From Isosphaera pallida ATCC 43644 (GTDB taxonomy: Bacteria > Planctomycetota > Planctomycetia > Isosphaerales > Isosphaeraceae), in NCBI RefSeq assembly GCF_000186345.1, contig NC_014962.1, positions 5,298,450 to 5,362,449 on the forward strand: a DNA stretch of 64,000 nt, read 5' to 3'. Within the stretch, counting starts at the first letter, position 1. Each line of letters begins with the position of its first letter. The notes under the pieces were generated by a model. That model searched no databases. It worked only from the letters and a program-made list of their open reading frames with translations, and was not told the origin of the DNA. A program made the translations under genes and the position numbers. This document shows, piece by piece, positions 1 through 64,000 of the stretch.

Positions 1-1104
1 CATGGGCGGGGTGGGGTGAGGCTCGTGCAGTTTCAGGGTCGCATTGTCCAGCCGCTCAATCAGATAATGATCTATGAACAACTCGCGGCGCGAGCCGATG
101 TCGCGCACGGGGTTCTTGATCGGCATCTTAGCTAGATAGATTGATGTTTTGCCCTCGTGGGAGGAGTAATAGCTGATCCAGAGGTGATCCTGATGCAGCG
201 CGAGCCCAGCGTAACTGGTGTCGCCGCCGGAGGGCAGGGTGAGGAACTCGGTCAGCTTGCCCGCTTCCGGGTCGATCCAGCACAACGAGGTGCGAACCGC
301 CTTGTCGTAAAGCCGCACGGCGGCCACCAAGCGACCGTCGGGCAGACGGATCATGTGCGGCCCGCCGATGAGCGTGCCTAGAGTCTTCCACTCCCACTGC
401 GTGAACGGGGCGTTCGACACTCCCAACAAGCCGGAGTTGTTCGCTGCCCCGTCGCGCCGGAGCAGACAATAAGCTGTGTCCCCGTCGAAGACAATTGACG
501 TTTCATTGGGATAGCCCTCGTCGAAGAGTCGTTCGACGAGGGTCTCGAAATTCTTGCCGTCCTTGCTGACATGAAGCCGAATCGACTTATCTGGCCCGCA
601 AGCGTAGCTGACGCCGTAAGCCACGCCGTGATGCCAGGTGATGCGCCAGAGCCAAAAGTCGGGGTCGCCGATGAGGTGCTTTTCACTCCAGACGCGGCCG
701 TCGCGGGAGAACCAAGCCACCGACTGATGACTGTGCCGTGAGCGGTCGTGAAGCGCCTCGGCCGCGTAAAGCATCAACTGCCCATCCGGCGTCACGGTCA
801 TCTTCGGGTCGCGCAGGTCGGAGTCGGTTGAGGTGATCAGGGCGGCCGATTCCCAAGTCACGCCGTCCGTCGATGTGATGACCCGTAACGCGCCGTCGGC
901 GGAAAGGTGGTCCTTCCCTTCCCGGAATACGCAGAACCAACGTCCCTGAAAGCGGACCAGATCCGTAAACGCCTGATGTGAGGCCTGATCCCAAATCTTG
1001 ACCACCGTGATCGGCTGGTCCGGCCCGTCTGCCGCCGCGTCCTCGGCACGAACAACAGAGGACGCGCAACACACCAATACGATGATTTCTTGCCATTTCA
1101 ACAT
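1..1104 (-). CDS. Sialidase-like (BNR/beta-propeller) secreted protein, 3' end cut by window edge
   Basis: An open frame of 368 codons runs from an ATG to the window edge without a stop, so the C-terminus is missing. The first ~20 residues (MLKWQEIIVLVCCASSVVRA) look like a signal peptide. The body has repeated Asp-box-like pieces (ITSTDGVTWES, WFSRDGRVWSE, HVSKDGKNFE), which is the pattern of sialidase/exo-glycosidase six-bladed propellers. The last visible residues (RRELFIDHYLIERL) begin a second domain often seen in planctomycete secreted proteins. It is the most downstream visible member of a minus-strand set with the DUF1501 and DUF1549/DUF1553 genes, so a role in glycan use outside the cytoplasm is inferred. 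The substrate cannot be told. A catalytic nucleophile was not identified, so a non-enzymatic propeller is possible. Confidence 0.72.
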   Translation of the reverse strand, partial: MLKWQEIIVLVCCASSVVRAEDAAADGPDQPITVVKIWDQASHQAFTDLVRFQGRWFCVFREGKDHLSADGALRVITSTDGVTWESAALITSTDSDLRDPKMTVTPDGQLMLYAAEALHDRSRHSHQSVAWFSRDGRVWSEKHLIGDPDFWLWRITWHHGVAYGVSYACGPDKSIRLHVSKDGKNFETLVERLFDEGYPNETSIVFDGDTAYCLLRRDGAANNSGLLGVSNAPFTQWEWKTLGTLIGGPHMIRLPDGRLVAAVRLYDKAVRTSLCWIDPEAGKLTEFLTLPSGGDTSYAGLALHQDHLWISYYSSHEGKTSIYLAKMPIKNPVRDIGSRRELFIDHYLIERLDNATLKLHEPHPTPPM

Positions 1105-1208
1105 ACAATCACCAATCTTGTCAAAGGTGTGGTGGGCACGGGATGCTTCGCCCCACAGCGCGTCCGACGGGGTTCCGCGGGCGGCTGGGGGCGACTGGAC
1201 ATGGAATC

Positions 1209-2654
1209 TTAGGCGATGATCTCGTTGATGGGTTGGCCGTGGTCGATATCGAGCCGTTTGCGTCCGGGAATCTCTAGCCGGCGCGAGTCCAGGCCGAGTT
1301 GTTTCAAGATGGTGGCGTGGACGTCGGTGACGTAGTGACGGTGCTCGACGGCGTGGAAGCCGATTTCGTCGGTCGCGCCGTGAACCACGCCGCCTTTGAT
1401 TCCGCCGCCTGCCATCCAGACGCTGAAGCCGTAGATGTGGTGGTCGCGGCCATCCGCCCCTTGGGAGCCGGGCGTCCGGCCGAACTCGGTGGCGAAGACG
1501 ACCAGGGTTTCTTCGAGCAGGCCACGACGGTGCAAGTCTTCCAGAAGCGCGGCGATCGGCTGATCGACCGCCAGGGCGTTGTTTTGATGGTTGGTCCTCA
1601 GCGCCGAGTGGGCGTCCCAAGCGCCTGCGCCTCCGCCTCCGTGTTGAACCTGGATGAACCGCACCCCACGTTCCACGAGGCGTCGAGCCGCCAACATCTG
1701 CATCCCGAACTCGCGGCAGTGCGGCAGGTCCAGGCCATAGAGTCGCTTCGTCTCCTCGGTTTCCGTGCTGAAATCGACCGCTTCCGGGACTGAGCGTTGC
1801 ATTCGGAACGCCAACTCGTAGGAGGCGATCCGGGCCGACAGTTCGGCGTCCTCGGGCGACTCGACCGCGCGTTGCGCGTTGAGTTGCTTGATCAGATTGA
1901 TTCCGACCGAGCGGGCCGATGTTGAAAGCGGTCGCTCAGGCTGGCTGAAGTCGAGCGGGTTGTTGGGATCGACCCGCAGGGGGACTGCGTCGTGGGCCGG
2001 TCCGAGGTAGTGCCCATCGCGTTTGTTCCAGTATTCGCGATATCCAAACGAGATGTATTGGGGCAACTCGTCGTTCAGCGAGGCCAGGCCATAATGCACC
2101 CAGGCCCCGAGGTTGGGGAATAGACCGTCATTGGAGTGTCGCCCCGAATGGAACTGCGTCTGAGCGCCGTGATTGCTATCGGTGGTCCACATCGACCGAA
2201 TGACGGCGATGCGATCGATCTGCCGGGCGATGTGGGGAAACCAGTCGCTGACCTCGATGCCACTTTGGCCGTGCTTTTTGAAACCGACCTGCAACGGGAA
2301 GAGGGTGTTGCGTTGGAGGCCGTTGCCGTCGGGGGCCACGAGCCGTTGGATGGCCAGTTTATTCGGATCCTGCACGTCGGCGAACGGCGTCTCCTGGATG
2401 GTCTTGCCGGCGTATTTCGTCAGCATCGGCTTGGGATCGAAGCTCTCGACGTGACTCAGCCCGCCATTCATGAACAGCCAGATCACGCTCTTGGCTTTAG
2501 GGGGGAAATGGGGCCGTCCGTCGGGCGGGCTCCATTGGCCCTCGCGCGCATAGCCGTCGCGGTGAAGGATCGCTCCAGCGGCAATGGCGGCAAAGCCCGA
2601 CAGGAATTGCCGTCGCGTTGCCAACCACGGGGGGGGCGCGATGGTCGTCGTCAT
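1209..2654 (-). CDS. DUF1501 family Tat-exported protein (sulfatase-like fold)
   Basis: The 481-residue protein starts with a twin-arginine signal: RRQFLSG at residues 14-20 followed by a hydrophobic stretch ([10 protein letters not shown]). The ATG at 2654 is preferred over an upstream in-frame start because GAGGAGAAGG lies just before it and it clears the upstream gene by 22 nt. The conserved [11 protein letters not shown] segment near residue 390 and the HVESFDPKP segment near the N-terminus are typical of DUF1501, a planctomycete/verrucomicrobial family related to alkaline phosphatase/sulfatase folds. It sits directly downstream of the DUF1549/DUF1553 gene, the usual family pairing, and is almost certainly co-transcribed. 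The biochemical role of DUF1501 proteins is not established; involvement in extracytoplasmic polymer breakdown is inference. Confidence 0.93.
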
Positions 2655-2676
2655 GGTCCCTTCTCCTCTTGTCAGC

Positions 2677-5600
2677 TCAACGAATCGTGATGAAATCATG
2701 GTGATTGAGCAGCGCCCACACGAGGTTGGCTCGGGCGAAATTGGTTGCCGCCTCGTCCACGCCCGCTTCCGGAAGGGTTCGCCATTCCGCGAGGGCGTGC
2801 AAGCAGTCTTGGCGTTCCTGGTCGCTTGGTTCCACGGCCAAGATCAAGAGGAACGCTTCATGAAGGAATGCTTCGTCGCTGGCCGGTTGTCCCTGAGCGA
2901 CGAGAAATCGGGTGATCCGTTCGGCGATCGGTCGGGAGCAATCGAGAACCAACCGACTATTGGTCATCGCCAACGCTTGTTGGGGAACAATGCTTTGTTC
3001 GCGTCGATAACAATCCGTGACCATCGCCTCGTCGAACATTGTCAGGAACAGGTTGCGTTCGTTGTTGGAGTGAACGAAGTAGATGCTCCGCCGCTTCGAG
3101 TCGGCTTGCTGGTCGGACGGAATGGACGGTCCCCCCATTTGATCGTCGAGCTGGTCGGCCAGCGCTAAGAGGGAATCGCGCACCACCTGGGATTCCATGC
3201 GAATCGGGGTTTTCCTCCAGAGATGGAGATTGTCCGGATCGCGGGCGCGGTTGGATTCGGCACCGTGGGCAGAGCTGGCGAGTCGGTATGTAGCGGATTG
3301 CACAATCAGACGGTGCAGATGGTTCATCCTCCAGCCGCTCTCGATTAGTTCGCTGGCCAACCAGTCGAGGAGTTCGGGATGGGTCGGCGGTTGTCCATTG
3401 CGGCCGAAGTCGAAAACAGTGGGCACCAACGGCGTCCCGAAATGCCGATTCCAGAGGTGATTGACGGCCACGCGGGCGGTCAGCGGATGGCGAGGATCGG
3501 TAATCCACCGGGCCAGAGCCGCGCGGCGTCCGGTGCTTTGGGGTGAGAACGTGGGTGCTGGGTCATCGGTCAACGTGCTGAGGAATCGGGTTGGGGTCCA
3601 CCGAGCACCGATGAACTCGTCGAGGTTTTCTGCGGGGTCCACTTCCGCCTTCGCGGCGGCTTGCGCTTGGGCGAGCGCCTCCTTGGCCGACTCCACCGCC
3701 TTGGCCACCGCCTCTTGGTTTTCCGCGGACGCCCGGAGTTGCTCGCGTTGCGCGACCGCCAGAGCCTGCTTGGCCTGCGCGATCGCCGCCTCGCGCTTGG
3801 CCTGAATTGCCAAGGCATGGCGGGACCGCCGCTCGTCTTCGGGAGCCTCGGACCAAATCGCCCGCCAGGCTTCGGCGCGCCGCTGAATAGCCGTCAACTC
3901 CGCCTGAGCTGTGGCCACCGCCGCCTCCGCCACGGCTTGCAGGGCGTGAGCCTCTTCAGCGTCCAGGTTGGGCTGGCCGGTTAGCAACGGGCTTTGGGGG
4001 TCGAGGAGGTTTACGTTGGGGTCCAGAGCTTCCAGGCGGAATTCATGCAACCGCGCCAAGGCGTCGAAGGTGAAAATTTGAAAACACCCGTCTCGACGAG
4101 CCTGTGATGTTTGGCACGCGAGCACCGGCACGCCGTTGATCCAAGCGTTGATCCAGCGGTCGCGGACTTGAACCCGCAGCACATACTCGTGGTTGAGTTG
4201 GATCGGCAGCGTCCGAACCGCCGGACCCAGCGGGTAATGCCATTGACCGGCGACGTTGTAGGACGCTTGAATCTTCGGACCACCGGCGTTGGCGCTGACA
4301 TAAACATTTTGCTCGTGATAATCCGTGGTCGCGTCTTGCGATGGATCAATGTCGGCCACGTCAAAGCCCAGCCCGATGCTACGCCACTGACTGCCGCTGA
4401 GGAGCGTGAATCGAAGGGTCGCGTCGAAATCGCGCGGTACGGTGCCGCTCAGACGGAGGATCGACCGTTGGGGACCATCCTGCGTCTGCTCAAGTTGGCC
4501 GTCGCGCCACTGCCATTGGCCGCCGAACTGCCGCCAGCGGTTGGGGTCGATCGTCTCGAAGCGCTCGGCGACAACGGGCGGCGTCTTGGTCGGGTTGGAC
4601 GAAGGCGACTGGGGCCCCGAGGCAAGTGTCGCTTCGCTGAGCGAAAGGTTCTCCTGGATCGCGGCCAGATCGGCTTTCGCCCGCGCGAGTTTGCGGGTCG
4701 CGTCGGCGATGTACGCCGGGATCACCCAATCTCGACGCTGGGGCTGCCAGGCTTCCACCGGGAGAGCGATCGGCGTGATTTCCGGCAAGTCCGGCCCCAG
4801 CAGCTTCGGAACCCCCGGCGCGACCGCTTGGGACTTGTCCGGATTCCTTTCATCTCCGCGGATGAAACGATACGTCGGCTCGTCAGGAAAAGCGTCGAAC
4901 ACGCGTGGAATACCATCGCGCTCGAGGTCGGTTTCGCCAGGAACCAGATCGAGTCGGGCGTGGTACGGCTCGAAAAACGCGCGCAGGCGATAGTAGCTGA
5001 TCTGCGGGAACGGGTCATATTTGTGGTCGTGGCAGCGCGCGCAGTTCATGGTCAGCCCAAGCAAGCCTTTGCTGACATGCTCAACGGTTTCATCCATCCA
5101 TTGGTGACGATTGAACAGGTAAAAATTGCGGGCTAGAAACCCGGTCGCGCGCAGCTTGGCCAGATCGTTGGGATACAGTTCGTCGGCTGCGAGCATCTGC
5201 CGGATCATTTCGTCGTAGGGCACATCATTGTTCAACGATTCAATGATCCAGTCGCGCCAATGCCAGAGATGCTTTTGGCTGTTGCGCAGTTGGTCGCCAA
5301 GTCCCCACCAGTCGCTGTAGCGCCAGATGTCCATCCAATGGCGGGCCCAGCGTTCGCCGTGGCGGGGATCGTTGAGCAACCGGTCCACCGCCCGTTCGTA
5401 CCAGTCGGGGCGTTGATCGGCCTGAATCGCCGCGATTTCCTCAGGGGTTGGTGGCAAGCCGATCAGGTCAAGCGACAGCCGACGCAGCAGCAAGACCCGC
5501 GACGCCTCCGGCTGGGGGGTCAGTCCGAGTTGCTCGTGCCGTTGGGCGACGAAGGCGTCGATCGGATTGCGCACCCAAGCCGGGTTTAGGACCGTGGGCA

Positions 5601-6048
5601 CCGCCGGGCGAGTGATTGGCCGAAACGCCCAGTGATCCCGCGGATCGGCTTCGGGCTGTTCATCTTCTGGATGGGGTGCGCCGGCCTGAATCCATCGGCG
5701 CAGCAGGTCAATTTGATCCGGACTCAGGGGCGCTCCCTCATGCTCGGGTGGCATCCGTTCGGCGGGGTCCTCGGACGAGACCCGTAGAATCAGTTCACTT
5801 TCCTCGGGATTCCCCTCAATAATCGCCGGCCCCGACGAGCCGCCCTTGATCGCCAGCGCGGCCGTATCCAGCCGGAGCTGACCGTTCTGCTTGAGCGCGC
5901 CGTGGCAAGCGTAGCAACGGGATTCCAAAATGGGTTTGACCTGCGTAAGGTAGTCCACCTCCTCGGTTCGTCCCTCGGCCGTCATGGCCATGAACGCCGC
6001 GCAGGCGACAACGCCCACTCGTCGGATGCCGCGGATCAATCGGTTCAT
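2677..6048 (-). CDS. Planctomycete cytochrome-type DUF1549/DUF1553 protein with LamG-like insert
   Basis: A 1123-residue exported protein. After a signal peptide ([26 protein letters not shown]) comes a c-type heme motif CYACHG near residues 46-51, the PSCyt1-type domain. A DUF1549 domain follows (about 160-340), holding the conserved [12 protein letters not shown] segment, then a concanavalin/LamG-like region (about 500-680, ending in [20 protein letters not shown]-type sequence), an Ala/Gln-rich predicted coiled coil (about 700-800) and DUF1553 at the C-terminus (about 850-1100, [15 protein letters not shown]). The ATG at 6048 was chosen because the 118 codons upstream look non-coding and the hydrophobic signal begins right after it. 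It is the first gene of the minus-strand set leading into DUF1501. The family is expanded in planctomycetes; electron transfer linked to glycan oxidation or desulfation is only a hypothesis. Confidence 0.93.
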
Positions 6049-6658
6049 TGCGAAGGCTCCGTGATCGTTTGGCCACCATGCGTCGGTGACAGTTGGTGAG
6101 GAGAGACCATCCCCTGAAGCGCGAGCCGCGGGGCACCTGGCAACAAGCGTCCGCGCCGCCACGCGCAGCGGCGCGGGGGGGATGTGGGGTGTCGGTTCGC
6201 TCAACAGGTGAGGCGAGTGCCGAAGCCGGAGTGGGCCGGGAACCTGCCGGATCGGTCCCACCGGCGGGGCGTCGTGGGGTTTGGTTGCGAGCTGCCCCCG
6301 TAACGCGACCGCGGACGCCACGTGAGTCACAAGGTCCCGACAAACCCCGTCAAGGACGATTTGCGGGCAGCCTCGAAAATGGCCGTCCCAGGCCGTTCCC
6401 AATCGCGGATTGGATTCGCCATTACGTCATCCTGCTTGCGAAACAAGAAGCCACCGAACCAAACCGCAGAACATAGCCGCAGGGTAGGACGCGACCGTTT
6501 CAAGGACCAACAGCCTTGCTAAATGATTAGCATCGATTTTAGGAACATTTAACATTTGGTCAAGATCCTGCCCAGACGGCCGGCTTGTCAAACCCTCGAC
6601 TCATCGAGCAGAATCGAGTTCCGTCGTTGCATCCTCGGTTGCGTCCCGTCTCGCCACG
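6049..6658. other. Long divergent intergenic region
   Basis: About 610 bases separate the divergent DUF1553-type gene and the toroid-like gene. The left two thirds are GC-rich and hold no convincing coding sequence. The right third (about 6500-6560) becomes AT-rich and carries a small palindrome, listed separately. No RNA gene was recognised. Confidence 0.6.
6517..6532. promoter_or_regulatory. Perfect palindrome, possible operator
   Basis: TGCTAA-ATGA-TTAGCA is a 6+6 bp perfect dyad in the AT-rich part of the divergent intergenic region, about 130 bases before the start of the toroid-like gene. Its placement fits an operator or promoter element. No regulator is known, and a chance dyad of this length is possible. 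Confidence 0.3.
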
Positions 6659-8644
6659 GTGAAACCCATGTGCCAGCTGTTGCCGCTGTTTGCGGGGCTG
6701 TTCTGGATCTCGACTCATCCTTTGGCCTCGGCGGTGGGGATGGACACCGTTTCCTTGGAGGCGGCTGGTGGAGTGGAGGAGTCGCGCGACTCTTGGCCGG
6801 AGGACTGGGAACGCGAGTTTCAGGCCCGCAAACAGCGCGTTTTGGAGGGGATGTGCCGCTCCCAGAAAGCCAAGGGGCTGGGTGGTCACACCCACTTCGA
6901 GAATGAAAAGCGGGCTTACGGCTTCCTGATGGCCCATTTATTGGCCGGTGATCGGGAAACTGCGTTGCGAGAAATCCAAAGGGAGGACGCCCAGGCGCGT
7001 TCCTGGCATGCGCACACCGCGGGGATCGACTACTATGCCTGTTTCACCCTCAAGCATCAGGTCCGCAAATATTTCCTCTTCAGCGATCAGCTCGACCCGG
7101 CCTACAAGCAACGCATGTTCGACGGAGCTAAGGTCTGGACCGAACGCGACCCACTGCGACGTCCCCATCCAGCGTTCGTCAAACCCGGCGACGGCTGGGG
7201 ACCGGACGCCAAGAACTCCTGGGTCGATGTGCGAAACACCGAAAACCTCTTCCTGATGCGGATCAGCAGCGTTTATCTCATGGCGGAGGAGACCGGCAAC
7301 GAGGCTACTCGGACCCTTTACAAAAGTCAGATTCTGCGGTATGTCGCGTCGCTTTATCGAGTCGGCATGGGCGAATGGGATTCGGAGAACTACCACGGCC
7401 ATTCGATCGTTCCGTTGCTCAACCTGTTCGACTTCGCCAAAGACCCGGAGGTGAAGGCGGCCGCGCGGGCGGGGTTGGATTACCTGTACGCCCTTGGCGC
7501 AGTCAAGTATTGGCGTGGCGGGTTCAACGGTCCGTCCAACCGCGACTATTCCCACCCCCAACCCTTCGGCGGCAGCGCGGCGTGTCTGCTTTGGCTCTTC
7601 TTCGGCGATGCCCCCCTGGACAATACCCGCTACGAGTCCGACGAGGTCCATGTCCTCAGCAGCTCATACCGCCCGCCGGAAGCGATTGTCCGACTCGCCC
7701 GCAAGGAGTTCGACCGGCCCGCCGAACTATTCGCCAGCAAGCCAGGGTATTCGGCCACCACGAGCTCGAATTGGACGAGTCCGCCGGAGTTCTTCGAGAC
7801 CCAGTTCATTGGACGCACTTTCCAAATGGGGTCGCTGGTGAACGGCACCACGGCGGGTCAAACCGCGGTCAACAGGTTCAAGATCCTAGCGCGCAACACG
7901 CGACGCGGGGCTGTGGCCCTTCAGGCCGTTCCTGGTCCCGACCCCCGCTTCGTCGGCTCAGCGCGATATGCGGCAGGCAAAGTGAGCGGCGAAAACCGGG
8001 TCGGACAACACCGTGGCCTCGCGGTCTGGCTAACGCGCGACGGTCAGTCGCCCTGGGTTTGGGTGCTTCCCGAGGAGGTTGAGGTCGAAACCACCGAGGG
8101 CGTGACCTTCCTTCAATGCGAATCGACCTGGGTGGCTCTCCATCCGATCCAGACCACTCCGCCGATGCTTGACACGGAACGGACCGAGGCTCTGACCACA
8201 ACCGCCAAGGGCAAGAGCGACCCCCTCTGGACGGGTCATCGCGTCCTTTCGGCCCAGGGGAAAGGGGGGAATTTCTGCGGCGTTGCCGTGGAGGTCGGCG
8301 AGCCTCCCGACTTCGCCGACTTCGCCGACTTCAAGCGGGCGACACGCGACCACGCCCGACTTGACACCCGACAGATTGCCGAGGGTGAGGTTGAGTTTCT
8401 GGGAGCCAACGGCCGACGAGTGCGGCTGCGGTTTGCCGACCAACCCGGCCAAACCACCGTCTGGCGTGACGCAGTTCGGCACGACTGGGCCGAACATGCC
8501 CGCCACCTCTATCGACCCGCGCCCGGCAGTCCCGCCGTCATCGAGCAAGCCTGGCTTGGCGGTACCCTCACCGTCCGCGCCGGCGGCTCAACCTTCACCG
8601 CAACCGTGGACCCCCAAGGCCACGCGACCTTCTCGAACCAGTAA
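6659..8644 (+). CDS. Uncharacterised secreted protein, alpha-toroid / heparinase-like architecture
   Basis: 661 residues from a GTG; an ATG three codons later is the alternative start, and neither has a clear ribosome site. The N-terminus (MKPMCQLLPLFAGLFWISTHPLASA) looks like a signal peptide. Residues about 50-320 are helix-rich with conserved-looking Trp, Tyr and His clusters (AHTAGIDYYACFTLKHQ, WDSENYHGHSIVPLLNLF, NRDYSHPQPFGGSAACLLWL), resembling the helical toroid of polysaccharide lyases and unsaturated-glycan hydrolases. The second half is beta-rich (about 380-655), as in heparinase II/III-like C-terminal sandwiches. A three-fold 9-base repeat gives the run DFADFADFK near residue 552. 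I do not recognise a named family; lyase function is a structural guess. It is divergent from the glycan-related set on its left, which fits that guess. Confidence 0.75.
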   Translation: MKPMCQLLPLFAGLFWISTHPLASAVGMDTVSLEAAGGVEESRDSWPEDWEREFQARKQRVLEGMCRSQKAKGLGGHTHFENEKRAYGFLMAHLLAGDRETALREIQREDAQARSWHAHTAGIDYYACFTLKHQVRKYFLFSDQLDPAYKQRMFDGAKVWTERDPLRRPHPAFVKPGDGWGPDAKNSWVDVRNTENLFLMRISSVYLMAEETGNEATRTLYKSQILRYVASLYRVGMGEWDSENYHGHSIVPLLNLFDFAKDPEVKAAARAGLDYLYALGAVKYWRGGFNGPSNRDYSHPQPFGGSAACLLWLFFGDAPLDNTRYESDEVHVLSSSYRPPEAIVRLARKEFDRPAELFASKPGYSATTSSNWTSPPEFFETQFIGRTFQMGSLVNGTTAGQTAVNRFKILARNTRRGAVALQAVPGPDPRFVGSARYAAGKVSGENRVGQHRGLAVWLTRDGQSPWVWVLPEEVEVETTEGVTFLQCESTWVALHPIQTTPPMLDTERTEALTTTAKGKSDPLWTGHRVLSAQGKGGNFCGVAVEVGEPPDFADFADFKRATRDHARLDTRQIAEGEVEFLGANGRRVRLRFADQPGQTTVWRDAVRHDWAEHARHLYRPAPGSPAVIEQAWLGGTLTVRAGGSTFTATVDPQGHATFSNQ

Positions 8645-8718
8645 AGACAACCCCGCCCCGCACAAAACCCCTTGTCCTGCCCATTCAGCCCCGCGTTACC
8701 ACGTTCCTTGATCGGTCG

Positions 8719-10923
8719 TTAATCCCGGCGTCTCCGACGCGCTCGACTCGCCTGAGTGGGCGTGTCGCCGCGGAGGAGGCGCACTCCTTGTTCGCGCAAC
8801 CGGTTCTCCTCGGCGGTTCCCAAACGTGGGCGCTGGAGGGCCACGAGAGTGGGGGTCAAACGCTCGACCTGGGCTTTGCCCAGCGCCGCCATAACCCGGT
8901 CGGCAGTCTCGGCGTCGTCGCAACGGAGCAGAATCCGCAACTCAGCGGTCACGCTCCGCACCGACGCGCCCCAGGTCTCCAACTGACGGATCACATTAGC
9001 CGGCGGTGTCTTGTCCGAACGGGTTTGCAACACCGCGAGCAGCGTGGCGAGCGAATGACCCTGAACCACCGCTCTTTGAACCGATTCGCGGGTCAGCTTG
9101 AACACGACCGAGCCCGGTTGGATTGGGCCGGAAGGCCCCTGGCTGTAAGGCCTTAGATCCACCACTGGCCCATCGTCGGGACCGATCACCATCACGCTGA
9201 AGTCGGGTTGAACCACCACCCGGGTGGGCGGTTCGCGCTGCGGGGGGGCCGTCTCTCCGCCATCACGGTCACTCTGGCCGTCGGCCTGTGCAACCGGATC
9301 GGCCCCCGCGGCGCGGAACCATTCCCGCAACGCTGGCAGACGGCGTACTGTCGCCTTGCCCCGGGCGTCCACTCCGAGTTGAACGGCTCCCCAAGGGACC
9401 AGACGCAGAAGGAGGTGATTCCTCACCAGACGCTCAGCGCACTGCCGAATCTGCTCGGGTTGGTTCAGGGGTTGGCTCTCAAAAGCGGTCCGATGAATTT
9501 GCGGACGCGGGCGGCGACCTTCCAACAACAAGGGATTGTGCTCGGGGCGGCTGAACTGGTCGATCACGTCGCTCAACGGGGTGTGATGCCCTTCGGGCAG
9601 CGTCATAAACAAGCGTCCGAGCGTGGCGCGAAGGTCGCGGTATAAGTCCCATTCGGGTCGATCCGCCTCACCCACGACCTTGATCTTGGTGTCGGCGCGT
9701 TGGGAGACGGGAGCCCTCACAAGCACCGGATCGCCCAGAAACCGCGCGTCGGCGATCCGACGAACCAGCCCGAAGGAGGGCAGGTAGAGGAACCGATTCG
9801 AGGAGGGGGGCTCGCTCAGGCTCTCGAACAAAAGGCGGCGACGTTGGCTGGGATCAGCGCGTAGCCAGTCGCGGCCCGCCTCAGTCAATTCGATGCGGGG
9901 TTCTTCGAGGTCGCCGCGCCGCGCCGTTGCCACCTCCTGAACCAACCCCGCGGCGGCGGCGTGGGCGACCAGTTCGGCCAGGCGGTCTTGGGAATCGCGC
10001 GAACCGTTGAACACTCCGTCGAGCCAGTCGGGGCGGGGAGGCAGAACCTCGGCGAACCTCTTGAGTTCGGTCGCATAAAACCCGTGGCCGCTCTTGAGGA
10101 CGCGCAACGGCGCGACGATCAGTTCCAACAGGAGCGCCCGCAACTCCTGAATCAATAGACCTGTTTCGGGCGAGACCGCGACCGGCTCGACCCGCTTCCA
10201 GCTCATCCGAGCCAGCGGGGATCGTCGCGGTGGGGCCGCGAAACGGCGGACCCGGCGAATCAGTCCATCGGTGCGATCCAGCCATTCGCAGACGAGTTGG
10301 AAGCGGCCCATGAGGATCAAGAGAGGTCCCAGAGTCAAACGTTGAGCGGTCGGAACCTGGGCGAACAGATCGCTCAGACGCACCGGGTGGTCACCGAACG
10401 GCTCGAAACAATCCCATAACGCCGCGGACGCCTCGGGGTTGCCGGTCGCCTTGAAAGCCCATTCTAGCCAACGAGGATGAGCGAACCATTCGGCGGGTTG
10501 GGAACGCCCGCGGGTCAGGGGAGTCACGCCAGCGCGCTCCAGAACCTCCCGCGCCGCCCATTCGAGCTCCTCGGGAGTCGGTTCGTTCCGTGGGCCGCGT
10601 TGGGCCAAGCGGCGTAGACGCTCCAAATACGGGCGAACCGACGCCGGGAACACCACGCAATCCCGGTGCGCGACCGACTCGCGGCGGAGGAACCCAGCCT
10701 CCCTCAACGAAGTCTCGGCCCGATCGGGACGCCCCACCGCGGGGCGAGGCATCCCCAGATTGGTCGGCCCTTCCAACAAATGATCCAGCAGGCGCTGCCG
10801 GGCTTCAATCGTCAAGCTGTTCCAGACCCGCTCGAAGCCGAAATCAACTGCCTCGGTGAGTTCGGGAACCTCGCCGGGTTTCAACGAGGCGGGCCAAATC
10901 GCCGAGACTTTGAGACGAGCCAT
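8719..10923 (-). CDS. XPB/Ssl2 N-terminal-like (Helicase_C_3 type) protein without helicase motor
   Basis: 734 residues starting at the ATG ahead of ARLKVSAIWP; a TTG two codons upstream was not used. The C-terminal part contains RVVVQPDFSVMVIGPDD and then FKLTRESVQRAVVQGHSLAT, LLAVLQTRSDKTPPANVIRQ and LETWG. This order (a Val-Gln-Pro-Asp-Phe strand, then a Leu-Thr-x-x-Ser helix and a Pro-x-Asn-Val-x-x-x-Leu-x-x-Trp helix) matches the domain found at the N-terminus of XPB/Ssl2 helicases and in stand-alone bacterial proteins. The N-terminal ~450 residues are helical and contain winged-helix-like segments. No Walker A or DEAD/DEAH motif is visible, so it is not itself a helicase. A DNA-binding or repair-accessory role is inferred. 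The C-terminus is strongly basic (RARRRRRD). Confidence 0.75.
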   Translation of the reverse strand: MARLKVSAIWPASLKPGEVPELTEAVDFGFERVWNSLTIEARQRLLDHLLEGPTNLGMPRPAVGRPDRAETSLREAGFLRRESVAHRDCVVFPASVRPYLERLRRLAQRGPRNEPTPEELEWAAREVLERAGVTPLTRGRSQPAEWFAHPRWLEWAFKATGNPEASAALWDCFEPFGDHPVRLSDLFAQVPTAQRLTLGPLLILMGRFQLVCEWLDRTDGLIRRVRRFAAPPRRSPLARMSWKRVEPVAVSPETGLLIQELRALLLELIVAPLRVLKSGHGFYATELKRFAEVLPPRPDWLDGVFNGSRDSQDRLAELVAHAAAAGLVQEVATARRGDLEEPRIELTEAGRDWLRADPSQRRRLLFESLSEPPSSNRFLYLPSFGLVRRIADARFLGDPVLVRAPVSQRADTKIKVVGEADRPEWDLYRDLRATLGRLFMTLPEGHHTPLSDVIDQFSRPEHNPLLLEGRRPRPQIHRTAFESQPLNQPEQIRQCAERLVRNHLLLRLVPWGAVQLGVDARGKATVRRLPALREWFRAAGADPVAQADGQSDRDGGETAPPQREPPTRVVVQPDFSVMVIGPDDGPVVDLRPYSQGPSGPIQPGSVVFKLTRESVQRAVVQGHSLATLLAVLQTRSDKTPPANVIRQLETWGASVRSVTAELRILLRCDDAETADRVMAALGKAQVERLTPTLVALQRPRLGTAEENRLREQGVRLLRGDTPTQASRARRRRRD

Positions 10924-11132
10924 GACCAAATCAACTCGTGCGAACAGACCACTCCACGGACCGCACCTCCACGATCCGGTCCAGGCGGCCCCAGTCTAGC
11001 GACCCCGGCCACGCTCTCCCAGCCCCTCACCTCTAGGAGTTCTCACGCTGCGCGGTTATCCTCGACCCCCTGCGACGCTTCCCCTTGAGCCCTAGCGGCG
11101 GACCGCCTTCCCTCTTGCCCAAGCGAATCCAG

Positions 11133-13556
11133 ATGTCAACCTTGCTCAAATCTCTTGACACGATTTTGCTTCATCGGCGCGCGCTTTCTTGGACGTTGAT
11201 TCTTGCGAGCCTCGCGGTGCGTTCGCCAATCGCCCGAGGCGACGAGAGGGAGACGATCCCGCCGCCAGACAACCGCCGCGAGGTGGTCGAAACCCTTGCT
11301 GCCTGGATTGAAACCGAGCGGGAGCGGTTGGACATCCCTGCCATCTCAATCGCCGTGGTCGAGGATCAGACGATTGTCTGGGCACGAGGGTTCGGCTGGG
11401 AGGACCAGGCCCGCACTCGTCCGGCGACCGGTCACACGGTGCATCGGGTCGCCTCGGTCTCCAAGCTGTACACCGCCACCGCGGCGCTGAGGTTGGTGGA
11501 GCGGGGTCAGCTCGACCTGGACGCGGCGGTAGAGCGGTTCGTGGCCGAATTCCGGCCAACCAACCCGTTTGATCAGCCGATCACCTTGCGGCATCTGATG
11601 AGCCATCGTTCCGGCCTGGTGCGGGAACCGCTCCGGGGTGGCTACTTCGACCCCGAACCAGTGAGTCTGGCCGACTCGGTCGCCTCGCTCAACGCCACGC
11701 GAGTGCTGATTCGTCCCGGCGACAAGCTCAAATATTCCAACGCTGGGGTCGCCGTGGTCGGCCTGGCGGTCGAACGGGCCGCCGGCGAGCCGTTCGCCCT
11801 CCACCTCAAACGGACCGTCTTTGAGCCTCTCGGCATGAACGACTCCGACTTCGACCCTGACGACGCGCTCAAGGCCCGCATCGCCCAGGGGATCATGGCC
11901 ACCGACCACGGCACCACCTTCCCCGCTCCTAACTTCACCATCGGCACCGTCCCGGCTGGCAACCTCGCCTCCACGGTCCTCGACCAAGCCAAGTTCCTGT
12001 CGGCTCTCTTTCGAGGCGGAGGCGGGGTGATCTCATCTCAAACGCTCGAACAGATGATAACTCCTCAGTTCGTCGACCGTGACTCGTCGGCTCGGTTTGG
12101 TCTGGGGTTTGTGGTCCGCAACGATAAGGGACGGCGGCGGATCGGTCACGATGGCGCGGTGTACGGCTTTGCCACCCACGTCTCGGCGCTGATCGACGAC
12201 AAGCTTGGGGTCGCGGTGGTGGCGACCCGCGACTGTGCGAACGCGCTGGCTGACCGGATCGCCGACGAGACCCTCGATCGGTTCCTGGCAGCCCGCGAGG
12301 GCAAGACGCTCCCGCCGCCGGTCAGTCGGACAATTCCCGCCCCCGAGCGGGCCCGCGACCTCGCCGGGGTTTACACTGACGGCACCCATCGGATCGAACT
12401 GTATCCTCGAAATGGCCGTTTGATCGCCGACGCCAAGGGAGCCGATCGTCTTTGGGAACTCCGCGCCGAGGGAGCGACCCTGGTGGTGGATGGTCCGACC
12501 GCGCGGGGGGCTTCGCTGGTTCCTCTCGAGGACGCGGTGGTGGGCGATGGTCGGCGTTTGGACCGGATCGAGCCGCCCGCCCCGCCGGAGTGTCCCGCCG
12601 ACCTGGCCGACCTCCTCGGCGAATACGGACCCGATCACAACATCCTTGCTCTTTACGAAGAGGATCAACAGCTGTTCGTCCGCATCGAATGGTTCTTCCG
12701 CTACCCCCTCAAGCGGATCGGCCCCGACGAGTTTGCCTTCCCGGACTTCGGGTTGTATCACGACGAGACCCTGCGGATCGAACGGGACGACCAAGGCGCT
12801 CCGGCGGCGGTGCTGGCCGGGAGCTTCCGATTCGCCCGCCGCAAGCTCGACGGCGACGGCGCGACCTTCCGAGTCGAGCCGCTTGAGCCGGTGGCGGTGC
12901 TCAGGGAACGGGCCCTCAAGGCAACCCCCCCGGTCGAAACCGGCGAGTTCCGCCGGCCCGACCTGGTCGCCCTCGACCAACTCGACCCCACCCTCAAACT
13001 GGACATCCGCTACGCCACCGACAACAACTTCCTCGGCGCGCCGTTCTACGACCGACCCGCCGCCTATCTGCAGCGTCCGGCCGCTGAGGCCCTGGTCCGG
13101 GCTCATCGCTTGCTTGAGTCTCAAGGCTTGGGTCTTCTGATTTATGATGCCTATCGCCCCTGGTTCGTGACCCGGATGTTTTGGGACGGCACGCCGGCGG
13201 CATTCCACGACTTTGTGGCCGATCCGGCCAAGGGGTCGCGGCACAACCGGGGCTGCGCGGTCGATCTGACCTTGTACGACCGAACGACCGGGCAACCCGT
13301 GAGGATGGTGGCGGGCTTCGACGAATTTTCCAACCGCGCTGCGGCGTGGTATCCGGGTGGCACGGCGCGTCAGCGTTGGGCGCGTCGCGTGCTGTGGCGG
13401 GCGATGACCCGTCAGGGATTCGAGGTCTACGAGCGCGAATGGTGGCACTTCGACTTCCAGGAATGGCGGGCTTACCCCATCCTGAACCTCACCTTCGAGG
13501 AACTGGAGGCCCAACGCCAGCCCACGCCGGATCATCCCGAACCGCCGCGGCCATGA
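11133..13556 (+). CDS. Serine beta-lactamase-like hydrolase fused to VanX-type D-Ala-D-Ala dipeptidase
   Basis: 807 residues from the ATG at 11133; upstream in-frame codons look spurious. A signal-like segment (ALSWTLILASLAVRSPIARG) is followed by a class C beta-lactamase/penicillin-binding-like domain with SVSK (nucleophile Ser near 110), YSN (near 201) and GHDG (near 338). A linker of beta-rich sequence (about 400-610) is typical of peptidase S12 family C-terminal domains. From about 615 to the end is a complete M15D/VanX-like domain: LDIRYATDNNFLG, IYDAYRP, the zinc motif SRHNRGCAVD (near 700) and the Glu-x-x-His part EREWWHFD (near 768). Both halves act on D-Ala-containing peptides in known families, so peptidoglycan stem-peptide processing in the periplasm is inferred. 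Finding both in one chain is unusual (see findings). Confidence 0.85.
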   Translation: MSTLLKSLDTILLHRRALSWTLILASLAVRSPIARGDERETIPPPDNRREVVETLAAWIETERERLDIPAISIAVVEDQTIVWARGFGWEDQARTRPATGHTVHRVASVSKLYTATAALRLVERGQLDLDAAVERFVAEFRPTNPFDQPITLRHLMSHRSGLVREPLRGGYFDPEPVSLADSVASLNATRVLIRPGDKLKYSNAGVAVVGLAVERAAGEPFALHLKRTVFEPLGMNDSDFDPDDALKARIAQGIMATDHGTTFPAPNFTIGTVPAGNLASTVLDQAKFLSALFRGGGGVISSQTLEQMITPQFVDRDSSARFGLGFVVRNDKGRRRIGHDGAVYGFATHVSALIDDKLGVAVVATRDCANALADRIADETLDRFLAAREGKTLPPPVSRTIPAPERARDLAGVYTDGTHRIELYPRNGRLIADAKGADRLWELRAEGATLVVDGPTARGASLVPLEDAVVGDGRRLDRIEPPAPPECPADLADLLGEYGPDHNILALYEEDQQLFVRIEWFFRYPLKRIGPDEFAFPDFGLYHDETLRIERDDQGAPAAVLAGSFRFARRKLDGDGATFRVEPLEPVAVLRERALKATPPVETGEFRRPDLVALDQLDPTLKLDIRYATDNNFLGAPFYDRPAAYLQRPAAEALVRAHRLLESQGLGLLIYDAYRPWFVTRMFWDGTPAAFHDFVADPAKGSRHNRGCAVDLTLYDRTTGQPVRMVAGFDEFSNRAAAWYPGGTARQRWARRVLWRAMTRQGFEVYEREWWHFDFQEWRAYPILNLTFEELEAQRQPTPDHPEPPRP

Positions 13557-14271
13557 GAAGGGGAGCGGGCCGCCTCGTCCGGTCGATCTTGACGGCCAGG
13601 GCGTTTTGATCTCAAGTAGCCTCCGGAATCGACCGATTCCCCAACCTGAAGCGACCAAACCGCGCCGGAATCCTTTTGGGGCAGGGCGCGGGGTGGACGA
13701 ACCGATGGAATCCCGATGCCCGAGTCACGCGATGGATCGCGGGAGTGGGCGTCCGAGGGCGGAGCGGCGAAGTGGGTCGAACCGGCTCAACCGCTGGTGG
13801 GGATCGGGTGCGATGGCCGGCGGATGAACGCCTTCGACGACGCGGACGACGTGGACCTGGGTTGGAAGAGGCGAGGGTTCGACTTGAGCGCGCGTGATCG
13901 TGCAGTTGAAGTTGAAGCCGTCTCCCGTTCCTGCTCCCTTCCCGTCGCCTCGGCTGAGATGGTCTCCGCGCCTGGGCGGCGACGATGGAATTCTCCCTTT
14001 CCGGTGGGGATGGTTTCTCCGACGTGATTCGAGGGCTTTGGGGAGGGAGAGTGGCCGGGGGTGGGGGTTAATGTTCAGCGAGCCGACCAAACCGGACCGA
14101 GCGCGGTTGTCCTGGCCTGGGTCGGTCCGACTTGCCTGGTCGTCCCTCAATGATCCCCTCGCACGCCGACGATGCCCCAGCGCTTTGGAGAACCCCGACC
14201 GACGAGCGAATTCGAGCGAGCCGACGGACGTGGACCACGACGCGACACCCACGGAGGGGGAGGGTTGGCGA
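13557..14271. other. Long intergenic region before lpxA
   Basis: About 715 bases with no convincing gene. Open frames here lack coding character, and the frame continuous with lpxA upstream of its ribosome site looks like chance GC-rich read-through. No RNA gene or repeat was seen. Confidence 0.55.
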
Positions 14272-15099
14272 ATGGCCCTGATGACCAGTGACATGATTCA
14301 CCCCACGGCGGTAATCGGCCCCGAGGTCGAGTTGGGAGCCGAGGTTTCGATCGGTCCCTACGCCATCCTCGAGGGTCCGATCCGCATCGGCTCGGGCTGC
14401 GTGATCGAAGCCCACGCCTGCCTCAGCGGCCCCCTGGAAATGGGCGAAGGCAACTTCGTCGGACACGGGGCGGTGCTAGGCAAGCCTCCTCAGCACAAGG
14501 GTTACCGCGGCGAGGAGACCTGGTTGCGAATCGGATCGCACAACACCTTCCGCGAACACGTCACGATTCACCGCGGCACCGTTGAAGGAGGCGGCGTCAC
14601 CCTGGTGGGGGACCGCAACCTGTTGATGGTCAACTCCCACGTGGGCCACGACGCCCGCGTGGGCAACGGTTGCACCCTGGTCAACAACGCATTGGTCGCA
14701 GGCCATTGCATCCTCATGGATCAATGTATCCTCTCGGGGCACGCCGCCATCCAGCAGCGGGTTCGGGTAGGACGACTGGCCATGCTCGGCGGCCTGGGAT
14801 CGACCACCAAGGATATTCCTCCGTTCATCCTTCAACAGGGCTACAATTCCGTCGTCGGCCTCAATCTCGTGGGCCTACGCCGCGCGGGGATGTCCAGCGC
14901 CACTATCGACGCCCTGCGGACCATGTACCGGATTGTCTATCTGGAACGCTGTCCACTGCCTCAAGCACTCGATCGCGCTGAGGCGGAATTGGGAAGCGTT
15001 CCCGAGGTCCGGGAATATCTCGAATTTGTGCGGGAATCCAAATTGGGGATCAATCGTTCCCGATTCGTTCGCGGTACCCACGTTCGCAACGACGACTGA
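14272..15099 (+). CDS. lpxA: Acyl-[ACP]--UDP-N-acetylglucosamine O-acyltransferase
   Basis: 275 residues of left-handed parallel beta-helix hexapeptide repeats (IHPTAVIGPEVELGAEVSIG onward) followed by the helical C-terminal domain (LRRAGMSSATIDALRTMYRI). It catalyses the first step of lipid A synthesis, transfer of a 3-hydroxyacyl chain from ACP to UDP-GlcNAc, in the cytoplasm. The segment NSHVGHDARVGNGCTLVNNA matches the region carrying the catalytic base, with two histidines as in E. coli LpxA. The start ATG follows GGAGGGGGAGGG at good spacing; an ATG three codons later is the alternative. Length is close to the usual ~262. Unlike the common lpxD-fabZ-lpxA-lpxB order it stands alone here. 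It supports a lipid A type outer membrane. Confidence 0.95.
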   Translation: MALMTSDMIHPTAVIGPEVELGAEVSIGPYAILEGPIRIGSGCVIEAHACLSGPLEMGEGNFVGHGAVLGKPPQHKGYRGEETWLRIGSHNTFREHVTIHRGTVEGGGVTLVGDRNLLMVNSHVGHDARVGNGCTLVNNALVAGHCILMDQCILSGHAAIQQRVRVGRLAMLGGLGSTTKDIPPFILQQGYNSVVGLNLVGLRRAGMSSATIDALRTMYRIVYLERCPLPQALDRAEAELGSVPEVREYLEFVRESKLGINRSRFVRGTHVRNDD

Positions 15100-15232
15100 G
15101 TTGGAACGACCAAACCCGAATCCGTTTCGTCCCAGCCTCATCCCGTGCGACCCAATTCCAAACCCAACGCTCCACCCAACCCCCTTCCCCCGACCGACCG
15201 CTCTTCCCCGATCCGCCCTCAGCTCCTTCGGC

Positions 15233-15616
15233 TCAACGGAGGGTGGGTAGGTCGGGGTCGGTTGCTTCAGCGAGTCGCGGATCGGGCGGGGGCGGGATGA
15301 CCGGAGGATCGGCGACGGTCGGAGACTGACTCGAACGCGCGGAGGTGACACGCGGCGAGTCGAGCGCGGCTGGCAACACGCCGGCCCGACGACCCCGCTC
15401 GATCAAGCGTTCGCGCACCCGTCGATATTCCTCCTCGGTGATGTCACCTTGGTCGCGGGCCTCGGTGAAGGCGGTGAGAAGGTTGAACTCCTCTTGCTCG
15501 TCGGTCTCCAACGAGCGTTTCCACCAGCGAAACGCCCCAATTATCACCGCGATCGCCACAATCAGCCCGATCCCGGCGGCAGCCAGCCACATCAGATTCT
15601 CCACCCAAAGCACCAT
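15233..15616 (-). CDS. Small membrane protein with SHOCT-like helix
   Basis: 127 residues beginning MVLWVENLMWLAAAG; the ATG is preceded by a purine-rich GGGGAGCGGG. One transmembrane helix (about residues 8-28, MWLAAAGIGLIVAIAVIIGAF) is followed by a charged segment containing ARDQGDITEEEYRRVRERL, which resembles the short SHOCT motif (Gly-x-Ile-Thr-x-Glu-Glu-Tyr/Phe). The C-terminal ~45 residues are Pro/Ser-rich and probably unstructured. Such proteins are common and of unknown function. It converges on lpxA, with 130 bases between the stops. Confidence 0.6.
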   Translation of the reverse strand: MVLWVENLMWLAAAGIGLIVAIAVIIGAFRWWKRSLETDEQEEFNLLTAFTEARDQGDITEEEYRRVRERLIERGRRAGVLPAALDSPRVTSARSSQSPTVADPPVIPPPPDPRLAEATDPDLPTLR

Positions 15617-16002
15617 GCCACCCGCTCCCCTTTTTCGACACGAACCCGCGCCGCCTCCCCGCGCGTGGACCGCCAGGCCATGCCAACGAGGGGGCAACGA
15701 CCTACCCCTCTTAGCTCACAACTTCAACCTGATCAGCGTTATCCCTTAGGATAGCGGACCCGCGCTCTTCCTCGCCACACATGCCTCTGGCGCAATCGCG
15801 GCGGTTTGCCGCCCAATGAGAGCGTCGTTGGTTGCGAGGCCCCTTGCGCGTCATCTATGATTGGGTCGGTCGCGGGCGGTCGCTGATGCCGCAGCCCGAC
15901 GGCGTTTACCGATTCGAGCGGTCTCAAACGAGAGAGATGTTCTCTAATCCCCGACCGTCTCTGTCCGGTCTCAACCCACCCATGCCGTGAGGGAGTTCGG
16001 CC
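15617..16002. other. Divergent intergenic region
   Basis: 386 bases between the divergent small membrane protein and the Gly-rich secreted protein. It contains the sigma70-like promoter candidate listed separately. No further gene is supported. Confidence 0.5.
15832..15861 (+). promoter_or_regulatory. Candidate sigma70-type promoter for the secreted Gly-rich protein
   Basis: TTGCGA, an 18-base spacer and TATGAT lie about 140 bases upstream of the ATG at 16003. The -10 matches consensus at 5 of 6 positions and the -35 at 4 of 6. Predicted by eye only. Confidence 0.38.
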
Positions 16003-16608
16003 ATGTCGAATCCGATCCAATCGTGGGACTTGGCAACAAGTCCCGATCGTCTCAAGGCGCGGCGGTCGAAACAGGGCCGTTTGGTCCTCCTGGCCGTCTT
16101 GACCGTCTTGACGCTGGCGTGGGGTTCGGCTCCGGCCCAGGCTCAGTTCGGCGGCTTCGGCGGTCCCCAGACCGACCCCTTTTCCGCCTTCTACGGCTTT
16201 TTCCTGCCCCGCCAACAAGCACTGGCCAACCAACCGTCCATCAATCGTCAGCTCAACGAAATCGCCATTCAACGTCAAAGACGCATTCCCACCATCAACC
16301 GCGACGAATTCGGCGACCCCTTCGATTCGTTCGGTCTGGAAGCGCTGGATCGTGAGCTGCTCATGGAAGCCGACCCCTACGCCTCCCGCGAGCGACGCAC
16401 TCCGGTTCTCGACCCCACCGGTCCTGCCTCGCTCAACACCAACGGTCGCGGTCCCTTGGGATACTTCGACAACTCCACGCGCTACTTTCCCAACCGCGTC
16501 CAATACAGTAACCCCGACATCAGCGGCGGTGAGGGATTCGGCGGTGGTCGCGGTCGAGGAGTGCGCGGCGGCAGCTTCCCAGGGGTTGGGAGAGGCTTTG
16601 GCTCCTAA
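16003..16608 (+). CDS. Secreted hypothetical protein with Gly/Arg-rich C-terminus
   Basis: 201 residues; the ATG follows GAGGGAG at about 7 bases. A cytoplasmic basic stretch (RLKARRSKQGR) and a hydrophobic core (LVLLAVLTVLTLAWG) end in APAQAQ, a good signal peptidase I site near residue 48. The mature part is polar, with Gln/Arg-rich (NRQLNEIAIQRQRRIPTINR) and Asp/Phe-rich segments, ending in a Gly-Arg-rich tail (GEGFGGGRGRGVRGG). I do not recognise the family. The composition suggests an unstructured envelope or extracellular protein. Confidence 0.65.
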   Translation: MSNPIQSWDLATSPDRLKARRSKQGRLVLLAVLTVLTLAWGSAPAQAQFGGFGGPQTDPFSAFYGFFLPRQQALANQPSINRQLNEIAIQRQRRIPTINRDEFGDPFDSFGLEALDRELLMEADPYASRERRTPVLDPTGPASLNTNGRGPLGYFDNSTRYFPNRVQYSNPDISGGEGFGGGRGRGVRGGSFPGVGRGFGS

Positions 16609-17003
16609 GAAACCGAAGCCAGAAAGTCGCACGCATGACGGACCCAACCTGAGCCAATAAATCAATAATTTATTCCTCCTCCGTCGCAGCTTCCCAACCT
16701 CTCGCAACGCTCGCTCGCCCTGCCTCGACTCGAACATTTCCCCCACTGCTGCCCCGAAGCCGCTCCTCAGGAAAGGCCTCGGGGTTGGCCTGACCGTTTT
16801 TCATCCCCTTCCATTTTTTGCTTGCATCCAACCACGCAATCGTTATAGACTGTCGAGGACGGCGTTCGCGTTGGGGCGTCGCGTTTGGCTTGGCCGGAGG
16901 GATGGGATGAGGCCGATTCGATCGCGGCATTGTCCAGCGGCTGACGTTGTTCCGTAGAGCATGATGCGGCACCAGGAGTTGGCGTAGGGTCATTCGACGA
17001 GGG
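16609..17003. other. Intergenic region upstream of the ELWxxDGT exoprotein
   Basis: 395 bases without a supported gene. A short AT-only dyad, AATAAAT-caata-ATTTATT, lies 48 bases after the preceding stop and could help termination, but it has no GC-rich stem. The rest is unremarkable. Confidence 0.45.
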
Positions 17004-20000
17004 ATGAGCCGCGCGGTCCGACCGGGAAACGCGACCATGAGTGGCGAACGGACAACGAGCGAGCGACAAGGCGCGGTTTGGCGGCGTTGGGACGGGGTGC
17101 GTCCGCGAATTCGGCGATCTGTCCGGGCGTGTCCTGGTTCGGAAAGCCTGGAGGAGCGTCGATTGCTGAGTGGTGAACCGCTTCTCTCGTTGGCGTGGCT
17201 GGGAAACGAGGCGGCGGCGGTGGCGGTGGCGGGCCGTCCCTTCTTTGTGGGGCGGGCCGAGGCCACTGGGTTCGAGTTGTGGACCATCGACCCGTGGCCG
17301 ACGGGATCCAGCGGCGGCGGATCGACTCGGCCGGGAGGCGTGTCGTCTCCGGGAGGATCCAGCGGCGCAGCAGGAGCGAACGACTCGGGTTCGGCAACCG
17401 TGACCCGTCTGGTAGCCGATTTGCTGCCGGGGCCCGCTAGTTCCAATCCGCACCACTTGACGCCGGTAGGTAACCGCCTGTTCTTCATCGCCGACGACGG
17501 TCGGGATGGCTGGCAATTGTTCGTCGCTGACGCCTCGGGCGCGACGATCCGCAAACTGACCACTCAGCCCCACGGACTCAAACCGCGCGACCTGATCCCT
17601 GTGGGCGACCGTCTACTGATGACCGTGGAGCGTCCCGGCCCTGTGGGGGCGGCGGGGTCTCCGGGTGAGGGTCTGGAACTTTGGGTCAGTGACGGTTCGC
17701 CCACGGGAACCGGCCGATTGCTAACCACTCACGCGGGCGTGACGGGGGTGCGGCTGCTGACTCTGGCGGGGCCCCGCGTTTACTTCGAGGCGCTCCGCGA
17801 CAATGGGACTCGGGATCTCTGGCGAACCGACGGCACCGCAGCGGGAACCCGTCCCGTCTCCGAGGCGTTGGACGCGGTGTTCGAGGAAGGACCCCTTCAT
17901 TGGATCGCTGCCTCGGGGTCAACGGTGTTCGTCGCCGACGAGTCGGGCCGCCTTGGGGTGGTGGAGGACGCCGAGTGGCCAGGCGTGGGGCTGCCCGCGA
18001 GCGGATCGGTCTCCCTCCGAACGATCCCCCTTAACCTGCCGCCCAACGCCACGCTCGAACTTCTGATCGGTCTGAGTTCGCCCGCGGAAACGGCGATCGA
18101 TCCCATCGAGTCGGGTGTCGCGGTGGCGGTGATCTCCGACCCGGCGCGAGCGGGTCGAGGAGTGTGGCGAATCGCCTCCCAGGGGGTGGTAGACACGGTT
18201 TGGCTGACTGAGGCCGATGAATTGCGGGCCGCGGTGCAGCTGGGCGATCGGATCGCCCTGGCCGCCTCGTCCCGAGTCTGGCTCAGCGACGGCACCGCCC
18301 TCGGTACCCACGCGGTTCTTCAGGAGATCGCCGCCGCCCCTGGCTCACTCGACCGGGGACACCTGGGATTGGTCGATCACCTGACCGCCTCCAATGGCTC
18401 GGCCTGGTTCACCACCCGCGACTCGTGGGGCCACCAACGGCTCAGAGTCGTCGAAACCACTCAACCCACTCTAGGTGACCCTGCGGGCGTCGCTCCATCA
18501 CCCCCCATCGCTCGTGTGGTGTTTGATCTCGACTCCAGTGGGCATGACGCGATGTTAGGCGGTCTGGGCAATCTGCACGATGATCGGGTCGCGCTGTTGG
18601 TGCGGGATACACTGACCAACTCAGCCAGTCTTTGGAGTATTGGTTCAGAGCCGGGCGAGGGCGCGATTCAGCTTTTGACTCAATTCACCCTGGCCGCCGA
18701 TCCTTCCAGCCGCCCCGAACATCTGGTCGCTTTGGGCGACCGTGTTCTCTTTAGCGCCTGGCATCCCCGATTCGGTCGGGAACTGTGGACCAGCGATGGC
18801 ACCTCGGCTGGAACCTTTTTGGTACGCGACATCCGTGCTGGGGTCGAGGGGTCGCAGCCCGACGGTCTCGTGGTCTCGGGCGGTTTGGCGTTCTTCACCG
18901 CCGATGACGGCCGCCACGGCCGCGAGTTGTGGGTCAGCGACGGTACCCGCGAGGGAACCCGCCTGGTGCGCGACCTCGTGCCCGGTCCTGCCTCAGGCGA
19001 GTTCGGCCGATTGCATCCGGTCGTCACCCACGATCCAGCGCGACGCCGCATCTACTTCACCTTCGTCGACCCGGTTCTGGGCCGGGAACTGTGGACCAGC
19101 GACGGCACTCCGGAAGGAACCCATCCTGTCCTTGATCTCCGGGTTGGGCCGGGCGGTTCAAACCCCCGCGACCTGTTGGTCGACGCGCGAACCGGACGGG
19201 TCGTCTTCACAGCCGACGACGGCCAGGGTGTCGAGCGCCTCTGGTTGGCTGGACCTGCCGCGGCAGCTCCCGGCGGCAACGGTCCAGGTGGAGGGGTGGG
19301 TTGGGCGAGGACCGGCGTGCGGGGCTTCGGCGTTTCGCCGATCACCGACACGCTGGGCTCGAACGACCAGGCGACCTCACCCGTGGCGTTAGGGATCCTG
19401 GGGAATCGCATTTACTTCGCCGCCACTCATGCGGCTTATGGTCGGGAACTATGGGCCGCGTCGGTGGACACCGGCGTGGTCTGGATCGTGGCCGACCTTC
19501 AACCAGGTCCCTTAGGTTCGTCTCCGCGTTCGGGCGTGATGCTGGGCGATCGCCTCTACTTCACCGCCAGCACCCAAATGCACGGTTCGGAGGTGTGGTC
19601 CACCAACGGCACTCCGCAGGGGACCGGCTTGGTGGCCGACCTCCGTTTCGGACCGGACGGCTCGAATCCCCGCGATCTTACCGCCTGGAACCACGACCTT
19701 GCCTGGATCGCTGATCACCCCGACGGCGGCCCCGGCTCGTTGTTGTTACGGTTCGACCCCACGACCGGGACCCTCATCGCCACGGCGGGACCGGACGGCT
19801 CGAATCCGACCCGGTTGGTTCCGACCCATCTCAAGGGAATGGGTGAGGCTGAGGACTCCCCGCCTCCTCCGGTCGGGTCGGGGCTCTACGTCCTGATCGA
19901 CCATCCCGCTCGCGGCGAGGAGTTGGCGTGGTGGGACGGTCAAAACGCGCTGACTTCCGCCGGCGATCTCGTGCCCGGCGTCGCCTCACCCCGCATCCTG

Positions 20001-21305
20001 GAGGAGACTCCCGATTCGTCAAGCCCCGCATGGGCGGCGGCGACCCCGCGCGGTCTGTTCTTTGCCGCCGAGGTGCCCGGCCACGGTCGAGAATTGTGGT
20101 GCTTCGACCCACGCGATGGGTCGATGAGTCTGGTCAAGGACATTGTTGATTTCAACACGAGCGGCGATGGTCCTCCCCCCCCTCCCCAACTGGTGCCGAC
20201 TCCCGCCGATCCCATTGACCTCGACGGCGAACCCAACCTCATCGTGGTGGACGGCGATCGACGGGTCCGCCTGCTGCGTGATGATCTGGCCGTCCCGACG
20301 CTGGCGGAAGGGGATTCACTGCGCTTCGACCCCTGGAATCCCGAAGCGCGGGGACTGATCCCCACCGAGCGGGTGCTGCTGGAGTGGCGTCCCGATGCGG
20401 CTCCGTCCGACCCCGTCGGTGGCCCCGACTCTGGGCGTTCGCCCGCGACTTCCACCGGGTCGGTTCGGATCGACCCTGACTCGGGCGTGGTGATCTTCGA
20501 GGGACTCCCGCCCGGCCTGCACTCCGGCCGCCTAATTGTGAAGGACGCCGCCCATCCCGAGGTGGTCGTCGAGCGCCTCATGGTGGTCGTGGTCGAGAAC
20601 CGTCCGCCCGAAGTCGAGGCTGGCGATGACGTTCAGGTCGTCAACGCCCAGGGGATCCGCCTGATCCGCCACGGAGTCGTCCGCGACCCCGGAGGCGTAA
20701 CCGAGGCTTGGGTCGATTACGGCGACGGCCAGGGACCAAGGTTCCTGGCGATTGGACCTGACGGTGGATTCACGCTCGATCATGTTTACCATCACGCTGG
20801 ATCGTTCCAGGTCGTCGTGACCGTCATGGACGCCTTCGGCGGCGTGGGCGAGGATCGGTTCCAAGTGACGGTCACGCTGCCTCCTCCTCCCACGCCTTCG
20901 CCACCGATCGCGCCGCCTCCCGTCGCGTTGACCGCGGTGACGGTGACCGACCCCTCCCAATTGCGGTTTGCGCTGCAGTTTGACGGCGCGGTAACGGTGC
21001 CGCCTCAGGCGGTCCAACTGCGCGACCCGCGCGGCCGCCTGATCGCGTTGCGGTTGCAAACCACCACCCAAAATGGCCAAACCGTAGTGGTGGCCCAGGC
21101 TCCTCCGGCTCCCTCGTCGGCCCGTCCTCGGGGCGTGTACACGCTGACGGTGTTGGGCGATGGGTTACGGGACCGGCAAGGGCGAGCGGTTCGAGTGAGT
21201 GACGACGGCGCGGATCGCGTGGTCCGCTTCACTTCTCCCGCTGGTCCCCAGGCGACCCGTCGCCAGCCCTCCCGACCGGGTCGCGTTCGCTTCGCCCGCC
21301 GTTGA
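17004..21305 (+). CDS. Large ELWxxDGT-repeat exoprotein with PKD domain
   Basis: 1433 residues. There is no classical signal peptide; instead, LEERRLLSG appears near residue 50, a motif placed near the start of many giant planctomycete secreted proteins. The body is built of beta-propeller-type repeats whose signature is ELW-x-SDGT-x-x-GT followed by LV-x-DL-x-PGP-x-GS-x-P; about ten good or degenerate copies can be seen (for example ELWTSDGTSAGT, ELWVSDGTREGT, ELWTSDGTPEGT, EVWSTNGTPQGT). Near residues 1190-1290 a PKD-like domain follows (VDYGDGQGPRF ... YHHAGSFQVVVTVMD), then a Pro-rich linker and an Ig-like beta domain. The tail is Arg-rich. The start could be an ATG 11 codons later. A cell-surface or extracellular role is inferred; no enzymatic motif was seen. 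Confidence 0.85.
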   Translation: MSRAVRPGNATMSGERTTSERQGAVWRRWDGVRPRIRRSVRACPGSESLEERRLLSGEPLLSLAWLGNEAAAVAVAGRPFFVGRAEATGFELWTIDPWPTGSSGGGSTRPGGVSSPGGSSGAAGANDSGSATVTRLVADLLPGPASSNPHHLTPVGNRLFFIADDGRDGWQLFVADASGATIRKLTTQPHGLKPRDLIPVGDRLLMTVERPGPVGAAGSPGEGLELWVSDGSPTGTGRLLTTHAGVTGVRLLTLAGPRVYFEALRDNGTRDLWRTDGTAAGTRPVSEALDAVFEEGPLHWIAASGSTVFVADESGRLGVVEDAEWPGVGLPASGSVSLRTIPLNLPPNATLELLIGLSSPAETAIDPIESGVAVAVISDPARAGRGVWRIASQGVVDTVWLTEADELRAAVQLGDRIALAASSRVWLSDGTALGTHAVLQEIAAAPGSLDRGHLGLVDHLTASNGSAWFTTRDSWGHQRLRVVETTQPTLGDPAGVAPSPPIARVVFDLDSSGHDAMLGGLGNLHDDRVALLVRDTLTNSASLWSIGSEPGEGAIQLLTQFTLAADPSSRPEHLVALGDRVLFSAWHPRFGRELWTSDGTSAGTFLVRDIRAGVEGSQPDGLVVSGGLAFFTADDGRHGRELWVSDGTREGTRLVRDLVPGPASGEFGRLHPVVTHDPARRRIYFTFVDPVLGRELWTSDGTPEGTHPVLDLRVGPGGSNPRDLLVDARTGRVVFTADDGQGVERLWLAGPAAAAPGGNGPGGGVGWARTGVRGFGVSPITDTLGSNDQATSPVALGILGNRIYFAATHAAYGRELWAASVDTGVVWIVADLQPGPLGSSPRSGVMLGDRLYFTASTQMHGSEVWSTNGTPQGTGLVADLRFGPDGSNPRDLTAWNHDLAWIADHPDGGPGSLLLRFDPTTGTLIATAGPDGSNPTRLVPTHLKGMGEAEDSPPPPVGSGLYVLIDHPARGEELAWWDGQNALTSAGDLVPGVASPRILEETPDSSSPAWAAATPRGLFFAAEVPGHGRELWCFDPRDGSMSLVKDIVDFNTSGDGPPPPPQLVPTPADPIDLDGEPNLIVVDGDRRVRLLRDDLAVPTLAEGDSLRFDPWNPEARGLIPTERVLLEWRPDAAPSDPVGGPDSGRSPATSTGSVRIDPDSGVVIFEGLPPGLHSGRLIVKDAAHPEVVVERLMVVVVENRPPEVEAGDDVQVVNAQGIRLIRHGVVRDPGGVTEAWVDYGDGQGPRFLAIGPDGGFTLDHVYHHAGSFQVVVTVMDAFGGVGEDRFQVTVTLPPPPTPSPPIAPPPVALTAVTVTDPSQLRFALQFDGAVTVPPQAVQLRDPRGRLIALRLQTTTQNGQTVVVAQAPPAPSSARPRGVYTLTVLGDGLRDRQGRAVRVSDDGADRVVRFTSPAGPQATRRQPSRPGRVRFARR

Positions 21306-21341
21306 GGTTGATTGGGTGGACGGTGAGAGATGGAGTTGCGG

Positions 21342-22298
21342 TCACCCTGCGCGGGTCATGGCTTCGAGTGGAACCGTTTCCAGACGAATCACGTCGCGGT
21401 GGATTCGAGCGCGCCTTGAAAGCGTCTCGACCGACGCGCCGGGACGAGCGGGTGCCGCCGCGCGTCGGGTGTTGAAACCAAACTGATGGGGAGCCGAGAA
21501 GGGGTCGTCCCACGACGAATCGGTCGGTTCGGCCTGGTCAAACCTGGGTGCTGGTGTCACCTCGAAGCGCGAGGGAGCGGGAGGCGAGTCGGATCGGCCC
21601 TCCTCGGACTCCGGTTTTGGAGGAAGGGAGGAGGCACGGGAGGTGGTTGCGGAGTCGCCCTCAGCGCGGCTGGTGCTGTCGCGGTCCTCGTCGCGTTGGT
21701 CCGCCGCCGCAAACGCTGCCGATTTGGGAGGAGCAGGCAATCGAAAGACAGTGTGGGGAGCTGGTTCGGGCCAGGTGACTAGTTGCCTTCGCGCGGGGCC
21801 AGCATTTTGAAACGAGGTGTCGAACTCGTTGCCCGAGGTGACCGGGTAAGAGGGGGAAGGAACGGGAATCGTGGGTCGAACCGCGTCATAACGCGGTGGT
21901 GCCTCGCCGAACGTGGTCGTCACCCCCGAATGGGGAACGATCAGGGACGGGGCGGCGTGGGGTTGGACAGGATGGGTCGTCGCCGAGGTGGAACCGCTTC
22001 CCCGACCAACGACCGCGGCCTCGCAGCCCAAGCATGGGACGCCATCCGCGTGGTTGGTCCAGGCAAACCGATCATGGTGGCGACAAAGGCCAAGTTGTTC
22101 CAAGCAGCGGCTTAGCCTGCCCAGGGGACGAAACGCGACCGGGCAGCAGTAGGGAGGGTCGAGGTCGCACATCGTCGCCGACGTCTCCAACCCCGGACGG
22201 ACACAGCGACAGACTGGTCCCGCGCAGCCGCTCAGGGGGAGGATGATCAGGATCAAGGCGGCGAGGCGAATAAATAATGAACGCATACGTGATCTCAT
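21342..22298 (-). CDS. Lipoprotein with Cys-rich N-terminus and Pro/Ser-rich body
   Basis: 318 residues. The N-terminus MRSRMRSLFIRLAALILIIL leads to the lipobox LSGC, so lipid anchoring at Cys 25 is expected. The next ~70 residues hold many cysteines (CAGPVCRCVRPG, CDLDPPYCC, CLEQLGLCRHH, CLGCEA), suggesting disulfides or metal binding. The remaining ~220 residues are rich in Pro, Ser, Ala and Glu and look disordered. GGAGGAATAGG precedes the ATG. It converges with the ELWxxDGT gene, with 36 bases between stops. Function unknown; no named family recognised. Confidence 0.7.
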   Translation of the reverse strand: MRSRMRSLFIRLAALILIILPLSGCAGPVCRCVRPGLETSATMCDLDPPYCCPVAFRPLGRLSRCLEQLGLCRHHDRFAWTNHADGVPCLGCEAAVVGRGSGSTSATTHPVQPHAAPSLIVPHSGVTTTFGEAPPRYDAVRPTIPVPSPSYPVTSGNEFDTSFQNAGPARRQLVTWPEPAPHTVFRLPAPPKSAAFAAADQRDEDRDSTSRAEGDSATTSRASSLPPKPESEEGRSDSPPAPSRFEVTPAPRFDQAEPTDSSWDDPFSAPHQFGFNTRRAAAPARPGASVETLSRRARIHRDVIRLETVPLEAMTRAG

Positions 22299-22582
22299 AG
22301 GTTCCTATTCCTCCCGCGCTCCGAGGCGGAGCAACGACGTTGGCCGGTTCCGGCCCTCGATGGCGCGTGGTTGATCGAGCCGGGGATCGACGCCAACGGC
22401 GGACCTTGTCGCCCGGAACCCCGGCCCGGACTTCCGTGCGTGTGGCGTGTGGTTCCGGGTCGAATCTACGACGCCTCGGCGGAAGCGACGCGGAATTGTA
22501 AAATGGGGCACGTCGAGTCGATCGGTGGTTTCTCCCCCACGCCCTCGCCCCCTCAATCCTCCGCTCTCCCGGAGCGCCTGCG

Positions 22583-23779
22583 ATGCCTCCCAGCCACGAC
22601 TCCTCCCCACCGTCCGCCACCGAGTTTGGCTTCGACCCGTTGGGCCTGGATCGCCACCAGCTTGAAACCCTCTGGAGCGAGTGGCTGAGCCTGGACGACC
22701 ACACCATGCCCGGGCTGGTGACCCGATTCCGCGAAGCTATCCGGGCCGCTGACCGCCTGGGCGAGGTGGATCTGGGAGTGCGTCTGCGGTTGGCGCTGGT
22801 GACCATCGCCTTCGATCAAGGTCAGTATCCCGAGGCGCTCAACGCCTTCGCTTGGGCTGAGGCCAAGCTGGCCGCCAACCCCGAATTGGAATCCCAGCAT
22901 CCGATCATGCCTCATCTGGTTCGGCTCAGCCACGCGCTTTGCCTCTCGGCACTTTCGGACTATCCGACCATCCCCCGCGACCACATCGAAGCCGTTTACG
23001 GCGAATTGGCGCGGCGTTTGGATCGTCTGGGCGAGGATCACGGCCTCCTGTACTGGCTGCGCTGCTTCACGGAATTAGACATGCTAAACCACGACGCGGC
23101 CCGTCATGCCTTCGCCACCTGGAACCGCCATACCCACGCCGACGTGCTGGACGACCCAACCTGTTCGGCCTATTTACGGGTGTATTACTATGCGGAACTT
23201 GGCGAGGACGCCAAGGCGTTCGACGAGGCCCAGCGGGTTTTCGAGGCGCAAGGGGCCCATCATTCGCTGCGTCCCCACACGATCGGGCGACTGCTGGAAC
23301 CCCTCAGACGCCAAGGACGGCTCGCCGAAGCGGCCCGCCTGCAAGCCGAAGGGCTGCGGTTGATCGAAACCCGCCGGGCGGGCGACGCCCGGTTGCCCCT
23401 AGCGCTGCATTTGGCGTTTCTGACTCGAACCGATCAGTTGGCGCGCGCTTACGCACTCGATCGGACGTATGGACGTTCGGTTGTAGAGCAGGGATCCCCC
23501 TGGCAACGCTACCACTACCTTTGCTCCTCGGCAATGCTGTGGCGGCATCTGGCCGAAACCGGGCGTCTCCGCGAGATCGAGGCGGCAACCCAAGGCGACG
23601 CCTCCCCCAGCCTGCCCCAAAGCCCCGAGTCCCCAGCCGAACGGGCCGCCCGCCTAAGCGCGTCCAGCCGCGCCCTGGCGCTGGCCTTCGACCGCCGCGA
23701 AGGCCACCACCGCTTCCTTGAACACTGGACTGCCACCGTCGAACAGCCCCCTACGATCACCCCCATCGAGCCGCAGTAA
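22583..23779 (+). CDS. Helical-repeat (TPR-like) protein of unknown function
   Basis: 398 residues, almost entirely predicted helices with the Ala/Leu/Tyr spacing of tetratricopeptide-like arrays (GVRLRLALVTIAFDQGQYPE, YYAELGEDAKAFDEAQRVFE, LRRQGRLAEAARLQAEGLRL). There is no signal peptide, so a cytoplasmic protein is expected. No catalytic motif is visible. A role as a protein-interaction scaffold is inference from the repeats. It stands alone, with a decayed region downstream. Confidence 0.7.
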   Translation: MPPSHDSSPPSATEFGFDPLGLDRHQLETLWSEWLSLDDHTMPGLVTRFREAIRAADRLGEVDLGVRLRLALVTIAFDQGQYPEALNAFAWAEAKLAANPELESQHPIMPHLVRLSHALCLSALSDYPTIPRDHIEAVYGELARRLDRLGEDHGLLYWLRCFTELDMLNHDAARHAFATWNRHTHADVLDDPTCSAYLRVYYYAELGEDAKAFDEAQRVFEAQGAHHSLRPHTIGRLLEPLRRQGRLAEAARLQAEGLRLIETRRAGDARLPLALHLAFLTRTDQLARAYALDRTYGRSVVEQGSPWQRYHYLCSSAMLWRHLAETGRLREIEAATQGDASPSLPQSPESPAERAARLSASSRALALAFDRREGHHRFLEHWTATVEQPPTITPIEPQ

Positions 23780-23844
23780 GCCAGATCGGTCGCGTCATGC
23801 AAGTCCAAGCCGCACCTTGCTTGTCCTTCGCAAGGGGTTCCATC

Positions 23845-24200
23845 ATGCCCGACGCCGCCGACCGTTTGCCCGATCGACCCATCCGCAAGCGAGCGGCCAG
23901 GGGCGCGCCAAGCAGTGATTTGATCTTTTCAGCCTCCGTCGCCGGCAACGCCGAGGTGTTTCCACAAGTTCTCCCGCTCCATGCCCCTCAAGGATCAAGT
24001 GTCGCCGATGTTACCTATGGCCAAGGAACGTTTTGGAAGCACGTGCCAGCCGAAGATGACGTCGTCTTGGCCAGCGGAATCGGGCAACTCAAACGAGTTA
24101 GATTCATACCTTGATGAAACCAAGGAGATCGATTTTGGTATGCTTGCTGTCCCGCGCGTTGGGTCGATCTTGGCGAGGATGAACCTGAACTCCCCATTTC
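23845..24200 (+). pseudogene. Decayed site-specific DNA methyltransferase remnant
   Basis: The frame from the ATG at 23845 (after AAGGGG) reads 89 codons and contains FSASVAGNAEVFPQVLPLH and SSVADVTYGQGTFWKHVP, then VLASGI. This closely resembles the N-terminal SAM-binding part of a bacterial/phage DNA methyltransferase family (xxNAELFPxVLxLH, VADVTYGKGxFW, LLATDI). It stops at 24114 just where the family normally continues. A +1 shift there gives SYLDETKEIDFGMLAVPRV, which looks like a corroded form of the motif that normally reads D-x-S-x-D-x-x-x-x-DPPY. The catalytic DPPY is lost. The remaining two thirds of the expected protein is not recognisable. I read this as a dead restriction/modification or prophage gene; the family match is from memory and was not searched. 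Confidence 0.5.
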
Positions 24201-24792
24201 AAGGGCAAGCGATCCGTGCGGGTGAATTGCGAGATGGTCAAACCCTCGACGCGAAAGGCGCGTGGTCTCAACGATCGAGTGGGTTGTCAAGAGCGCACCT
24301 CGGGTTCTGCGACTCTGTTCGAGAACATGATCATACTTGGGAACGATGTTAAGAGTGGTCGGTCATTCACGCATTCCGCATCGAATTGGTGACCAAACAA
24401 CCGTGTCTTTGCGACAGGATCAAAAGCCTAGATGAAGGGTTGGGGCTGTTCCCGCTCAACCCGCCCGATAGAAGGGGGGGGCAATTGATTGCGGTGAGCC
24501 AATTCCTCCTGGAACAAGCCATGTTCCAAGCGAAGTTGCCGCGGGCAACGATCAAAAGCGATTCAACACGTCATCCCTCGGACTCATGGTCTTGGTTATG
24601 TTATGGTCATGGGACAGGGAGGGAATCGGCGGCGGCGGACGATGAGTCACACCCGAGCGGTTGGTTTCCGGACAAGGCAGGTCTTGGTTTTCGCGGGAGT
24701 TTCGGCGATACTAAAAGACCGGGGCGGCGAGTGGTGGGCTCGTATGCCCGGACTGGAACCCTTTACGCACAGTTAGGGATGGCCGCGAACCG
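24201..24792. other. Degenerate non-coding stretch
   Basis: About 590 bases of lower GC with stops in every frame and no recognisable gene; continuous with the methyltransferase remnant. It probably consists of decayed accessory DNA. No inverted repeats marking an element were found here. Confidence 0.4.
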
Positions 24793-26955
24793 ATGTCCGT
24801 CAAGCCGTTCGACCCCTCGACGTTGTTCGCCAAGCTCCGCGAGCTTTCTAGGAACCTCTGGTGGACCTGGCAGCCGGGCGCGGATCAGATTCTCGAATTG
24901 ATCGACCCCGAGCTTTGGGCCAAGGTCAACCACAACGCCGTCGAGTTTCTAGCCAAGCTGCCGCCTGACGCCCTGGAGCGTTCCACTGGCCTGCAAGCGC
25001 TGCGGGCGCGGGTCGATTCGGGCGCGCGGCGTTTGGCGGAATACCTCCACAAAGAGAAAGCGTGGGGCACCATCCACGCCTATAACCTGCGGACCCAGCC
25101 GGTGGCCTACTTCTCGGCTGAGTTCGGCCTGCACGAGTCGCTGCCGATCTACTCGGGCGGTCTGGGGGTGCTGGCCGGCGACCACCTCAAGAGCGCCAGC
25201 GACCTGGACATCCCCCTGGTGGGGGTGGGGCTGCTGTACAACCAGGGCTACTTCAGCCAATCGCTCAACGCCGAGGGTTGGCAAATTGAAACCTACGCCA
25301 ACACCGACGTGACCAAGCTGCCAGTCGATCCAGTACCCGACCCCTCGGGTTCAAGCGACCAGCTCCAGGTCTCTATCGATACCCCCCAGGGAGCGCTGCA
25401 CGCCCGGGTCTGGAAGGTGGAGGTGGGGCGTCGCACCCTCTATCTGCTGGATTCCGACGTGCCAGCCAACCGTCCCGAGGACCGCGCGCTGACGGCCCGG
25501 CTTTACGGTGGCGACGCCCGGGTGCGGATTCGCCAGGAACTGCTGCTGGGAGTCGGCGGTCTTCGGGCGCTGTTTGTCATGGGGATTCGACCCAGCGTGA
25601 TCCATCTCAACGAAGGCCACAGCGCCTTCGCGGCGCTGGAGATGGGCCGGATCAAGATGGAGGAGCAGGGAGAGAACTTCTGGAGCGTGTTCCGGGACGT
25701 GGCGGCGATGACGGTCTTCACTACTCACACCCCGGTGGCCGCCGGTCACGACCGCTTCTCGCCGGCGTTGGTCGAGGAGACCCTAGGCAAATACCGCGAG
25801 TCGCTCCACATCAGCCACGACGCGCTAATGAGCCTGGGACGAGTCAACACCGCTGACCACAACGAACCATTCTGCATGACCGTGCTGGCGCTCAAGATGA
25901 CCCGGCGCTGCAACGGCGTCAGTGCGCTGCACGGCGAGGTGTCGCGGCGGATGTGGCAGGCGCTGTACCCCGAAAAGCGGCTCGAAGAGGTGCCGATTGG
26001 TCACATCACCAATGGGGTCCATGTGGGAAGCTGGCTGGCCTCCCCTATGCGGATGCTCTACAACCGGGTACTCGGACCAGATTGGCTGACCCGTTTGGAG
26101 CAACCCGAGCAGCTGCTGCCGCTGGAGGGGATCGACCCAGCTGAGCTTTGGGAAGTTCACCAAATTCTCAAAGCACGGCTGATCGAGTTCGCCCGGAAAC
26201 GCCTGGCTGCCCAGGCCGCCCGTCGCGGGGAAGGAGCCGCGGCGATCACCCAAGCCTCCCGGGCGCTGGACCTGGAGACCCTCACCATCGGCTTTGCGCG
26301 GCGCTTCGCCACCTACAAGCGGGCCACTTTGTCGATTTCCGACGCCGACAAGCTCGATCAGATGATCAATTCGACCGACCAACCGATTCAGATCATCTTC
26401 GCGGGCAAGGCGCACCCCGAGGACAAGTACGGCAAGGAGTTGATCCAGTCAATCGTCCAGAGGGGCCGAGACCCCCGGTTCGCCGGTCGGATCGTCTTCC
26501 TGGAGGATTACGACATGAACGTGGCCCGCCACCTTGTGCAGGGGGTGGACGTGTGGCTCAACAACCCCCGGCGTCCCCAGGAAGCCTCCGGCACCTCAGG
26601 CCAGAAGGCGGCGATCAACGGCGTGCTGAATTGCTCGATCCTGGACGGCTGGTGGGCCGAAGCCTACGACGGCCTCAACGGCTTTGCCATCGGCCGCGGA
26701 CAGGTCCATCAAGATGTGCGGATTCAAGACCAACGCGACCAGGCCGATCTGCTCAAAACCTTGACCGAGGAGGTCGTGCCGCTGTACTACGAGCGGGACG
26801 GCGACGGTCTGCCCCGCCGCTGGATCGCCCGGATGAAGCACGCGATGGCCACCCTGTGCTGGCGTTTCAGCGCCGAGCGGATGGTTCGGGACTACACGCT
26901 GAGAGCCTACCTGCCCGCCGCCGGCCGTTGCCTGGCCGACTTGCCATCCAACTGA
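24793..26955 (+). CDS. glgP: Alpha-glucan phosphorylase (short bacterial type)
   Basis: 720 residues of the GT35 family, the shorter bacterial/archaeal subgroup rather than the ~830-residue E. coli MalP/GlgP type. It releases glucose 1-phosphate from glycogen or maltodextrin using pyridoxal phosphate in the cytoplasm. Seen: the N-terminal ELSRNLWWTW; AEFGLHESLPIYSGGLGVLA and GDHLKSASDLDIPLVGVG; NEGHSAFAALE; HTPVAAGHDRF; HITNGVH; and near the C-terminus EASGTSGQKAAINGVLN with the PLP-binding Lys, followed by LDGWWAEAYDGLNGFAIG. All key segments are intact. The protein kinase gene starts 200 bases downstream on the same strand; a functional link is only suggested by position. Confidence 0.95.
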   Translation: MSVKPFDPSTLFAKLRELSRNLWWTWQPGADQILELIDPELWAKVNHNAVEFLAKLPPDALERSTGLQALRARVDSGARRLAEYLHKEKAWGTIHAYNLRTQPVAYFSAEFGLHESLPIYSGGLGVLAGDHLKSASDLDIPLVGVGLLYNQGYFSQSLNAEGWQIETYANTDVTKLPVDPVPDPSGSSDQLQVSIDTPQGALHARVWKVEVGRRTLYLLDSDVPANRPEDRALTARLYGGDARVRIRQELLLGVGGLRALFVMGIRPSVIHLNEGHSAFAALEMGRIKMEEQGENFWSVFRDVAAMTVFTTHTPVAAGHDRFSPALVEETLGKYRESLHISHDALMSLGRVNTADHNEPFCMTVLALKMTRRCNGVSALHGEVSRRMWQALYPEKRLEEVPIGHITNGVHVGSWLASPMRMLYNRVLGPDWLTRLEQPEQLLPLEGIDPAELWEVHQILKARLIEFARKRLAAQAARRGEGAAAITQASRALDLETLTIGFARRFATYKRATLSISDADKLDQMINSTDQPIQIIFAGKAHPEDKYGKELIQSIVQRGRDPRFAGRIVFLEDYDMNVARHLVQGVDVWLNNPRRPQEASGTSGQKAAINGVLNCSILDGWWAEAYDGLNGFAIGRGQVHQDVRIQDQRDQADLLKTLTEEVVPLYYERDGDGLPRRWIARMKHAMATLCWRFSAERMVRDYTLRAYLPAAGRCLADLPSN

Positions 26956-27155
26956 GCGCGGGTTGGTCCCTCGCTCGCAACGCCGAGTCGTCCCATTTCG
27001 GCTGGGGTGGATCGACCAGCCCGATTCTCCCGGTCAACCCGTCGCCCCATCCTGGGTTGTCCCCGGAGTTCGGTCCCGACCAGCCCACGCTGGGATCCCC
27101 CCTGATCGGTTTCGGTTCCGTTTCCCGTTGGCCTAGTCGGATCGGAGTTGCCGCC

Positions 27156-28847
27156 ATGAGCCTCGAACTCTCCGAATCAGACTCCTCCCCGTCCTCCGAC
27201 AAGGAGAATCTGCCCCGCAAAATGGGATCCTTCAAACTGATCCGCAAGCTGGGCGAAGGAGCGATGGGAGTGGTCTACGAGGCGATCCATGAACCCTCCG
27301 GACGCCGCGCCGCGGTGAAGGAGATGACCACCGCCGACCTCCGCAACACCACCGGCTACAAACGCTGGGAACGTGAAATCGATATTCTGAAAACACTTAA
27401 GCATCCTAATATCGTTCGATTTTATGCTAATGGTCGTTCTAAGAGCGTTCCCTACCTGGCGATGGAACTCGTTGAAGGGGAAGCGCTGGATAAGCTGCTT
27501 AAGAAGCGTGGGGCATTTGACTGGAGGACCGTGGCGATCCTGGGGGCGCAGCTGTGCGACGCTTTGCACCACGCGCATCAATCCAAGATCATTCACCGGG
27601 ATCTCAAACCGTCCAACCTGATGCTGACCGGCACCCCCCAGCGTCCGATTCTCAAGCTGGCCGACTTCGGCATCGCCAAAGCGCTTGAGGAAACCGGGAT
27701 CACCGCGACGGGGCGAACTGTGGGGACCGCTGCCTACATGGCCCCCGAGCAGATCGCCGAACCAGACACCATCTCGCACAAAACCGACCTGTATTCGCTG
27801 GGTATCGTCCTTTATCAACTGGTGACCGGGGAATTACCGTTCAACGGCGCGACCTACGCGGCGATGATGACCCTGCATCTCAAAGAAAAGCCGCCCCGCG
27901 CCTCCTCCAAAGCCCACCTGCCGCCAGAGTTCGATGATCTCATCGATCAGCTTTTGAGCAAAGCCCCGCAGGATCGCCCGTTCGACGCCCTGGCGGTGGG
28001 CGAACGGTTGCGGGCCATCGCGGCCATGGACTGGAAGCCACAAGAGAAACTGCCCCCCCGCGCCACCACCGAGGTCCGAACCCGACCCCGACCAACCAGC
28101 ACCATCGAGCGGGCGGGCTGGAACCCCGAGACCATCGCTACCCTCGGCCTGGTTGTGTCCCTGGTGTTGATCCTGAGCTTCATGCTCTGGTACATCTTCG
28201 CCCCGGTCTCGACCGACTCGCTGTACACCCAGGTCAAAGCGGTCATGGACACGGACAACCGCCTGGCGATCCGCGACTCCCGCTTCCAGGCCAAACTCGA
28301 CGAATTGCTCATCCGCTCCGACCTGGGCGATCGCTTCGAGCAAGTCCGCAGCTGGAAGGATCGCGCGATGTTTTTCGAGGCGGAGGACAAAGCGCGGACC
28401 ATCAAGATCCCCGGCCAGGCTGGGTCACTCAAACGCGCTCCCAGTAACCCAATCGAGGAACTCTACGCCCAAACCGCCGCCGAGGCCCAACGGCTCGAAG
28501 CCGACCTCGAACTGGAAAAATCGGCCCAACGCTGGCGGAGCATGGCCGAACAGATCGACGCGGAGGCTCCCGAAGAACGCGGCTGGCGCGCCTTGGCACT
28601 AAGCGAAGCTGAGAAGAATCAAGCTAAGCTCCAGGAACTGCGCCAAGCGATCGACGACGAAATGAAACGGGCACGCAGCCTGATCGAAACGCAAAGTGGC
28701 GGCGTCCGCCAGGCCATCCCAATCTGGCAAAACCTGATCGAAAAATACTGGATCTACCCCGACCTCCGTCCCCTCCTCACGCGCGGCCCCCTGCAACGCT
28801 TGGTCGACAATGGCATGGCTCCACCCGATATCGTCAACCGTCCTTGA
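27156..28847 (+). CDS. Membrane-anchored Ser/Thr protein kinase
   Basis: 563 residues from the ATG at 27156, where CGGAG precedes the start; the open frame before it is a shadow of glgP. Residues about 25-290 are a Hanks-type kinase: Gly loop GEGAMGVVYEA, AAVKEM (ATP Lys), HRDLKPSN (His near 147), DFG and MAPEQ. A single transmembrane helix (LVVSLVLILSFMLWYIFAPV, about 327-346) follows. The C-terminal ~215 residues are outside the membrane in the usual topology and form a charged helical/coiled-coil domain (LEKSAQRWRSMAEQIDAEAP). Signal sensing by this domain is inferred. All catalytic residues are present. A stretch of the gene around 27380-27440 is AT-richer than the rest. Confidence 0.93.
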   Translation: MSLELSESDSSPSSDKENLPRKMGSFKLIRKLGEGAMGVVYEAIHEPSGRRAAVKEMTTADLRNTTGYKRWEREIDILKTLKHPNIVRFYANGRSKSVPYLAMELVEGEALDKLLKKRGAFDWRTVAILGAQLCDALHHAHQSKIIHRDLKPSNLMLTGTPQRPILKLADFGIAKALEETGITATGRTVGTAAYMAPEQIAEPDTISHKTDLYSLGIVLYQLVTGELPFNGATYAAMMTLHLKEKPPRASSKAHLPPEFDDLIDQLLSKAPQDRPFDALAVGERLRAIAAMDWKPQEKLPPRATTEVRTRPRPTSTIERAGWNPETIATLGLVVSLVLILSFMLWYIFAPVSTDSLYTQVKAVMDTDNRLAIRDSRFQAKLDELLIRSDLGDRFEQVRSWKDRAMFFEAEDKARTIKIPGQAGSLKRAPSNPIEELYAQTAAEAQRLEADLELEKSAQRWRSMAEQIDAEAPEERGWRALALSEAEKNQAKLQELRQAIDDEMKRARSLIETQSGGVRQAIPIWQNLIEKYWIYPDLRPLLTRGPLQRLVDNGMAPPDIVNRP

Positions 28848-29336
28848 AATCGGTTCGGTTTCGTTTCGTCCGTGCGGACGCGGCGGCGCGTCGAACCGAG
28901 TTGGGCCGACACCGATTCAACTCCCGCCGATTTTCCCGCGTCATCGAACGATTGGTCGGTTCGAATCGAACCAAAGTTGGAAGAAGGGTTGGGACTGAAT
29001 TGCGCTCCTCCGCCTCGTCGTTCCGTGGGGTCGCGGCACCGTGAGGTTCACTCGTATTCAGATCGGCCCGGATGCGATAGCGATGAAGAGCCGATGAATT
29101 CGGAGCCGGTTTGAGAAAACGCTGCCGCACGCCGTTGACGAAACCAAATCAGGCTGTTAAAGTCCCATGACCCTTCTCACGTTGGGAACCTGATCCCGTT
29201 TGCCCACGCGGCCCCTCGGTTCGGGATTCCCTTTTCAAGGGTCGTCACCGACCCAGTTTCACGATCAACGACGTGACTTCGCCTCTCCCCTCGTTGATCA
29301 ATCATCTCAACTCCCGTCCTTCGACGAGACCCAATC
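28848..29336. other. Intergenic region with an A/T-flanked dyad
   Basis: 489 bases without a supported gene. GGTTCGAATCGAACC (28958-28972) is a 7+7 bp dyad about 110 bases after the kinase stop and may be a weak terminator or a binding site. The promoter candidate for the next gene is listed separately. Confidence 0.4.
29135..29163 (+). promoter_or_regulatory. Candidate sigma70-type promoter
   Basis: TTGACG, a 17-base spacer and TAAAGT lie about 175 bases before the Phd/YefM-like gene. The -35 matches consensus at 5 of 6 positions and the -10 at 4 of 6, with ideal spacing. Predicted by eye. Confidence 0.42.
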
Positions 29337-29702
29337 ATGGCCAAGTCCAACGTCCGCTTCGTGGGAAGCCGCGAACTGCACCGTGACCTTCCCGAGGTAC
29401 TGGACGACCTCGACGATCTCAATAGCCGTTACGTTTTGACCATCCACAGCAAACCCCGCGCCGTGCTGATCGGAGCTGAGGCATTCGCTGCGTTGGTCCG
29501 AAGCGCCTCGGCAGGGGACCGTTTGCTGGCCCTGCAACTCGAGGCGCTCCTCCAAGGTCAACGCCCCAAGGCCACGTCCTCAAGCCGCAAGGCCAAAGCG
29601 CGCGCCAACTCTCCAGTCCGTCACTCCAACCACGACGACGACAACGCCGACGAATCCACCAACGACGACTCATGCCTGGTCGCCTTAGGTACCAAATCCT
29701 GA
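29337..29702 (+). CDS. Orphan Phd/YefM-like antitoxin-type protein
   Basis: 121 residues. Residues 1-60 (VRFVGSRELHRDLPEVLDDL, then RYVLTIHSKPRAVLIGAEAF and AALV) have the layout of the Phd/YefM antitoxin fold: a strand and helix starting from a Ser-Arg-Glu-Leu segment, then the strand-turn with Pro-Arg-Ala-Val-Leu-Ile that precedes the long helix. The C-terminal half is Lys/Arg- then Asp/Asn-rich (HDDDNADESTNDD) and probably disordered. No toxin gene (Doc, YoeB, PIN) lies on either side, so it may act as a stand-alone DNA-binding regulator. An inverted repeat terminator candidate follows the gene. Confidence 0.55.
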   Translation: MAKSNVRFVGSRELHRDLPEVLDDLDDLNSRYVLTIHSKPRAVLIGAEAFAALVRSASAGDRLLALQLEALLQGQRPKATSSSRKAKARANSPVRHSNHDDDNADESTNDDSCLVALGTKS

Positions 29703-29800
29703 CCTGTCAATAAACCAAGCAGTGGGGGAACCCGCAAAACACGGGGAGAGGTGACCCTGAACCCCACTCACACTCTCACACTCAAATCAACTCCAACGAA

Positions 29801-29841
29801 ATCGAATCAAACCAAACCGGCAGGGTTTGGTTTGATTCGAT
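29801..29841. terminator. Perfect 18-bp inverted repeat between convergent genes
   Basis: ATCGAATCAAACCAAACC, loop GGCAG, then the exact reverse complement. It lies between the stop of the Phd-like gene (plus) and the stop of cobL (minus), so it can serve both strands. There is no long T run, so factor-independent termination is plausible rather than certain. Confidence 0.65.
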
Positions 29842-29967
29842 GGTGCCGTGTCACCCGTCGTTTTCCACTTCCTTTTCCTTTGGTTCGTTGTTCGTGAGTC
29901 GGGTTGGTGACAGTTCCTTTCCTTTCCGCCTTGCTTCCGAACGAATTTCAATTTCGTTTTCCCAGTT

Positions 29968-31236
29968 TCAGTCCTCGATGATCCCGGTCTTGGAGGCCGA
30001 CAACACAAAGGTGGGGTTGGCCGCCTCGAACCGCACTCGGTCGAGTTGATCGATTCCCCTTGCGATCCAGACCTGGCGTACCTCCACGACGCTCCCGCCG
30101 GCTAACTGCTTGAGGACGGTGTGGGCGGTGGCCAACCCATCGACGGTCGCCACGTTGACCACCAAGCGTCCCCCCTCGGCCAGACGGGTCCAGGCTTCAC
30201 GCAGAATCGACTCGACCTGACGCCCGGTCCCGCCTACGAAGATCGCGTCGGGAGTAGGCAAGCTGGCGAGAACCTCAGGCGCTCGGCCGGGGATCGCCCG
30301 AACATTGTCCACCGCGAACGCCTCGGCGTTGGACTCGATCAACGCCAGGTCGGTCGGCTCCGGCTCGATGGCGTACACCATCCCTCGGGGAGCCAATCGC
30401 GCTGCCTCGATCGATACCGAACCGCTGCCGGCCCCAATATCCCACACCACGCTCTCGGGCCGAAGATCCATCAACGCCAACGCGATCGCCCGCACCTCTG
30501 CCTGAGTGATCAACTCCCGCTTGGGCAGGCTCTGGGCGAATGCCTCGTCGGGGTTGCCGAACAGCCGCATCCCGCGGGTGGGAATTCGACGATCGGGCCG
30601 GTTGGGCTTACGCACCAACACCATCACGTTGAGCGGATGAAACTCCAAACCGACCAGATCGGCAAGTTCGGCGGTGGTGATCCGTTCATCCGGCGAACCG
30701 AGGTTCTCGCAGACCGACGCCTTGAAATAGTCGATCCCCCGATCCAACAACGCCCGCGCCACCTTGGCGGGCGGGTGACGGTCGCTGGAGAACAACCCGA
30801 CCTTCTCGGCGGTGCGAATCCGCTCCAACACCACCTCCAGCGGCCTCTCGGCCAGGCTGGTCAAATAGGCATCCTCCCAACTCTCCTTGAGCCGCGCAAA
30901 CGCCAGCTGCATACTCGACACATGAGGAATGACCTCGAACCGTTCCTTGCCCAGACGGTCGCACAGGAACCGCGCGATCCCATAAAACAGGGGATCGCCC
31001 TGGCTCACCAGCACTGGGCGGGACGCCTCATTGAGCGCCTGACGAGTCTGATCCAGCGCCGTGGTCATATCGGGGTCGAGTTCGACCCGTCGCGCGTGAC
31101 CCGCCGCCGAGCCAATCGCTGCGAGCGCCGAAGTGGTACCAAGAATCCAATCGGCCTCTCGAATCACCGCGCGGCTCGATTCGCTCAAGCCATCGAAGCC
31201 ATCGTCACCCACCCCGACAATCACGATCTTGGCCAC
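29968..31236 (-). CDS. cobL: Precorrin-6Y C5,15-methyltransferase (decarboxylating), CbiE-CbiT fusion
   Basis: 422 residues from a GTG after GGGGAGGATG; a TTG one codon upstream is the alternative. The N-terminal half is a tetrapyrrole methylase (CbiE): IVIVGVGDDGFDGLS, SQGDPLFYGIARFL, HVSSMQLAFARL. The C-terminal half is CbiT with a class I SAM motif (VWDIGAGSGSVSIEAARLAP) and DAIFVGGTG. Together they perform two C-methylations and a decarboxylation in aerobic-type or hybrid cobalamin synthesis in the cytoplasm. No other cob/cbi gene is in the window. A foldable intergenic element lies 130 bases upstream of the start (separate entry). Confidence 0.93.
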   Translation of the reverse strand: MAKIVIVGVGDDGFDGLSESSRAVIREADWILGTTSALAAIGSAAGHARRVELDPDMTTALDQTRQALNEASRPVLVSQGDPLFYGIARFLCDRLGKERFEVIPHVSSMQLAFARLKESWEDAYLTSLAERPLEVVLERIRTAEKVGLFSSDRHPPAKVARALLDRGIDYFKASVCENLGSPDERITTAELADLVGLEFHPLNVMVLVRKPNRPDRRIPTRGMRLFGNPDEAFAQSLPKRELITQAEVRAIALALMDLRPESVVWDIGAGSGSVSIEAARLAPRGMVYAIEPEPTDLALIESNAEAFAVDNVRAIPGRAPEVLASLPTPDAIFVGGTGRQVESILREAWTRLAEGGRLVVNVATVDGLATAHTVLKQLAGGSVVEVRQVWIARGIDQLDRVRFEAANPTFVLSASKTGIIED

Positions 31237-31365
31237 CAATCATCCTCCCCTCGCCGCCCGGCCCAACGTCGCGCGGTTCGGCCCGGTTCGACCAAAACCA
31301 AACCGAGACCGGCTCACCGCGCGATCCGATCCTAGCGAAAACCAAAACGGCCCGCATGGGGAGGG

Positions 31366-31421
31366 AGCCTGCGTTTTCGCCCAGGGGCGAGAAAGGGGGG
31401 CAGCCGTTAGCCGCAGGCTGC
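31366..31421. other. Structured intergenic element with alternative stems upstream of cobL
   Basis: AGCCTGCG (31366-31373) pairs with CGCAGGCT (31412-31419). Inside is a hairpin from TTTTCGCC with GGCGAGAAA (one bulge). GCAGCC (31400-31405) can instead pair with GGCTGC (31416-31421), which would break the outer stem. The element could be transcribed in the leader of cobL on the minus strand. It lacks the conserved boxes of the cobalamin riboswitch. It could also be a 3' structure of the upstream membrane gene, or a dispersed repeat. Confidence 0.35.
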
Positions 31422-31517
31422 AAAGCACAGGCACCGAGTCCGTAGGCACGAGGATTCCACGTTTGAGGTCTTGTACTGATTCGGAACCCAGTTTGTCCGT
31501 TGCTGCCTCTGGAACGT

Positions 31518-31971
31518 TCAGAAGTTGAGTGGGTCCGTGTCTTCTGAAACACCGCGACCGAGAAGACGCGGCACCAGCACACCAAGAATGAGCGAGGAAA
31601 GGCATACCGAAACTGCGATCGCAACGAAGATGATCAATTGGTCCCTAGGAAGTGGACTCGGGTCCGGTGTATCCCAGAAAAAGTATGCGGTCCCGCGGTA
31701 AGTCGTCCAAAAGTCAAACCCTACGACACAGACGAGCAGAGGGACATACAAACCAACCCAGAACTAAGGAGGCGATCGTCGCCGCCTGCCACTTCCGCGC
31801 CGCGTCGAGAAGAACCCGTTGCTGAACCTCCTCCGTAGTGATCCCCTTGGCTGCTGCGACCGCGTTGAGGAATCGCCCGACCAACTCGACGTCATCGGCG
31901 GATCGCGTAGGCGTACTGTCAACTGGTGAATGGGTCGGAGATGAATCAACGGGGGACACGGCAAACCTCAT
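31518..31971 (-). pseudogene. Frame-disrupted two-helix membrane protein
   Basis: Two minus-strand frames fit together as one protein. The first (from the ATG at 31971) gives a polar N-terminus, a helix DVELVGRFLNAVAAAKGITT and the start of a membrane helix (ATIASLVLGW), then runs into out-of-frame residues. A +1 shift near 31740-31755 continues the hydrophobic helix (VPLLVCVVGFDFW) and adds a second one (LIIFVAIAVSVCLSSLILGV) to a natural stop at 31518. Removing one T in the GGTTTG run would restore a single protein of about 145 residues. This may be a real mutation, a sequencing error or, less likely, recoding. Family not recognised. Confidence 0.45.
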
Positions 31972-32040
31972 CTCTATTGTCTCACAACCAAGCCCAACAC
32001 CAGAGTGGCACTGGGTGGGCTGTGGATGTCCAAAACGCTC

Positions 32041-32466
32041 TCATGCCGCACGGTCCGCTGCGGCGATCGGTTTGGCGTTACCGCTTGCGTTGGGGTTGAC
32101 CTGTTCCTCCCACCGCTTGCGGGCCTCCTCGTTTAGCTCCTCGAAGATACCCGCCCCGTGTTTGCGCTTGACTTCTGCCTCGATCACCTCGTTCCAGCCA
32201 CGGACCTCTTGGATGAAGTCGGCTTCCGCCAAACCTGGCGGTAGGTTGGGAACCTCGTAGCCCACGCCGCATCGCTGTTGCAGAAGTTTGACGTACTCGC
32301 TGTGTCCGGGCGGGGACGGCAGCGGTGGATACTCCTTGAGTTTCAGGACGCCGGCCGCGACGGCTTCCGTCGCCTCATTGATCCCCTTGTCATAGCCGGA
32401 TGGCGAACATCCCGCCGTCAGGACGGTGGTGGCGACTGCCCAGACGATCAAGTTACGCCCGCCCAT
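32041..32466 (-). CDS. Small hypothetical lipoprotein
   Basis: 141 residues; ATG after GGAGGGACG (a GTG one codon upstream is possible). MGGRNLIVWAVATTVLTAGC has a lipobox LTAGC, so a lipid-anchored protein is expected. The mature part is mostly helical and charged (FIQEVRGWNEVIEAEVKRKH, FEELNEEARKRWEEQ). Two cysteines are seen: the lipobox Cys and one in QRCGVGYEVP. It lies 69 bases upstream of the frame-disrupted membrane protein on the same strand. Function unknown. Confidence 0.65.
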   Translation of the reverse strand: MGGRNLIVWAVATTVLTAGCSPSGYDKGINEATEAVAAGVLKLKEYPPLPSPPGHSEYVKLLQQRCGVGYEVPNLPPGLAEADFIQEVRGWNEVIEAEVKRKHGAGIFEELNEEARKRWEEQVNPNASGNAKPIAAADRAA

Positions 32467-32714
32467 CACGCGTCCCTCCGTCTCTGAAAAACAAGGTCAG
32501 CAGCTTGGCCTGCCGATGACAACTCTTGGAAAATCCCAAAGCACTTTGTGGGCTCGGTCCGCTGAGTCGCTTGATGGTTAGGCCACACACCGTTCACACG
32601 ATATCCCCAACATCATTCGGTTGGCAACCCCAACGAAAGTCAAGCGTATCATGACCGTGGACGAAGCCGCTTCATGGCCTACTCACTCCCTTCCTCCCGC
32701 CGGACCCGCCGCCT

Positions 32715-33986
32715 ATGATTCTTGAAGGCACGCTGATTCGTCCCAACACTTCGGGACGAGTCGAATTGATCGCCGGCCAGTTGACGATCGACCCTCAGGC
32801 CGGACGGATCGTCCAGGTTCGAACCATCGACGACGCCCCAACGGCGGCGGACTCGTACTCGTCTCCGCAACCGCCCGACCTGGGCGGACACGCGACCGAG
32901 TGGCTCGTCGCGCCCGGATTCATCGACGCCCATGTCCATCTGCCTCAGTTCGACGCCATCGGCGCGGGGGGATTGCCTCTGCTCGACTGGCTCGATCGCG
33001 CGATTTTGCCGGTCGAGGCCCGCTGGAACGACTCCGATTACGCCCGCGACCGCGTCCGGGCGGCGATTGGACGGATGCTCGATCATGGCACCACTGCGTT
33101 CGCCGCCTATGCCACCATCCACCACGACGCCACTCGCGCCGCTCTGGAGGAGGCCCACGCCTTGGGACTCCGCGCCGCGATCGGTCAACCGATGATGGAC
33201 CAGCATCATGCTCGGGATTCGATCCGTTCCACTGACGCTCTGCTTGAGGAGGCATGCGCTCTGCTGGAGGAAAACGCCTCTCGACACGGTGGGCGGGTCG
33301 AGGTCGCTCTGACGCCCCGCTACGCAGTGGGATGCTCCGCACGGCTCATGACCGGTCTGGCCGAGTTAGCCCGCGACCACGGCGCGTTGATCCAAACCCA
33401 CCTTTCTGAAACCCGCGACGAGGTCGAACTGGCGTTGAAGATCCATCCCGCCTCCAACTACACCGCGATTTACGACCAGTACGGTCTGCTCACCCCCCGC
33501 ACCGTGCTGGGCCACGGTGTTTGGCTCGACGACAACGAGCGCCAATTGCTTGCCCAACGCGGCGCGGTCGTGGCGCACTGTCCGGTCGCCAACGCCTTCC
33601 TGCGCTCGGGCGCGATGGATTGGAACTTGCTGGATCAATGCGGTGTGCGTTTGGCGATCGGTTCGGACATTGGGGCTGGGTCGCAACCGGCGATGCCTCG
33701 GGTGGGTCAAGCGTTGCTCCGCACTGTCGGCGATCTCCACCCTGAGGGGCCGATTCCCGACCCCGCTGAGGTCTGGTGGCGTCTGACCCGAGGCAATGCC
33801 CTGGCGCTGGGCTGGGAGAATGTCGGCCATCTCGAACCCGGCGCGGAGGCCGATCTCCTCGTGTTGCGGCCCGACGTTGCTTGGTCCAACGCGCCTGACC
33901 CCCTGGGTATGTTGCTCCATTCCTGGGACGACCGTTGGCTCAAGGCGGTCATCGTCGCCGGTCGGGTGGCGCGACGGTTTCCCTGA
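32715..33986 (+). CDS. guaD: Guanine deaminase (amidohydrolase family)
   Basis: 423 residues. The amidohydrolase metal site is complete: GFIDAHVHLPQ (HxH near residue 77), QTHLSETRDE (His near 229), GHGVWL (His near 265) and SDIGAGS (Asp near 317). HVHLPQFDAIGAGGLPLLDW and the central WN-DSDYA-type segment fit guanine deaminase better than the related AtzA/TrzA deaminases. It converts guanine to xanthine and ammonia in purine salvage or nitrogen recovery, in the cytoplasm. It stands alone without other purine-catabolism genes, so chlorohydrolase-like activity on another purine or triazine cannot be excluded. Confidence 0.8.
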   Translation: MILEGTLIRPNTSGRVELIAGQLTIDPQAGRIVQVRTIDDAPTAADSYSSPQPPDLGGHATEWLVAPGFIDAHVHLPQFDAIGAGGLPLLDWLDRAILPVEARWNDSDYARDRVRAAIGRMLDHGTTAFAAYATIHHDATRAALEEAHALGLRAAIGQPMMDQHHARDSIRSTDALLEEACALLEENASRHGGRVEVALTPRYAVGCSARLMTGLAELARDHGALIQTHLSETRDEVELALKIHPASNYTAIYDQYGLLTPRTVLGHGVWLDDNERQLLAQRGAVVAHCPVANAFLRSGAMDWNLLDQCGVRLAIGSDIGAGSQPAMPRVGQALLRTVGDLHPEGPIPDPAEVWWRLTRGNALALGWENVGHLEPGAEADLLVLRPDVAWSNAPDPLGMLLHSWDDRWLKAVIVAGRVARRFP

Positions 33987-34435
33987 GCCGATCGGTCGGG
34001 GCGGGCGATCCTCAACTTGAAGAACGCTCGCCATCCGCGTCCGCGTGGTCCTGGTCTAACAGACGTTGAGCGGCGATCGTCGGGAGATTGTTGATCCCCG
34101 CGTACCACCGCCTCGCGGACCTCGGGCGGGCAAACTGGTCGGCGGCGGCCCGTCGGAGAAACCGCTAAACAAAGCGGATGAATCAACGGCGGCAGCAAAG
34201 CCAATCGCGCCTGGGGACCCAACAAACGTTGGTCGTCCGGCGTGGATCCCCACCGTCTCTGCTTCGATCGGCTATGACGATCCGCCCTCCGCGCTCCGAA
34301 AACGCTTGAAAACCGAACCGACCCAAGCCAAGCCTCTTGGAGTCTCGTCTCAATCTCGACGGCGAGGGCGTCTGGAACCGTCGAAACGGTACGCGTGACG
34401 TGACCGGTTTGGTTTGCAATCGTCGCGTGGTTTGT
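33987..34435. other. Intergenic region between convergent genes
   Basis: 449 bases between the stops of guaD and the thioesterase gene. Open frames here have no coding character. No clear terminator hairpin or RNA gene was found. Confidence 0.45.
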
Positions 34436-34870
34436 CTACTTCAGCTCCTCCGGCAAGGCGCGGGGCTTGCCGTCCCGATCGACGCAGGCTAGGGTCGTAT
34501 GGCCGATTGCCAGAATCTCGCCGTCCCGGATCACCTCGTAACGATGCTTAATCTTGACGAACGACACCGATTCCACAGTCGTCCGAATTGTCAGCAAGTC
34601 GTCATATTTCGCGGGTTTCCGGTATTTGCAATTCAGTTCGACCACCACGAGGAACGAGCCGGCGTCTTCGATTTCGCGGTAGGTGATCCCGCGCTTGCGG
34701 AGCAGTTCGGTGCGTCCTTGTTCAAAGTAGACAGCGAACTGGGCGTGGTGAAGGAATCCCATCCGGTCGGTTTCGGCGTAGCGGACCCGGATGGTAATGT
34801 CGTCGCTTTGGGGATGAGCCACCGGCGAAGGATCGGCCGGTCCAACCGGTGCGGGCTTCGTCTCGTCCAT
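34436..34870 (-). CDS. 4HBT hot-dog acyl-CoA thioesterase (YbgC type)
   Basis: 144 residues forming a single hot-dog fold. The signature VRYAETDRMGFLHHAQFAVY holds the catalytic Asp (ETDRMG) and is the standard YbgC/4-hydroxybenzoyl-CoA thioesterase motif. The rest (YFEQGRTELLRKRG, LNCKYRKPAKYDDLLTIRT, IGHTTLACVDRDGKPR) follows the family closely. It hydrolyses short or medium acyl-CoA in the cytoplasm. In many bacteria ybgC sits next to tol-pal genes; that context is absent here. The N-terminal ~22 residues are a non-conserved extension. Confidence 0.88.
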   Translation of the reverse strand: MDETKPAPVGPADPSPVAHPQSDDITIRVRYAETDRMGFLHHAQFAVYFEQGRTELLRKRGITYREIEDAGSFLVVVELNCKYRKPAKYDDLLTIRTTVESVSFVKIKHRYEVIRDGEILAIGHTTLACVDRDGKPRALPEELK

Positions 34871-35066
34871 GAGGCGGAGGACTCCCGGCCTAGAGCGGAA
34901 AGGAGGTTCGGGGAAGGAAAGAAACGCTGTGGGGTTGGACTCAAAACAACAGAGGTGAGTGGTGTAGAATCGGCGGAGTGGCTTCTAGGTGGGGGAAAGG
35001 AATCCCTGCTGGGGCGGGTTAGTGGCCGCCCCGGAAGGGACTCCGAACCCGATTCGATACGTCACG

Positions 35067-35609
35067 TCAGGATTCTTCACCGGCCCCGTCGATGGGAGAT
35101 TCAACCCCGGCGCGGGAGCGACGGCGACGGCGACGGGTCGGTAACGGTTGGCTGACGTTCCATTGGTCGTCGAACTGTTCGGCGGCGTATTCCAGGAACC
35201 CGCCCACGATCCCCAGGAATTGGAAACGGGGACCGCGGGATTCCAAAAACTCGTGAAACAGGAACCCGCCTTCGGCGAACTCGTCGGCGTTGTCAAGGAT
35301 CTCGTCGGCCAGGCTTTCTACCATGACATCGCGGGCTTGGTTGAGAATGGCGAGGGCCTGACGATACTTGTTGACACGGGGTGAACGTGAGGCGGAGCGA
35401 TCTGCGTCCGCGTGCGCTGAGGAGGAGTCGTCGTCGCACGCGCTGAAATCAACAGGAGGGGTCTGGGAACCGGAGACGGTCGGCTTGACGTCGGCGGTCT
35501 CGTGATGGAAATCGCTGGTGGGTTTGGATTCGCCGCAACAAGAGCCGTGGTCGGCGGCGGCGTGGTTGGTTTCACACTCGGATTCAAACGAAACGTCGGA
35601 ATCGGGCAT
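35067..35609 (-). CDS. Hypothetical acidic protein with basic tail
   Basis: 180 residues from the ATG starting MPDSDVSFESE; GGGAGGAACC lies upstream. The first ~80 residues are acidic and Ser/His/Cys-rich and look disordered. Residues about 85-160 form a helical, conserved-looking core (KYRQALAILNQARDVMVESL, NADEFAEGGFLFHEFLESRG, LGIVGGFLEYAAEQFDDQ). The C-terminus carries TRRRRRRSRAG. No named family is recognised. The basic run may bind nucleic acid or phosphorylated partners; this is speculation. Confidence 0.55.
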   Translation of the reverse strand: MPDSDVSFESECETNHAAADHGSCCGESKPTSDFHHETADVKPTVSGSQTPPVDFSACDDDSSSAHADADRSASRSPRVNKYRQALAILNQARDVMVESLADEILDNADEFAEGGFLFHEFLESRGPRFQFLGIVGGFLEYAAEQFDDQWNVSQPLPTRRRRRRSRAGVESPIDGAGEES

Positions 35610-36454
35610 TTCGGAATGGTTCCTCCCAACGCGGGCCGCGTCTCGGGTGGAAAAAAGACACCCCACTCGGCAACGCGGTCGAGGGGGTGGTTATAGCGGT
35701 GTGGCATTCTAACCGATTGGTCAACCGCAGTCCACCATCCTTCAACGACCAGTTGGGAGGGCAATCCATCACCACACAGTCCTTCCGCGGTGGCTATGAT
35801 AGCCCAGGTCATCAAGATGATCCCAATCAAGAAGCACGCAAGGGACGAAAACGACACCACCCGGGCGGATTGACTCAATCGACCCGGAACAATGACCGTC
35901 GCGGTCGTATTAAGGTTGAGCAAGACGGCAACGCGAGGGTGGATTGACAAGACGATGACAGCGTGAGTGAATTGGGAAATTCGGGAGGCTTGGTGAGGAT
36001 GTTCCACCATGTCTCCTGAAAAACACGATCGGGACGGCTTGGTGTTCCACCTGAAAATGAGGATCGTTCGCGTCCCAGAGCTCCAAACGCGACTTAGTGT
36101 AACTCAAGAGAGACACTGATCCAAGGCGAATCAAGTCCGCGGTCGCATGGTCTTTCGCAATCCCTCGCTCGTGTGATAGTTCGTTCGTCCGAGCATGAAG
36201 ATGCCAATTCGATTTTATCCTCTCCTATCCGAAATTCATTTTCGTCGGGAGTGAGAGTAAGAGTGTTTTGGTGGGGTTGGCCGTTTTGGGGCGGCAACCT
36301 TGGTCGCGGTTCGATTCCGGCTTGATTTGTGATGGAAGCGTGTCGAACCTGATTAATCCAGCAGTCGAAGTCAACAATATCGTCTCATGGAAATTTCATT
36401 TTCAACCTTGAACGACGCCCGCCGCATCCTCAACGACGAGGGGGGACTGCATTG
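35610..36454. other. Long divergent intergenic region
   Basis: 845 bases between the divergent hypothetical gene and the second kinase. GC content is visibly lower than in the genes around it. Open frames crossing it are extensions of antisense shadows and lack ribosome sites. A run CGGTTCGATTCCG near 36310 resembles a tRNA T-arm, but no matching acceptor or anticodon stem could be built. No other element recognised. Confidence 0.45.
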
Positions 36455-38986
36455 ATGACTCCTTCACCTCAACCGTTCGAGAATCGGTTGCTTCGATTCT
36501 CCGAATCTCGCGTGGGCGAGCCATCGAGCGAGTGGAGAACGGGGCCGGGATGGTCAGACGAGGGGCTTGTGGAGCTTGGCGGGGTGGAACTTCAACCGGC
36601 TGCGACCAATGGCTCTGAAACCGGTAACGGCCCGAAGCTCGCGGGCGGCGGGGCCGAACCGCTGGGGGTTCCGAGCGATCCGGGTCCAGTCCCGGCGATG
36701 GATCGGGACCGCGACGACTGGAATGCCGAACTGCCGCCTGTTCCGACTTCGATTCGCAAACCCAAGACGCGCCGCAAGAGCCGGGCGGGTCGCTCGTCGT
36801 CCGGAGACGAATCGCGCGAGTGGGGCACGGGACTTTGGCCGAGTTGGCCGCCGCGCCAGGTGGGGGACTACGAGATTCTAGGCGAGATCGCCCGCGGCGG
36901 CATGGGGATTGTCTGCAAGGCTCGTCATCGTCGTTTGGGCCGGATCGTGGCGCTCAAGATGATTGTCGCTGGCGAGTTTGCGGCCCGCTCCCAGATCCAA
37001 CGCTTTCAGGCGGAGGCTGGGGCGGTGGCGCGTCTGGACCACCCCCATATCGTCACCCTCCACGAGTACGGCGTGCAGGACGGTGTGCCGTTTTTCACCA
37101 TGAAGTTCGTGGAGGGGATCAGTCTGGCCGAACGGCTCAAGCAGGGCCCTTACGATCAACCCGAAGAGATCGCCCGGCTCGTCGCTGCTATTGCCCGGGC
37201 GGTCCACCACGCTCACCAGCGCGGTGTCCTTCACCGTGACCTCAAACCGGCCAACATCCTGCTCGACCACGAGGGACGGCCCTACGTCACCGATTTCGGG
37301 CTGGCCAAACGAATCGACGAGGATCAGGCCCCTTCCTCCCCGTCCCCCACCGAGATCGGCCACCCCGAAACGAGCGATTCCCAAGTCCCGCCCACCGACT
37401 GCGACATGGAGACGATCCCCAACCCCAGGGGAGGCTCCCGCACCCACACCGGAGCGGTTCTCGGCACGCCGGGCTTCATGGCGTTCGAGCAGGCCAGCGG
37501 CCGGATTGGCGACGTCACAATCCTGACCGACGTGCATGGTTTGGGGGCGATCCTGTACGCGGTGCTGACTGGTCAACCGCCCAACCCTGGCTCGACCACT
37601 ACGGAGATTCTGAACAATATTGAAAAGGGCCGGATCATTCCACCCTCCAAGCTCCGCGGTGGGGTGCACCGCGACCTGGAGCGGATCTGCTTGAAATGTC
37701 TGAGCCGCAACCCCGAGGATCGCTACCCTTCGGCCCTAGCGGTGGCCGAGGACCTCGAGCGGGTCGAACGGGGCGAGCCGATTTCGCTGGAATCGTCCTA
37801 CGTGGGACGCCAGGTTTGGAACTGGCTGCGACGACGCCTTCGAACAGCGGTCTGGGTGGTCGGGCTGGGAACCCTGATCGGTCTGTCCAGTCTGGCGTTG
37901 TTCGCCAAGGGACTCGTCTCTCCCTCCCTCACCACCTCGACTTCGACTTCGACGTTGACTTCGACCGCGATCCCCCTAACCCCGCTCTGGTGGCCCTCGG
38001 CTCCGCCGCCGTCTCGGATCGACCCAATTCGTCTGTTCGGGGTGGCGCTGGGATTCGTCACCCTCTTCGGTGGAGGGCTGCTCCTGGCGCGGACCACCCG
38101 TCCCCGCGACTTCGGCGAGACCACCGCCGTTGGCACCGGCGCGGGACTGATCGCCGCGCTGGTGGCCTTTGTGCTGATCATCGGTCCCACCACGTTGGCT
38201 CGGGAACTCGACACCGCAATGGCTCGACCCCACCCTTCTAGCCTCGTCGAAGGGGGGCCGAAGTGGTTTGATCCCGCGCTTGGCGAGGCGATTGGGCGGG
38301 GCTTGAGCCTCGGGTTGGCCGTCGCGCTCATCACTTATGTGCCGATCGTGTTGGTAGGAACTGTGGTCGCGGTTCGCCTCTTGGCCTCACAGCCCTCCAA
38401 GCTCAACTTGCTGATTCCCTACGCCTTTCAGGTCGCTTGGATGGGCGCACTGTTCTTGATCCCACTTGATATGATGTTCGACCCCAAGGAGTCCACGGTG
38501 GCGGTCCTGCCGGCCTGTTTGACGCTGTTGCTTGCGGTCGCGGCGATTCGGAGACGTTGGGACTGGCGGGGTCACTTGGTGGTCGGCTCGCTGGTTTTGG
38601 TGTTCGAGTCCGGCCTACGGTGGCTGGTCAACGCCAACGAACGTTGGCTTAGTTCCAACGAGGTGGAATTGATCGGCCTGATGTTCCTGCCCCTCGCGGT
38701 ACTGGCGGCCCAACACTCCTGGGCGATCCGCCGCTACATCCTATTGACCGCCACCGCCTGGGTCGCCGCGTCGCTGTGGAAGCCGCCGACTACCCCCGGC
38801 CCCCTAACCGACCTGGGCATGGCGCTGTTGGTGGTCATTCTGGGGCTGTTGTGGTTCCGGGAATGGCGTGATCCTCAGGGCGATGCCGACGCCGATGGTC
38901 AACCACCCGTACACCGCGACGCGGTGCATCACCAAGTTCCGCCGGTTTCCATCAAGGCGGACCACCGTTCAGGCTCAACGGGTTGA
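36455..38986 (+). CDS. Ser/Thr protein kinase with multi-pass membrane C-terminus
   Basis: 843 residues; ATG after GAGGGGGGA. A disordered ~130-residue N-terminus precedes the kinase domain (about 137-450): GEIARGGMGIVCKARH, VALKMI, HRDLKPANILLD (His near 260), DFGLAK and TDVHGLGAILYAVLTGQPP. In the activation segment the usual MAPEQ reads MAFEQ (Phe at residue 344), and a ~45-residue insert separates DFG from it. The C-terminal ~370 residues contain about eight or nine hydrophobic helices, an unusual anchor compared with the single helix of the glgP-linked kinase. A Thr/Ser repeat (TSTSTSTLTST) follows the first helix. Catalytic Lys, Asp and DFG are intact, so activity is likely. The membrane part may sense lipid or membrane state. 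Confidence 0.9.
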   Translation: MTPSPQPFENRLLRFSESRVGEPSSEWRTGPGWSDEGLVELGGVELQPAATNGSETGNGPKLAGGGAEPLGVPSDPGPVPAMDRDRDDWNAELPPVPTSIRKPKTRRKSRAGRSSSGDESREWGTGLWPSWPPRQVGDYEILGEIARGGMGIVCKARHRRLGRIVALKMIVAGEFAARSQIQRFQAEAGAVARLDHPHIVTLHEYGVQDGVPFFTMKFVEGISLAERLKQGPYDQPEEIARLVAAIARAVHHAHQRGVLHRDLKPANILLDHEGRPYVTDFGLAKRIDEDQAPSSPSPTEIGHPETSDSQVPPTDCDMETIPNPRGGSRTHTGAVLGTPGFMAFEQASGRIGDVTILTDVHGLGAILYAVLTGQPPNPGSTTTEILNNIEKGRIIPPSKLRGGVHRDLERICLKCLSRNPEDRYPSALAVAEDLERVERGEPISLESSYVGRQVWNWLRRRLRTAVWVVGLGTLIGLSSLALFAKGLVSPSLTTSTSTSTLTSTAIPLTPLWWPSAPPPSRIDPIRLFGVALGFVTLFGGGLLLARTTRPRDFGETTAVGTGAGLIAALVAFVLIIGPTTLARELDTAMARPHPSSLVEGGPKWFDPALGEAIGRGLSLGLAVALITYVPIVLVGTVVAVRLLASQPSKLNLLIPYAFQVAWMGALFLIPLDMMFDPKESTVAVLPACLTLLLAVAAIRRRWDWRGHLVVGSLVLVFESGLRWLVNANERWLSSNEVELIGLMFLPLAVLAAQHSWAIRRYILLTATAWVAASLWKPPTTPGPLTDLGMALLVVILGLLWFREWRDPQGDADADGQPPVHRDAVHHQVPPVSIKADHRSGSTG

Positions 38987-39057
38987 AACGAAAGCGGGGC
39001 GGGTTGGGGTGGAGGATTCTGTCTCATCCCCATCTCATCCTCATCTTTCCACTCCAC

Positions 39058-40599
39058 TCACCAGGAGGAGTTGGAGGGACGCCACGCTGCCCTCAGGAGT
39101 GTCTTGACCAAGTTGGGCGACGATGAATCGCTCGAAGGAACCGCGACCGTCCCCTCCGCTCCCGCCCCCGAGTTCAAGCCTTGGGAGGACCGGCCCGTCG
39201 CCGAAGGCGAGCTGGACCGACCGGACCGCAGCCGCTTGAGGTCGTCGGCCAACTCTCTGTAGCTTTGGTGGCGGTCCTCGGGACACTTGGCCAGCATCTT
39301 CAACACCACCCGCGACACCTCGGGATGCAACCCCGGCACCACCAGATGGGGCGGCTGCGGCGTTTTGAGCGACTGGTTGAGCAACACCTCCATGCGGGTC
39401 TCCCCGTCGATGGGCATGACGCCGGTCAGAGCCTGGTACAACGTCACACCCAGGGAGTAAATATCCGAACGATGGTCGATCGGCTCGTCGGCGGCCTGCT
39501 CAGGCGACATGTAATAGGCAGTTCCTCGTGCCGCGTCCCCCGCCGCGTTCGAGCGCGGCACGCCACCGGACAGCACCGCCAGCCCGAAATCGGTCAGCTT
39601 GGCCTGACCCGACTTGTGCATGAGAATATTCGCGGGCTTCACATCCCGATGCACCACCCCCAATCGCGCCGCTGCTTCCAACCCCGCGACCACCTGGAGC
39701 GTGATCTCTAGCGCCCGGTCGAGCTGCAAGCGCCCGCTGCGTGCGATCAGGTCCTCCAACGAGGCCCCGTCGACAAACTCCAACGCCAGAAACGGTTGGG
39801 GACGGTCGGCGAAGTCCCAGATTGTAACGATGTTAGGGTGGTTGAGTTGACCCAGCACCCCGGCTTCTTGAATGATCTCGGCCAGACCACCGCCGGGGTC
39901 GGCCACGTCGGTCCTGAGTAGCTTGACCGCCACCGGGCGGTTCAACCGGGTGTCCAGACCATAGTACACCACACCGTAACCACCTTGACCCAGCCGCTCA
40001 ACCAGAAGGTAGCGATCGGACACCAGTTGACCAATCATCGCGTCGCTGGGACGCGGCGGCTCAAATGGCGTCGCCAGGTCAGTCGAGCCGCCCGCCGAAA
40101 CCACCCGAGCCGCTTCGAGCCCGTGAAGCGGCGGCGTTGCGGCGGAGGTGGCCACCATCAGATGGCGCAGACGCTCCCAACCTTCGTCGCGGAAGGCTGA
40201 TTCCGGATCGGTCGGATCGGCGTCGGTCACGGCCGTGGTGGAGGTCGATTGGCTCGGACTCGGCTCGCTGGTGGTGGCCGTCTTCAAGTCGCCTGCTGGT
40301 TGCTCCAACGACGGCATCGAAGAGGAGATAGTCGGGGGCGCGGCCGAGGCGTTCGGACCCGATCGGCCTAGCACGGTGTCGGCTTCACTCGAAACCGGCT
40401 CCATTTCGCCCCACGACGCCGCCAACACGCGGCCCAACGCCTCGGTCTCCACCACGCCTTGACGGGCGAGGAAGACCGACAGCGCCTCCTCACCATGACG
40501 AGTCGCCCGCCACCATGATTTCAGGTCGGCGAGTTCGCCAGCCGTGAGCGATTCCGCCAACCGCAACGCATCCAGCAGCTTGGCGTCTTCGTCGTTCAT
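39058..40599 (-). CDS. Soluble Ser/Thr protein kinase with N-terminal helical domain
   Basis: 513 residues. The first ~65 residues are a helical module (LRLAESLTAGELADLKSWWR, FLARQGVVETEALGRVLA) like the short helical domains found ahead of many bacterial kinases and secretion ATPases. A disordered Ser/Thr/Ala linker follows. The kinase domain (about 200-470) has GQGGYGVVYYG, VAVKLL, HRDVKPANIL, DFGLAV, YYMSPEQA and SDIYSLGVTLYQALTG, all intact. No transmembrane helix is present, so it is cytosolic. It converges with the multi-pass kinase, 71 bases between stops. A nested dyad about 200 bases upstream may regulate it. Confidence 0.92.
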   Translation of the reverse strand: MNDEDAKLLDALRLAESLTAGELADLKSWWRATRHGEEALSVFLARQGVVETEALGRVLAASWGEMEPVSSEADTVLGRSGPNASAAPPTISSSMPSLEQPAGDLKTATTSEPSPSQSTSTTAVTDADPTDPESAFRDEGWERLRHLMVATSAATPPLHGLEAARVVSAGGSTDLATPFEPPRPSDAMIGQLVSDRYLLVERLGQGGYGVVYYGLDTRLNRPVAVKLLRTDVADPGGGLAEIIQEAGVLGQLNHPNIVTIWDFADRPQPFLALEFVDGASLEDLIARSGRLQLDRALEITLQVVAGLEAAARLGVVHRDVKPANILMHKSGQAKLTDFGLAVLSGGVPRSNAAGDAARGTAYYMSPEQAADEPIDHRSDIYSLGVTLYQALTGVMPIDGETRMEVLLNQSLKTPQPPHLVVPGLHPEVSRVVLKMLAKCPEDRHQSYRELADDLKRLRSGRSSSPSATGRSSQGLNSGAGAEGTVAVPSSDSSSPNLVKTLLRAAWRPSNSSW

Positions 40600-40978
40600 G
40601 GTCCGAGTCCATTTCTCTCAACGCGGGGACGCTTCGACTCATTCTAATCTCTCTGGCCGGAATGGCATCCCCCTCGACCCAACCGGCTCGGTTCATTCGC
40701 CTTGACCACGATCCAACCAGCGTGTGGTAACACAGTATGGACGGAGCTCGACGCCCAATCAACCTGAATGATCACTGAATTGGGGTTATTCGTAACCTAG
40801 TTAGGGTAAACCCTAGGAATGTCGTTACCCAACCGTCTTGATTCCTTGAATTGAAGGAGGATGATTAAAGAGCTTCGATTAATTGGAGCGGATTCGTGAG
40901 TTCGATGAAGGGGGTCGAATTAGAGAATCGAATCAAACGAGGTGCGGCGATCGTGGGGAGGGTCTTGGCGATCGTCGC
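40600..40978. other. Upstream region of the soluble kinase gene
   Basis: 379 bases, AT-rich around 40770-40890, without a supported gene. It holds the nested dyad listed separately and presumably the promoter of the kinase. Confidence 0.45.
40792..40828. promoter_or_regulatory. Nested dyad symmetry, possible regulatory site
   Basis: GTAAC (40792-40796) pairs with GTTAC (40824-40828), CCTA with TAGG, and AGGG (40803-40806) with CCCT (40811-40814) around a TAAA loop. It is about 200 bases upstream of the soluble kinase start and could be an operator or a transcript-end hairpin. By eye only. Confidence 0.28.
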
Positions 40979-42214
40979 TCATTCAACGGAGCGGGCGCAG
41001 CGGAAGCCCACATGGGAGGCGGCGCTGCCGGGTTCGCCCTTGCCCCGAGCGCCGGGGCGATAGCGGGTGCAATATTGATCGGTGCAAAGGAAGGAACCGC
41101 CGCGCTGGACCCGTTTGGGCACGCCGGGTTCCATCGGGTCGAAGCTGGCTAGGCGGGGTGGCCCCGACGGGTTAAGTCGGCGGTCGAACTGGTAGGCGTT
41201 GGGGTGATACCAGTCGGCGCACCATTCCCACACGTTGCCCGCCATGTCGTACAGGCCGAAGCCGTTGGGTGGGAACGATTTGACCGGAGCGGTTCGGGCA
41301 AATCCGTCCTCCTGGGAGTTCTCGTTGGGGAAGTGGCCTTGCCAGATGTTGGCCAACCAGGGCGAGCCTTCGGGCTTGAGTTCGGCTCCCCAGACGAACG
41401 GTTGGGAGACCAGACCACCACGCGCTGCGTACTCCCACTCCGCTTCGGTGGGCAATCGCTTGCCAGCCCAACGGGCGTAGGCTTCGGCGTCCTCGTAGGC
41501 GAGATGGACCGCCGGATGATCTTCGCGGCCCTCGATTGTGCTGCCTGGCCCTTCGGGATGACGCCAGCAGGCTCCCGGCGTGTAGATCCACCATCGGGTC
41601 ACGTTGTCCAGCGGCACCGGACCCGAGGGCGGCGTGAAGACGATCGAACCCGGCTGGAGTTGGTCGGGCGGCACGCCGGGAAAGTCGCGGGGGTCGAGCG
41701 GGCGTTCGGCCACTGTTTGGTAGCCGGTCGCCGCCACGAACGCGGCGTATTGACGGTTGGTCACCTCGTGTTGGTCGATCCAGAATCCGTCCACTCCCAC
41801 CCAGCGCCGTGGCTGAGCGTCCGGGAAATCCGGATCGCCTTGAAGAAACACGCCGCCGGGAATCCACACCATCCCTTCGGGCGTGGTTTGGGGGGGCATA
41901 GAGGTCGTGAACCGCACCCGCGCTCTGAGCGCCTCCGGCGTGTCGGGATCGTCGTTCAGACGGCTCAGGTTGCCAGCAGCGTGGGGGGAGATGGCAGTTT
42001 CGGGGGACGGTGGGTGCCGGTTGGTTGGTGAACCCGAGACGAGAGGGCGGGACGATTTGCTCGGTTCCGAAGACCCGACCAGCCGCCAAACCGCCACGGC
42101 GCACAGAACCAACGTCGCCAACCCCGCGACAATCGACCAACCCCTACGGACGGACGGCTGGAGATCGGTGGGGGGCGGAGAGGAAACCCGAGAGCGGCGG
42201 ACGGGCGGATTCAT
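40979..42214 (-). CDS. Formylglycine-generating enzyme (sulfatase-modifying factor), membrane-anchored
   Basis: 411 residues from the ATG at 42214 after GGGAGCG; an upstream in-frame start would add 31 residues ahead of a hydrophobic helix. A transmembrane/signal segment (IVAGLATLVLCAVAVWRLVG, about 28-47) is followed by the FGE domain (about 115-411): GMVWIPGGVFLQGDPDFPDA, DQHEVTNRQYAAFV, RLPTEAEWEYAARGG, GLYDMAGNVWEWCADW and RGGSFLCTDQYCTRYRPGAR. The Cys pair in FLCTDQYC corresponds to the copper-binding catalytic pair of true FGE, so it should oxidise the Cys/Ser of sulfatases to formylglycine outside the cytoplasm. Many FGE-fold proteins lack these cysteines; this one keeps them. It lies 123 bases after nuoN on the same strand. 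Confidence 0.87.
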   Translation of the reverse strand: MNPPVRRSRVSSPPPTDLQPSVRRGWSIVAGLATLVLCAVAVWRLVGSSEPSKSSRPLVSGSPTNRHPPSPETAISPHAAGNLSRLNDDPDTPEALRARVRFTTSMPPQTTPEGMVWIPGGVFLQGDPDFPDAQPRRWVGVDGFWIDQHEVTNRQYAAFVAATGYQTVAERPLDPRDFPGVPPDQLQPGSIVFTPPSGPVPLDNVTRWWIYTPGACWRHPEGPGSTIEGREDHPAVHLAYEDAEAYARWAGKRLPTEAEWEYAARGGLVSQPFVWGAELKPEGSPWLANIWQGHFPNENSQEDGFARTAPVKSFPPNGFGLYDMAGNVWEWCADWYHPNAYQFDRRLNPSGPPRLASFDPMEPGVPKRVQRGGSFLCTDQYCTRYRPGARGKGEPGSAASHVGFRCARSVE

Positions 42215-42337
42215 GGGACGCTCCCGGACGAGCGAACCAAAGACGAGAAGCCGAGTTGATCCTACACGCTTCAAAGCGGCTCGCGCGTCGTCGAGTGGAG
42301 TCTTCAAACCTAGTCGGATCGTTTGATCTGATTTTGC

Positions 42338-44092
42338 TTATAACTCCTTGTCCGCGGACGTGGCCACCACTGAGGTTTCGTCGGAACGCGGCGTGGAGAC
42401 CGCAACCGGGGCGGGCATCGACGGAACCGGAACATTTCGGGTCAGCGTCGGTTGATCCTCGGTCACGACCACCGGCGGGGGTGGTGGCAGGGTCCGTACC
42501 CCTAACGCGGCCGAACTCGATGGACCGGTCAGCCAGTTAGGTGCGAGTCCCAGAAAGACCGACGCCAATGCGCACACGGTCAACATCGAACACGCCCCCA
42601 GGTTGACCGGCGGCGTGGGTGTCGCTGTCGAAGCGTCGAAGTCGGCGGCGGATGGACGAATCGGGTCGCGCAGGTACATGGCAACGATCAGACGTAAATA
42701 GTAGTATGCGCCAATCGCTGCATTGAGGGCGGCGATCGCCACCAGCGTCACGAACGCGCGACTTTCCAGCCGTCCGCCCGCGGCGATCGCCGCGGCGAAG
42801 ACCTCGAACTTGCCTAGGAAGCCGAGGGTGGGCGGCAGACCGGCCAGACTCACCAGGCAGGCGGCCAATCCCAGCGCGACGCCAGGGCGACTACGGGCCA
42901 GACCGGCCAGGTCGTCGATGACGACCGGCCCCTGGGCGTCAGGAGGCGGGAGGTTGGCCGGGGTGGGACGACCAGGATGGGGAGGCGTCAGCGCCAAAAG
43001 CCCGGCGAAGAAGCCCAGGGTTGTTACGCCGTAGGCTCCCAGATAGACCAACATCGCCTCCACCCCAGTCACTTGACGGCCTGCTGAGCCATCCACGAAC
43101 GCCGCGGTCAGCCCCACCATCAGATAGCCCGCGTGCGAGATCGACGAGTAGGCCATCAGACGTTTCAGATTCGTCTGCGCCAGCGCCAGGAAGTTGCCCA
43201 CCGTCAGCGTCCCCACCGCGACCACGAACCCCAAAATAATTCCGGGGTCGCGCAACTCCGGCGCGAAGCCGAGGGTGCCGATCACGAGGCGGATCAACGC
43301 CAGCACCCCCACTGCCTTGGGAATCCACGACAGCAACGCGGTCAAAATGGTGGCGGTTCCCTGATACACGTCGGGGGCGTAGAAGTGGAACGGCACGCTC
43401 GCCAGCCGAAAGCCTAGCCCGCCCACCACGAACACCAGCGCCACGATCCCCAGCGTCGCCCCAGCCGAGCCGCCCGGCAACGCGGCCGGATCGCTCAACA
43501 ACCCGCCGATGGCCCTCAGATTGGAAACCCCAGTCAACCCATAGAGATATGCCATACCAAATAGCAGTACCGCCGAGGAGAATAGGCTCAGCAGAAAATA
43601 TTTGGTCGCGGCTTCCCGCTCCACGTCGCTCCGTCGTCCCAAAAATAGCAATAAATAGGTAGGAATGCTCACCAGTTCGAGACCCAGGAAGAGTAGGGCC
43701 AGGTCGTTGGCCGAGGCGGTGAGCATGACGCCGGTTTGGATCATGAGCAGGCTGCCGAAGAACTCGCCGGACTTGGCGTGTTCGATGCGGTCGGCGGCGA
43801 GGATGGTTAGGATCAGGCCGGTGCCGAGCAGACCCAAGCGGCTCCAGAAGGCCAGGGGGTCGTTGAGGATGGAGGCGGCGTAGTCGGGCAGGGTGACGTT
43901 GGAGGTGATCAGCAGGATCGGCAGGCAGGCCAGGAGGGCCGAGCCGGCGATTGTCGCCCAGACTGCGCGGGGCCAGGTGACGAAGGCGCACAGGGTCATC
44001 ATGACGCTTGCGACCGCCAGCAGGAACAGTTCCGGCGTCAGAATCCAGAGCGTGTTCGAGACGGTCTCGAAGACGGAGGCGGAGGGCGTCAT
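42338..44092 (-). CDS. nuoN: NADH-quinone oxidoreductase subunit N
   Basis: 584 residues, a multi-pass proton-pumping subunit of complex I with about 14 helices. Typical segments are seen: GLELVSIPTYLLLFLGRR, ATKYFLLSLFSSAVLLFGMA, FYAPDVYQGTATILTALLSW (the H-x-x-x-P-D-x-Y-E-G-like motif) and QTNLKRLMAYSSISHAGYLM. About 90 residues at the C-terminus (Pro/Thr/Val-rich, TLPPPPPVVVTEDQP) go beyond the usual ~490-residue protein. It is the last nuo gene of the minus-strand cluster, 108 bases after nuoM. Confidence 0.96.
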   Translation of the reverse strand: MTPSASVFETVSNTLWILTPELFLLAVASVMMTLCAFVTWPRAVWATIAGSALLACLPILLITSNVTLPDYAASILNDPLAFWSRLGLLGTGLILTILAADRIEHAKSGEFFGSLLMIQTGVMLTASANDLALLFLGLELVSIPTYLLLFLGRRSDVEREAATKYFLLSLFSSAVLLFGMAYLYGLTGVSNLRAIGGLLSDPAALPGGSAGATLGIVALVFVVGGLGFRLASVPFHFYAPDVYQGTATILTALLSWIPKAVGVLALIRLVIGTLGFAPELRDPGIILGFVVAVGTLTVGNFLALAQTNLKRLMAYSSISHAGYLMVGLTAAFVDGSAGRQVTGVEAMLVYLGAYGVTTLGFFAGLLALTPPHPGRPTPANLPPPDAQGPVVIDDLAGLARSRPGVALGLAACLVSLAGLPPTLGFLGKFEVFAAAIAAGGRLESRAFVTLVAIAALNAAIGAYYYLRLIVAMYLRDPIRPSAADFDASTATPTPPVNLGACSMLTVCALASVFLGLAPNWLTGPSSSAALGVRTLPPPPPVVVTEDQPTLTRNVPVPSMPAPVAVSTPRSDETSVVATSADKEL

Positions 44093-44200
44093 CGCGCGGC
44101 GATCCGAAGGGGGTTCAAGGCGGGGTCAGGGACGGGGGACGCGACCAGCTGGGGTAGTTTGGTTTTGTTGGGGTCGGACTTCACGGGGCGGAGCGGGGCT

Positions 44201-45871
44201 TCAGGGTTGAGGGTGAGGGTCGCGCAGGATCGCCACCGATGGGTCGGCGGCGGGGTCGGGCTGCGGTTTGGTAGTCGCGGGCGGTTGCGGCTCAACAGGC
44301 GGGGGAGTCTGGGTGGCCCGGGCCACCAGACGGGCGTGTTCGATTCGTTGGGCGGTCGGCACCAGCGCCGGACTCATCTTGTCCAGCACCAGCGCGGGGG
44401 CGATCCCCAGCAGGACCGTCAGCGCGGTCACCGGCAGAAAGGCGGCCAGTTCGACCGGGCTTAGGGAGCGGGACCGTTCGACCACGCGTGGGCTGGCCGG
44501 GCCGAACATCACGTTGCGGACCATGCCGATCAAGTACCACGCCCCGAGAATCATTCCCAGCGCGGCAAAGACTCCGATCGCCGCCCGATACTCGAACGCG
44601 CCCGCCAGGATCGGGAACTCGCCCACGAAGCCGTTGAGTCCCGGCAGACCGGCCGAGCCTAGCGCTGCGATGATCACGAAGACCGCTAAGGCGGGAATCT
44701 TGCTCCAAACCCCCTGCACCAGGTCCATGTCGGCGGTTTGGTAGCGTCGTTGGATCAGCGCCACGCCCAGAAAGAGCGCTGCCGAGGAGATGCCGTGGTT
44801 GACCATTTGGACGACCGCCCCGTCCAGCGCGGTGGGGTTGAGCGCGACGAGGCCCAGCACGATGAACCCCATGTGGCTTAATGAGCTGTAGGCCACCATG
44901 CTCTTGAGGTTGGGCTGAGCCAGCGCCACCAGCGCTCCGTAGAGGATTCCAACGACCGCCAGCACCGCCAGGGGTTCGGCGAAATCGACCAAGCCCAGCG
45001 GGGTCATGCCCAAATTGAACCGGATCAGGCCATAGGCTCCCAGTTTGGAGAGGCCGCCAGAGAGCAGGATCGTCACCGGAGTGGGGGCCTGGGTGTAGGC
45101 GGCCGGCAGCCAGCCGTGAAATGGCACAATCGGCGTCTTGACTGCAAACCCGGCCAAAAGCAGCAGGAACACCAAGGCTTGAGGCGTTGGTTGCAGCAGC
45201 GAGCCACCCGAGCGGTTCCAGGCCGACCAGTTGAGGTTCGAGAGGATCGCGGTCAGTTCTGGGATCGAGAAGGTCAGCGGCCGGCCCTCGCCGTACTGGT
45301 GGGCGATCGCCACCAGGGCCACCACCCCCACTAGGGTGAGAAGGCTTCCCGCCAGGGTGTATAGCACGAAGGTCACCGCTGCCTCCCGCCGCTGGGGACC
45401 GCCCCATAGACCGATCAGGAAGAAGCCGGGGATCAGGGTGAACTCGAAGAAGACGTAGAACAGCACCACGTCCAGGCTGGCGAACACTCCCATCATCCCG
45501 GCGCAGAGCATCAGCATCAGCCCGTAGTAGGCCGAGGAGCGTTCGGTGACGACCTCCCACGAGGCGAGGACCGCCGTGAGGGTCAGCAGCGGGGCCAGCG
45601 TGAAGAGCCATAGGCTGACTCCGTCCAAGCCGAAGGCGAACTGGATTTGCGCTCCCTGGCCCAGGGTGAGCCAAGGCACCCGCAGCACATGCTGATACCC
45701 CTCGGTCCCGGCGGGGAAAGTTGCCGCCAGCGTCAACGCCAGCGTCAGGCTCAACAACGTGCCGACCAAGGCCGCGGCCCGACCGCCGCCGGGCTGCGAC
45801 GAAGGCATCAGCAAGAGCCCCGCCCCAATCGCCAGCGGCACCAGGATCGTCAGCACCAACACAATCGCCAT
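44201..45871 (-). CDS. nuoM: NADH-quinone oxidoreductase subunit M
   Basis: 556 residues starting MAIVLVLTILVPLAIGAG; this ATG clears the nuoL stop, whereas an upstream in-frame start would overlap it. Proton-channel subunit of complex I. Seen: FEFTLIPGFFLIGLWGG, VKTPIVPFHGWLPAAYTQAP, LLSGGLSKLGAYGLIRFNLG and QPNLKSMVAYSSLSHMGFIV, all diagnostic of NuoM/MrpD. The C-terminus has a short Pro/Gln-rich tail (TPPPVEPQPPATTKPQPDPA) not found in model NuoM proteins. Confidence 0.96.
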   Translation of the reverse strand: MAIVLVLTILVPLAIGAGLLLMPSSQPGGGRAAALVGTLLSLTLALTLAATFPAGTEGYQHVLRVPWLTLGQGAQIQFAFGLDGVSLWLFTLAPLLTLTAVLASWEVVTERSSAYYGLMLMLCAGMMGVFASLDVVLFYVFFEFTLIPGFFLIGLWGGPQRREAAVTFVLYTLAGSLLTLVGVVALVAIAHQYGEGRPLTFSIPELTAILSNLNWSAWNRSGGSLLQPTPQALVFLLLLAGFAVKTPIVPFHGWLPAAYTQAPTPVTILLSGGLSKLGAYGLIRFNLGMTPLGLVDFAEPLAVLAVVGILYGALVALAQPNLKSMVAYSSLSHMGFIVLGLVALNPTALDGAVVQMVNHGISSAALFLGVALIQRRYQTADMDLVQGVWSKIPALAVFVIIAALGSAGLPGLNGFVGEFPILAGAFEYRAAIGVFAALGMILGAWYLIGMVRNVMFGPASPRVVERSRSLSPVELAAFLPVTALTVLLGIAPALVLDKMSPALVPTAQRIEHARLVARATQTPPPVEPQPPATTKPQPDPAADPSVAILRDPHPQP

Positions 45872-45933
45872 TGCTCGTCTCGCCTTCGGAGGGATCGGGG
45901 AAGGTTCGGCCAACCCAACGCCGGATTTGAGAT

Positions 45934-47988
45934 TCAAGACATCAACAACAACGCCAACAGCAGGATGGCCACTCCCAGCGCCGTCACCGCCGCGTAGGAT
46001 TGCACCAGACCGTTTTGATAGGGGGCGAACACCAGGCGGCCCAACAGTTTGGGCAGGCTGGCGATTCCGCGGGTCAACGGTTCGACTACCACGAGTTCGA
46101 AAATGTCGGACAGTTTGGCCAACCCCCGCGCTATCAGCACCACTGTGGCGTTATAGAACTCGTCCACCCGGAATTTGTTCAACGAGGCGAGGTATAGCGG
46201 ACGGGTCGTCGGATGGTCCGCCAGACGAACCGGCAGCGAGCCAACCTCGGGGCGTCCGTTGCGGTACCAATATAGCGCCGCGCCCAGACCCAGCAACCCG
46301 GCCAGCGTGCCTAATAACACGGTGGTCATATCGGTGTAAGAGTCGCGCCCGTGGGGCAACTCGTGCAGCCCTGGTGTGGCCTCCAGCCAATGCGCTAGCA
46401 GGTGCGAGGGTCCCAGCACGAACCCGGCTAGGGCTGCAAAGATCGTCAACACGACCAGCGGGCCGGTCATGATCGGCGGCGACTCCCGCCCGCGTTCATG
46501 ACCGTGGCCGTGGTCATGTCCATGTCCATGATCGTGGGCTTCGGCGGGGTCGGCTTCGGGGTCGGAGGGTGTGGGGAGTTTCTCCGGCCCTAGGAAGGTC
46601 ATGCAGAAGGCTCGACCGATGTAGAAGGCGGTCAAGAGTGCCGTCAGTAACGCGATCCAGTAGATGATTCCATAGCCCAGCGCGGCTCCTCCTTCGGACT
46701 GGCGGGAGGCTTCCTTGAGGGCGACCAAGATTTCGTCCTTGCTGAAGAAGCCGGAGGAGAGCGGGAACCCGGCTAGGGCCAGCGCGCCGACCGCGAAGGT
46801 CGAGGCGGTGATCGGCAACCGTCGCGCCAGGCCGCCGAACCGTCGCATGTCGATCACGCCACCCATCGCGTGCATCACGCTGCCGGATCCAAGGAACAGC
46901 AACGCTTTGAAGAAGGCGTGGGTGAGCAGATGGAACATCGCCGCGATCACCGCGAACTGCGCGACCTTGCCCACGCCGGCCCCCAGTGCCATGAACATGT
47001 AGCCGAGTTGACTGACTGTCGAGTAGGCCAGAACTCGTTTGAGGTCGGTTTGGGTCAGAGCGATGAGGGCCGAGACGATCGCGGTGAGGCAGCCGATGGT
47101 CGCCACGATCAGTTGGACCTGGGGCACCAGCGCAAACAGAGGGGCGGCGCGGGCCAGCAGATAGACCCCGGCGGTGACCATCGTGGCCGCGTGGATCAGC
47201 GCTGAGACCGGCGTGGGGCCTTCCATCGCGTCAGGTAGCCAGGTGTAGAGGGGAATCTGGGCGCTTTTGGCGGTCGCCGCCCAGAAGAGCAGCAGGGCAA
47301 TTGCCGTTAGGGTCGCCCCGGCTGCCTCGCTCAACTCGGGCGAGAGGATCGTATCGTCGTAGCGTGCCGAGTGGCCGAAGCTGGTCCAGATCAGGAAGAT
47401 CGCCAGTGCGAAGCCGACGTCGCCGATCCGGTTGACCAGAAACGCCTTGCGGGCCGCGTCGGCGGCCGAGGGTTTGGCATGGTAGTGGCCGATCAGGAGG
47501 TAACTGCACAACCCCACGCCTTCCCAACCGGCGTAGGTGAGCACGAAGTTATTGGACAGCACCAACAGGGTCATTGCGGCCACGAACAGCGACACCACCG
47601 CGAAGAATCGCGGTTGCGCCGAGTCATCGGCCATGTAGCCGACCGCGAAGATCACAATCAGCGCGGCCACGAAGGTGACCATGCCGATCATGGTCAGCGA
47701 CAGGCTGTCCAGCCTGAGTTCCACCGGGGCGCTGAGACCGGCGACCTCGATCCAGCGGTAGGCGACCGTCAACGCCTGGAAGGTCTCGCCGGCATCCGAG
47801 CCGCCGGTCGCGGCGGTGGGCAGGCCGAACAGCAGAAGGTTAGCGACCAACGCCGAGGCACCTACCCCGATCAGGGCCGGCAATGGGGCGTAACGGCCCA
47901 AGCGTCGTCCCAGGGCGAAGGTGGCGATCGCCGCCAACAAGGGCAGGCCCGGCACCAGCCAGGCGTTCGAGGCCAGCGCGTCAATCAC
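45934..47988 (-). CDS. nuoL: NADH-quinone oxidoreductase subunit L
   Basis: 684 residues from a GTG that overlaps the nuoK stop by 8 bases. Proton-channel subunit with the long lateral helix at the C-terminus. Seen: GWEGVGLCSYLLIGHY, NRIGDVGFALAIFLIW, QIPLYTWLPDAMEGPTPVSA, LIHAATMVTAGVYLLAR and QTDLKRVLAYSTVSQLGYM. Around residues 480-500 there is a His-rich insert (HDHGHGHDHGHGHERGRE) in a loop ahead of the last core helices. Length is otherwise close to the usual 610-690. Translational coupling to nuoK is expected. Confidence 0.96.
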   Translation of the reverse strand: MIDALASNAWLVPGLPLLAAIATFALGRRLGRYAPLPALIGVGASALVANLLLFGLPTAATGGSDAGETFQALTVAYRWIEVAGLSAPVELRLDSLSLTMIGMVTFVAALIVIFAVGYMADDSAQPRFFAVVSLFVAAMTLLVLSNNFVLTYAGWEGVGLCSYLLIGHYHAKPSAADAARKAFLVNRIGDVGFALAIFLIWTSFGHSARYDDTILSPELSEAAGATLTAIALLLFWAATAKSAQIPLYTWLPDAMEGPTPVSALIHAATMVTAGVYLLARAAPLFALVPQVQLIVATIGCLTAIVSALIALTQTDLKRVLAYSTVSQLGYMFMALGAGVGKVAQFAVIAAMFHLLTHAFFKALLFLGSGSVMHAMGGVIDMRRFGGLARRLPITASTFAVGALALAGFPLSSGFFSKDEILVALKEASRQSEGGAALGYGIIYWIALLTALLTAFYIGRAFCMTFLGPEKLPTPSDPEADPAEAHDHGHGHDHGHGHERGRESPPIMTGPLVVLTIFAALAGFVLGPSHLLAHWLEATPGLHELPHGRDSYTDMTTVLLGTLAGLLGLGAALYWYRNGRPEVGSLPVRLADHPTTRPLYLASLNKFRVDEFYNATVVLIARGLAKLSDIFELVVVEPLTRGIASLPKLLGRLVFAPYQNGLVQSYAAVTALGVAILLLALLLMS

Positions 47989-48439
47989 GTCGTTGCTCCC
48001 AGACCGGACCGGAGAGGGCCGGTTTCACGCCGGCGCGGGGGAGTTTGGGGTAGGTCTCGGGACCGGGTATCTGTTCGATCGGCTCGGCCAATTCCGGATC
48101 GTCCGGCGGAAGCGGCGCGTCAGCCTCCCGCAGCTCGGTCCACAACGACACGTCCAGCGATTGGCGGCGGCTGAACAGAATCAGGATCAACGCCAACGCC
48201 AAACCCGCCTCGCACGCGGCCACCGTCAAAATCAGAATCGTGAAAACTTGTCCATTCCAATTGCCGTGATACCGGCCAAAGCCCACGAAGGTGAGGGCCA
48301 CGCCTTGAAGCATCAACTCGACCGACAGGAACATGACGATTAGGTTGCGTCGGGTGAGAAACCCGATCATCCCCAGCGCGAATAGGGTTGCGCCGACGAT
48401 CATCGCGTTCACCAGATCGGGGTACAGAAACGGCGGCAT
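47981..48439 (-). CDS. nuoK: NADH-quinone oxidoreductase subunit K
   Basis: 152 residues, of which the first ~100 are a normal three-helix NuoK (ATLFALGMIGFLTRRNLIVM, LSVELMLQGVALTFVGFGRY, FTILILTVAACEAGLALALI) with the conserved membrane glutamates of the SVELML and AACEAG segments. The remaining ~50 residues form a Pro-rich soluble tail ending PVWEQRRD, absent from typical NuoK. The stop overlaps the nuoL start. The gap to nuoJ upstream is 117 bases. Confidence 0.95.
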   Translation of the reverse strand: MPPFLYPDLVNAMIVGATLFALGMIGFLTRRNLIVMFLSVELMLQGVALTFVGFGRYHGNWNGQVFTILILTVAACEAGLALALILILFSRRQSLDVSLWTELREADAPLPPDDPELAEPIEQIPGPETYPKLPRAGVKPALSGPVWEQRRD

Positions 48440-48556
48440 GGCGGAGGGTCGCTCGGGGTCGGATGGGGTCGGAACGGAGGGAGAGGGAACGAGGACGTTG
48501 CGAACACGTTTACATTTACATTTGGGCCCAGGGTCCCGGGTTGGGCGTGGTTGTTG

Positions 48557-49534
48557 TCAGGGACGGGGCGGGTTCAAGGGGGCCGGGGTGGGTAAGGGAC
48601 CGACGGCCATCCAGGGACGCGCTGCGTCGTCGGGCGGGTCGGGGGTGTCGTCGCGGCCTTCGGGCGAGCCGCTCCGTCCGCGTTGGGGCAGGGCGATGAT
48701 TGCCACGGCACCGACCATGCTGACGAAGAGAAGCGCAGCGGCCACCAGCACCGAGACGACGTGATCGCTGTAGAGGGTGCCGCCTAGGGCCGCGACGTGG
48801 GGGGGTGGGTTGGCTTGGGCGGGCAGGGTCGCCAGCATTTGTTCCACGCTGATGGTGGGGGCGAGCCGGGCGGTCGGGGCGAGGGCTGCCTGGGCGATGC
48901 GGTCGGCGGGGTCCGACGAGCCCGCGGCCCCTCGCGCTACGGCGGCTGAGCGGGCTTCTAGCGGGGCGGTCGCTTCGGGCGACGGGCCAAGCGGTGGGGC
49001 CGAGCGGGCTGCGAGGATGGCGTAGAGCAAAGTCCAGAGCAGCAGCGAGACGCCGAAGACCGCCGCTTTGGGGTTGCGGCTCATTCGGTCGTAGGTAGCC
49101 CGGCCTTGTTGTTGGGCCAGCATGATCACGAATAGAAACATCACGATGATCGCCCCGGCATAGACGATCACCGTTCCCGCCGCCAGGAACTGTGCTCCGG
49201 CCAGGAGGAACAGTCCGGCGGTCGAAAGCACCGTCACCGCGAACCAAAGTGCCGAATGCACCGGGTCGCGGCTGGCGATCATCGCCGCGGCCGCGGCCAC
49301 TGCTGAGAGGCTGAAGACAGTGTGGAACACGGCCGAGATCAGCGGGCTGGGCGGACGCAGAAACAACGCCAGGACCGCCAGGGCCAGCAACAGCAGCACG
49401 CCGCCAATCACGCCCGAGCGTTTGGACTTACCGACGCCGTGGCGATGAGGCAGCACCAAAAAGGTGCCCGCGGCTCCCAACAGGGTCACCACCGCGGCCA
49501 GGATCACATCCCGCGCCAGGTTGGGTTCGATCAC
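48557..49534 (-). CDS. nuoJ: NADH-quinone oxidoreductase subunit J
   Basis: 325 residues, longer than the usual 165-200. The GTG start overlaps the nuoI stop in a GTGA arrangement, so translational coupling is expected. The membrane core is recognisable: ALWFAVTVLSTAGLFLLAGA, QFLAAGTVIVYAGAIIVMFL and VIMLAQQQG. A long Ala/Pro-rich segment (about residues 185-255) is inserted before the final helix (VSVLVAAALLFVSMVGAVAI), and a ~40-residue Asp/Pro-rich tail follows. Membrane subunit of complex I next to the quinone/proton coupling region. Confidence 0.93.
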   Translation of the reverse strand: MIEPNLARDVILAAVVTLLGAAGTFLVLPHRHGVGKSKRSGVIGGVLLLLALAVLALFLRPPSPLISAVFHTVFSLSAVAAAAAMIASRDPVHSALWFAVTVLSTAGLFLLAGAQFLAAGTVIVYAGAIIVMFLFVIMLAQQQGRATYDRMSRNPKAAVFGVSLLLWTLLYAILAARSAPPLGPSPEATAPLEARSAAVARGAAGSSDPADRIAQAALAPTARLAPTISVEQMLATLPAQANPPPHVAALGGTLYSDHVVSVLVAAALLFVSMVGAVAIIALPQRGRSGSPEGRDDTPDPPDDAARPWMAVGPLPTPAPLNPPRP

Positions 49535-50136
49535 GACTCTCGGGCCTCGCTCAAGGCGGCGACGGAAACGGAGGGGGAACCGGCAGCGGCCGCGACCACT
49601 TCCGCCGGACCGGTCGATTTCATCGGTTCGGTCTCTCGGGTCAGGTCAAACACCGAGAGCAGCTTGGTTTTATCGAAAATCATTTCTTCCCGCGAGAGGC
49701 CGGTCAGGTCGTAAAGCCCGGTCAATTCGATAGCGTCCACTGGGCAGGCTTCCTCGCACATCCCGCAGTAGATGCAACGCAGTTCGTCGATGACGAAGCT
49801 TTCGGGGTATTTTTCCCGATCCGGCCAACTTGGCGGCGCGGTTGCCGGCACAATATCAATGCAATGCACCGGGCAGGCTGTGGCGCACAACATGCACGCC
49901 ACGCATTTGACCCGGCCCTCCTCGTCCTTGTTGAGCCGGTGTACTCCCCGATAGTTCTGGCTGGGGGTGTGGACCTCTTCGGGGTACTGACTAGTCAGGT
50001 GACGGCCCATCACCGTACCGAGCATATGGTGCGCCGTTAGGGCCAACCCGGACAAGACCTGGGGCAAGTAGGTGCGTTCCGCCAAAGTCAGCTTGGGCGG
50101 CTCCAGCTTCTTCAGCCGGGGGTCGTCGATCTTCAT
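49531..50136 (-). CDS. nuoI: NADH-quinone oxidoreductase subunit I (2x[4Fe-4S])
   Basis: 201 residues. Two ferredoxin-type motifs, CVACMLCATACPVHCI and CIYCGMCEEACPVDAI, bind clusters N6a and N6b that pass electrons toward NuoB. YPEEVHTPSQNYRGVHRLNK and the N-terminal amphipathic helix are typical of NuoI. The last ~35 residues (Ala/Val/Ser-rich) are a non-conserved extension. Coupled to nuoJ by start-stop overlap; nuoH lies 148 bases upstream. Confidence 0.97.
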   Translation of the reverse strand: MKIDDPRLKKLEPPKLTLAERTYLPQVLSGLALTAHHMLGTVMGRHLTSQYPEEVHTPSQNYRGVHRLNKDEEGRVKCVACMLCATACPVHCIDIVPATAPPSWPDREKYPESFVIDELRCIYCGMCEEACPVDAIELTGLYDLTGLSREEMIFDKTKLLSVFDLTRETEPMKSTGPAEVVAAAAGSPSVSVAALSEARES

Positions 50137-50284
50137 CGCGGGCGAACTCCCGAAATGTTTCGGAATCCGAATCGAGTCGAAGCAACGGGATGGGACGAGG
50201 GCGGGAGCGGGCGGAGCGCAACAACCATACCATTGCGATGCGGACAGGTCGCCTGGCCTTGCACAGGGGCGGATGCCGCGGGGG

Positions 50285-51364
50285 TCAACCCCGCAGGAAC
50301 TGAACTGCCGTCGCGGTTACCACCAGATTGAGCAGCGCCAGGGGAATCAGGGCCTTCCAAGCCAGGTTCATCAGCGTGTCGTAGCGGAAGCGGAACAAGG
50401 TCCAACGCACCCACATGATGAAAAAGATCAACGCGCCGACCTTGACGCAAAGCACCACCGTCTTGAGCAGCGCTGGCACCCAGCCGGTCTGATCCTGGTC
50501 CAGCACATGGTGGAACGGGAACGGCAAGTCCCAACCGCCCAGGAACAGGATCGCCACCAGCAGGCTCACCGCGATGACATGCAAATATTCGCCCAAGAAG
50601 AACATTGCCCACCGCATCGAGGAGTACTCGGTGTGGAAGCCGCCCACCAGTTCCTGTTCCGACTCCGGCAGGTCGAACGGCAGCCGGTTAGTCTCCGCAA
50701 AGGCGCTGACCAGAAAGATGAAAAAGCCCAAGGGTTGGGCCACGATCCCCCACACGTTGCGGTCCTGCCAGTGGATAATCCGGGTCAAGTCGAGTGAACC
50801 GGCCAGCAACACCATGCCCATGATCGACAAACCCAGCGGCACCTCGTAGCTGATAATCTGGGCACTAGAGCGCAAACCTCCTAGAAACGAATACTTATTG
50901 TTCGACGAATACCCCGCCAACACCACCCCGTACACTGTCAAGCTGCTGACGGCAAACATATAAAGAATGCCGATATCCACATGAGGTGCAATCTGGAATT
51001 GAATTGGCCCAACCGGCCCGATGTACAGTCCATCGGCCGAGACTGGTCCAAACGGGACGACTGCGTAGGTAATCAGGCCGCCGATCATGGCGATCATGGG
51101 AGCCAAAGTGAACAGCGGCTTGTTCACATACGCTGGGGTGAAATCCTCCTTGACCAGCAGTTTCAAGCCATCGGCAATCGCTTGAATCAACCCAAGTGGT
51201 CCGGCTCGGTTAGGTCCCAGGCGGTCCTGCGCGAAGGCGGCCACCTTGCGTTCCAGCAGAATCAGGTAGGCGGTCACGCCCATCGTCGTGCCGATCACCA
51301 CGGCCATCTGGATCAGGCCCAGGCCGAACAAGATGTTCAACAGGTCGATCAGGGGTTGGGGCAT
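50285..51364 (-). CDS. nuoH: NADH-quinone oxidoreductase subunit H
   Basis: 359 residues from the ATG at 51364; the longer in-frame option adds a Cys/Pro-rich stretch that looks non-coding. Membrane subunit forming the quinone chamber. Diagnostic segments: ERKVAAFAQDRLGPNRAGP, GLIQAIADGLKLLVKEDFTP, GYSSNNKYSFLGGLRSSAQI, AFAETNRLPFDLPESEQELV and GFHTEYSSMRWAMFFLGEY. Size is normal for the family. Confidence 0.97.
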   Translation of the reverse strand: MPQPLIDLLNILFGLGLIQMAVVIGTTMGVTAYLILLERKVAAFAQDRLGPNRAGPLGLIQAIADGLKLLVKEDFTPAYVNKPLFTLAPMIAMIGGLITYAVVPFGPVSADGLYIGPVGPIQFQIAPHVDIGILYMFAVSSLTVYGVVLAGYSSNNKYSFLGGLRSSAQIISYEVPLGLSIMGMVLLAGSLDLTRIIHWQDRNVWGIVAQPLGFFIFLVSAFAETNRLPFDLPESEQELVGGFHTEYSSMRWAMFFLGEYLHVIAVSLLVAILFLGGWDLPFPFHHVLDQDQTGWVPALLKTVVLCVKVGALIFFIMWVRWTLFRFRYDTLMNLAWKALIPLALLNLVVTATAVQFLRG

Positions 51365-51469
51365 GGCGGAGCGGCCTTTGGGAGGGGACGATGCGGGAGG
51401 ACGACAACAACACAGGGAGCAAGGGTGTCGCGCCGACGGGCGATCATCCAAGGGGGCGGTTGGAAGCGA

Positions 51470-53254
51470 TCAGAACGACACCTCGACTCGCTCCTGCTTG
51501 GGGAGGAACCAGGTATCTTGGAAGGGTTCGAAGCCGTCGGGTGCTGGAGGCGCTCCGTTGTCCAGCGCCGAACCGTCTGGCTTGAGCGGCTCCAGCACCA
51601 CACCCAGCGGCGGCACCACACCGTCTCGGACCGCCTGGAACGCCGGGATCGTCTGACCAAGTTCCGCCAGCGCCTGCGACGACTTGGGCGGCAGGTCGGC
51701 GCGGCCCAACAGGAGTGCTGCGATGTCCAGGTCGGGCAGCGTACCGGGGCGGGGCGGCAGTGCCGCCTTGCTGCGTTGCAGGCGGCCTTGGGCATTGACG
51801 TAGCAACCGGCTTTCTCAACGGCGGTGGCTCCAGCCAGCACAAGGTCGGCCAGATGGGCCAGTGGGCTGATTCGGGTGTCGGTCAGGCTGACGAAGCTGA
51901 CGTGATTGCGGATCATCTCGGCTGTCGTCTGGTCGATCCAGTCGATTGGCGAGCCGATCGCCAGGTGGACCGCCTGGAAGCGGCCCGCGGCAACTTGCTC
52001 CAGCGCCGCCTTGAATCCGATCACTTCACCTTGGAAGTGCCGCAGCACCGCCTCGACACCCAGGCGGTTGGGGGCTTTCTCGGCCCGGATGACGAACGAA
52101 CGCGGTACCACGAAGCTCGTGTCACCGCTGCGGCCAGTGCGCTTGTCTGGCGCGAAGATGCGATCCACACCTTCGAACGTCACCGGACCCAGCGCCAGGG
52201 TGATGCGTTCACCCAGGCTTTTGAGGTAAGAGGCCAGCCAGAAGGCTTCTTCGACCGTCTGGTATGGCCCGATCACTCCCAGGATCGCTCCCCCTTCGGC
52301 GGCGATGGTGTGGAGCCGACGGCCCAATTCCGCGACCGCCTCCAATGGTTCGATAGCGACATGGTCGGCCCCGGGGGTCTCCAAACGGAAGCACCCCGGC
52401 AGCAGATCCTCAGCGTGGGCGTCCCCGGCGCTATAGCGTCCGGCGTCGCAGATCCAGTAATCGTTGACTTCGGGGTTGTGCCGTGGCTTGTACCGCCAGA
52501 CTCGTCCCTTATTGGTTTCGACCGAGAGGTTGCAACCGCTGGAGCAGCGGGTGCAAATCCCGTCGTGTTTGGTGAGATACCAAGCGCGTTGGGCGTGCAG
52601 GGTGGTGGTGTCCAACAGCGCGCCAACCGGACAGAGATCGACCACGTTGCCGGAAAGCGGGTTGTCCACGGCGAGGTCGGCGAAGACGTCGATTTCGGCG
52701 TGGTGGCCGCGACGTATGACCTGGAGTTCGCCGGTCTGGGAGATTTCCCGGGTGAACCGCACGCAGCGGGTGCACATGATGCAGCGGTCCTGATTCAGCT
52801 GAATCGTGGGCGAAACCTGCTTGCGGGGGTTGATGGTCCGCTCCTCGACGAAGCGGTGGACGGCTTGACCGCGTTCGTAGGAGTAGTCCTGCAACCCGCA
52901 TTCCCCCGCTTGATCGCACACCGGACAATCCAGCGGGTGGTTGAGCAGCAGGAATTCCATAATCATCTTTTGATGATTCTTGACTTTCTCGCTGTCAGTG
53001 CGGATGGCGGTGCCGTCCTTGGCGGGGGTTTGGCAACCGGGGACGAGTTTGGGAATCCATTTGACCTCGCCGCTGGCCGGGTCTTTGGTGCCGATCTCGA
53101 CCTCGCACATACGGCAGTTGGCCACCACCGATAGCGCGGGGTGCCAGCAGTAGTAGGGAATCTCGACCCCGAACCGGGCCGCGGCCTGGATGGCGTTGAG
53201 CTTCTCGTGGTCGGGCAGGGTGTAGTCGATCCCGTTGATCTGGATCGTCGCCAT
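51470..53254 (-). CDS. nuoG: NADH-quinone oxidoreductase subunit G
   Basis: 594 residues starting MATIQINGIDYTLPDHE; GAGGTGG precedes the ATG. Iron-sulfur subunit of the peripheral arm. Seen: the plant-type [2Fe-2S] site (YYCWHPALSVVANCRMCEVE plus PGCQTP), the His/Cys-ligated cluster site (NHPLDCPVCDQAGECGLQDY), DRCIMCTRCVRF with VDLCPVGAL, and the molybdopterin-oxidoreductase-like [4Fe-4S] segment CTRCSSGCN. The catalytic-like domain is shortened compared with the ~900-residue E. coli NuoG, as in many other bacteria. NuoG lies between nuoF and nuoH. Confidence 0.96.
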   Translation of the reverse strand: MATIQINGIDYTLPDHEKLNAIQAAARFGVEIPYYCWHPALSVVANCRMCEVEIGTKDPASGEVKWIPKLVPGCQTPAKDGTAIRTDSEKVKNHQKMIMEFLLLNHPLDCPVCDQAGECGLQDYSYERGQAVHRFVEERTINPRKQVSPTIQLNQDRCIMCTRCVRFTREISQTGELQVIRRGHHAEIDVFADLAVDNPLSGNVVDLCPVGALLDTTTLHAQRAWYLTKHDGICTRCSSGCNLSVETNKGRVWRYKPRHNPEVNDYWICDAGRYSAGDAHAEDLLPGCFRLETPGADHVAIEPLEAVAELGRRLHTIAAEGGAILGVIGPYQTVEEAFWLASYLKSLGERITLALGPVTFEGVDRIFAPDKRTGRSGDTSFVVPRSFVIRAEKAPNRLGVEAVLRHFQGEVIGFKAALEQVAAGRFQAVHLAIGSPIDWIDQTTAEMIRNHVSFVSLTDTRISPLAHLADLVLAGATAVEKAGCYVNAQGRLQRSKAALPPRPGTLPDLDIAALLLGRADLPPKSSQALAELGQTIPAFQAVRDGVVPPLGVVLEPLKPDGSALDNGAPPAPDGFEPFQDTWFLPKQERVEVSF

Positions 53255-53444
53255 CGGGGGGACCACCTCGACGCTACGGGGTTAGGAAGGGGGTGGAGTT
53301 TGGAAGTCGAGTCCACACGACACAGCACAACAAGTCGAACACGACAGGGGGGCATCCCGCGACTTGGAACCCCGGCGGACCGCTTGAAAACGGGGTCGCG
53401 GACCGCTGGTGGGGAGTTGGTAAGTCGGTGGGCAAAGCGAACCG

Positions 53445-54872
53445 TCAGGAGGAGGCGGTCAACGCGGGCAGACTCGATGGAGCCGGCCGCGCTGCGGGGG
53501 CTTGGAGTTGGCCCGGCCTCATCGGAATGGGCAGGTCGTAGATCGGTCCGGTTGGCACGCCTTGGGCGATTGCGGTTTGCAACGGTGTGGGCAGAGAGGC
53601 CGGGTTCTGATGCGTGCGGATATATTCTTCCAACTCACCGCGGAACTTGGCCAGGGCGTTTTTGACCGGCCAGGCCGCGCCGTCGGCCAACCCGCAGATC
53701 GTGGTCCCCGGCGTGATGCCCATGTTCTGGGAGAGTTGCTCAAGAATGTCGAGGTCTTCCAAACGTCCACCGCCGTTCTTGATCCGGTGGATGGTCTTGT
53801 TGAGCCAGTTGGTCCCTTCGCGGCAGGGGGTGCATTGGCCGCAGCTTTCATGCGCGAAGAACCGGGCGCAGATCGCCAGATAGTCGATGATGGGCATGGT
53901 TTCGTCCAGCACCGTCACCGCCGCGGTTCCCAAACCGAGGCAGCCGGTGGGCCGTAGCGCCTCGAAGTCGAGCGGCACGTCGAACTCCGACTCAGCCAGC
54001 AGGCCCATACTGATCCCGCCGGGCACCGCCGCCTTGGCCTTGCGACCTTTCCAAACTCCACCGGCGTGCTCCTCGATCAATTGGCGGGTGGTCACTCCCA
54101 GGGGAAGCTCAACGCAGACCTGTTTGTTGACGTGACCTGACACGCAATAGAGTTTGGGGCCGTAGCTCTTGGGCGTGCCAATCGACTTGAACCAGTCGGC
54201 CCCGCGCTCGACAATGTGCGGCACGCAGCAGAGCGTCTCGACATTGTTGACCACGGTGGGCTTGCGAAAGGCCCCTTCAACGGCAGGGAAGGGGGGTTTG
54301 ATCCGAGGCCAGCCCCGTTTGCCTTCCAAACTTTCGATCAAACCGGTTTCCTCGCCGCAGATGTAGGCCCCCGCCCCTCGATGTAACACCACCTTGAGGT
54401 CGAAGCCGGAGCCGTAAATGTTGCGGCCCAAATGACCAGCCGCCTCCGCCTCGGCGATCGCCCGCTCCATCATCTTGTAGCCGGCGATATACTCAAACCG
54501 CAGATAAACATAGGCGGTCGTCGCGCGGGTAGCGAAGCAGCTGATCAGAATCCCTTCAAGGAACTGATGGGGGTCCCGTTCGATCAGCAGGCGGTTGTTG
54601 AAGGTGGCCGGTTCGGACTCGTCACCGTTGACGCACATCAGCGTCTCGGTTCGGTCTTTGGGTAGGAACGACCATTTCAGGCCAGTCGGGAAGCCCGCCC
54701 CGCCGCGTCCCCGCAGTTCGGACGCTTTGACCAAGTTGACCACGTCATCGGGACTCATGGTGGTCAGCGCCTTGCGGGCGGCTTGATAGCCCCCCCGCGC
54801 TTCGTACACCCTGAGCGTGTGACCGTTCTCGACGTTCCAATTTCGGGTCAGGACCGGTTCGAATTGGGCCAC
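53445..54872 (-). CDS. nuoF: NADH-quinone oxidoreductase subunit F (NADH/FMN-binding)
   Basis: 475 residues from a GTG after GGGGAG. It binds NADH and FMN and starts electron flow in complex I. Seen: ELRGRGGAGFPTGLKWSFLP (FMN/NADH glycine-rich loop), VNGDESEPATFNNRLLIERD, GAGAYICGEETGLIESLEGK and ESCGQCTPCREGTNW ([4Fe-4S] N3). The C-terminal ~35 residues are a Pro/Ala-rich tail. It is the first gene of the visible nuo cluster; the partner subunit gene nuoE is not directly upstream. Confidence 0.97.
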   Translation of the reverse strand: MAQFEPVLTRNWNVENGHTLRVYEARGGYQAARKALTTMSPDDVVNLVKASELRGRGGAGFPTGLKWSFLPKDRTETLMCVNGDESEPATFNNRLLIERDPHQFLEGILISCFATRATTAYVYLRFEYIAGYKMMERAIAEAEAAGHLGRNIYGSGFDLKVVLHRGAGAYICGEETGLIESLEGKRGWPRIKPPFPAVEGAFRKPTVVNNVETLCCVPHIVERGADWFKSIGTPKSYGPKLYCVSGHVNKQVCVELPLGVTTRQLIEEHAGGVWKGRKAKAAVPGGISMGLLAESEFDVPLDFEALRPTGCLGLGTAAVTVLDETMPIIDYLAICARFFAHESCGQCTPCREGTNWLNKTIHRIKNGGGRLEDLDILEQLSQNMGITPGTTICGLADGAAWPVKNALAKFRGELEEYIRTHQNPASLPTPLQTAIAQGVPTGPIYDLPIPMRPGQLQAPAARPAPSSLPALTASS

Positions 54873-55195
54873 GATGATCTCCCCTCAGTTGGGCCGGGTC
54901 TCGACTCGCCACGCTGGGGAACATCCCGCCGTGCGTCCCTTGGTTGTTCCCGTCGCGGTGACGGAAACCAGACAGGGCGCGAATCACGCGGAATAGGCCC
55001 TTGGGCGGATTACGGTTGGGACTTTGTGAAACTCTTCACGATCCCAAACCGAGAAAATGCGGCGCGAATGCGCCGCAGCGAAGCGCGGAGAATCTTGACG
55101 CGACCTATTGTACCTTCCCACCGTCCCCCGTCAACGACCCTGCCCGGAGAGGACTTATCCCGGTTGAAACGGCCTGCGATGATCGGAAGAGGTCA
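54873..55195. other. Divergent region upstream of the nuoF-N cluster
   Basis: About 320 bases expected to hold the nuo promoter on the minus strand. No strong sigma70 hexamer pair was found by eye, and no gene fits, so nuoE is not hidden here. Confidence 0.45.
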
Positions 55196-55762
55196 ATGAG
55201 CGTGGGGGTTGGTGGAACCGGGTTCGACCGGTTGACGTCGCCCGCGAATCCTCCCAAAGCCGTCGCCGTTGCGGGTCACACTCGACGGAGCGCCTCATCT
55301 TCGGAAGCTCCTTCAATGGTCAACCGTCAACCATCTTCCTGCCCTTCGGTCGCGTTTCAGGTGGGCGACCGCGTTTTGATCAAGTACGATGGGCGGGGGG
55401 TCGCTCGGGTCGTCGAGCTTCGGGGTCCATTTGGTCCTAACGGTGAGATGATCGACCGGGTCGTCCTCTCAACGGGGATTCCCAAAACGCGCGTCTTCAT
55501 CGAGGGTCGCGGCGATCAGCTACGGCTTACGCCGCTTCCGAATGAGAAGACCTCTTCAACCAAGCCAAGAGAGAACCTCACTCATGGATCAACGCTTTTC
55601 TCAATCGAATCGCCGTTGCCGCCGCGTTATGCTGGCGAGTGTGTTGGTGACGTTGCTGAGCGGGGTTGGGGCAGGGGGGCGCGACGAGCCGATTCTGGCC
55701 TGGGGCAAGAAGGTATCGCCCGAGTTCAAAGCGCGGATTGTCGAGATCGCCCGCGACCTTAA
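55196..55762 (+). CDS. Hypothetical protein, 3' end overlaps transglycosylase gene
   Basis: 189 residues from an ATG after GGAAGAGG; an ATG at 55316 is another possible start. The middle part (FQVGDRVLIKYDGRGVARVV, ELRGPFGPNGEMIDRVVLST, RVFIEGRGDQLRLTPLP) looks like a small beta-barrel of the kind seen in KOW/Tudor-like domains and has good codon character. The last ~60 codons lie inside the next gene in another frame and look non-coding. A one-base shift near 55546 would end the protein at a TGA before that overlap. No named family recognised. Confidence 0.42.
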   Translation: MSVGVGGTGFDRLTSPANPPKAVAVAGHTRRSASSSEAPSMVNRQPSSCPSVAFQVGDRVLIKYDGRGVARVVELRGPFGPNGEMIDRVVLSTGIPKTRVFIEGRGDQLRLTPLPNEKTSSTKPRENLTHGSTLFSIESPLPPRYAGECVGDVAERGWGRGARRADSGLGQEGIARVQSADCRDRPRP

Positions 55763-56195
55763 GGCCGACCCCGATCACCTCATGGCGGCAATCGCCTTTG
55801 AGACCGCCGAGACGTTTCGACCCGACATCAAGAACGCCGCCGGCAGCGGCGCGACCGGCCTGATCCAGTTCATGCCCGCCACCGCCCGCAGCCTGGGCAC
55901 CACCACCGAGGCCCTCGCCGCCATGTCCGCCGTCGAACAATTGACCTACGTTCACAAATACCTCGCCCCTTATCGCGGCAAGCTCAACGAGGTCGAAGAC
56001 CTCTACATGTCGATCCTCTGGCCCCGCGCTGTCGGCAAGGAGCCCGAATACGTCCTGTTCACCCAGGGGACGCGGGCTTACGACCAGAACAAGGGACTCG
56101 ACAGCAACCGCGACGGCAAGATCACCAAACGCGAGGCCGGCTCGAAGGTTCGCGCCAAGCTCGAGAAAGGACGGACGCCCGCCTGGAGAGGGTGA
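55584..56195 (+). CDS. Exported lytic transglycosylase-like protein with EF-hand
   Basis: 203 residues from the ATG starting MDQRFSQSNRR; an ATG 14 codons upstream is possible. The N-terminal segment RRVMLASVLVTLLSGVGAGG is a signal peptide. The lysozyme-like SLT domain has the catalytic Glu in AFETAETFRPDIKNAAGS and the partner motif GATGLIQFMPATARSLG. Near the C-terminus DSNRDGKITKRE is a full 12-residue EF-hand calcium loop (Asp1, Asn3, Asp5, Gly6, Ile8, Glu12). The protein should cleave glycan strands of peptidoglycan in the periplasm; calcium dependence is inferred. With lpxA and the VanX-like protein it supports a conventional peptidoglycan and outer membrane. Confidence 0.8.
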   Translation: MDQRFSQSNRRCRRVMLASVLVTLLSGVGAGGRDEPILAWGKKVSPEFKARIVEIARDLKADPDHLMAAIAFETAETFRPDIKNAAGSGATGLIQFMPATARSLGTTTEALAAMSAVEQLTYVHKYLAPYRGKLNEVEDLYMSILWPRAVGKEPEYVLFTQGTRAYDQNKGLDSNRDGKITKREAGSKVRAKLEKGRTPAWRG

Positions 56196-56223
56196 GAGCG
56201 GCACACGGAATGATTCCAAGAGC

Positions 56224-56356
56224 GAGAGCCTGTTATCGACGTTCTCAACGAGATTCCTGTTCACTTGAGCCATACGACGCATTTGGAGGCCGTGTGCAGG
56301 ACCAGTAAGGTGCGATTTCCCTGAGAAACTCTTGTCAAAGTGCATAACAGGCTCTC
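56224..56356. mobile_element. 133-bp MITE-like element with inverted ends
   Basis: GAGAGCCTGTTAT at the left end and ATAACAGGCTCTC at the right end are exact 13-bp reverse complements, with weaker matching continuing to about 25 bases. AGC lies immediately outside both ends, fitting a 3-bp target duplication. The inside has no gene. GAGAGCCTGTTA-type ends are reminiscent of IS5-group elements, but no parent IS is in the window. It sits between the transglycosylase and esterase genes. A large stem-loop terminator is the alternative reading. Confidence 0.55.
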
Positions 56357-56476
56357 AGCAACACTCCCCTCGTTCCCAATCCCGCGCGGTGGCTTGACCG
56401 GCGCACCCGACGCCTGGACAATCGCCTCCGTCGTCTTGCATTTGACACAGACTTGAGGATCGAGGAGTCGCCGCCG

Positions 56477-57436
56477 ATGAAGACGGGAGTTCGCGTTCTG
56501 GGTGGATTCGTCCTCATGAGCGCCTTGAGCGTCGCGTTGGTCGGGTGGGGCGATTCGCCCGTCAGCCTCGCCGGGGAGGTCGAGGTGATCCGTCTCTGGA
56601 AGGAGACGGCTCCGCCGGGTCCTCCGGCGTTGGTCGAGGGGGCGGAGCGCGACTTGCAAAAGCCGGAGGATCGCCTGGTGGGCGGGCGAACCGTCATGAA
56701 GTTGGGCCACGTCGCCAACCCCGAGATTCATCTCTACCCCGCCCCACCCGACAAAGCCAACGGCGCGGCCTGCGTGGTCTGCCCCGGCGGAGGGTTCAAC
56801 ATCCTCGCGTGGGACCTTGAAGGGATCGAAGTGGCCGAATGGCTCAACTCGATCGGCGTCACGGCGATCGTGCTGAAGTATCGCGTCCCCACCCGCGGAC
56901 ATCCGGGAGAGCAGCGGGTCGTAGGACCGGCCATCGACGCCCAGCGCGCCTTGAGTCTGGCCCGCCACCACGCCGAGGACTGGAAGCTCGACCCCAAGCG
57001 GATCGGCGTCCTGGGCTTCTCCGCCGGCGGGGAGACGGCGGCGTTGACCGCGCTCAGACAGGGACGACGGTTGTATGAGCCGCGCGACGTGATCGACCAG
57101 GCTCCCTGCGGGGCCGATTTCGCCATATTGGTCTATCCCGCCAACCTGCTCACGCCCAACGGCATACTCAAGGCGAACTACGTCCCCGACGCCGCGACCC
57201 CGCCGATGTTCCTGGTCCACACCGCCGACGACCCAGTTCCCTGTCAGGGGAGCATCCAGCTTTTTCTCGGTCTGAGACGCGCCAACCGTCCTGCCGAGTT
57301 GCATGTTTATCCCTCGGGCGGTCACGGCTACGGTTTGCGAGCCGAGGGCGGGCCCCGTGTCGCCTCCTGGCCCCGCGACGCGGCCGCCTGGCTGGGTGAG
57401 TTGAAGATGTTGGACACCCCAGCCACCCAACCATGA
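56477..57436 (+). CDS. Exported alpha/beta hydrolase (acetyl-xylan-esterase / BD-FAE like)
   Basis: 319 residues from the ATG after GAGGAG. A signal peptide (VRVLGGFVLMSALSVALVGW) precedes the hydrolase. VVCPGGGFNILAWDLEG is the oxyanion-hole region, GVLGFSAGGETAAL carries the nucleophile Ser, HTADDPVPCQ the Asp and YPSGGHGYGL the His, so the triad is complete. The arrangement matches the planctomycete/Bacteroides xylan-esterase and feruloyl-esterase-like group; deacetylation of plant or algal glycans is inferred. The stop overlaps the start of the alcohol dehydrogenase gene by 4 bases (ATGA), so the two are translationally coupled. Confidence 0.85.
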   Translation: MKTGVRVLGGFVLMSALSVALVGWGDSPVSLAGEVEVIRLWKETAPPGPPALVEGAERDLQKPEDRLVGGRTVMKLGHVANPEIHLYPAPPDKANGAACVVCPGGGFNILAWDLEGIEVAEWLNSIGVTAIVLKYRVPTRGHPGEQRVVGPAIDAQRALSLARHHAEDWKLDPKRIGVLGFSAGGETAALTALRQGRRLYEPRDVIDQAPCGADFAILVYPANLLTPNGILKANYVPDAATPPMFLVHTADDPVPCQGSIQLFLGLRRANRPAELHVYPSGGHGYGLRAEGGPRVASWPRDAAAWLGELKMLDTPATQP

Positions 57437-58590
57437 GTCTTCACGCCGGATGTCAAGACGACGCCTCGCCCAGCTGGTGTCGGGCGGCAGTGTTTCACGA
57501 AGCGGGCCGCCCTCTGACCATCGAGCGTCACCCCCGCCCCGAACCCCCGCCGGGCCGGGTCCGTTTGAGGGTCCGCATGGCGACCCTGTGCGGCAGCGAC
57601 CTCAAAACCTACCTGGGGCAACGGATCGAACCGACCCCCACCGTGCTGGGCCACGAGTTCGTCGGCGTGCTCGAAACGCTTGGACCAGGCACCTCGCCGC
57701 GCGACCCCCAAGGCCGCCTCCTCGCGCCCGGCGATCGGGTCGTGGTGGCCACCGTCGCCTCCTGCGGCCTCTGCTTCCAGTGCGTGCGCGGCTTGCCCCA
57801 GAAGTGCGAATCGACCGGCAAGTGCAAATACGGTCACGAGCCGATCGACGGTCCCCACGGTCTCTGGACCGGAGGACTTGCTGACGTGGTTCTCGTCGCG
57901 CCGGGCTCGGGATTGGTGAAGGTGCCCGACACCCTGCCCGACCCGATCGCCTCAACCGCCTCCTGCGCTGGGGCAACCGTGGCCGGCACCTTGAGGGTCA
58001 GCGGCGGGGTCAAGGGCAAGCGAGTGGCGGTCTTCGGCGCAGGGATGCTTGGCCTGACCGCTTGCGCTTGGGCACGATGGGCCGGGGCGTTGGACATCGT
58101 GGCGCTGGACCCGTTGTCGGAACGCCTCGAAACCGCCGCGCGATTTGGCGCGACCGCGACCTTGCGGGCCGACGATCCCGAAAGCCCCGCTCGGTTGGTC
58201 CATCTCACCGGGGGCCGGGGCGTCGATCTGGCATTGGAACTCTCGGGCCATCCTCAAGCGGTCGCCCGGGCGATTGCTTCGGTTCGGACCGGCGGCCAGG
58301 TGGTTTTGATCGGCTCGGTGGCCCCCGGTCCCACAGTGGCGCTCGACCCCGAAACCGTGGTAAGGCGTTGCTTGACCATCCGCGGCCTGCACAACTCGAC
58401 CCCCCGCGACCTTCTCCGCGCCACGCGGTTTCTCAAGGCCGCCACCATGTTTCCCTGGGCCGAATTGGTTCCCCGGGTGTATCCTTTGGAGGAGGTCGAA
58501 GAGGCCTTCGAACACGCCCGCGACCACCGCCCGCCCCGCGTCGCCGTGGCGCTGACCGGATCGGTCGCCCAGGCGAACCCGGCCCGATGA
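57433..58590 (+). CDS. Zinc-dependent MDR alcohol dehydrogenase (phosphonate-associated type)
   Basis: 385 residues. The medium-chain dehydrogenase fold is complete: catalytic zinc ligands LCGSDLKTY and GHEFVG, structural zinc cysteines CGLCFQCVRGLPQKC, and the NAD-binding GAGMLGLTACAWARW. The stretch GLPQKCESTGKCKYGHEP followed by GGLADVVLVAPGSGLVKVPD resembles the group often found with phosphonate-breakdown genes. No other phosphonate gene is nearby, and it is coupled to the esterase, so the actual alcohol is unknown. Cytoplasmic NAD(P)-dependent oxidation is expected. Confidence 0.87.
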   Translation: MSLHAGCQDDASPSWCRAAVFHEAGRPLTIERHPRPEPPPGRVRLRVRMATLCGSDLKTYLGQRIEPTPTVLGHEFVGVLETLGPGTSPRDPQGRLLAPGDRVVVATVASCGLCFQCVRGLPQKCESTGKCKYGHEPIDGPHGLWTGGLADVVLVAPGSGLVKVPDTLPDPIASTASCAGATVAGTLRVSGGVKGKRVAVFGAGMLGLTACAWARWAGALDIVALDPLSERLETAARFGATATLRADDPESPARLVHLTGGRGVDLALELSGHPQAVARAIASVRTGGQVVLIGSVAPGPTVALDPETVVRRCLTIRGLHNSTPRDLLRATRFLKAATMFPWAELVPRVYPLEEVEEAFEHARDHRPPRVAVALTGSVAQANPAR

Positions 58591-58668
58591 CAGCCCTCGC
58601 GGCGCGGACGACGACTCGCTCAAACTCAAGATTCAGATTGAGACTTCATACCTTCATAGAGTCAGACT

Positions 58669-59209
58669 ATGATTTCTACACCTAAACGATTAATTGAACC
58701 GTCCCGGCGTTGGGTGGCCCGATTCGCGCGAGTTGGTGAAAATGAATACGAGCAAAGCATCATCTACAAGGCCGCCAACATCCTCGCCGCCGAGAAGGTG
58801 CCGGGGGACTATTTGGAATTCGGGGTGGCCTCGGGACGGTCTTGATTCGGTCGTACCACATCATGCGACGGGTTTACCAGGAGCATCAGGTGGTTCATAC
58901 GGGGCGTCGGGCCGAGGACGCCGCTGCGATCGGCTTCAACTCAAGCAGGCGGCGGTGATTGATGTGGACTGCGACCTGTACTCCTCGGCCAAGGTCGTGC
59001 TGGAGTTCATCACCCCGCTCATGGTGGATGGAACCATCCTGATCTTTGACGACTGGTACTGCTTCCGTGGCCATCCTCAACGGGGCGAACGCGCCGCTTT
59101 CGCTGAATGGAGCGCTGGGTTGCCCCACTGGGTCTTCAAGGAGTATCAAAAGGAAGGCTCCTGGCGAATGAGTTTCATTGCCAATCGTTTGGAGGCCGAC
59201 CCGTCCTGA
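58669..59209 (+). pseudogene. Broken TylF/MycF-type methyltransferase
   Basis: Three pieces of one family lie in order in three frames. Piece 1, from the ATG at 58669, reads YEQSIIYKAANILAAEKVPG and DYLEFGVASGRS to a stop at 58843. A missing base there restores LIRSYHIMRRVYQEH. Piece 3, up to the stop at 59209, holds AAVIDVDCDLYSSAKVVLEF, GTILIFDDWYCFRGHP and WRMSFIANRLE. In intact relatives, EFGVxxGxSL lies ~100 residues before the DCDLYxS segment; here only ~40 remain, so there is also an internal deletion. The SAM-binding and metal-binding motifs survive, but the gene cannot make a working protein. The intact ancestor was probably a sugar or small-molecule O-methyltransferase. Confidence 0.75.
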
Positions 59210-59280
59210 TCCTGCCTTGATGACGTGTCTTTGCCACCCGCGCCTCACCCACACCCCACCCGATCCCTTCCCACCTTACC

Positions 59281-60060
59281 ATGATCCGCATCAAACAGAA
59301 ACTCGCCCGGGGCGAATTGGTTCGCATCTTCGGCGCGACGCAGTTACTTTCGACCAAGTTGGTCGAAATCGTGGGCGACCACGGACATTACGATGGCTTA
59401 TGGCTCGACGCCGAACACGGCGGGCTCACCCAGCGCGACATCGAACTGGCGACCCTCGCGGCCAAAGCCTCGGGACTGGAGGCGTTCGTCAGGCTGCCGG
59501 CGACCGACTACGCCACGATCATGCGGCCGCTCGAAGCCGGGGCGGGCGGGGTCATGGTCAGCATGATCCATTCCGCCGAGGAAGCCGAGCAAGCCGTGAG
59601 GTGGGCCAAGTTCTACCCCAGGGGAACCCGAGGCATCAACAACGGCAACCGTGACGGACGGTTCGGACGGTTGCCGATCGCCGATTACGTGGTTCAAGCC
59701 AACGCCCAAACCTTCGTCGGCCTCCAGATTGAAACCCAAGGTGCTCTGGAGCAAATCGAAGCGATCGTCCAAGTGCCCGATGTGGACCTGATCTTCGTGG
59801 GGCCGGCCGATCTGAGCCAAATGCTGGGCGTGCCCGGTCAAGTGCTTCATCCCGACTGTCTGGCCGCTGTGGACCGGATTGCCACGGTCTGCGCTCGGTT
59901 CGGCAAACCCTGGGGGGTCGTGCCGATCGGGACCGATCATGGCCGAGTCATGCTGGAAAAAGGATGCCGGATGTTCGTCTGCGGCTTCGACATCCACGCG
60001 ATGCACGCTGGTCTCGACGCCTTGAAGGAACGCCATTCGTATCTTGATGGCGGAGCGTGA
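59281..60060 (+). CDS. HpcH/HpaI family class II aldolase
   Basis: 259 residues of the HpcH/HpaI (2,4-dihydroxyhept-2-ene-1,7-dioate / 2-keto-3-deoxy-sugar acid) aldolase family. Seen: DGLWLDAEHGGLTQRDIELA with the Asp-x-Glu-His catalytic region, AGAGGVMVSMIHSAEEAEQA, YPRGTRGINN, GLQIETQGALEQIEAI with the metal-binding Glu, and VDLIFVGPADLSQMLGVPGQ with the second metal ligand Asp. Cleaves 2-keto-3-deoxy acids to pyruvate and an aldehyde in the cytoplasm. It may supply a substrate-aldehyde link with the upstream dehydrogenase; that is inference from position. Confidence 0.9.
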   Translation: MIRIKQKLARGELVRIFGATQLLSTKLVEIVGDHGHYDGLWLDAEHGGLTQRDIELATLAAKASGLEAFVRLPATDYATIMRPLEAGAGGVMVSMIHSAEEAEQAVRWAKFYPRGTRGINNGNRDGRFGRLPIADYVVQANAQTFVGLQIETQGALEQIEAIVQVPDVDLIFVGPADLSQMLGVPGQVLHPDCLAAVDRIATVCARFGKPWGVVPIGTDHGRVMLEKGCRMFVCGFDIHAMHAGLDALKERHSYLDGGA

Positions 60061-60271
60061 GCGATCATTTGGCGTGCAAGCCCCCTTGACGCCGTCTTGA
60101 CCGTCCCCGACGATAGAAGGGGGAGGAAACAAGAGAAGATCGAAGGCGGTCGCAGGGGGTGTCGAACCCCACCTCCATCGGCGATGGTCATCCTCTCGAA
60201 TCACCACAAGCATTCCCATTTCCCCAGAGATGCGGGTCACGCGACGCGGCAAGACGAGACGGGAGGGACGC

Positions 60272-61669
60272 ATGGCGGCCAAGAAAGTGGGATTCCTTGC
60301 GATTGTCCTCACGGCGCTGGGGTTGGGCGTGGTCGTCCTGGCGTCGTGGTTGAATGGGAATTCGGGAGGAGCGTCGCCGTCGGAGAAGCCGTCCGATCCC
60401 GCCCCGGCGGTTGCCCAAGCCGACGATCCCAACCAGGCGGAGGCGGACGCAGGGCACTCCAGCGACCTAACCTTCGAGCGCTTCGAGGCGATTCGCCAAC
60501 TCATCCAACCCCGACGCGAGGAAACGGGCTACCTAAGCGTTCCTTGGGAGACGAGTTTGTGGGAGGCCCGCAAGCGGGCGGCCCGCGAGGGCAAGCCGAT
60601 CCTGCTCTGGGAGATGGACGGGCACCCTCTGGGCTGTACCTGAAACAACGGTATTGCGGGCCGTGCGCTCGCTTGGTCTGATCCGGTTCTCCTCGACCTG
60701 GCCCGCAACGAATTCGTCGCGGCGGTGGGGGACGACTGGTATCAACGCCGTCGTCAAGATGACGAGGGCGACTTCTTCCGCAAGGTCGCGGCTCAAGGTC
60801 CCCGGGGTGGCAAGACCACCAGTTCCAACCAAGGTGTCTATTGCCTCACCGCCGACGGACGGTTGCTGGGCTACATCCCCGGCGACGTGGACCCCGCCCG
60901 AATGAAGGAGATGATCGAATCGTCCCTGGCCAAATGGCGACGACTCCCGGCTCAGGTTCGCCGGCCGAATGCCATCGAGGTGGGTGAACCGGCTAAGGTC
61001 GATCCCAGATATGACCGCCACCCCCCCGAAGGTGGTCTCATCATCGAAGTTCACACCCGGGCGTTGGAACGCGACGAGGCCCAAGGGTTTCGGGACGCCG
61101 AATGCGAATTCGGCGACGCGACCGCCACCGACCACCTCTGGATCACCCGCGAGGAGGCCAAGCAACTGCGCGGTCCTCGGCCGAACGCCACCCCCAAGGT
61201 GGGCGACTCCTGGCCGGTCCCCGACGCCGTCGCCCGTCGGATCGCCCGGTTCAACTTGGTGGACAACACCCGTGGCGAACCATTCCACTGGTCCAACGAG
61301 CAGCTCCGCGAGTTCGGTATGACCCTTACCGTCACCGAAGTCACCCCTAACGTGGTCCGCCTCCGCTTGGAAGGCCGCTTCGAGTTGACCAACGAACACG
61401 AACCCCAACCGCAACCTGACCGCCGCGGCTTCGTAGGCACTATTTTAGGGCGTCTGGCCTACGATCGGGCCTCCCAAACCTGGACTCAATTCGACTTGGT
61501 GGCCGTCGGCGACCACTGGGGCACCCCTGGCATCGTCGAACCTGGGCGACCTGGCAAGGCCCCTGTCGGCGTCGCCTTCCGTCTGGTCGTCACCCCGTCC
61601 CCCGCTGACCTCGTGCCCCCCCAGGCCGCCCGCGACCTCTTCAACTATTACAAACCCGACCGATATTGA
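60272..61669 (+). CDS. Thioredoxin-fold-like protein with in-frame TGA: candidate selenoprotein
   Basis: From the ATG at 60272 (after CGGGAGGG) the frame reads a membrane anchor or signal helix (VGFLAIVLTALGLGVVVLAS), a linker and a thioredoxin-like start (EGKPILLWEMDGHPLGCT), then a TGA at 60641-60643 (codon 124). The same frame continues as NNGIAGRALAWSDPVLLDL, ARNEFVAAVGDDWYQRRRQD and DEGDFFRKVAAQG to a stop at 61669, with normal codon character throughout. Reading TGA as selenocysteine gives 465 residues and a Cys-Thr-Sec motif where the redox centre is expected. After the fold a ~250-residue C-terminal domain follows (WKRLP-type linker, EFGMTLTVTEVTPNVVRLRL). A stem-loop follows the TGA (separate entry). 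If TGA is a true stop, it is a pseudogene. Exported or membrane-facing location is likely. Confidence 0.6.
60644..60688 (+). promoter_or_regulatory. Candidate SECIS stem-loop downstream of TGA
   Basis: CGGGCC (60657-60662) pairs with GGTCTG (60675-60680) through four Watson-Crick and two G-U pairs, around a 12-base loop. Below it AAC-GG (60647-60651) can pair with CC-g-GTT (60683-60688) across an internal loop. The loop lies about 20-31 bases after the TGA, within the range described for bacterial SECIS elements. The pairing was found by hand and is not very stable, so it is only suggestive. Confidence 0.35.
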
Positions 61670-62114
61670 ACTTAATCCATCGAGCGGGTGTGGGACGAGA
61701 ACATCGTTCAAACCCGAAATCAGGCGGTTTGGATTACCTTGCGAAGCGGGAGAACGTACCTCGTCGTGGGATTGTCGCGGCTGATCCGAAAAAAACGCGC
61801 TGGATTAGAAGGACGCGACCTAGAGTCAGAATGAAGGCGAGCCGGGGCGACTCGGATCGCTCTTCACACGGGCCGGGGGTGATTGTCGGGCACCCTCGGC
61901 CTGTTCGTCTTCCGGAGCCCAGCTCAACTCGTCGAGGCGGGAGAGGGGGCGAATCGGTTGACCGAAGTAGGTGGGGTTCGTGACAATGCCGGGACTGGAG
62001 ACCGGGAAGGGAGCGCATCGCGCGTGGTCCCACCAAACCAATGGAACCCGGTCGGGATTCGACTCGACCCCCAACCGATAACGATAAAATCAAACGACAA
62101 GGAGGCTCCGCCCC
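61670..62114. other. Intergenic region upstream of the DUF1080 gene
   Basis: 445 bases. A minus-strand open frame crosses it but is a continuation of the antisense shadow of the DUF1080 gene. No convincing promoter, RNA or repeat was seen apart from AAGGAGG just before the next start. Confidence 0.5.
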
Positions 62115-62732
62115 ATGATCGCCGCCGCCCTGACCGTCTGGACGACCATCTTGATGTCGAGTCCGTCGGCACTGCTCGGATTCGACGACGAGGGATTCGT
62201 TCCCCTCTTCAACGGCAAAGACCTGGAGGGCTGGATCACGCCCAACTTGCCGGGGCTGTTCACGGTGGAGGACGGGGTGATCGTGGGCCGCACCGACGGC
62301 ACGCTCAAGAAGAATGAGTTCCTGGTGACCCGCAAGCGTTACGGCGACTTCATCCTCAAGGCCGACGTCAAGCTCGTCGCGGGCAACTCGGGCATCCAGT
62401 TCCGCAGCGAACGGGCCGACGACGGCGCGGTGACCGGTCCCCAGGCCGACGTGGCCGAAGGTTACTGGGGTTTGCTCTACGAGGAACGACGGCGAGGCAT
62501 CCTCGATCGGTCGGCGGTCGAACGGGCCAAAACCTTGGTCAAGCCGGACGACTACAACCAGTATGTCATCACCGCCAAAGGCAACCATGTCGTCATCACC
62601 CTCAACGGCGAGACGGTCATCGACCGAAGAGACCCCGAGTTCCAGGCCGATGGCGTGATCGCGCTTCAGGTCCACGTCGGCCCGCCGATGGAGGTTCGAT
62701 TCAAAAACCTGCTCATCAAAGAACTTCCTTGA
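62115..62732 (+). CDS. DUF1080 (3-keto-disaccharide hydrolase-like) secreted protein
   Basis: 205 residues with a perfect AAGGAGG ahead of the ATG. A signal peptide (MIAAALTVWTTILMSSPSAL) precedes a concanavalin-like beta-sandwich. FVPLFNGKDLEGWITPN, VEDGVIVGRTDG, GDFILKADVKLVAGNSGIQF with RSER, and QADGVIALQVHVGPPMEVRF are the family hallmarks. DUF1080 proteins are very common in planctomycetes and include enzymes acting on 3-keto-glycosides; the substrate here is unknown. Size is typical for the single-domain form. Confidence 0.93.
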   Translation: MIAAALTVWTTILMSSPSALLGFDDEGFVPLFNGKDLEGWITPNLPGLFTVEDGVIVGRTDGTLKKNEFLVTRKRYGDFILKADVKLVAGNSGIQFRSERADDGAVTGPQADVAEGYWGLLYEERRRGILDRSAVERAKTLVKPDDYNQYVITAKGNHVVITLNGETVIDRRDPEFQADGVIALQVHVGPPMEVRFKNLLIKELP

Positions 62733-62811
62733 TCGCACTGCGAATCAGCGCTCCTCCGTCCGCTTCCATCCGATTCCGCCCGGTTGATCCATCCTGGTCT
62801 GGTTTGGCATT

Positions 62812-64000
62812 ATGGCGCGTCTGTCTTGGGATTCCTCCGGCAACGCGGCGACTCCTTCGACCCCAGCCGCTTCCGTTTCCGTCGCCGAACCAACTGCCGG
62901 CAACGGGACGGTGGAGACGGGTGCGTTCCACCCGGTCCCCTGGTGGCGTCTGATTCTGCCTGGATTGCTTTTCACCGCGACCCTCGCTGCTCTGACCGAT
63001 TGGCCCGGACCCCGTCATTGCGGCAACGTGCTGTCGCGATATATGACGATTGAATCGCTCGCCCATCGCGGCACCCTGGCCATCAGCGAGTCTCCGTTGC
63101 GTGCGTTGAGCGGCACGCCCGACGTGGCGCTATTCAACCGCCAATTCTATTCCGACAAGCCGCCGGTGCTGCCGGCGTTGGCCAGCGTGGTCTACCGCTT
63201 GAGCGGGGTGACCCTCTCGCCCCGCCTGGACGAGTTTCGCCGGGCCAACTGGCTGTTGACCGTCTCGATCGTCGGGGTCAGTTCGGGACTGGCTTTGGTG
63301 GGCTTGCGTTGGTGGCTGACCCGGGTGCCGGTTTCCCCCCTCGGGGCCGACCTGCTGACTTTGGGCTTCGGCTTCACCTCGCTGCTGTTGAGCTACGGCG
63401 TGACCTTCAACAACCACAGCGTCGCCGCCGGTCTGGTGACGCTGGGGACCGCCCTAGCGCTGATCGAGTCGCCCAGCTTGGGTCGGCGTCTCCGAGCGGT
63501 TCGCGGGTTCGGAGCCGGTCTTTGCGCTGGTTTGGCCGCCACGATCGACATTCCCGTGGGCGGTTTGCTGACGTTGGCCCTGGGTGGAGCCTTAATCGCG
63601 CGGACCCGCCGCGTCCCCTGGGCCTTTCTGGCGGGCCTGGTCGGTCCCGTGGCGCTCCATGTGATACTCCAGGTTCAGATCACCGGCACCCCCTGGCCGG
63701 TCGAGATGTATCCCGAGGCGCTGGCCTATCCCGGCTCATACTGGGCCACCGAGGAGGGACGTTGGAAAGAGGTCCAACCCCGCTGGTTGTGGGGGGTCGA
63801 GTTCCTCTTTTCCCACCAGGGTTGGTTGACGGTCACGCCGGCCCTCGTGGTCGGTTTGGTCGGCCTGGGCGTCGCCTTGATCTGTCCCGGCCACCCGCTG
63901 AGGCACGCCGCCGGGGTGGTCAGCTTCGTCACACTGGGCTTGGTGGTCTATTACGTCTTCGGGGTGCGGCGGTGCGACTTCGCCGGCGGCAGCTTCGGCA
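62812..64000 (+). CDS. Multi-pass membrane protein, probable glycosyltransferase-39-like; 3' end cut by window edge
   Basis: 396 codons are open to the window edge. After a ~45-residue disordered N-terminus come repeated hydrophobic helices (ILPGLLFTATLAALTDW, ADLLTLGFGFTSLLLSYGV, AFLAGLVGPVALHVILQ, LVVGLVGLGVALICP), at least seven. A large first loop contains YMTIESLAHRGTLAISESPL and FNRQFYSDKPPVLPALASVV, which fits the periplasmic loop of membrane glycosyltransferases of the ArnT/PMT type (conserved Asp plus Y-S-x-K-P-P). Transfer of a sugar from a polyprenyl carrier is inferred; the C-terminal part that would confirm it is missing. Confidence 0.62.
   Translation, partial: MARLSWDSSGNAATPSTPAASVSVAEPTAGNGTVETGAFHPVPWWRLILPGLLFTATLAALTDWPGPRHCGNVLSRYMTIESLAHRGTLAISESPLRALSGTPDVALFNRQFYSDKPPVLPALASVVYRLSGVTLSPRLDEFRRANWLLTVSIVGVSSGLALVGLRWWLTRVPVSPLGADLLTLGFGFTSLLLSYGVTFNNHSVAAGLVTLGTALALIESPSLGRRLRAVRGFGAGLCAGLAATIDIPVGGLLTLALGGALIARTRRVPWAFLAGLVGPVALHVILQVQITGTPWPVEMYPEALAYPGSYWATEEGRWKEVQPRWLWGVEFLFSHQGWLTVTPALVVGLVGLGVALICPGHPLRHAAGVVSFVTLGLVVYYVFGVRRCDFAGGSFG

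Follow-up and report, generated by a model that had tools for sequence, protein, structure and literature searches.

MITEs are defined as short (<500 bp) elements that carry terminal inverted repeats and no transposase gene, and they are described as AT-rich, intergenic and able to form stem-loops (PMC10969869). In type-II MITEs the likeness to an insertion sequence (IS) is limited to the terminal repeats; multiple copies are usual but not required, one cited MITE being present in 1 to 22 copies per genome (PMC10969869). The autonomous elements closest to the one analyzed here are IS5_3-type ISs from Planctomycetota, Verrucomicrobiota and Chloroflexota, including genomes of the same family (L071, L092, L107, L108, L129, L132, L163 and L168-L173). 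In this work we examine a short inverted-repeat element of Isosphaera pallida, whose published genome (strain IS1B(T)) comprises 5,529,304 bp in two contigs, the larger of 5,472,964 bp (PMC3072084). All coordinates refer to the window, that is, the whole 64,000-nt stretch of DNA that was analyzed, located at C2:5298450-5362449 of this genome.

The element spans positions 56224-56356 (133 bp) and is bounded by perfect 13-bp inverted repeats, GAGAGCCTGTTAT at 56224-56236 on the plus strand and, read on the minus strand, the same 13 bases at 56344-56356. These ends and coordinates, first given in a preliminary description based on the sequence alone, proved exact. The arms show 80% complementarity over 25 nt, with 83 bases between the 25-nt arms, and the element can form a hairpin, with a folding superior to that of shuffles (z -2.65). 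It is intergenic, with an SLT-like gene on one side and a hydrolase gene on the other: the upstream plus-strand ORF (55542-56195, 217 aa), with a lytic-transglycosylase (SLT) match just under the Pfam cut-off, stops 28 bp before the element, and the downstream plus-strand ORF (56453-57436) encodes a 327-aa alpha/beta hydrolase. A DDE transposase gene is absent from the 133 bp. Within the probable 129-bp core (56226-56354), delimited by comparison with related ISs, five of the six frames contain a stop, and the remaining minus-strand frame is open, belonging to a mechanically called 255-aa ORF that runs antisense to the upstream gene; a non-coding interior is plausible. The GC content of the element is 50%, against 63.5% in the window, where 1.7% of 6,387 overlapping 133-bp pieces are equally low. 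Being short (<500 bp), terminated by inverted repeats and without a transposase gene, the element has the traits by which MITEs are defined, and it further resembles type-II MITEs in its GC content below that of the surroundings, its intergenic position, its hairpin and a likeness to ISs that is confined to the ends. It departs from the usual type-II MITE in being single-copy and in having no partner IS found in its genome.

The likeness of the ends to those of an IS emerged from a search of 45 family genomes for the 13-mer with one mismatch, which yielded, besides the element's own pair, a single IS pair (L163, in genome G036): a near-identical pair of ends lying 860 bp apart. This IS encodes a 267-aa transposase that matches PF13340 (DUF4096), PF01609 (DDE_Tnp_1) and the IS5_3 model NF033580 at 185.3 bits (cut-off 110), and among the related ISs the scan with family models covered this protein only. 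A tblastn search with the L163 transposase led to related copies bearing ends of this kind, and 13 IS copies with a related transposase and both ends recognizable measure 856-923 bp. Like these ISs, the element terminates in GAGCCTGTTAT, or in a sequence close to it, with NNAC and usually TT coming next. Unlike them, it lacks a transposase gene, measures 129-133 bp instead of about 860, is flanked by GA/TC instead of TA/TA, and has an unrelated interior. The earlier suggestion that the ends resemble IS5-group termini is thereby borne out, as such ends occur together with an IS5-family transposase in ISs of the same bacterial family and of other groups; the search for an IS with the same ends, proposed at the same time, succeeded in other genomes (L163 and related copies) and not in I. 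pallida.

We quantified this likeness with a weight matrix built from the 26 ends of the 13 ISs, all of which were located by likeness to GAGCCTGTTA, which introduces some circularity into the first ten positions of the matrix; among 127,966 window positions, the right arm (56336-56354, minus strand, GAGCCTGTTATGCACTTTG) ranks first with 32.4 bits and the left arm (56226-56243, plus strand, 18 bases scored) second with 18.6 bits, the next position reaching 4.3 bits. Seven of the 13 ISs had been fetched by end patterns and six by protein similarity, and a matrix restricted to the 12 ends of the latter returned the same ranks (26.2 and 15.1 bits, the next position 9.0). The ISs used represent 13 of 40 transposase rows, with L167 (the same copy as L163) and 26 others omitted by eye. 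Among the omitted rows, L117 (61% identity) has one good end and L174 (64%) none; the partial L109 and L175 have one each, L177 has one end at one mismatch and L182 (59%, partial) has both ends at two mismatches. The distant copies L178-L181 and L183-L196 (24-40% identity) include none with two good ends, L190 showing one at one mismatch.

A sequence model of the ends reported a single place in the window, the right arm (E 0.00013), and a single place in the genome, again the right arm (18.5 bits, E 0.011, with 150 of 412 first-look candidates scored); the left arm went unreported by this model in the genome, even at E 5. A pattern describing both full arms of the element found nothing in the genome collection. 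A looser, shared arm pattern, then scanned over the same collection, returned at least 120 hits in at least 119 stretches, a possibly biased part of the whole. Among the matches listed, TA precedes 69 of the 120 hits, and the commonest variant, GCACTTTG, which is exactly the right arm of the element, accounts for 44 of the 120 hits and for 40 of the 69 that follow TA. The hits are not independent, two MAGs contributing 20 of these 40 (JAQCEJ, 14; QWPB, 6). The left-arm variant, CGACGTTC, occurs once in the 120 hits and in none of the 69 after TA, again among the matches listed. Judged by these sequence comparisons, the right arm can firmly be assigned to IS5-type ends, and the left arm, more weakly, would be a diverged end of the same type. 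The likeness stops there, since the interior is no more similar than shuffled sequence to eight ISs and eight other short elements with similar ends, and these comparisons tie the element to no particular IS. Among the papers returned by a full-text search for the literal end GAGCCTGTTAT, none has a title on insertion sequences, and five transposon terms looked for in PMC5352709 do not occur in it.

The inverted repeat itself says much less. A scan of the window for perfect 13-bp inverted repeats with a span of up to 400 bp found five distinct places (10 raw 13-mer pairs), and 60 first-order Markov simulations gave a mean of 0.58 raw pairs and a maximum of three. A 13-bp repeat by itself is therefore unremarkable in this window and constitutes weak evidence for an element. 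The longest structure returned by the same scan is a perfect palindrome at 29801-29841, with 18-bp arms and a 5-base loop. Relatives show no excess of the bare 13-mer either: it occurs exactly in 12 of 392 phylum genomes, I. pallida included, against 10 for a backwards-read control pattern, and with one mismatch at 85 places in the family genomes against 192 control places. Ten of the 11 other phylum genomes with the exact 13-mer have it at a single place and one (G126) at four, and in the I. pallida genome the 13-mer with up to one mismatch is found only at the element's two places, the control at four. The five repeat places in the window and the lack of enrichment in relatives are what speaks for a chance inverted repeat within the intergenic gap. 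We nevertheless regard this explanation as highly improbable and have rejected it, because the arms fit IS ends far better than any other window position, a likeness that outweighs the window's repeat frequency; what sets the element above chance is the agreement of its two arms with IS5-type ends.

A reading of the locus as a transcription terminator, or as a structured 3′ untranslated region belonging to the SLT-like gene upstream, with a coincidental likeness to IS ends, draws on the short distance to the stop codon, on a folding that beats shuffles (z -2.65, with 3 of 200 shuffles folding as well) and on the same abundance of perfect 13-bp repeats in the window. Searches aimed at such structures were negative. 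An intrinsic terminator, with its short GC-rich stem, small loop and T run, was rejected after no such site was found in 56100-56600, and a known RNA family after no Rfam match at the gathering score was obtained in 55600-57000. The separation of the 25-nt arms also tells against a terminator, as does the lack of any match to the element region in 58 of 58 relatives (with no more than 12 first-look candidates scored for each genome), and this reading leaves unexplained the ranking of the two arms, first and second, as IS5-type ends. We consider it distinctly unlikely. The preliminary description had proposed counting copies in the full genome and had held that a single copy, conserved at the same site in relatives, would favor a terminator. 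The single copy was indeed observed, the 5,529,304-bp genome containing one, but neither conservation in the 58 relatives nor a terminator-like site accompanied it. The look for empty sites in related strains, suggested in the same description, found none, the region being without a match in all 58 relatives. The 217-aa SLT-like ORF (55542-56195) had no match among the other 44 family genomes searched, a blastn search of plasmids with 56150-56460 gave no match, and neither of two arm patterns matched in viral contigs.

The precise borders of the element depend on how the bases adjoining the GAGCC...GGCTC core are read. On the left the adjoining triplet is CGA, on the right TCA, giving GA/TC in place of TA flanks. 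Of the 13 related ISs, 12 have TA immediately outside both of their GAGCC-like ends; in the remaining one, L171, the left end adjoins TA and the right end TG. The 12 would put the borders of the I. pallida element at 56226-56354, where they probably lie, and would make the match between the two AGC triplets incidental. These triplets, described earlier as a target duplication, are present on both flanks of the 133 bp (56221-56223 and 56357-56359, plus strand), but as a duplication they fit the group poorly, and their status as such is doubtful. Direct repeats derived from target duplication are described as fading with age in MITEs (PMC10969869). The GA/TC flanks may have mutated, may reflect an atypical insertion, or may belong to true GAGAGCC ends accompanied by an AGC duplication.

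The last of these options would make the element a mobile element of another IS5 branch, with GAGAGCC as its true ends and a genuine 3-bp AGC target duplication. In its favor, the inverted repeat does include the outer GA/TC, and AGC stands on both flanks; at the GC content of the window, and with boundaries fixed in advance, the chance of the 3-bp match is roughly 0.02 and that of the 2-bp extension roughly 0.07. Set against this are the TA flanks of the paired ISs described above (12 with TA on both sides, and L171 with TA/TG), and no complete IS combining GAGAGCC ends with a 3-bp duplication was met among the elements compared. The exact 13-mers of G126 point the same way, all four being preceded by T, as do three short elements of that genome (L015, L016 and L018), in which both ends read TNA adjoining GAGCC or GAGTC. 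We thus view a separate IS5 branch as an unlikely origin, if one deserving some weight.

Short elements with comparable ends occur elsewhere. Those of G126, a genome of the same phylum, are palindromic with GAGAGCCTGTTAT-like ends and have 80, 24 and 91 bp, respectively, between the outer bases of their 13-mers; the G126 loci have 38-42% GC, and the fourth 13-mer (L017) is unpaired. In two Chloroflexota genomes, 123-bp elements with GAGCCTGTTAT-like ends (L046:3150-3272 and L118:275-397) are 73% identical over their full length and form a small MITE-like family with IS5-type-like ends; L046 has TGA on both flanks, and L118 carries one mismatch in one end. The I. pallida element is similar to these two in ends and length and differs from them in its unrelated interior. 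Two contigs of one Anaerolineae MAG (L119:588-807 and L060:65-281) share an element of about 220 bp with IS5-type ends and 91% identity, whose middle part is repeated elsewhere and which in L119 has one mismatch in one end. The partial L182, from a genome of the same family as I. pallida, is an IS copy shortened to 508 bp that retains a partial transposase and both of its ends, and a deletion of this type could be a step towards short elements.

The genome of I. pallida was also searched for a transposase able to act as partner. Neither PF01609 nor PF13340 has a match in it, and a protein search found no relative of the L163 transposase there. As positive controls, the two Pfam searches matched in 9 and 5 of 14 genomes, and relatives of the L163 transposase were recovered from 41 of the 44 other family genomes (protein search, E 0.001, some matches being distant). 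With the Pfam and protein searches negative here and the controls positive, no resident partner was found.

We consider it probable that the element is a non-autonomous, single-copy relic with two ends of the IS5 family (DUF4096/DDE_Tnp_1, IS5_3 type), best described as type-II MITE-like. The designation as a MITE put forward in the preliminary description holds for the short length, the inverted, IS-like ends and the lack of a recognizable gene; the single copy and the failure to find a resident transposase of such type depart from it. As we picture its history, a transposase of the IS5_3 group, not found in today's genome, would once have inserted the short element, in trans and through binding of its GAGCCTGTTAT ends, into the gap that separates the SLT-like gene from the hydrolase gene. 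The source IS would later have been lost, or would have acted from elsewhere without settling, leaving the copy stranded and presumably now immobile. A host function for the element is not indicated. The hairpin might instead have been retained, after the disappearance of the IS group, on account of a benefit to the host, such as protection or termination of the upstream transcript, which would make the element a domesticated remnant of a single IS; we judge this very unlikely.

As a probable relic, single-copy and with IS5-family ends, the element is an ordinary example of a familiar type of remnant and matters little beyond annotation. It illustrates how an orphan non-autonomous element may be recognizable only via ends from other genomes. 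For the biology of the organism, it suggests that I. pallida once met an IS5 group whose relatives are common among the genomes of its family, none having been found in its own.

Follow-up and report, generated by a model that had tools for sequence, protein, structure and literature searches.

Isosphaera pallida carries a reading frame with good coding character on both sides of a single in-frame TGA, and the question this locus raises is whether that codon ends a gene or is read as selenocysteine (Sec). The window, i.e. the whole 64-kb stretch of DNA that was analysed, corresponds to C2:5298450-5362449 of the 5,529,304-base genome (two contigs), and all positions below are positions in the window unless another locus is named. 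We put the probability at roughly 90% that the gene encodes a full-length exported selenoprotein, in which UGA at codon 124 is Sec and which, given its thioredoxin fold, probably acts as a thiol/selenol oxidoreductase.

Reading frame and conservation of the in-frame TGA

The frame lies on the + strand between 60272 and 61669 (465 residues, from an ATG at 60272 to a TGA at 61667–61669; an alternative upstream start is the ATG at 60230), and its sole interruption is the TGA at 60641–60643, which is codon 124. The original prediction had described one frame with a single TGA here, and it is correct in its coordinates and frame, in the place of the TGA and in the peptides on either side. GC3 is 0.74 upstream of the TGA and 0.75 downstream. 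Translation table 11 splits the gene into two ORFs, 60230–60643 and 60725–61669 (the latter from the first GTG), just as had been anticipated for standard gene callers. The bare pattern is weak evidence, because the window contains 15 TGA-bridged open frames, in each of which a TGA joins, in frame, one open stretch of 100 or more codons and one of 200 or more; the case for a selenoprotein therefore rests on conservation. Neither an Rfam match nor a tRNA gene was found in the 64-kb window.

tblastn and profile searches align homologues straight across the TGA, over residues ~60–464. Three further genomes of the host's taxonomic family have the gene (38–54% identity), each with TGA at the same codon in the motif G(H/N)PLGCTUNNG. 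We scanned 84,980 species genomes with the seed pattern KPI[LF][LI]W[ES]M, which is independent of the TGA, and collected 43 loci from Planctomycetota, Verrucomicrobiota (Roseibacillus and Rubritalea) and one Gemmatimonadaceae MAG; the family had been predicted to be planctomycete, which holds as far as its presence in Planctomycetota goes, but it extends to Verrucomicrobiota as well. All of the 46 aligned homologues of the Sec type, which come from Planctomycetota and Verrucomicrobiota, have TGA at codon 124, and the only close homologue without TGA is that from Gemmatimonadaceae (L093), which has TGC (Cys) at this site. Counting Sec and Cys together, the 47-protein alignment has 16 invariant columns, this site among them. 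The preceding Cys (Cys122 in I. pallida, codon TGT at 60635–60637, a column conserved at >90% and the putative redox partner of Sec124) is at −2 (CxU) in most homologues and at −3 (CxxU) in L088, L089 and L090. A partial copy with 58% identity to the window protein (L094:3600-4295) is on a contig that was binned as Rhodobacteraceae and is probably mis-binned.

We searched 397 genomes of the class with a profile of the wider family in which Sec was modelled as Cys, so that TGA had no advantage. The profile matches 82 of the 397 genomes, often several times each, and 53 of 58 individually read sites have TGA (in motifs GCTU, GCVU, GCGU, TCU, ACUSGG and others), some of these 58 loci being the same genes as in the larger scan. 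Five forms lack Sec: L126 and L130 have Cys, L128 has Ser, L129 has Arg, and L127 has Cys or Asp according to how it is aligned. Homologues at codon 124, which the original prediction had proposed to inspect, thus have TGA and rarely Cys (L093, L126 and L130), so that the in-frame UGA is conserved as a sense codon and Cys homologues at the Sec position do exist, though they are rare. Not every copy needs Sec, since Ser, Arg or Asp takes its place in a few paralogues. L127, L128 and L129 (2183-3454), with motifs PCD, PCS and NCR and without Sec or a clear Cys, are possibly catalytically changed copies. The gene is also found in tandem: for example, four paralogues with in-frame TGA lie within 6.3 kb at L131:1203-7499 (G225:C62), with motifs GCVU, GCU, TCU and DCU. 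Very distant relatives in which TGA immediately follows Cys (an RCU motif; L037:346-2379, L038:877-1980 and L143:1145-2323) perhaps represent a further selenoprotein family.

A conserved hairpin downstream of the TGA

The 48 bases 3' of the UGA align without gaps across homologues. RNAalifold predicts a 6-bp stem beginning 12 bases after the UGA with a loop CGUGN, and the upper stem covaries (C-G/U-A pairs in 18/17 sequences, G-C/A-U pairs in 17/15). In a 12-pair version of the hairpin 80% of cells pair and 10 of the 12 pairs show compensatory change; its covariation is 0.348, versus 0.269 when shuffled and 0.09–0.161 when slid. Codon usage after the UGA is constrained accordingly: the rare Arg codon CGT is fixed at +7 (44 out of 47 genes, 6.8 expected), because a hairpin with the fixed loop CGUGN forces CGT, and there is an excess of GCG at +5 (16/17, 5.4 expected), GGC at +6 (30/31, 17.0 expected), GCG at +8 (16/17, 6.9 expected) and CTC at +9 (15/18, 4.9 expected), the constraint relaxing past +16. 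In bacteria, a SECIS element is a hairpin that closely follows the UGA and carries a G in its small apical loop (PMC1088965), and the predicted CGUGN loop on a covarying stem is of this type.

The SECIS-like hairpin of I. pallida spans 60649–60680 (+ strand; upper stem 60656–60661/60667–60672, loop CGTGC at 60662–60666, and a weaker lower stem). All six upper pairs are possible, but when the I. pallida element is folded alone, its minimum-energy structure is not the conserved hairpin, which counts against the selenoprotein reading. The hairpin is missing in most non-Sec paralogues. The Gemmatimonadaceae Cys form (L093:4703-5833, motif GCTC) keeps the CGT codon and a similar stem-loop at the SECIS place, perhaps as a trace of a recent Sec-to-Cys change.

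Association with the selenocysteine machinery

The genome has selA, selB, selD and a tRNA-Sec with anticodon UCA (selC), so that all four genes suggested as a check on the original prediction are present; a complete set of Sec-insertion genes has been reported for I. pallida (PMC4807772). Among the 397 genomes of the class, selA is found in 73 of the 82 family-bearing genomes and in 140 of the 315 others (odds ratio 10, p = 6e-14, uncorrected for relatedness). Nine family-bearing genomes are without selA, and seven of these have tRNA-Sec or selB. G254 (99% complete) lacks selA, selB and tRNA-Sec altogether, and its copy is a Cys form (GCSC). A case that counts against the selenoprotein reading is G162 (88% complete), whose copy (L116) has the TGA form although searches of this genome detected neither selA nor selB nor tRNA-Sec.

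No conserved neighbour genes were seen beyond close clades, with one exception: in two genomes of genus g74 (L149:4922-12756 and L150:2204-9907) the gene adjoins selB, selA and a gene for an oxidoreductase/SelD fusion; a CDP-alcohol phosphatidyltransferase-like gene lies in between.

Taken across homologues, these comparisons show that UGA at codon 124 has been selected as a sense codon, together with a conserved SECIS-like hairpin, in genomes that have the Sec machinery; the conserved TGA, the hairpin and the sel genes all bear out the selenoprotein reading, and standard bacterial Sec insertion is strongly supported by the comparative evidence. If the gene follows the established bacterial route, SelB would bind the hairpin and deliver Sec-tRNA to the UGA at 60641–60643; Sec would therefore be inserted at codon 124, and translation would run on to 61669.

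Predicted structure and export

An AlphaFold model built with 47 sequences has a pLDDT of 86.4 and a pTM of 0.82. The N-terminal helix (residues 5–27, 60284–60352, + strand; hydropathy 2.76) is a predicted signal peptide or membrane anchor, and a hydrophobic signal or anchor is predicted for I. pallida and most homologues. The protein had been expected to be membrane-anchored, which its own N-terminus would allow, but most homologues look secreted, with cleavable signal peptides and no anchor. Two homologues have twin-arginine-like N-termini (MRRRTFFVTGG at L084:5905 and MRRRYFLFGG at L092:5872), suggesting export after folding and Sec insertion.

Residues 85–226 (60524–60949, + strand) form a complete predicted thioredoxin-fold domain: VIA-align gives Z 13.7 for 3f9u (128 residues, rmsd 3.3), 12.2 for AGR3, 10.6 for DsbH and 9.2 for DsbD gamma. 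A Foldseek search with the whole protein against the PDB gave no match at E<=0.001, and in the sequence search against solved structures a first profile found no match and a deeper one only 3ira (E 1.6). The model places U124 between strand 110–115 and helix 125–132, in agreement with the strand and helix foreseen on either side of the TGA, and suggests that Sec124 occupies the helix N-terminus position of a classical CxxC motif. The C-terminal domain (residues 250–465, 61019–61666, + strand) is beta-rich, with modelled strands between residues 256 and 438 (pLDDT mostly >80), and has the conserved motifs VDNTRGEP and RPGR-PLGVAF; it matches no family in Pfam or NCBIfam. The predicted protein thus combines an exported N-terminus, a thioredoxin fold whose active-site loop contains U124 beside Cys122, and a beta-rich C-terminal domain. 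Judging from fold and motif, it may be a thiol/selenol oxidoreductase that works outside the cytoplasm, where Sec124 and the neighbouring Cys would form a selenenylsulfide cycled against a partner, and the C-terminal domain may provide substrate or partner specificity.

Alternative explanations

Nonsense mutations, pseudogenes and sequencing errors usually look like this, with one stop breaking a frame that is open on both sides, but the same TGA occurs in dozens of independently sequenced genomes at 30–54% protein identity, and this conservation refutes such an origin. The two ORFs that gene callers would report could also be taken at face value, as a short exported peptide ended by a true stop and a second gene with a start of its own (e.g. 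GTG 60725). Residues 125–151, between the TGA and that GTG, are however conserved and complete the thioredoxin fold, and in the Cys homologue L093 the two halves are joined in one protein; fused Cys homologues and the conserved coding sequence between the ORFs refute the two-gene arrangement. An open frame does not by itself name the inserted residue, and UGA might be decoded as a different amino acid, for example Trp or Cys, either because the code has changed or by near-cognate readthrough. This is very improbable: the genome uses UGA as a normal stop codon, and the gene itself terminates with one at 61667–61669, the replacement of the in-frame UGA in homologues is mostly Cys and not Trp, and the hairpin and sel genes co-occur with the in-frame UGA.

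The alternative that keeps some weight, although we consider it unlikely, concerns function: Sec would be real, but outside the cytoplasm the Cys-Sec pair would serve to bind selenium, a metal or a metalloid, or else it would supply selenium to the Sec pathway, and the protein would not be a thiol oxidoreductase. The spacing of Cys and Sec varies (CxU, CxxU, CU), which is unusual in a CxxC redox enzyme, and the gene adjoins selB-selA-selD in genus g74; these two points make a role in handling selenium or metals conceivable, and the occurrence of up to four paralogues in tandem also speaks for it. Against it, a thioredoxin fold with U in the active-site loop is the usual setting of a redox Sec, and the synteny with sel genes is confined to one genus, with no conserved neighbour elsewhere. 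The exported selenoprotein with a putative redox function is the preferred reading.

Implications

Selenoproteins as such are not new; this family is unusually Sec-rich and expanded. With it the PVC bacteria, whose selenoproteomes have hardly been mapped, gain a selenoprotein family that appears to be undescribed, and dozens of gene models that had been split are corrected. Current selenoprotein finders rely on Cys/Sec pairs or filter by Cys homologues (PMC12013277), and the near-absence of Cys forms may therefore expose a blind spot of these finders. The variation among CxU, CxxU and CU within one family makes tolerance of Sec–Cys spacing directly testable. A bolder proposal, which we regard as doubtful, is that this is a large, paralogue-rich, almost Sec-exclusive exported family that is confined to Planctomycetota and Verrucomicrobiota, is linked to the Sec pathway itself, and has escaped notice because searches depend on abundant Cys homologues; if that were true, the link could mean selenium capture or delivery, or that the family is the main reason why these bacteria keep the Sec machinery.

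Comparison with known families

The window protein has no match in Pfam or NCBIfam at E<=1, and no entry fits it in a 2026 table of 119 prokaryotic selenoprotein families (PMC13188914). We found no paper that names the family, though members may be listed in Deng et al. 2026 (Cell Rep, on groundwater MAGs) or in Table S9 of PMC4807772, which gives candidate selenoproteins of two planctomycetes. As judged by Pfam, NCBIfam, the 2026 table and the literature searched, the family appears to be undescribed.

Several known families resemble it in part. The fold of residues 85–226 is like that of Thioredoxin_7 (PF13899), PF03190, DsbD gamma, DsbH and AGR2-AGR3 (Z 9–13.7), but Thioredoxin_7-type proteins have CxxC, whereas the window protein has CxU and an added beta-rich domain of ~215 residues. 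Weak matches to PF13899 are seen in 17 of 47 homologues (best E 5.6e-4); the window protein has none, and the paralogue L136 reaches 17.6 bits against a gathering cut-off of 27 bits. Two Sec families with a thioredoxin-like domain, Sec.1 (PF13192, CxU) and the Trx7/PDZ selenoprotein (NF041199, CxxU) (PMC13188914 Table 1), share that domain and a CxU or CxxU motif, but the window protein and the 47-member alignment match neither PF13192 nor NF041199.

Closest is the VPGUxxT family (NF041383, NF041382), which has a thioredoxin-like domain, a KKP-strand, Sec near the same place and then HP.IV...FVPV; one planctomycete that carries the new family (G059) also encodes a VPGUxxT selenoprotein with an in-frame TGA (L148:1501-2346). 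hhalign to this protein covers 61 aligned columns at 30% identity, in the thioredoxin part only. When the profiles are aligned, the VPGU Sec coincides with G121 and VPGU Cys38 with U124, suggesting that Sec124 takes the second Cys position of CxxC, whereas the AlphaFold model points to the helix N-terminus. The differences are considerable: the new family has HPLGCxUNN instead of VPGUxxT, the alignment covers the N-terminal half only, and homologues score 12–20 bits against cut-offs of 275 (NF041383) and 350 (NF041382), the best having E 3.5e-4 and 20 bits while the window protein has no match. By these profile comparisons VPGUxxT is the nearest known family, a distant cousin and not the same family.
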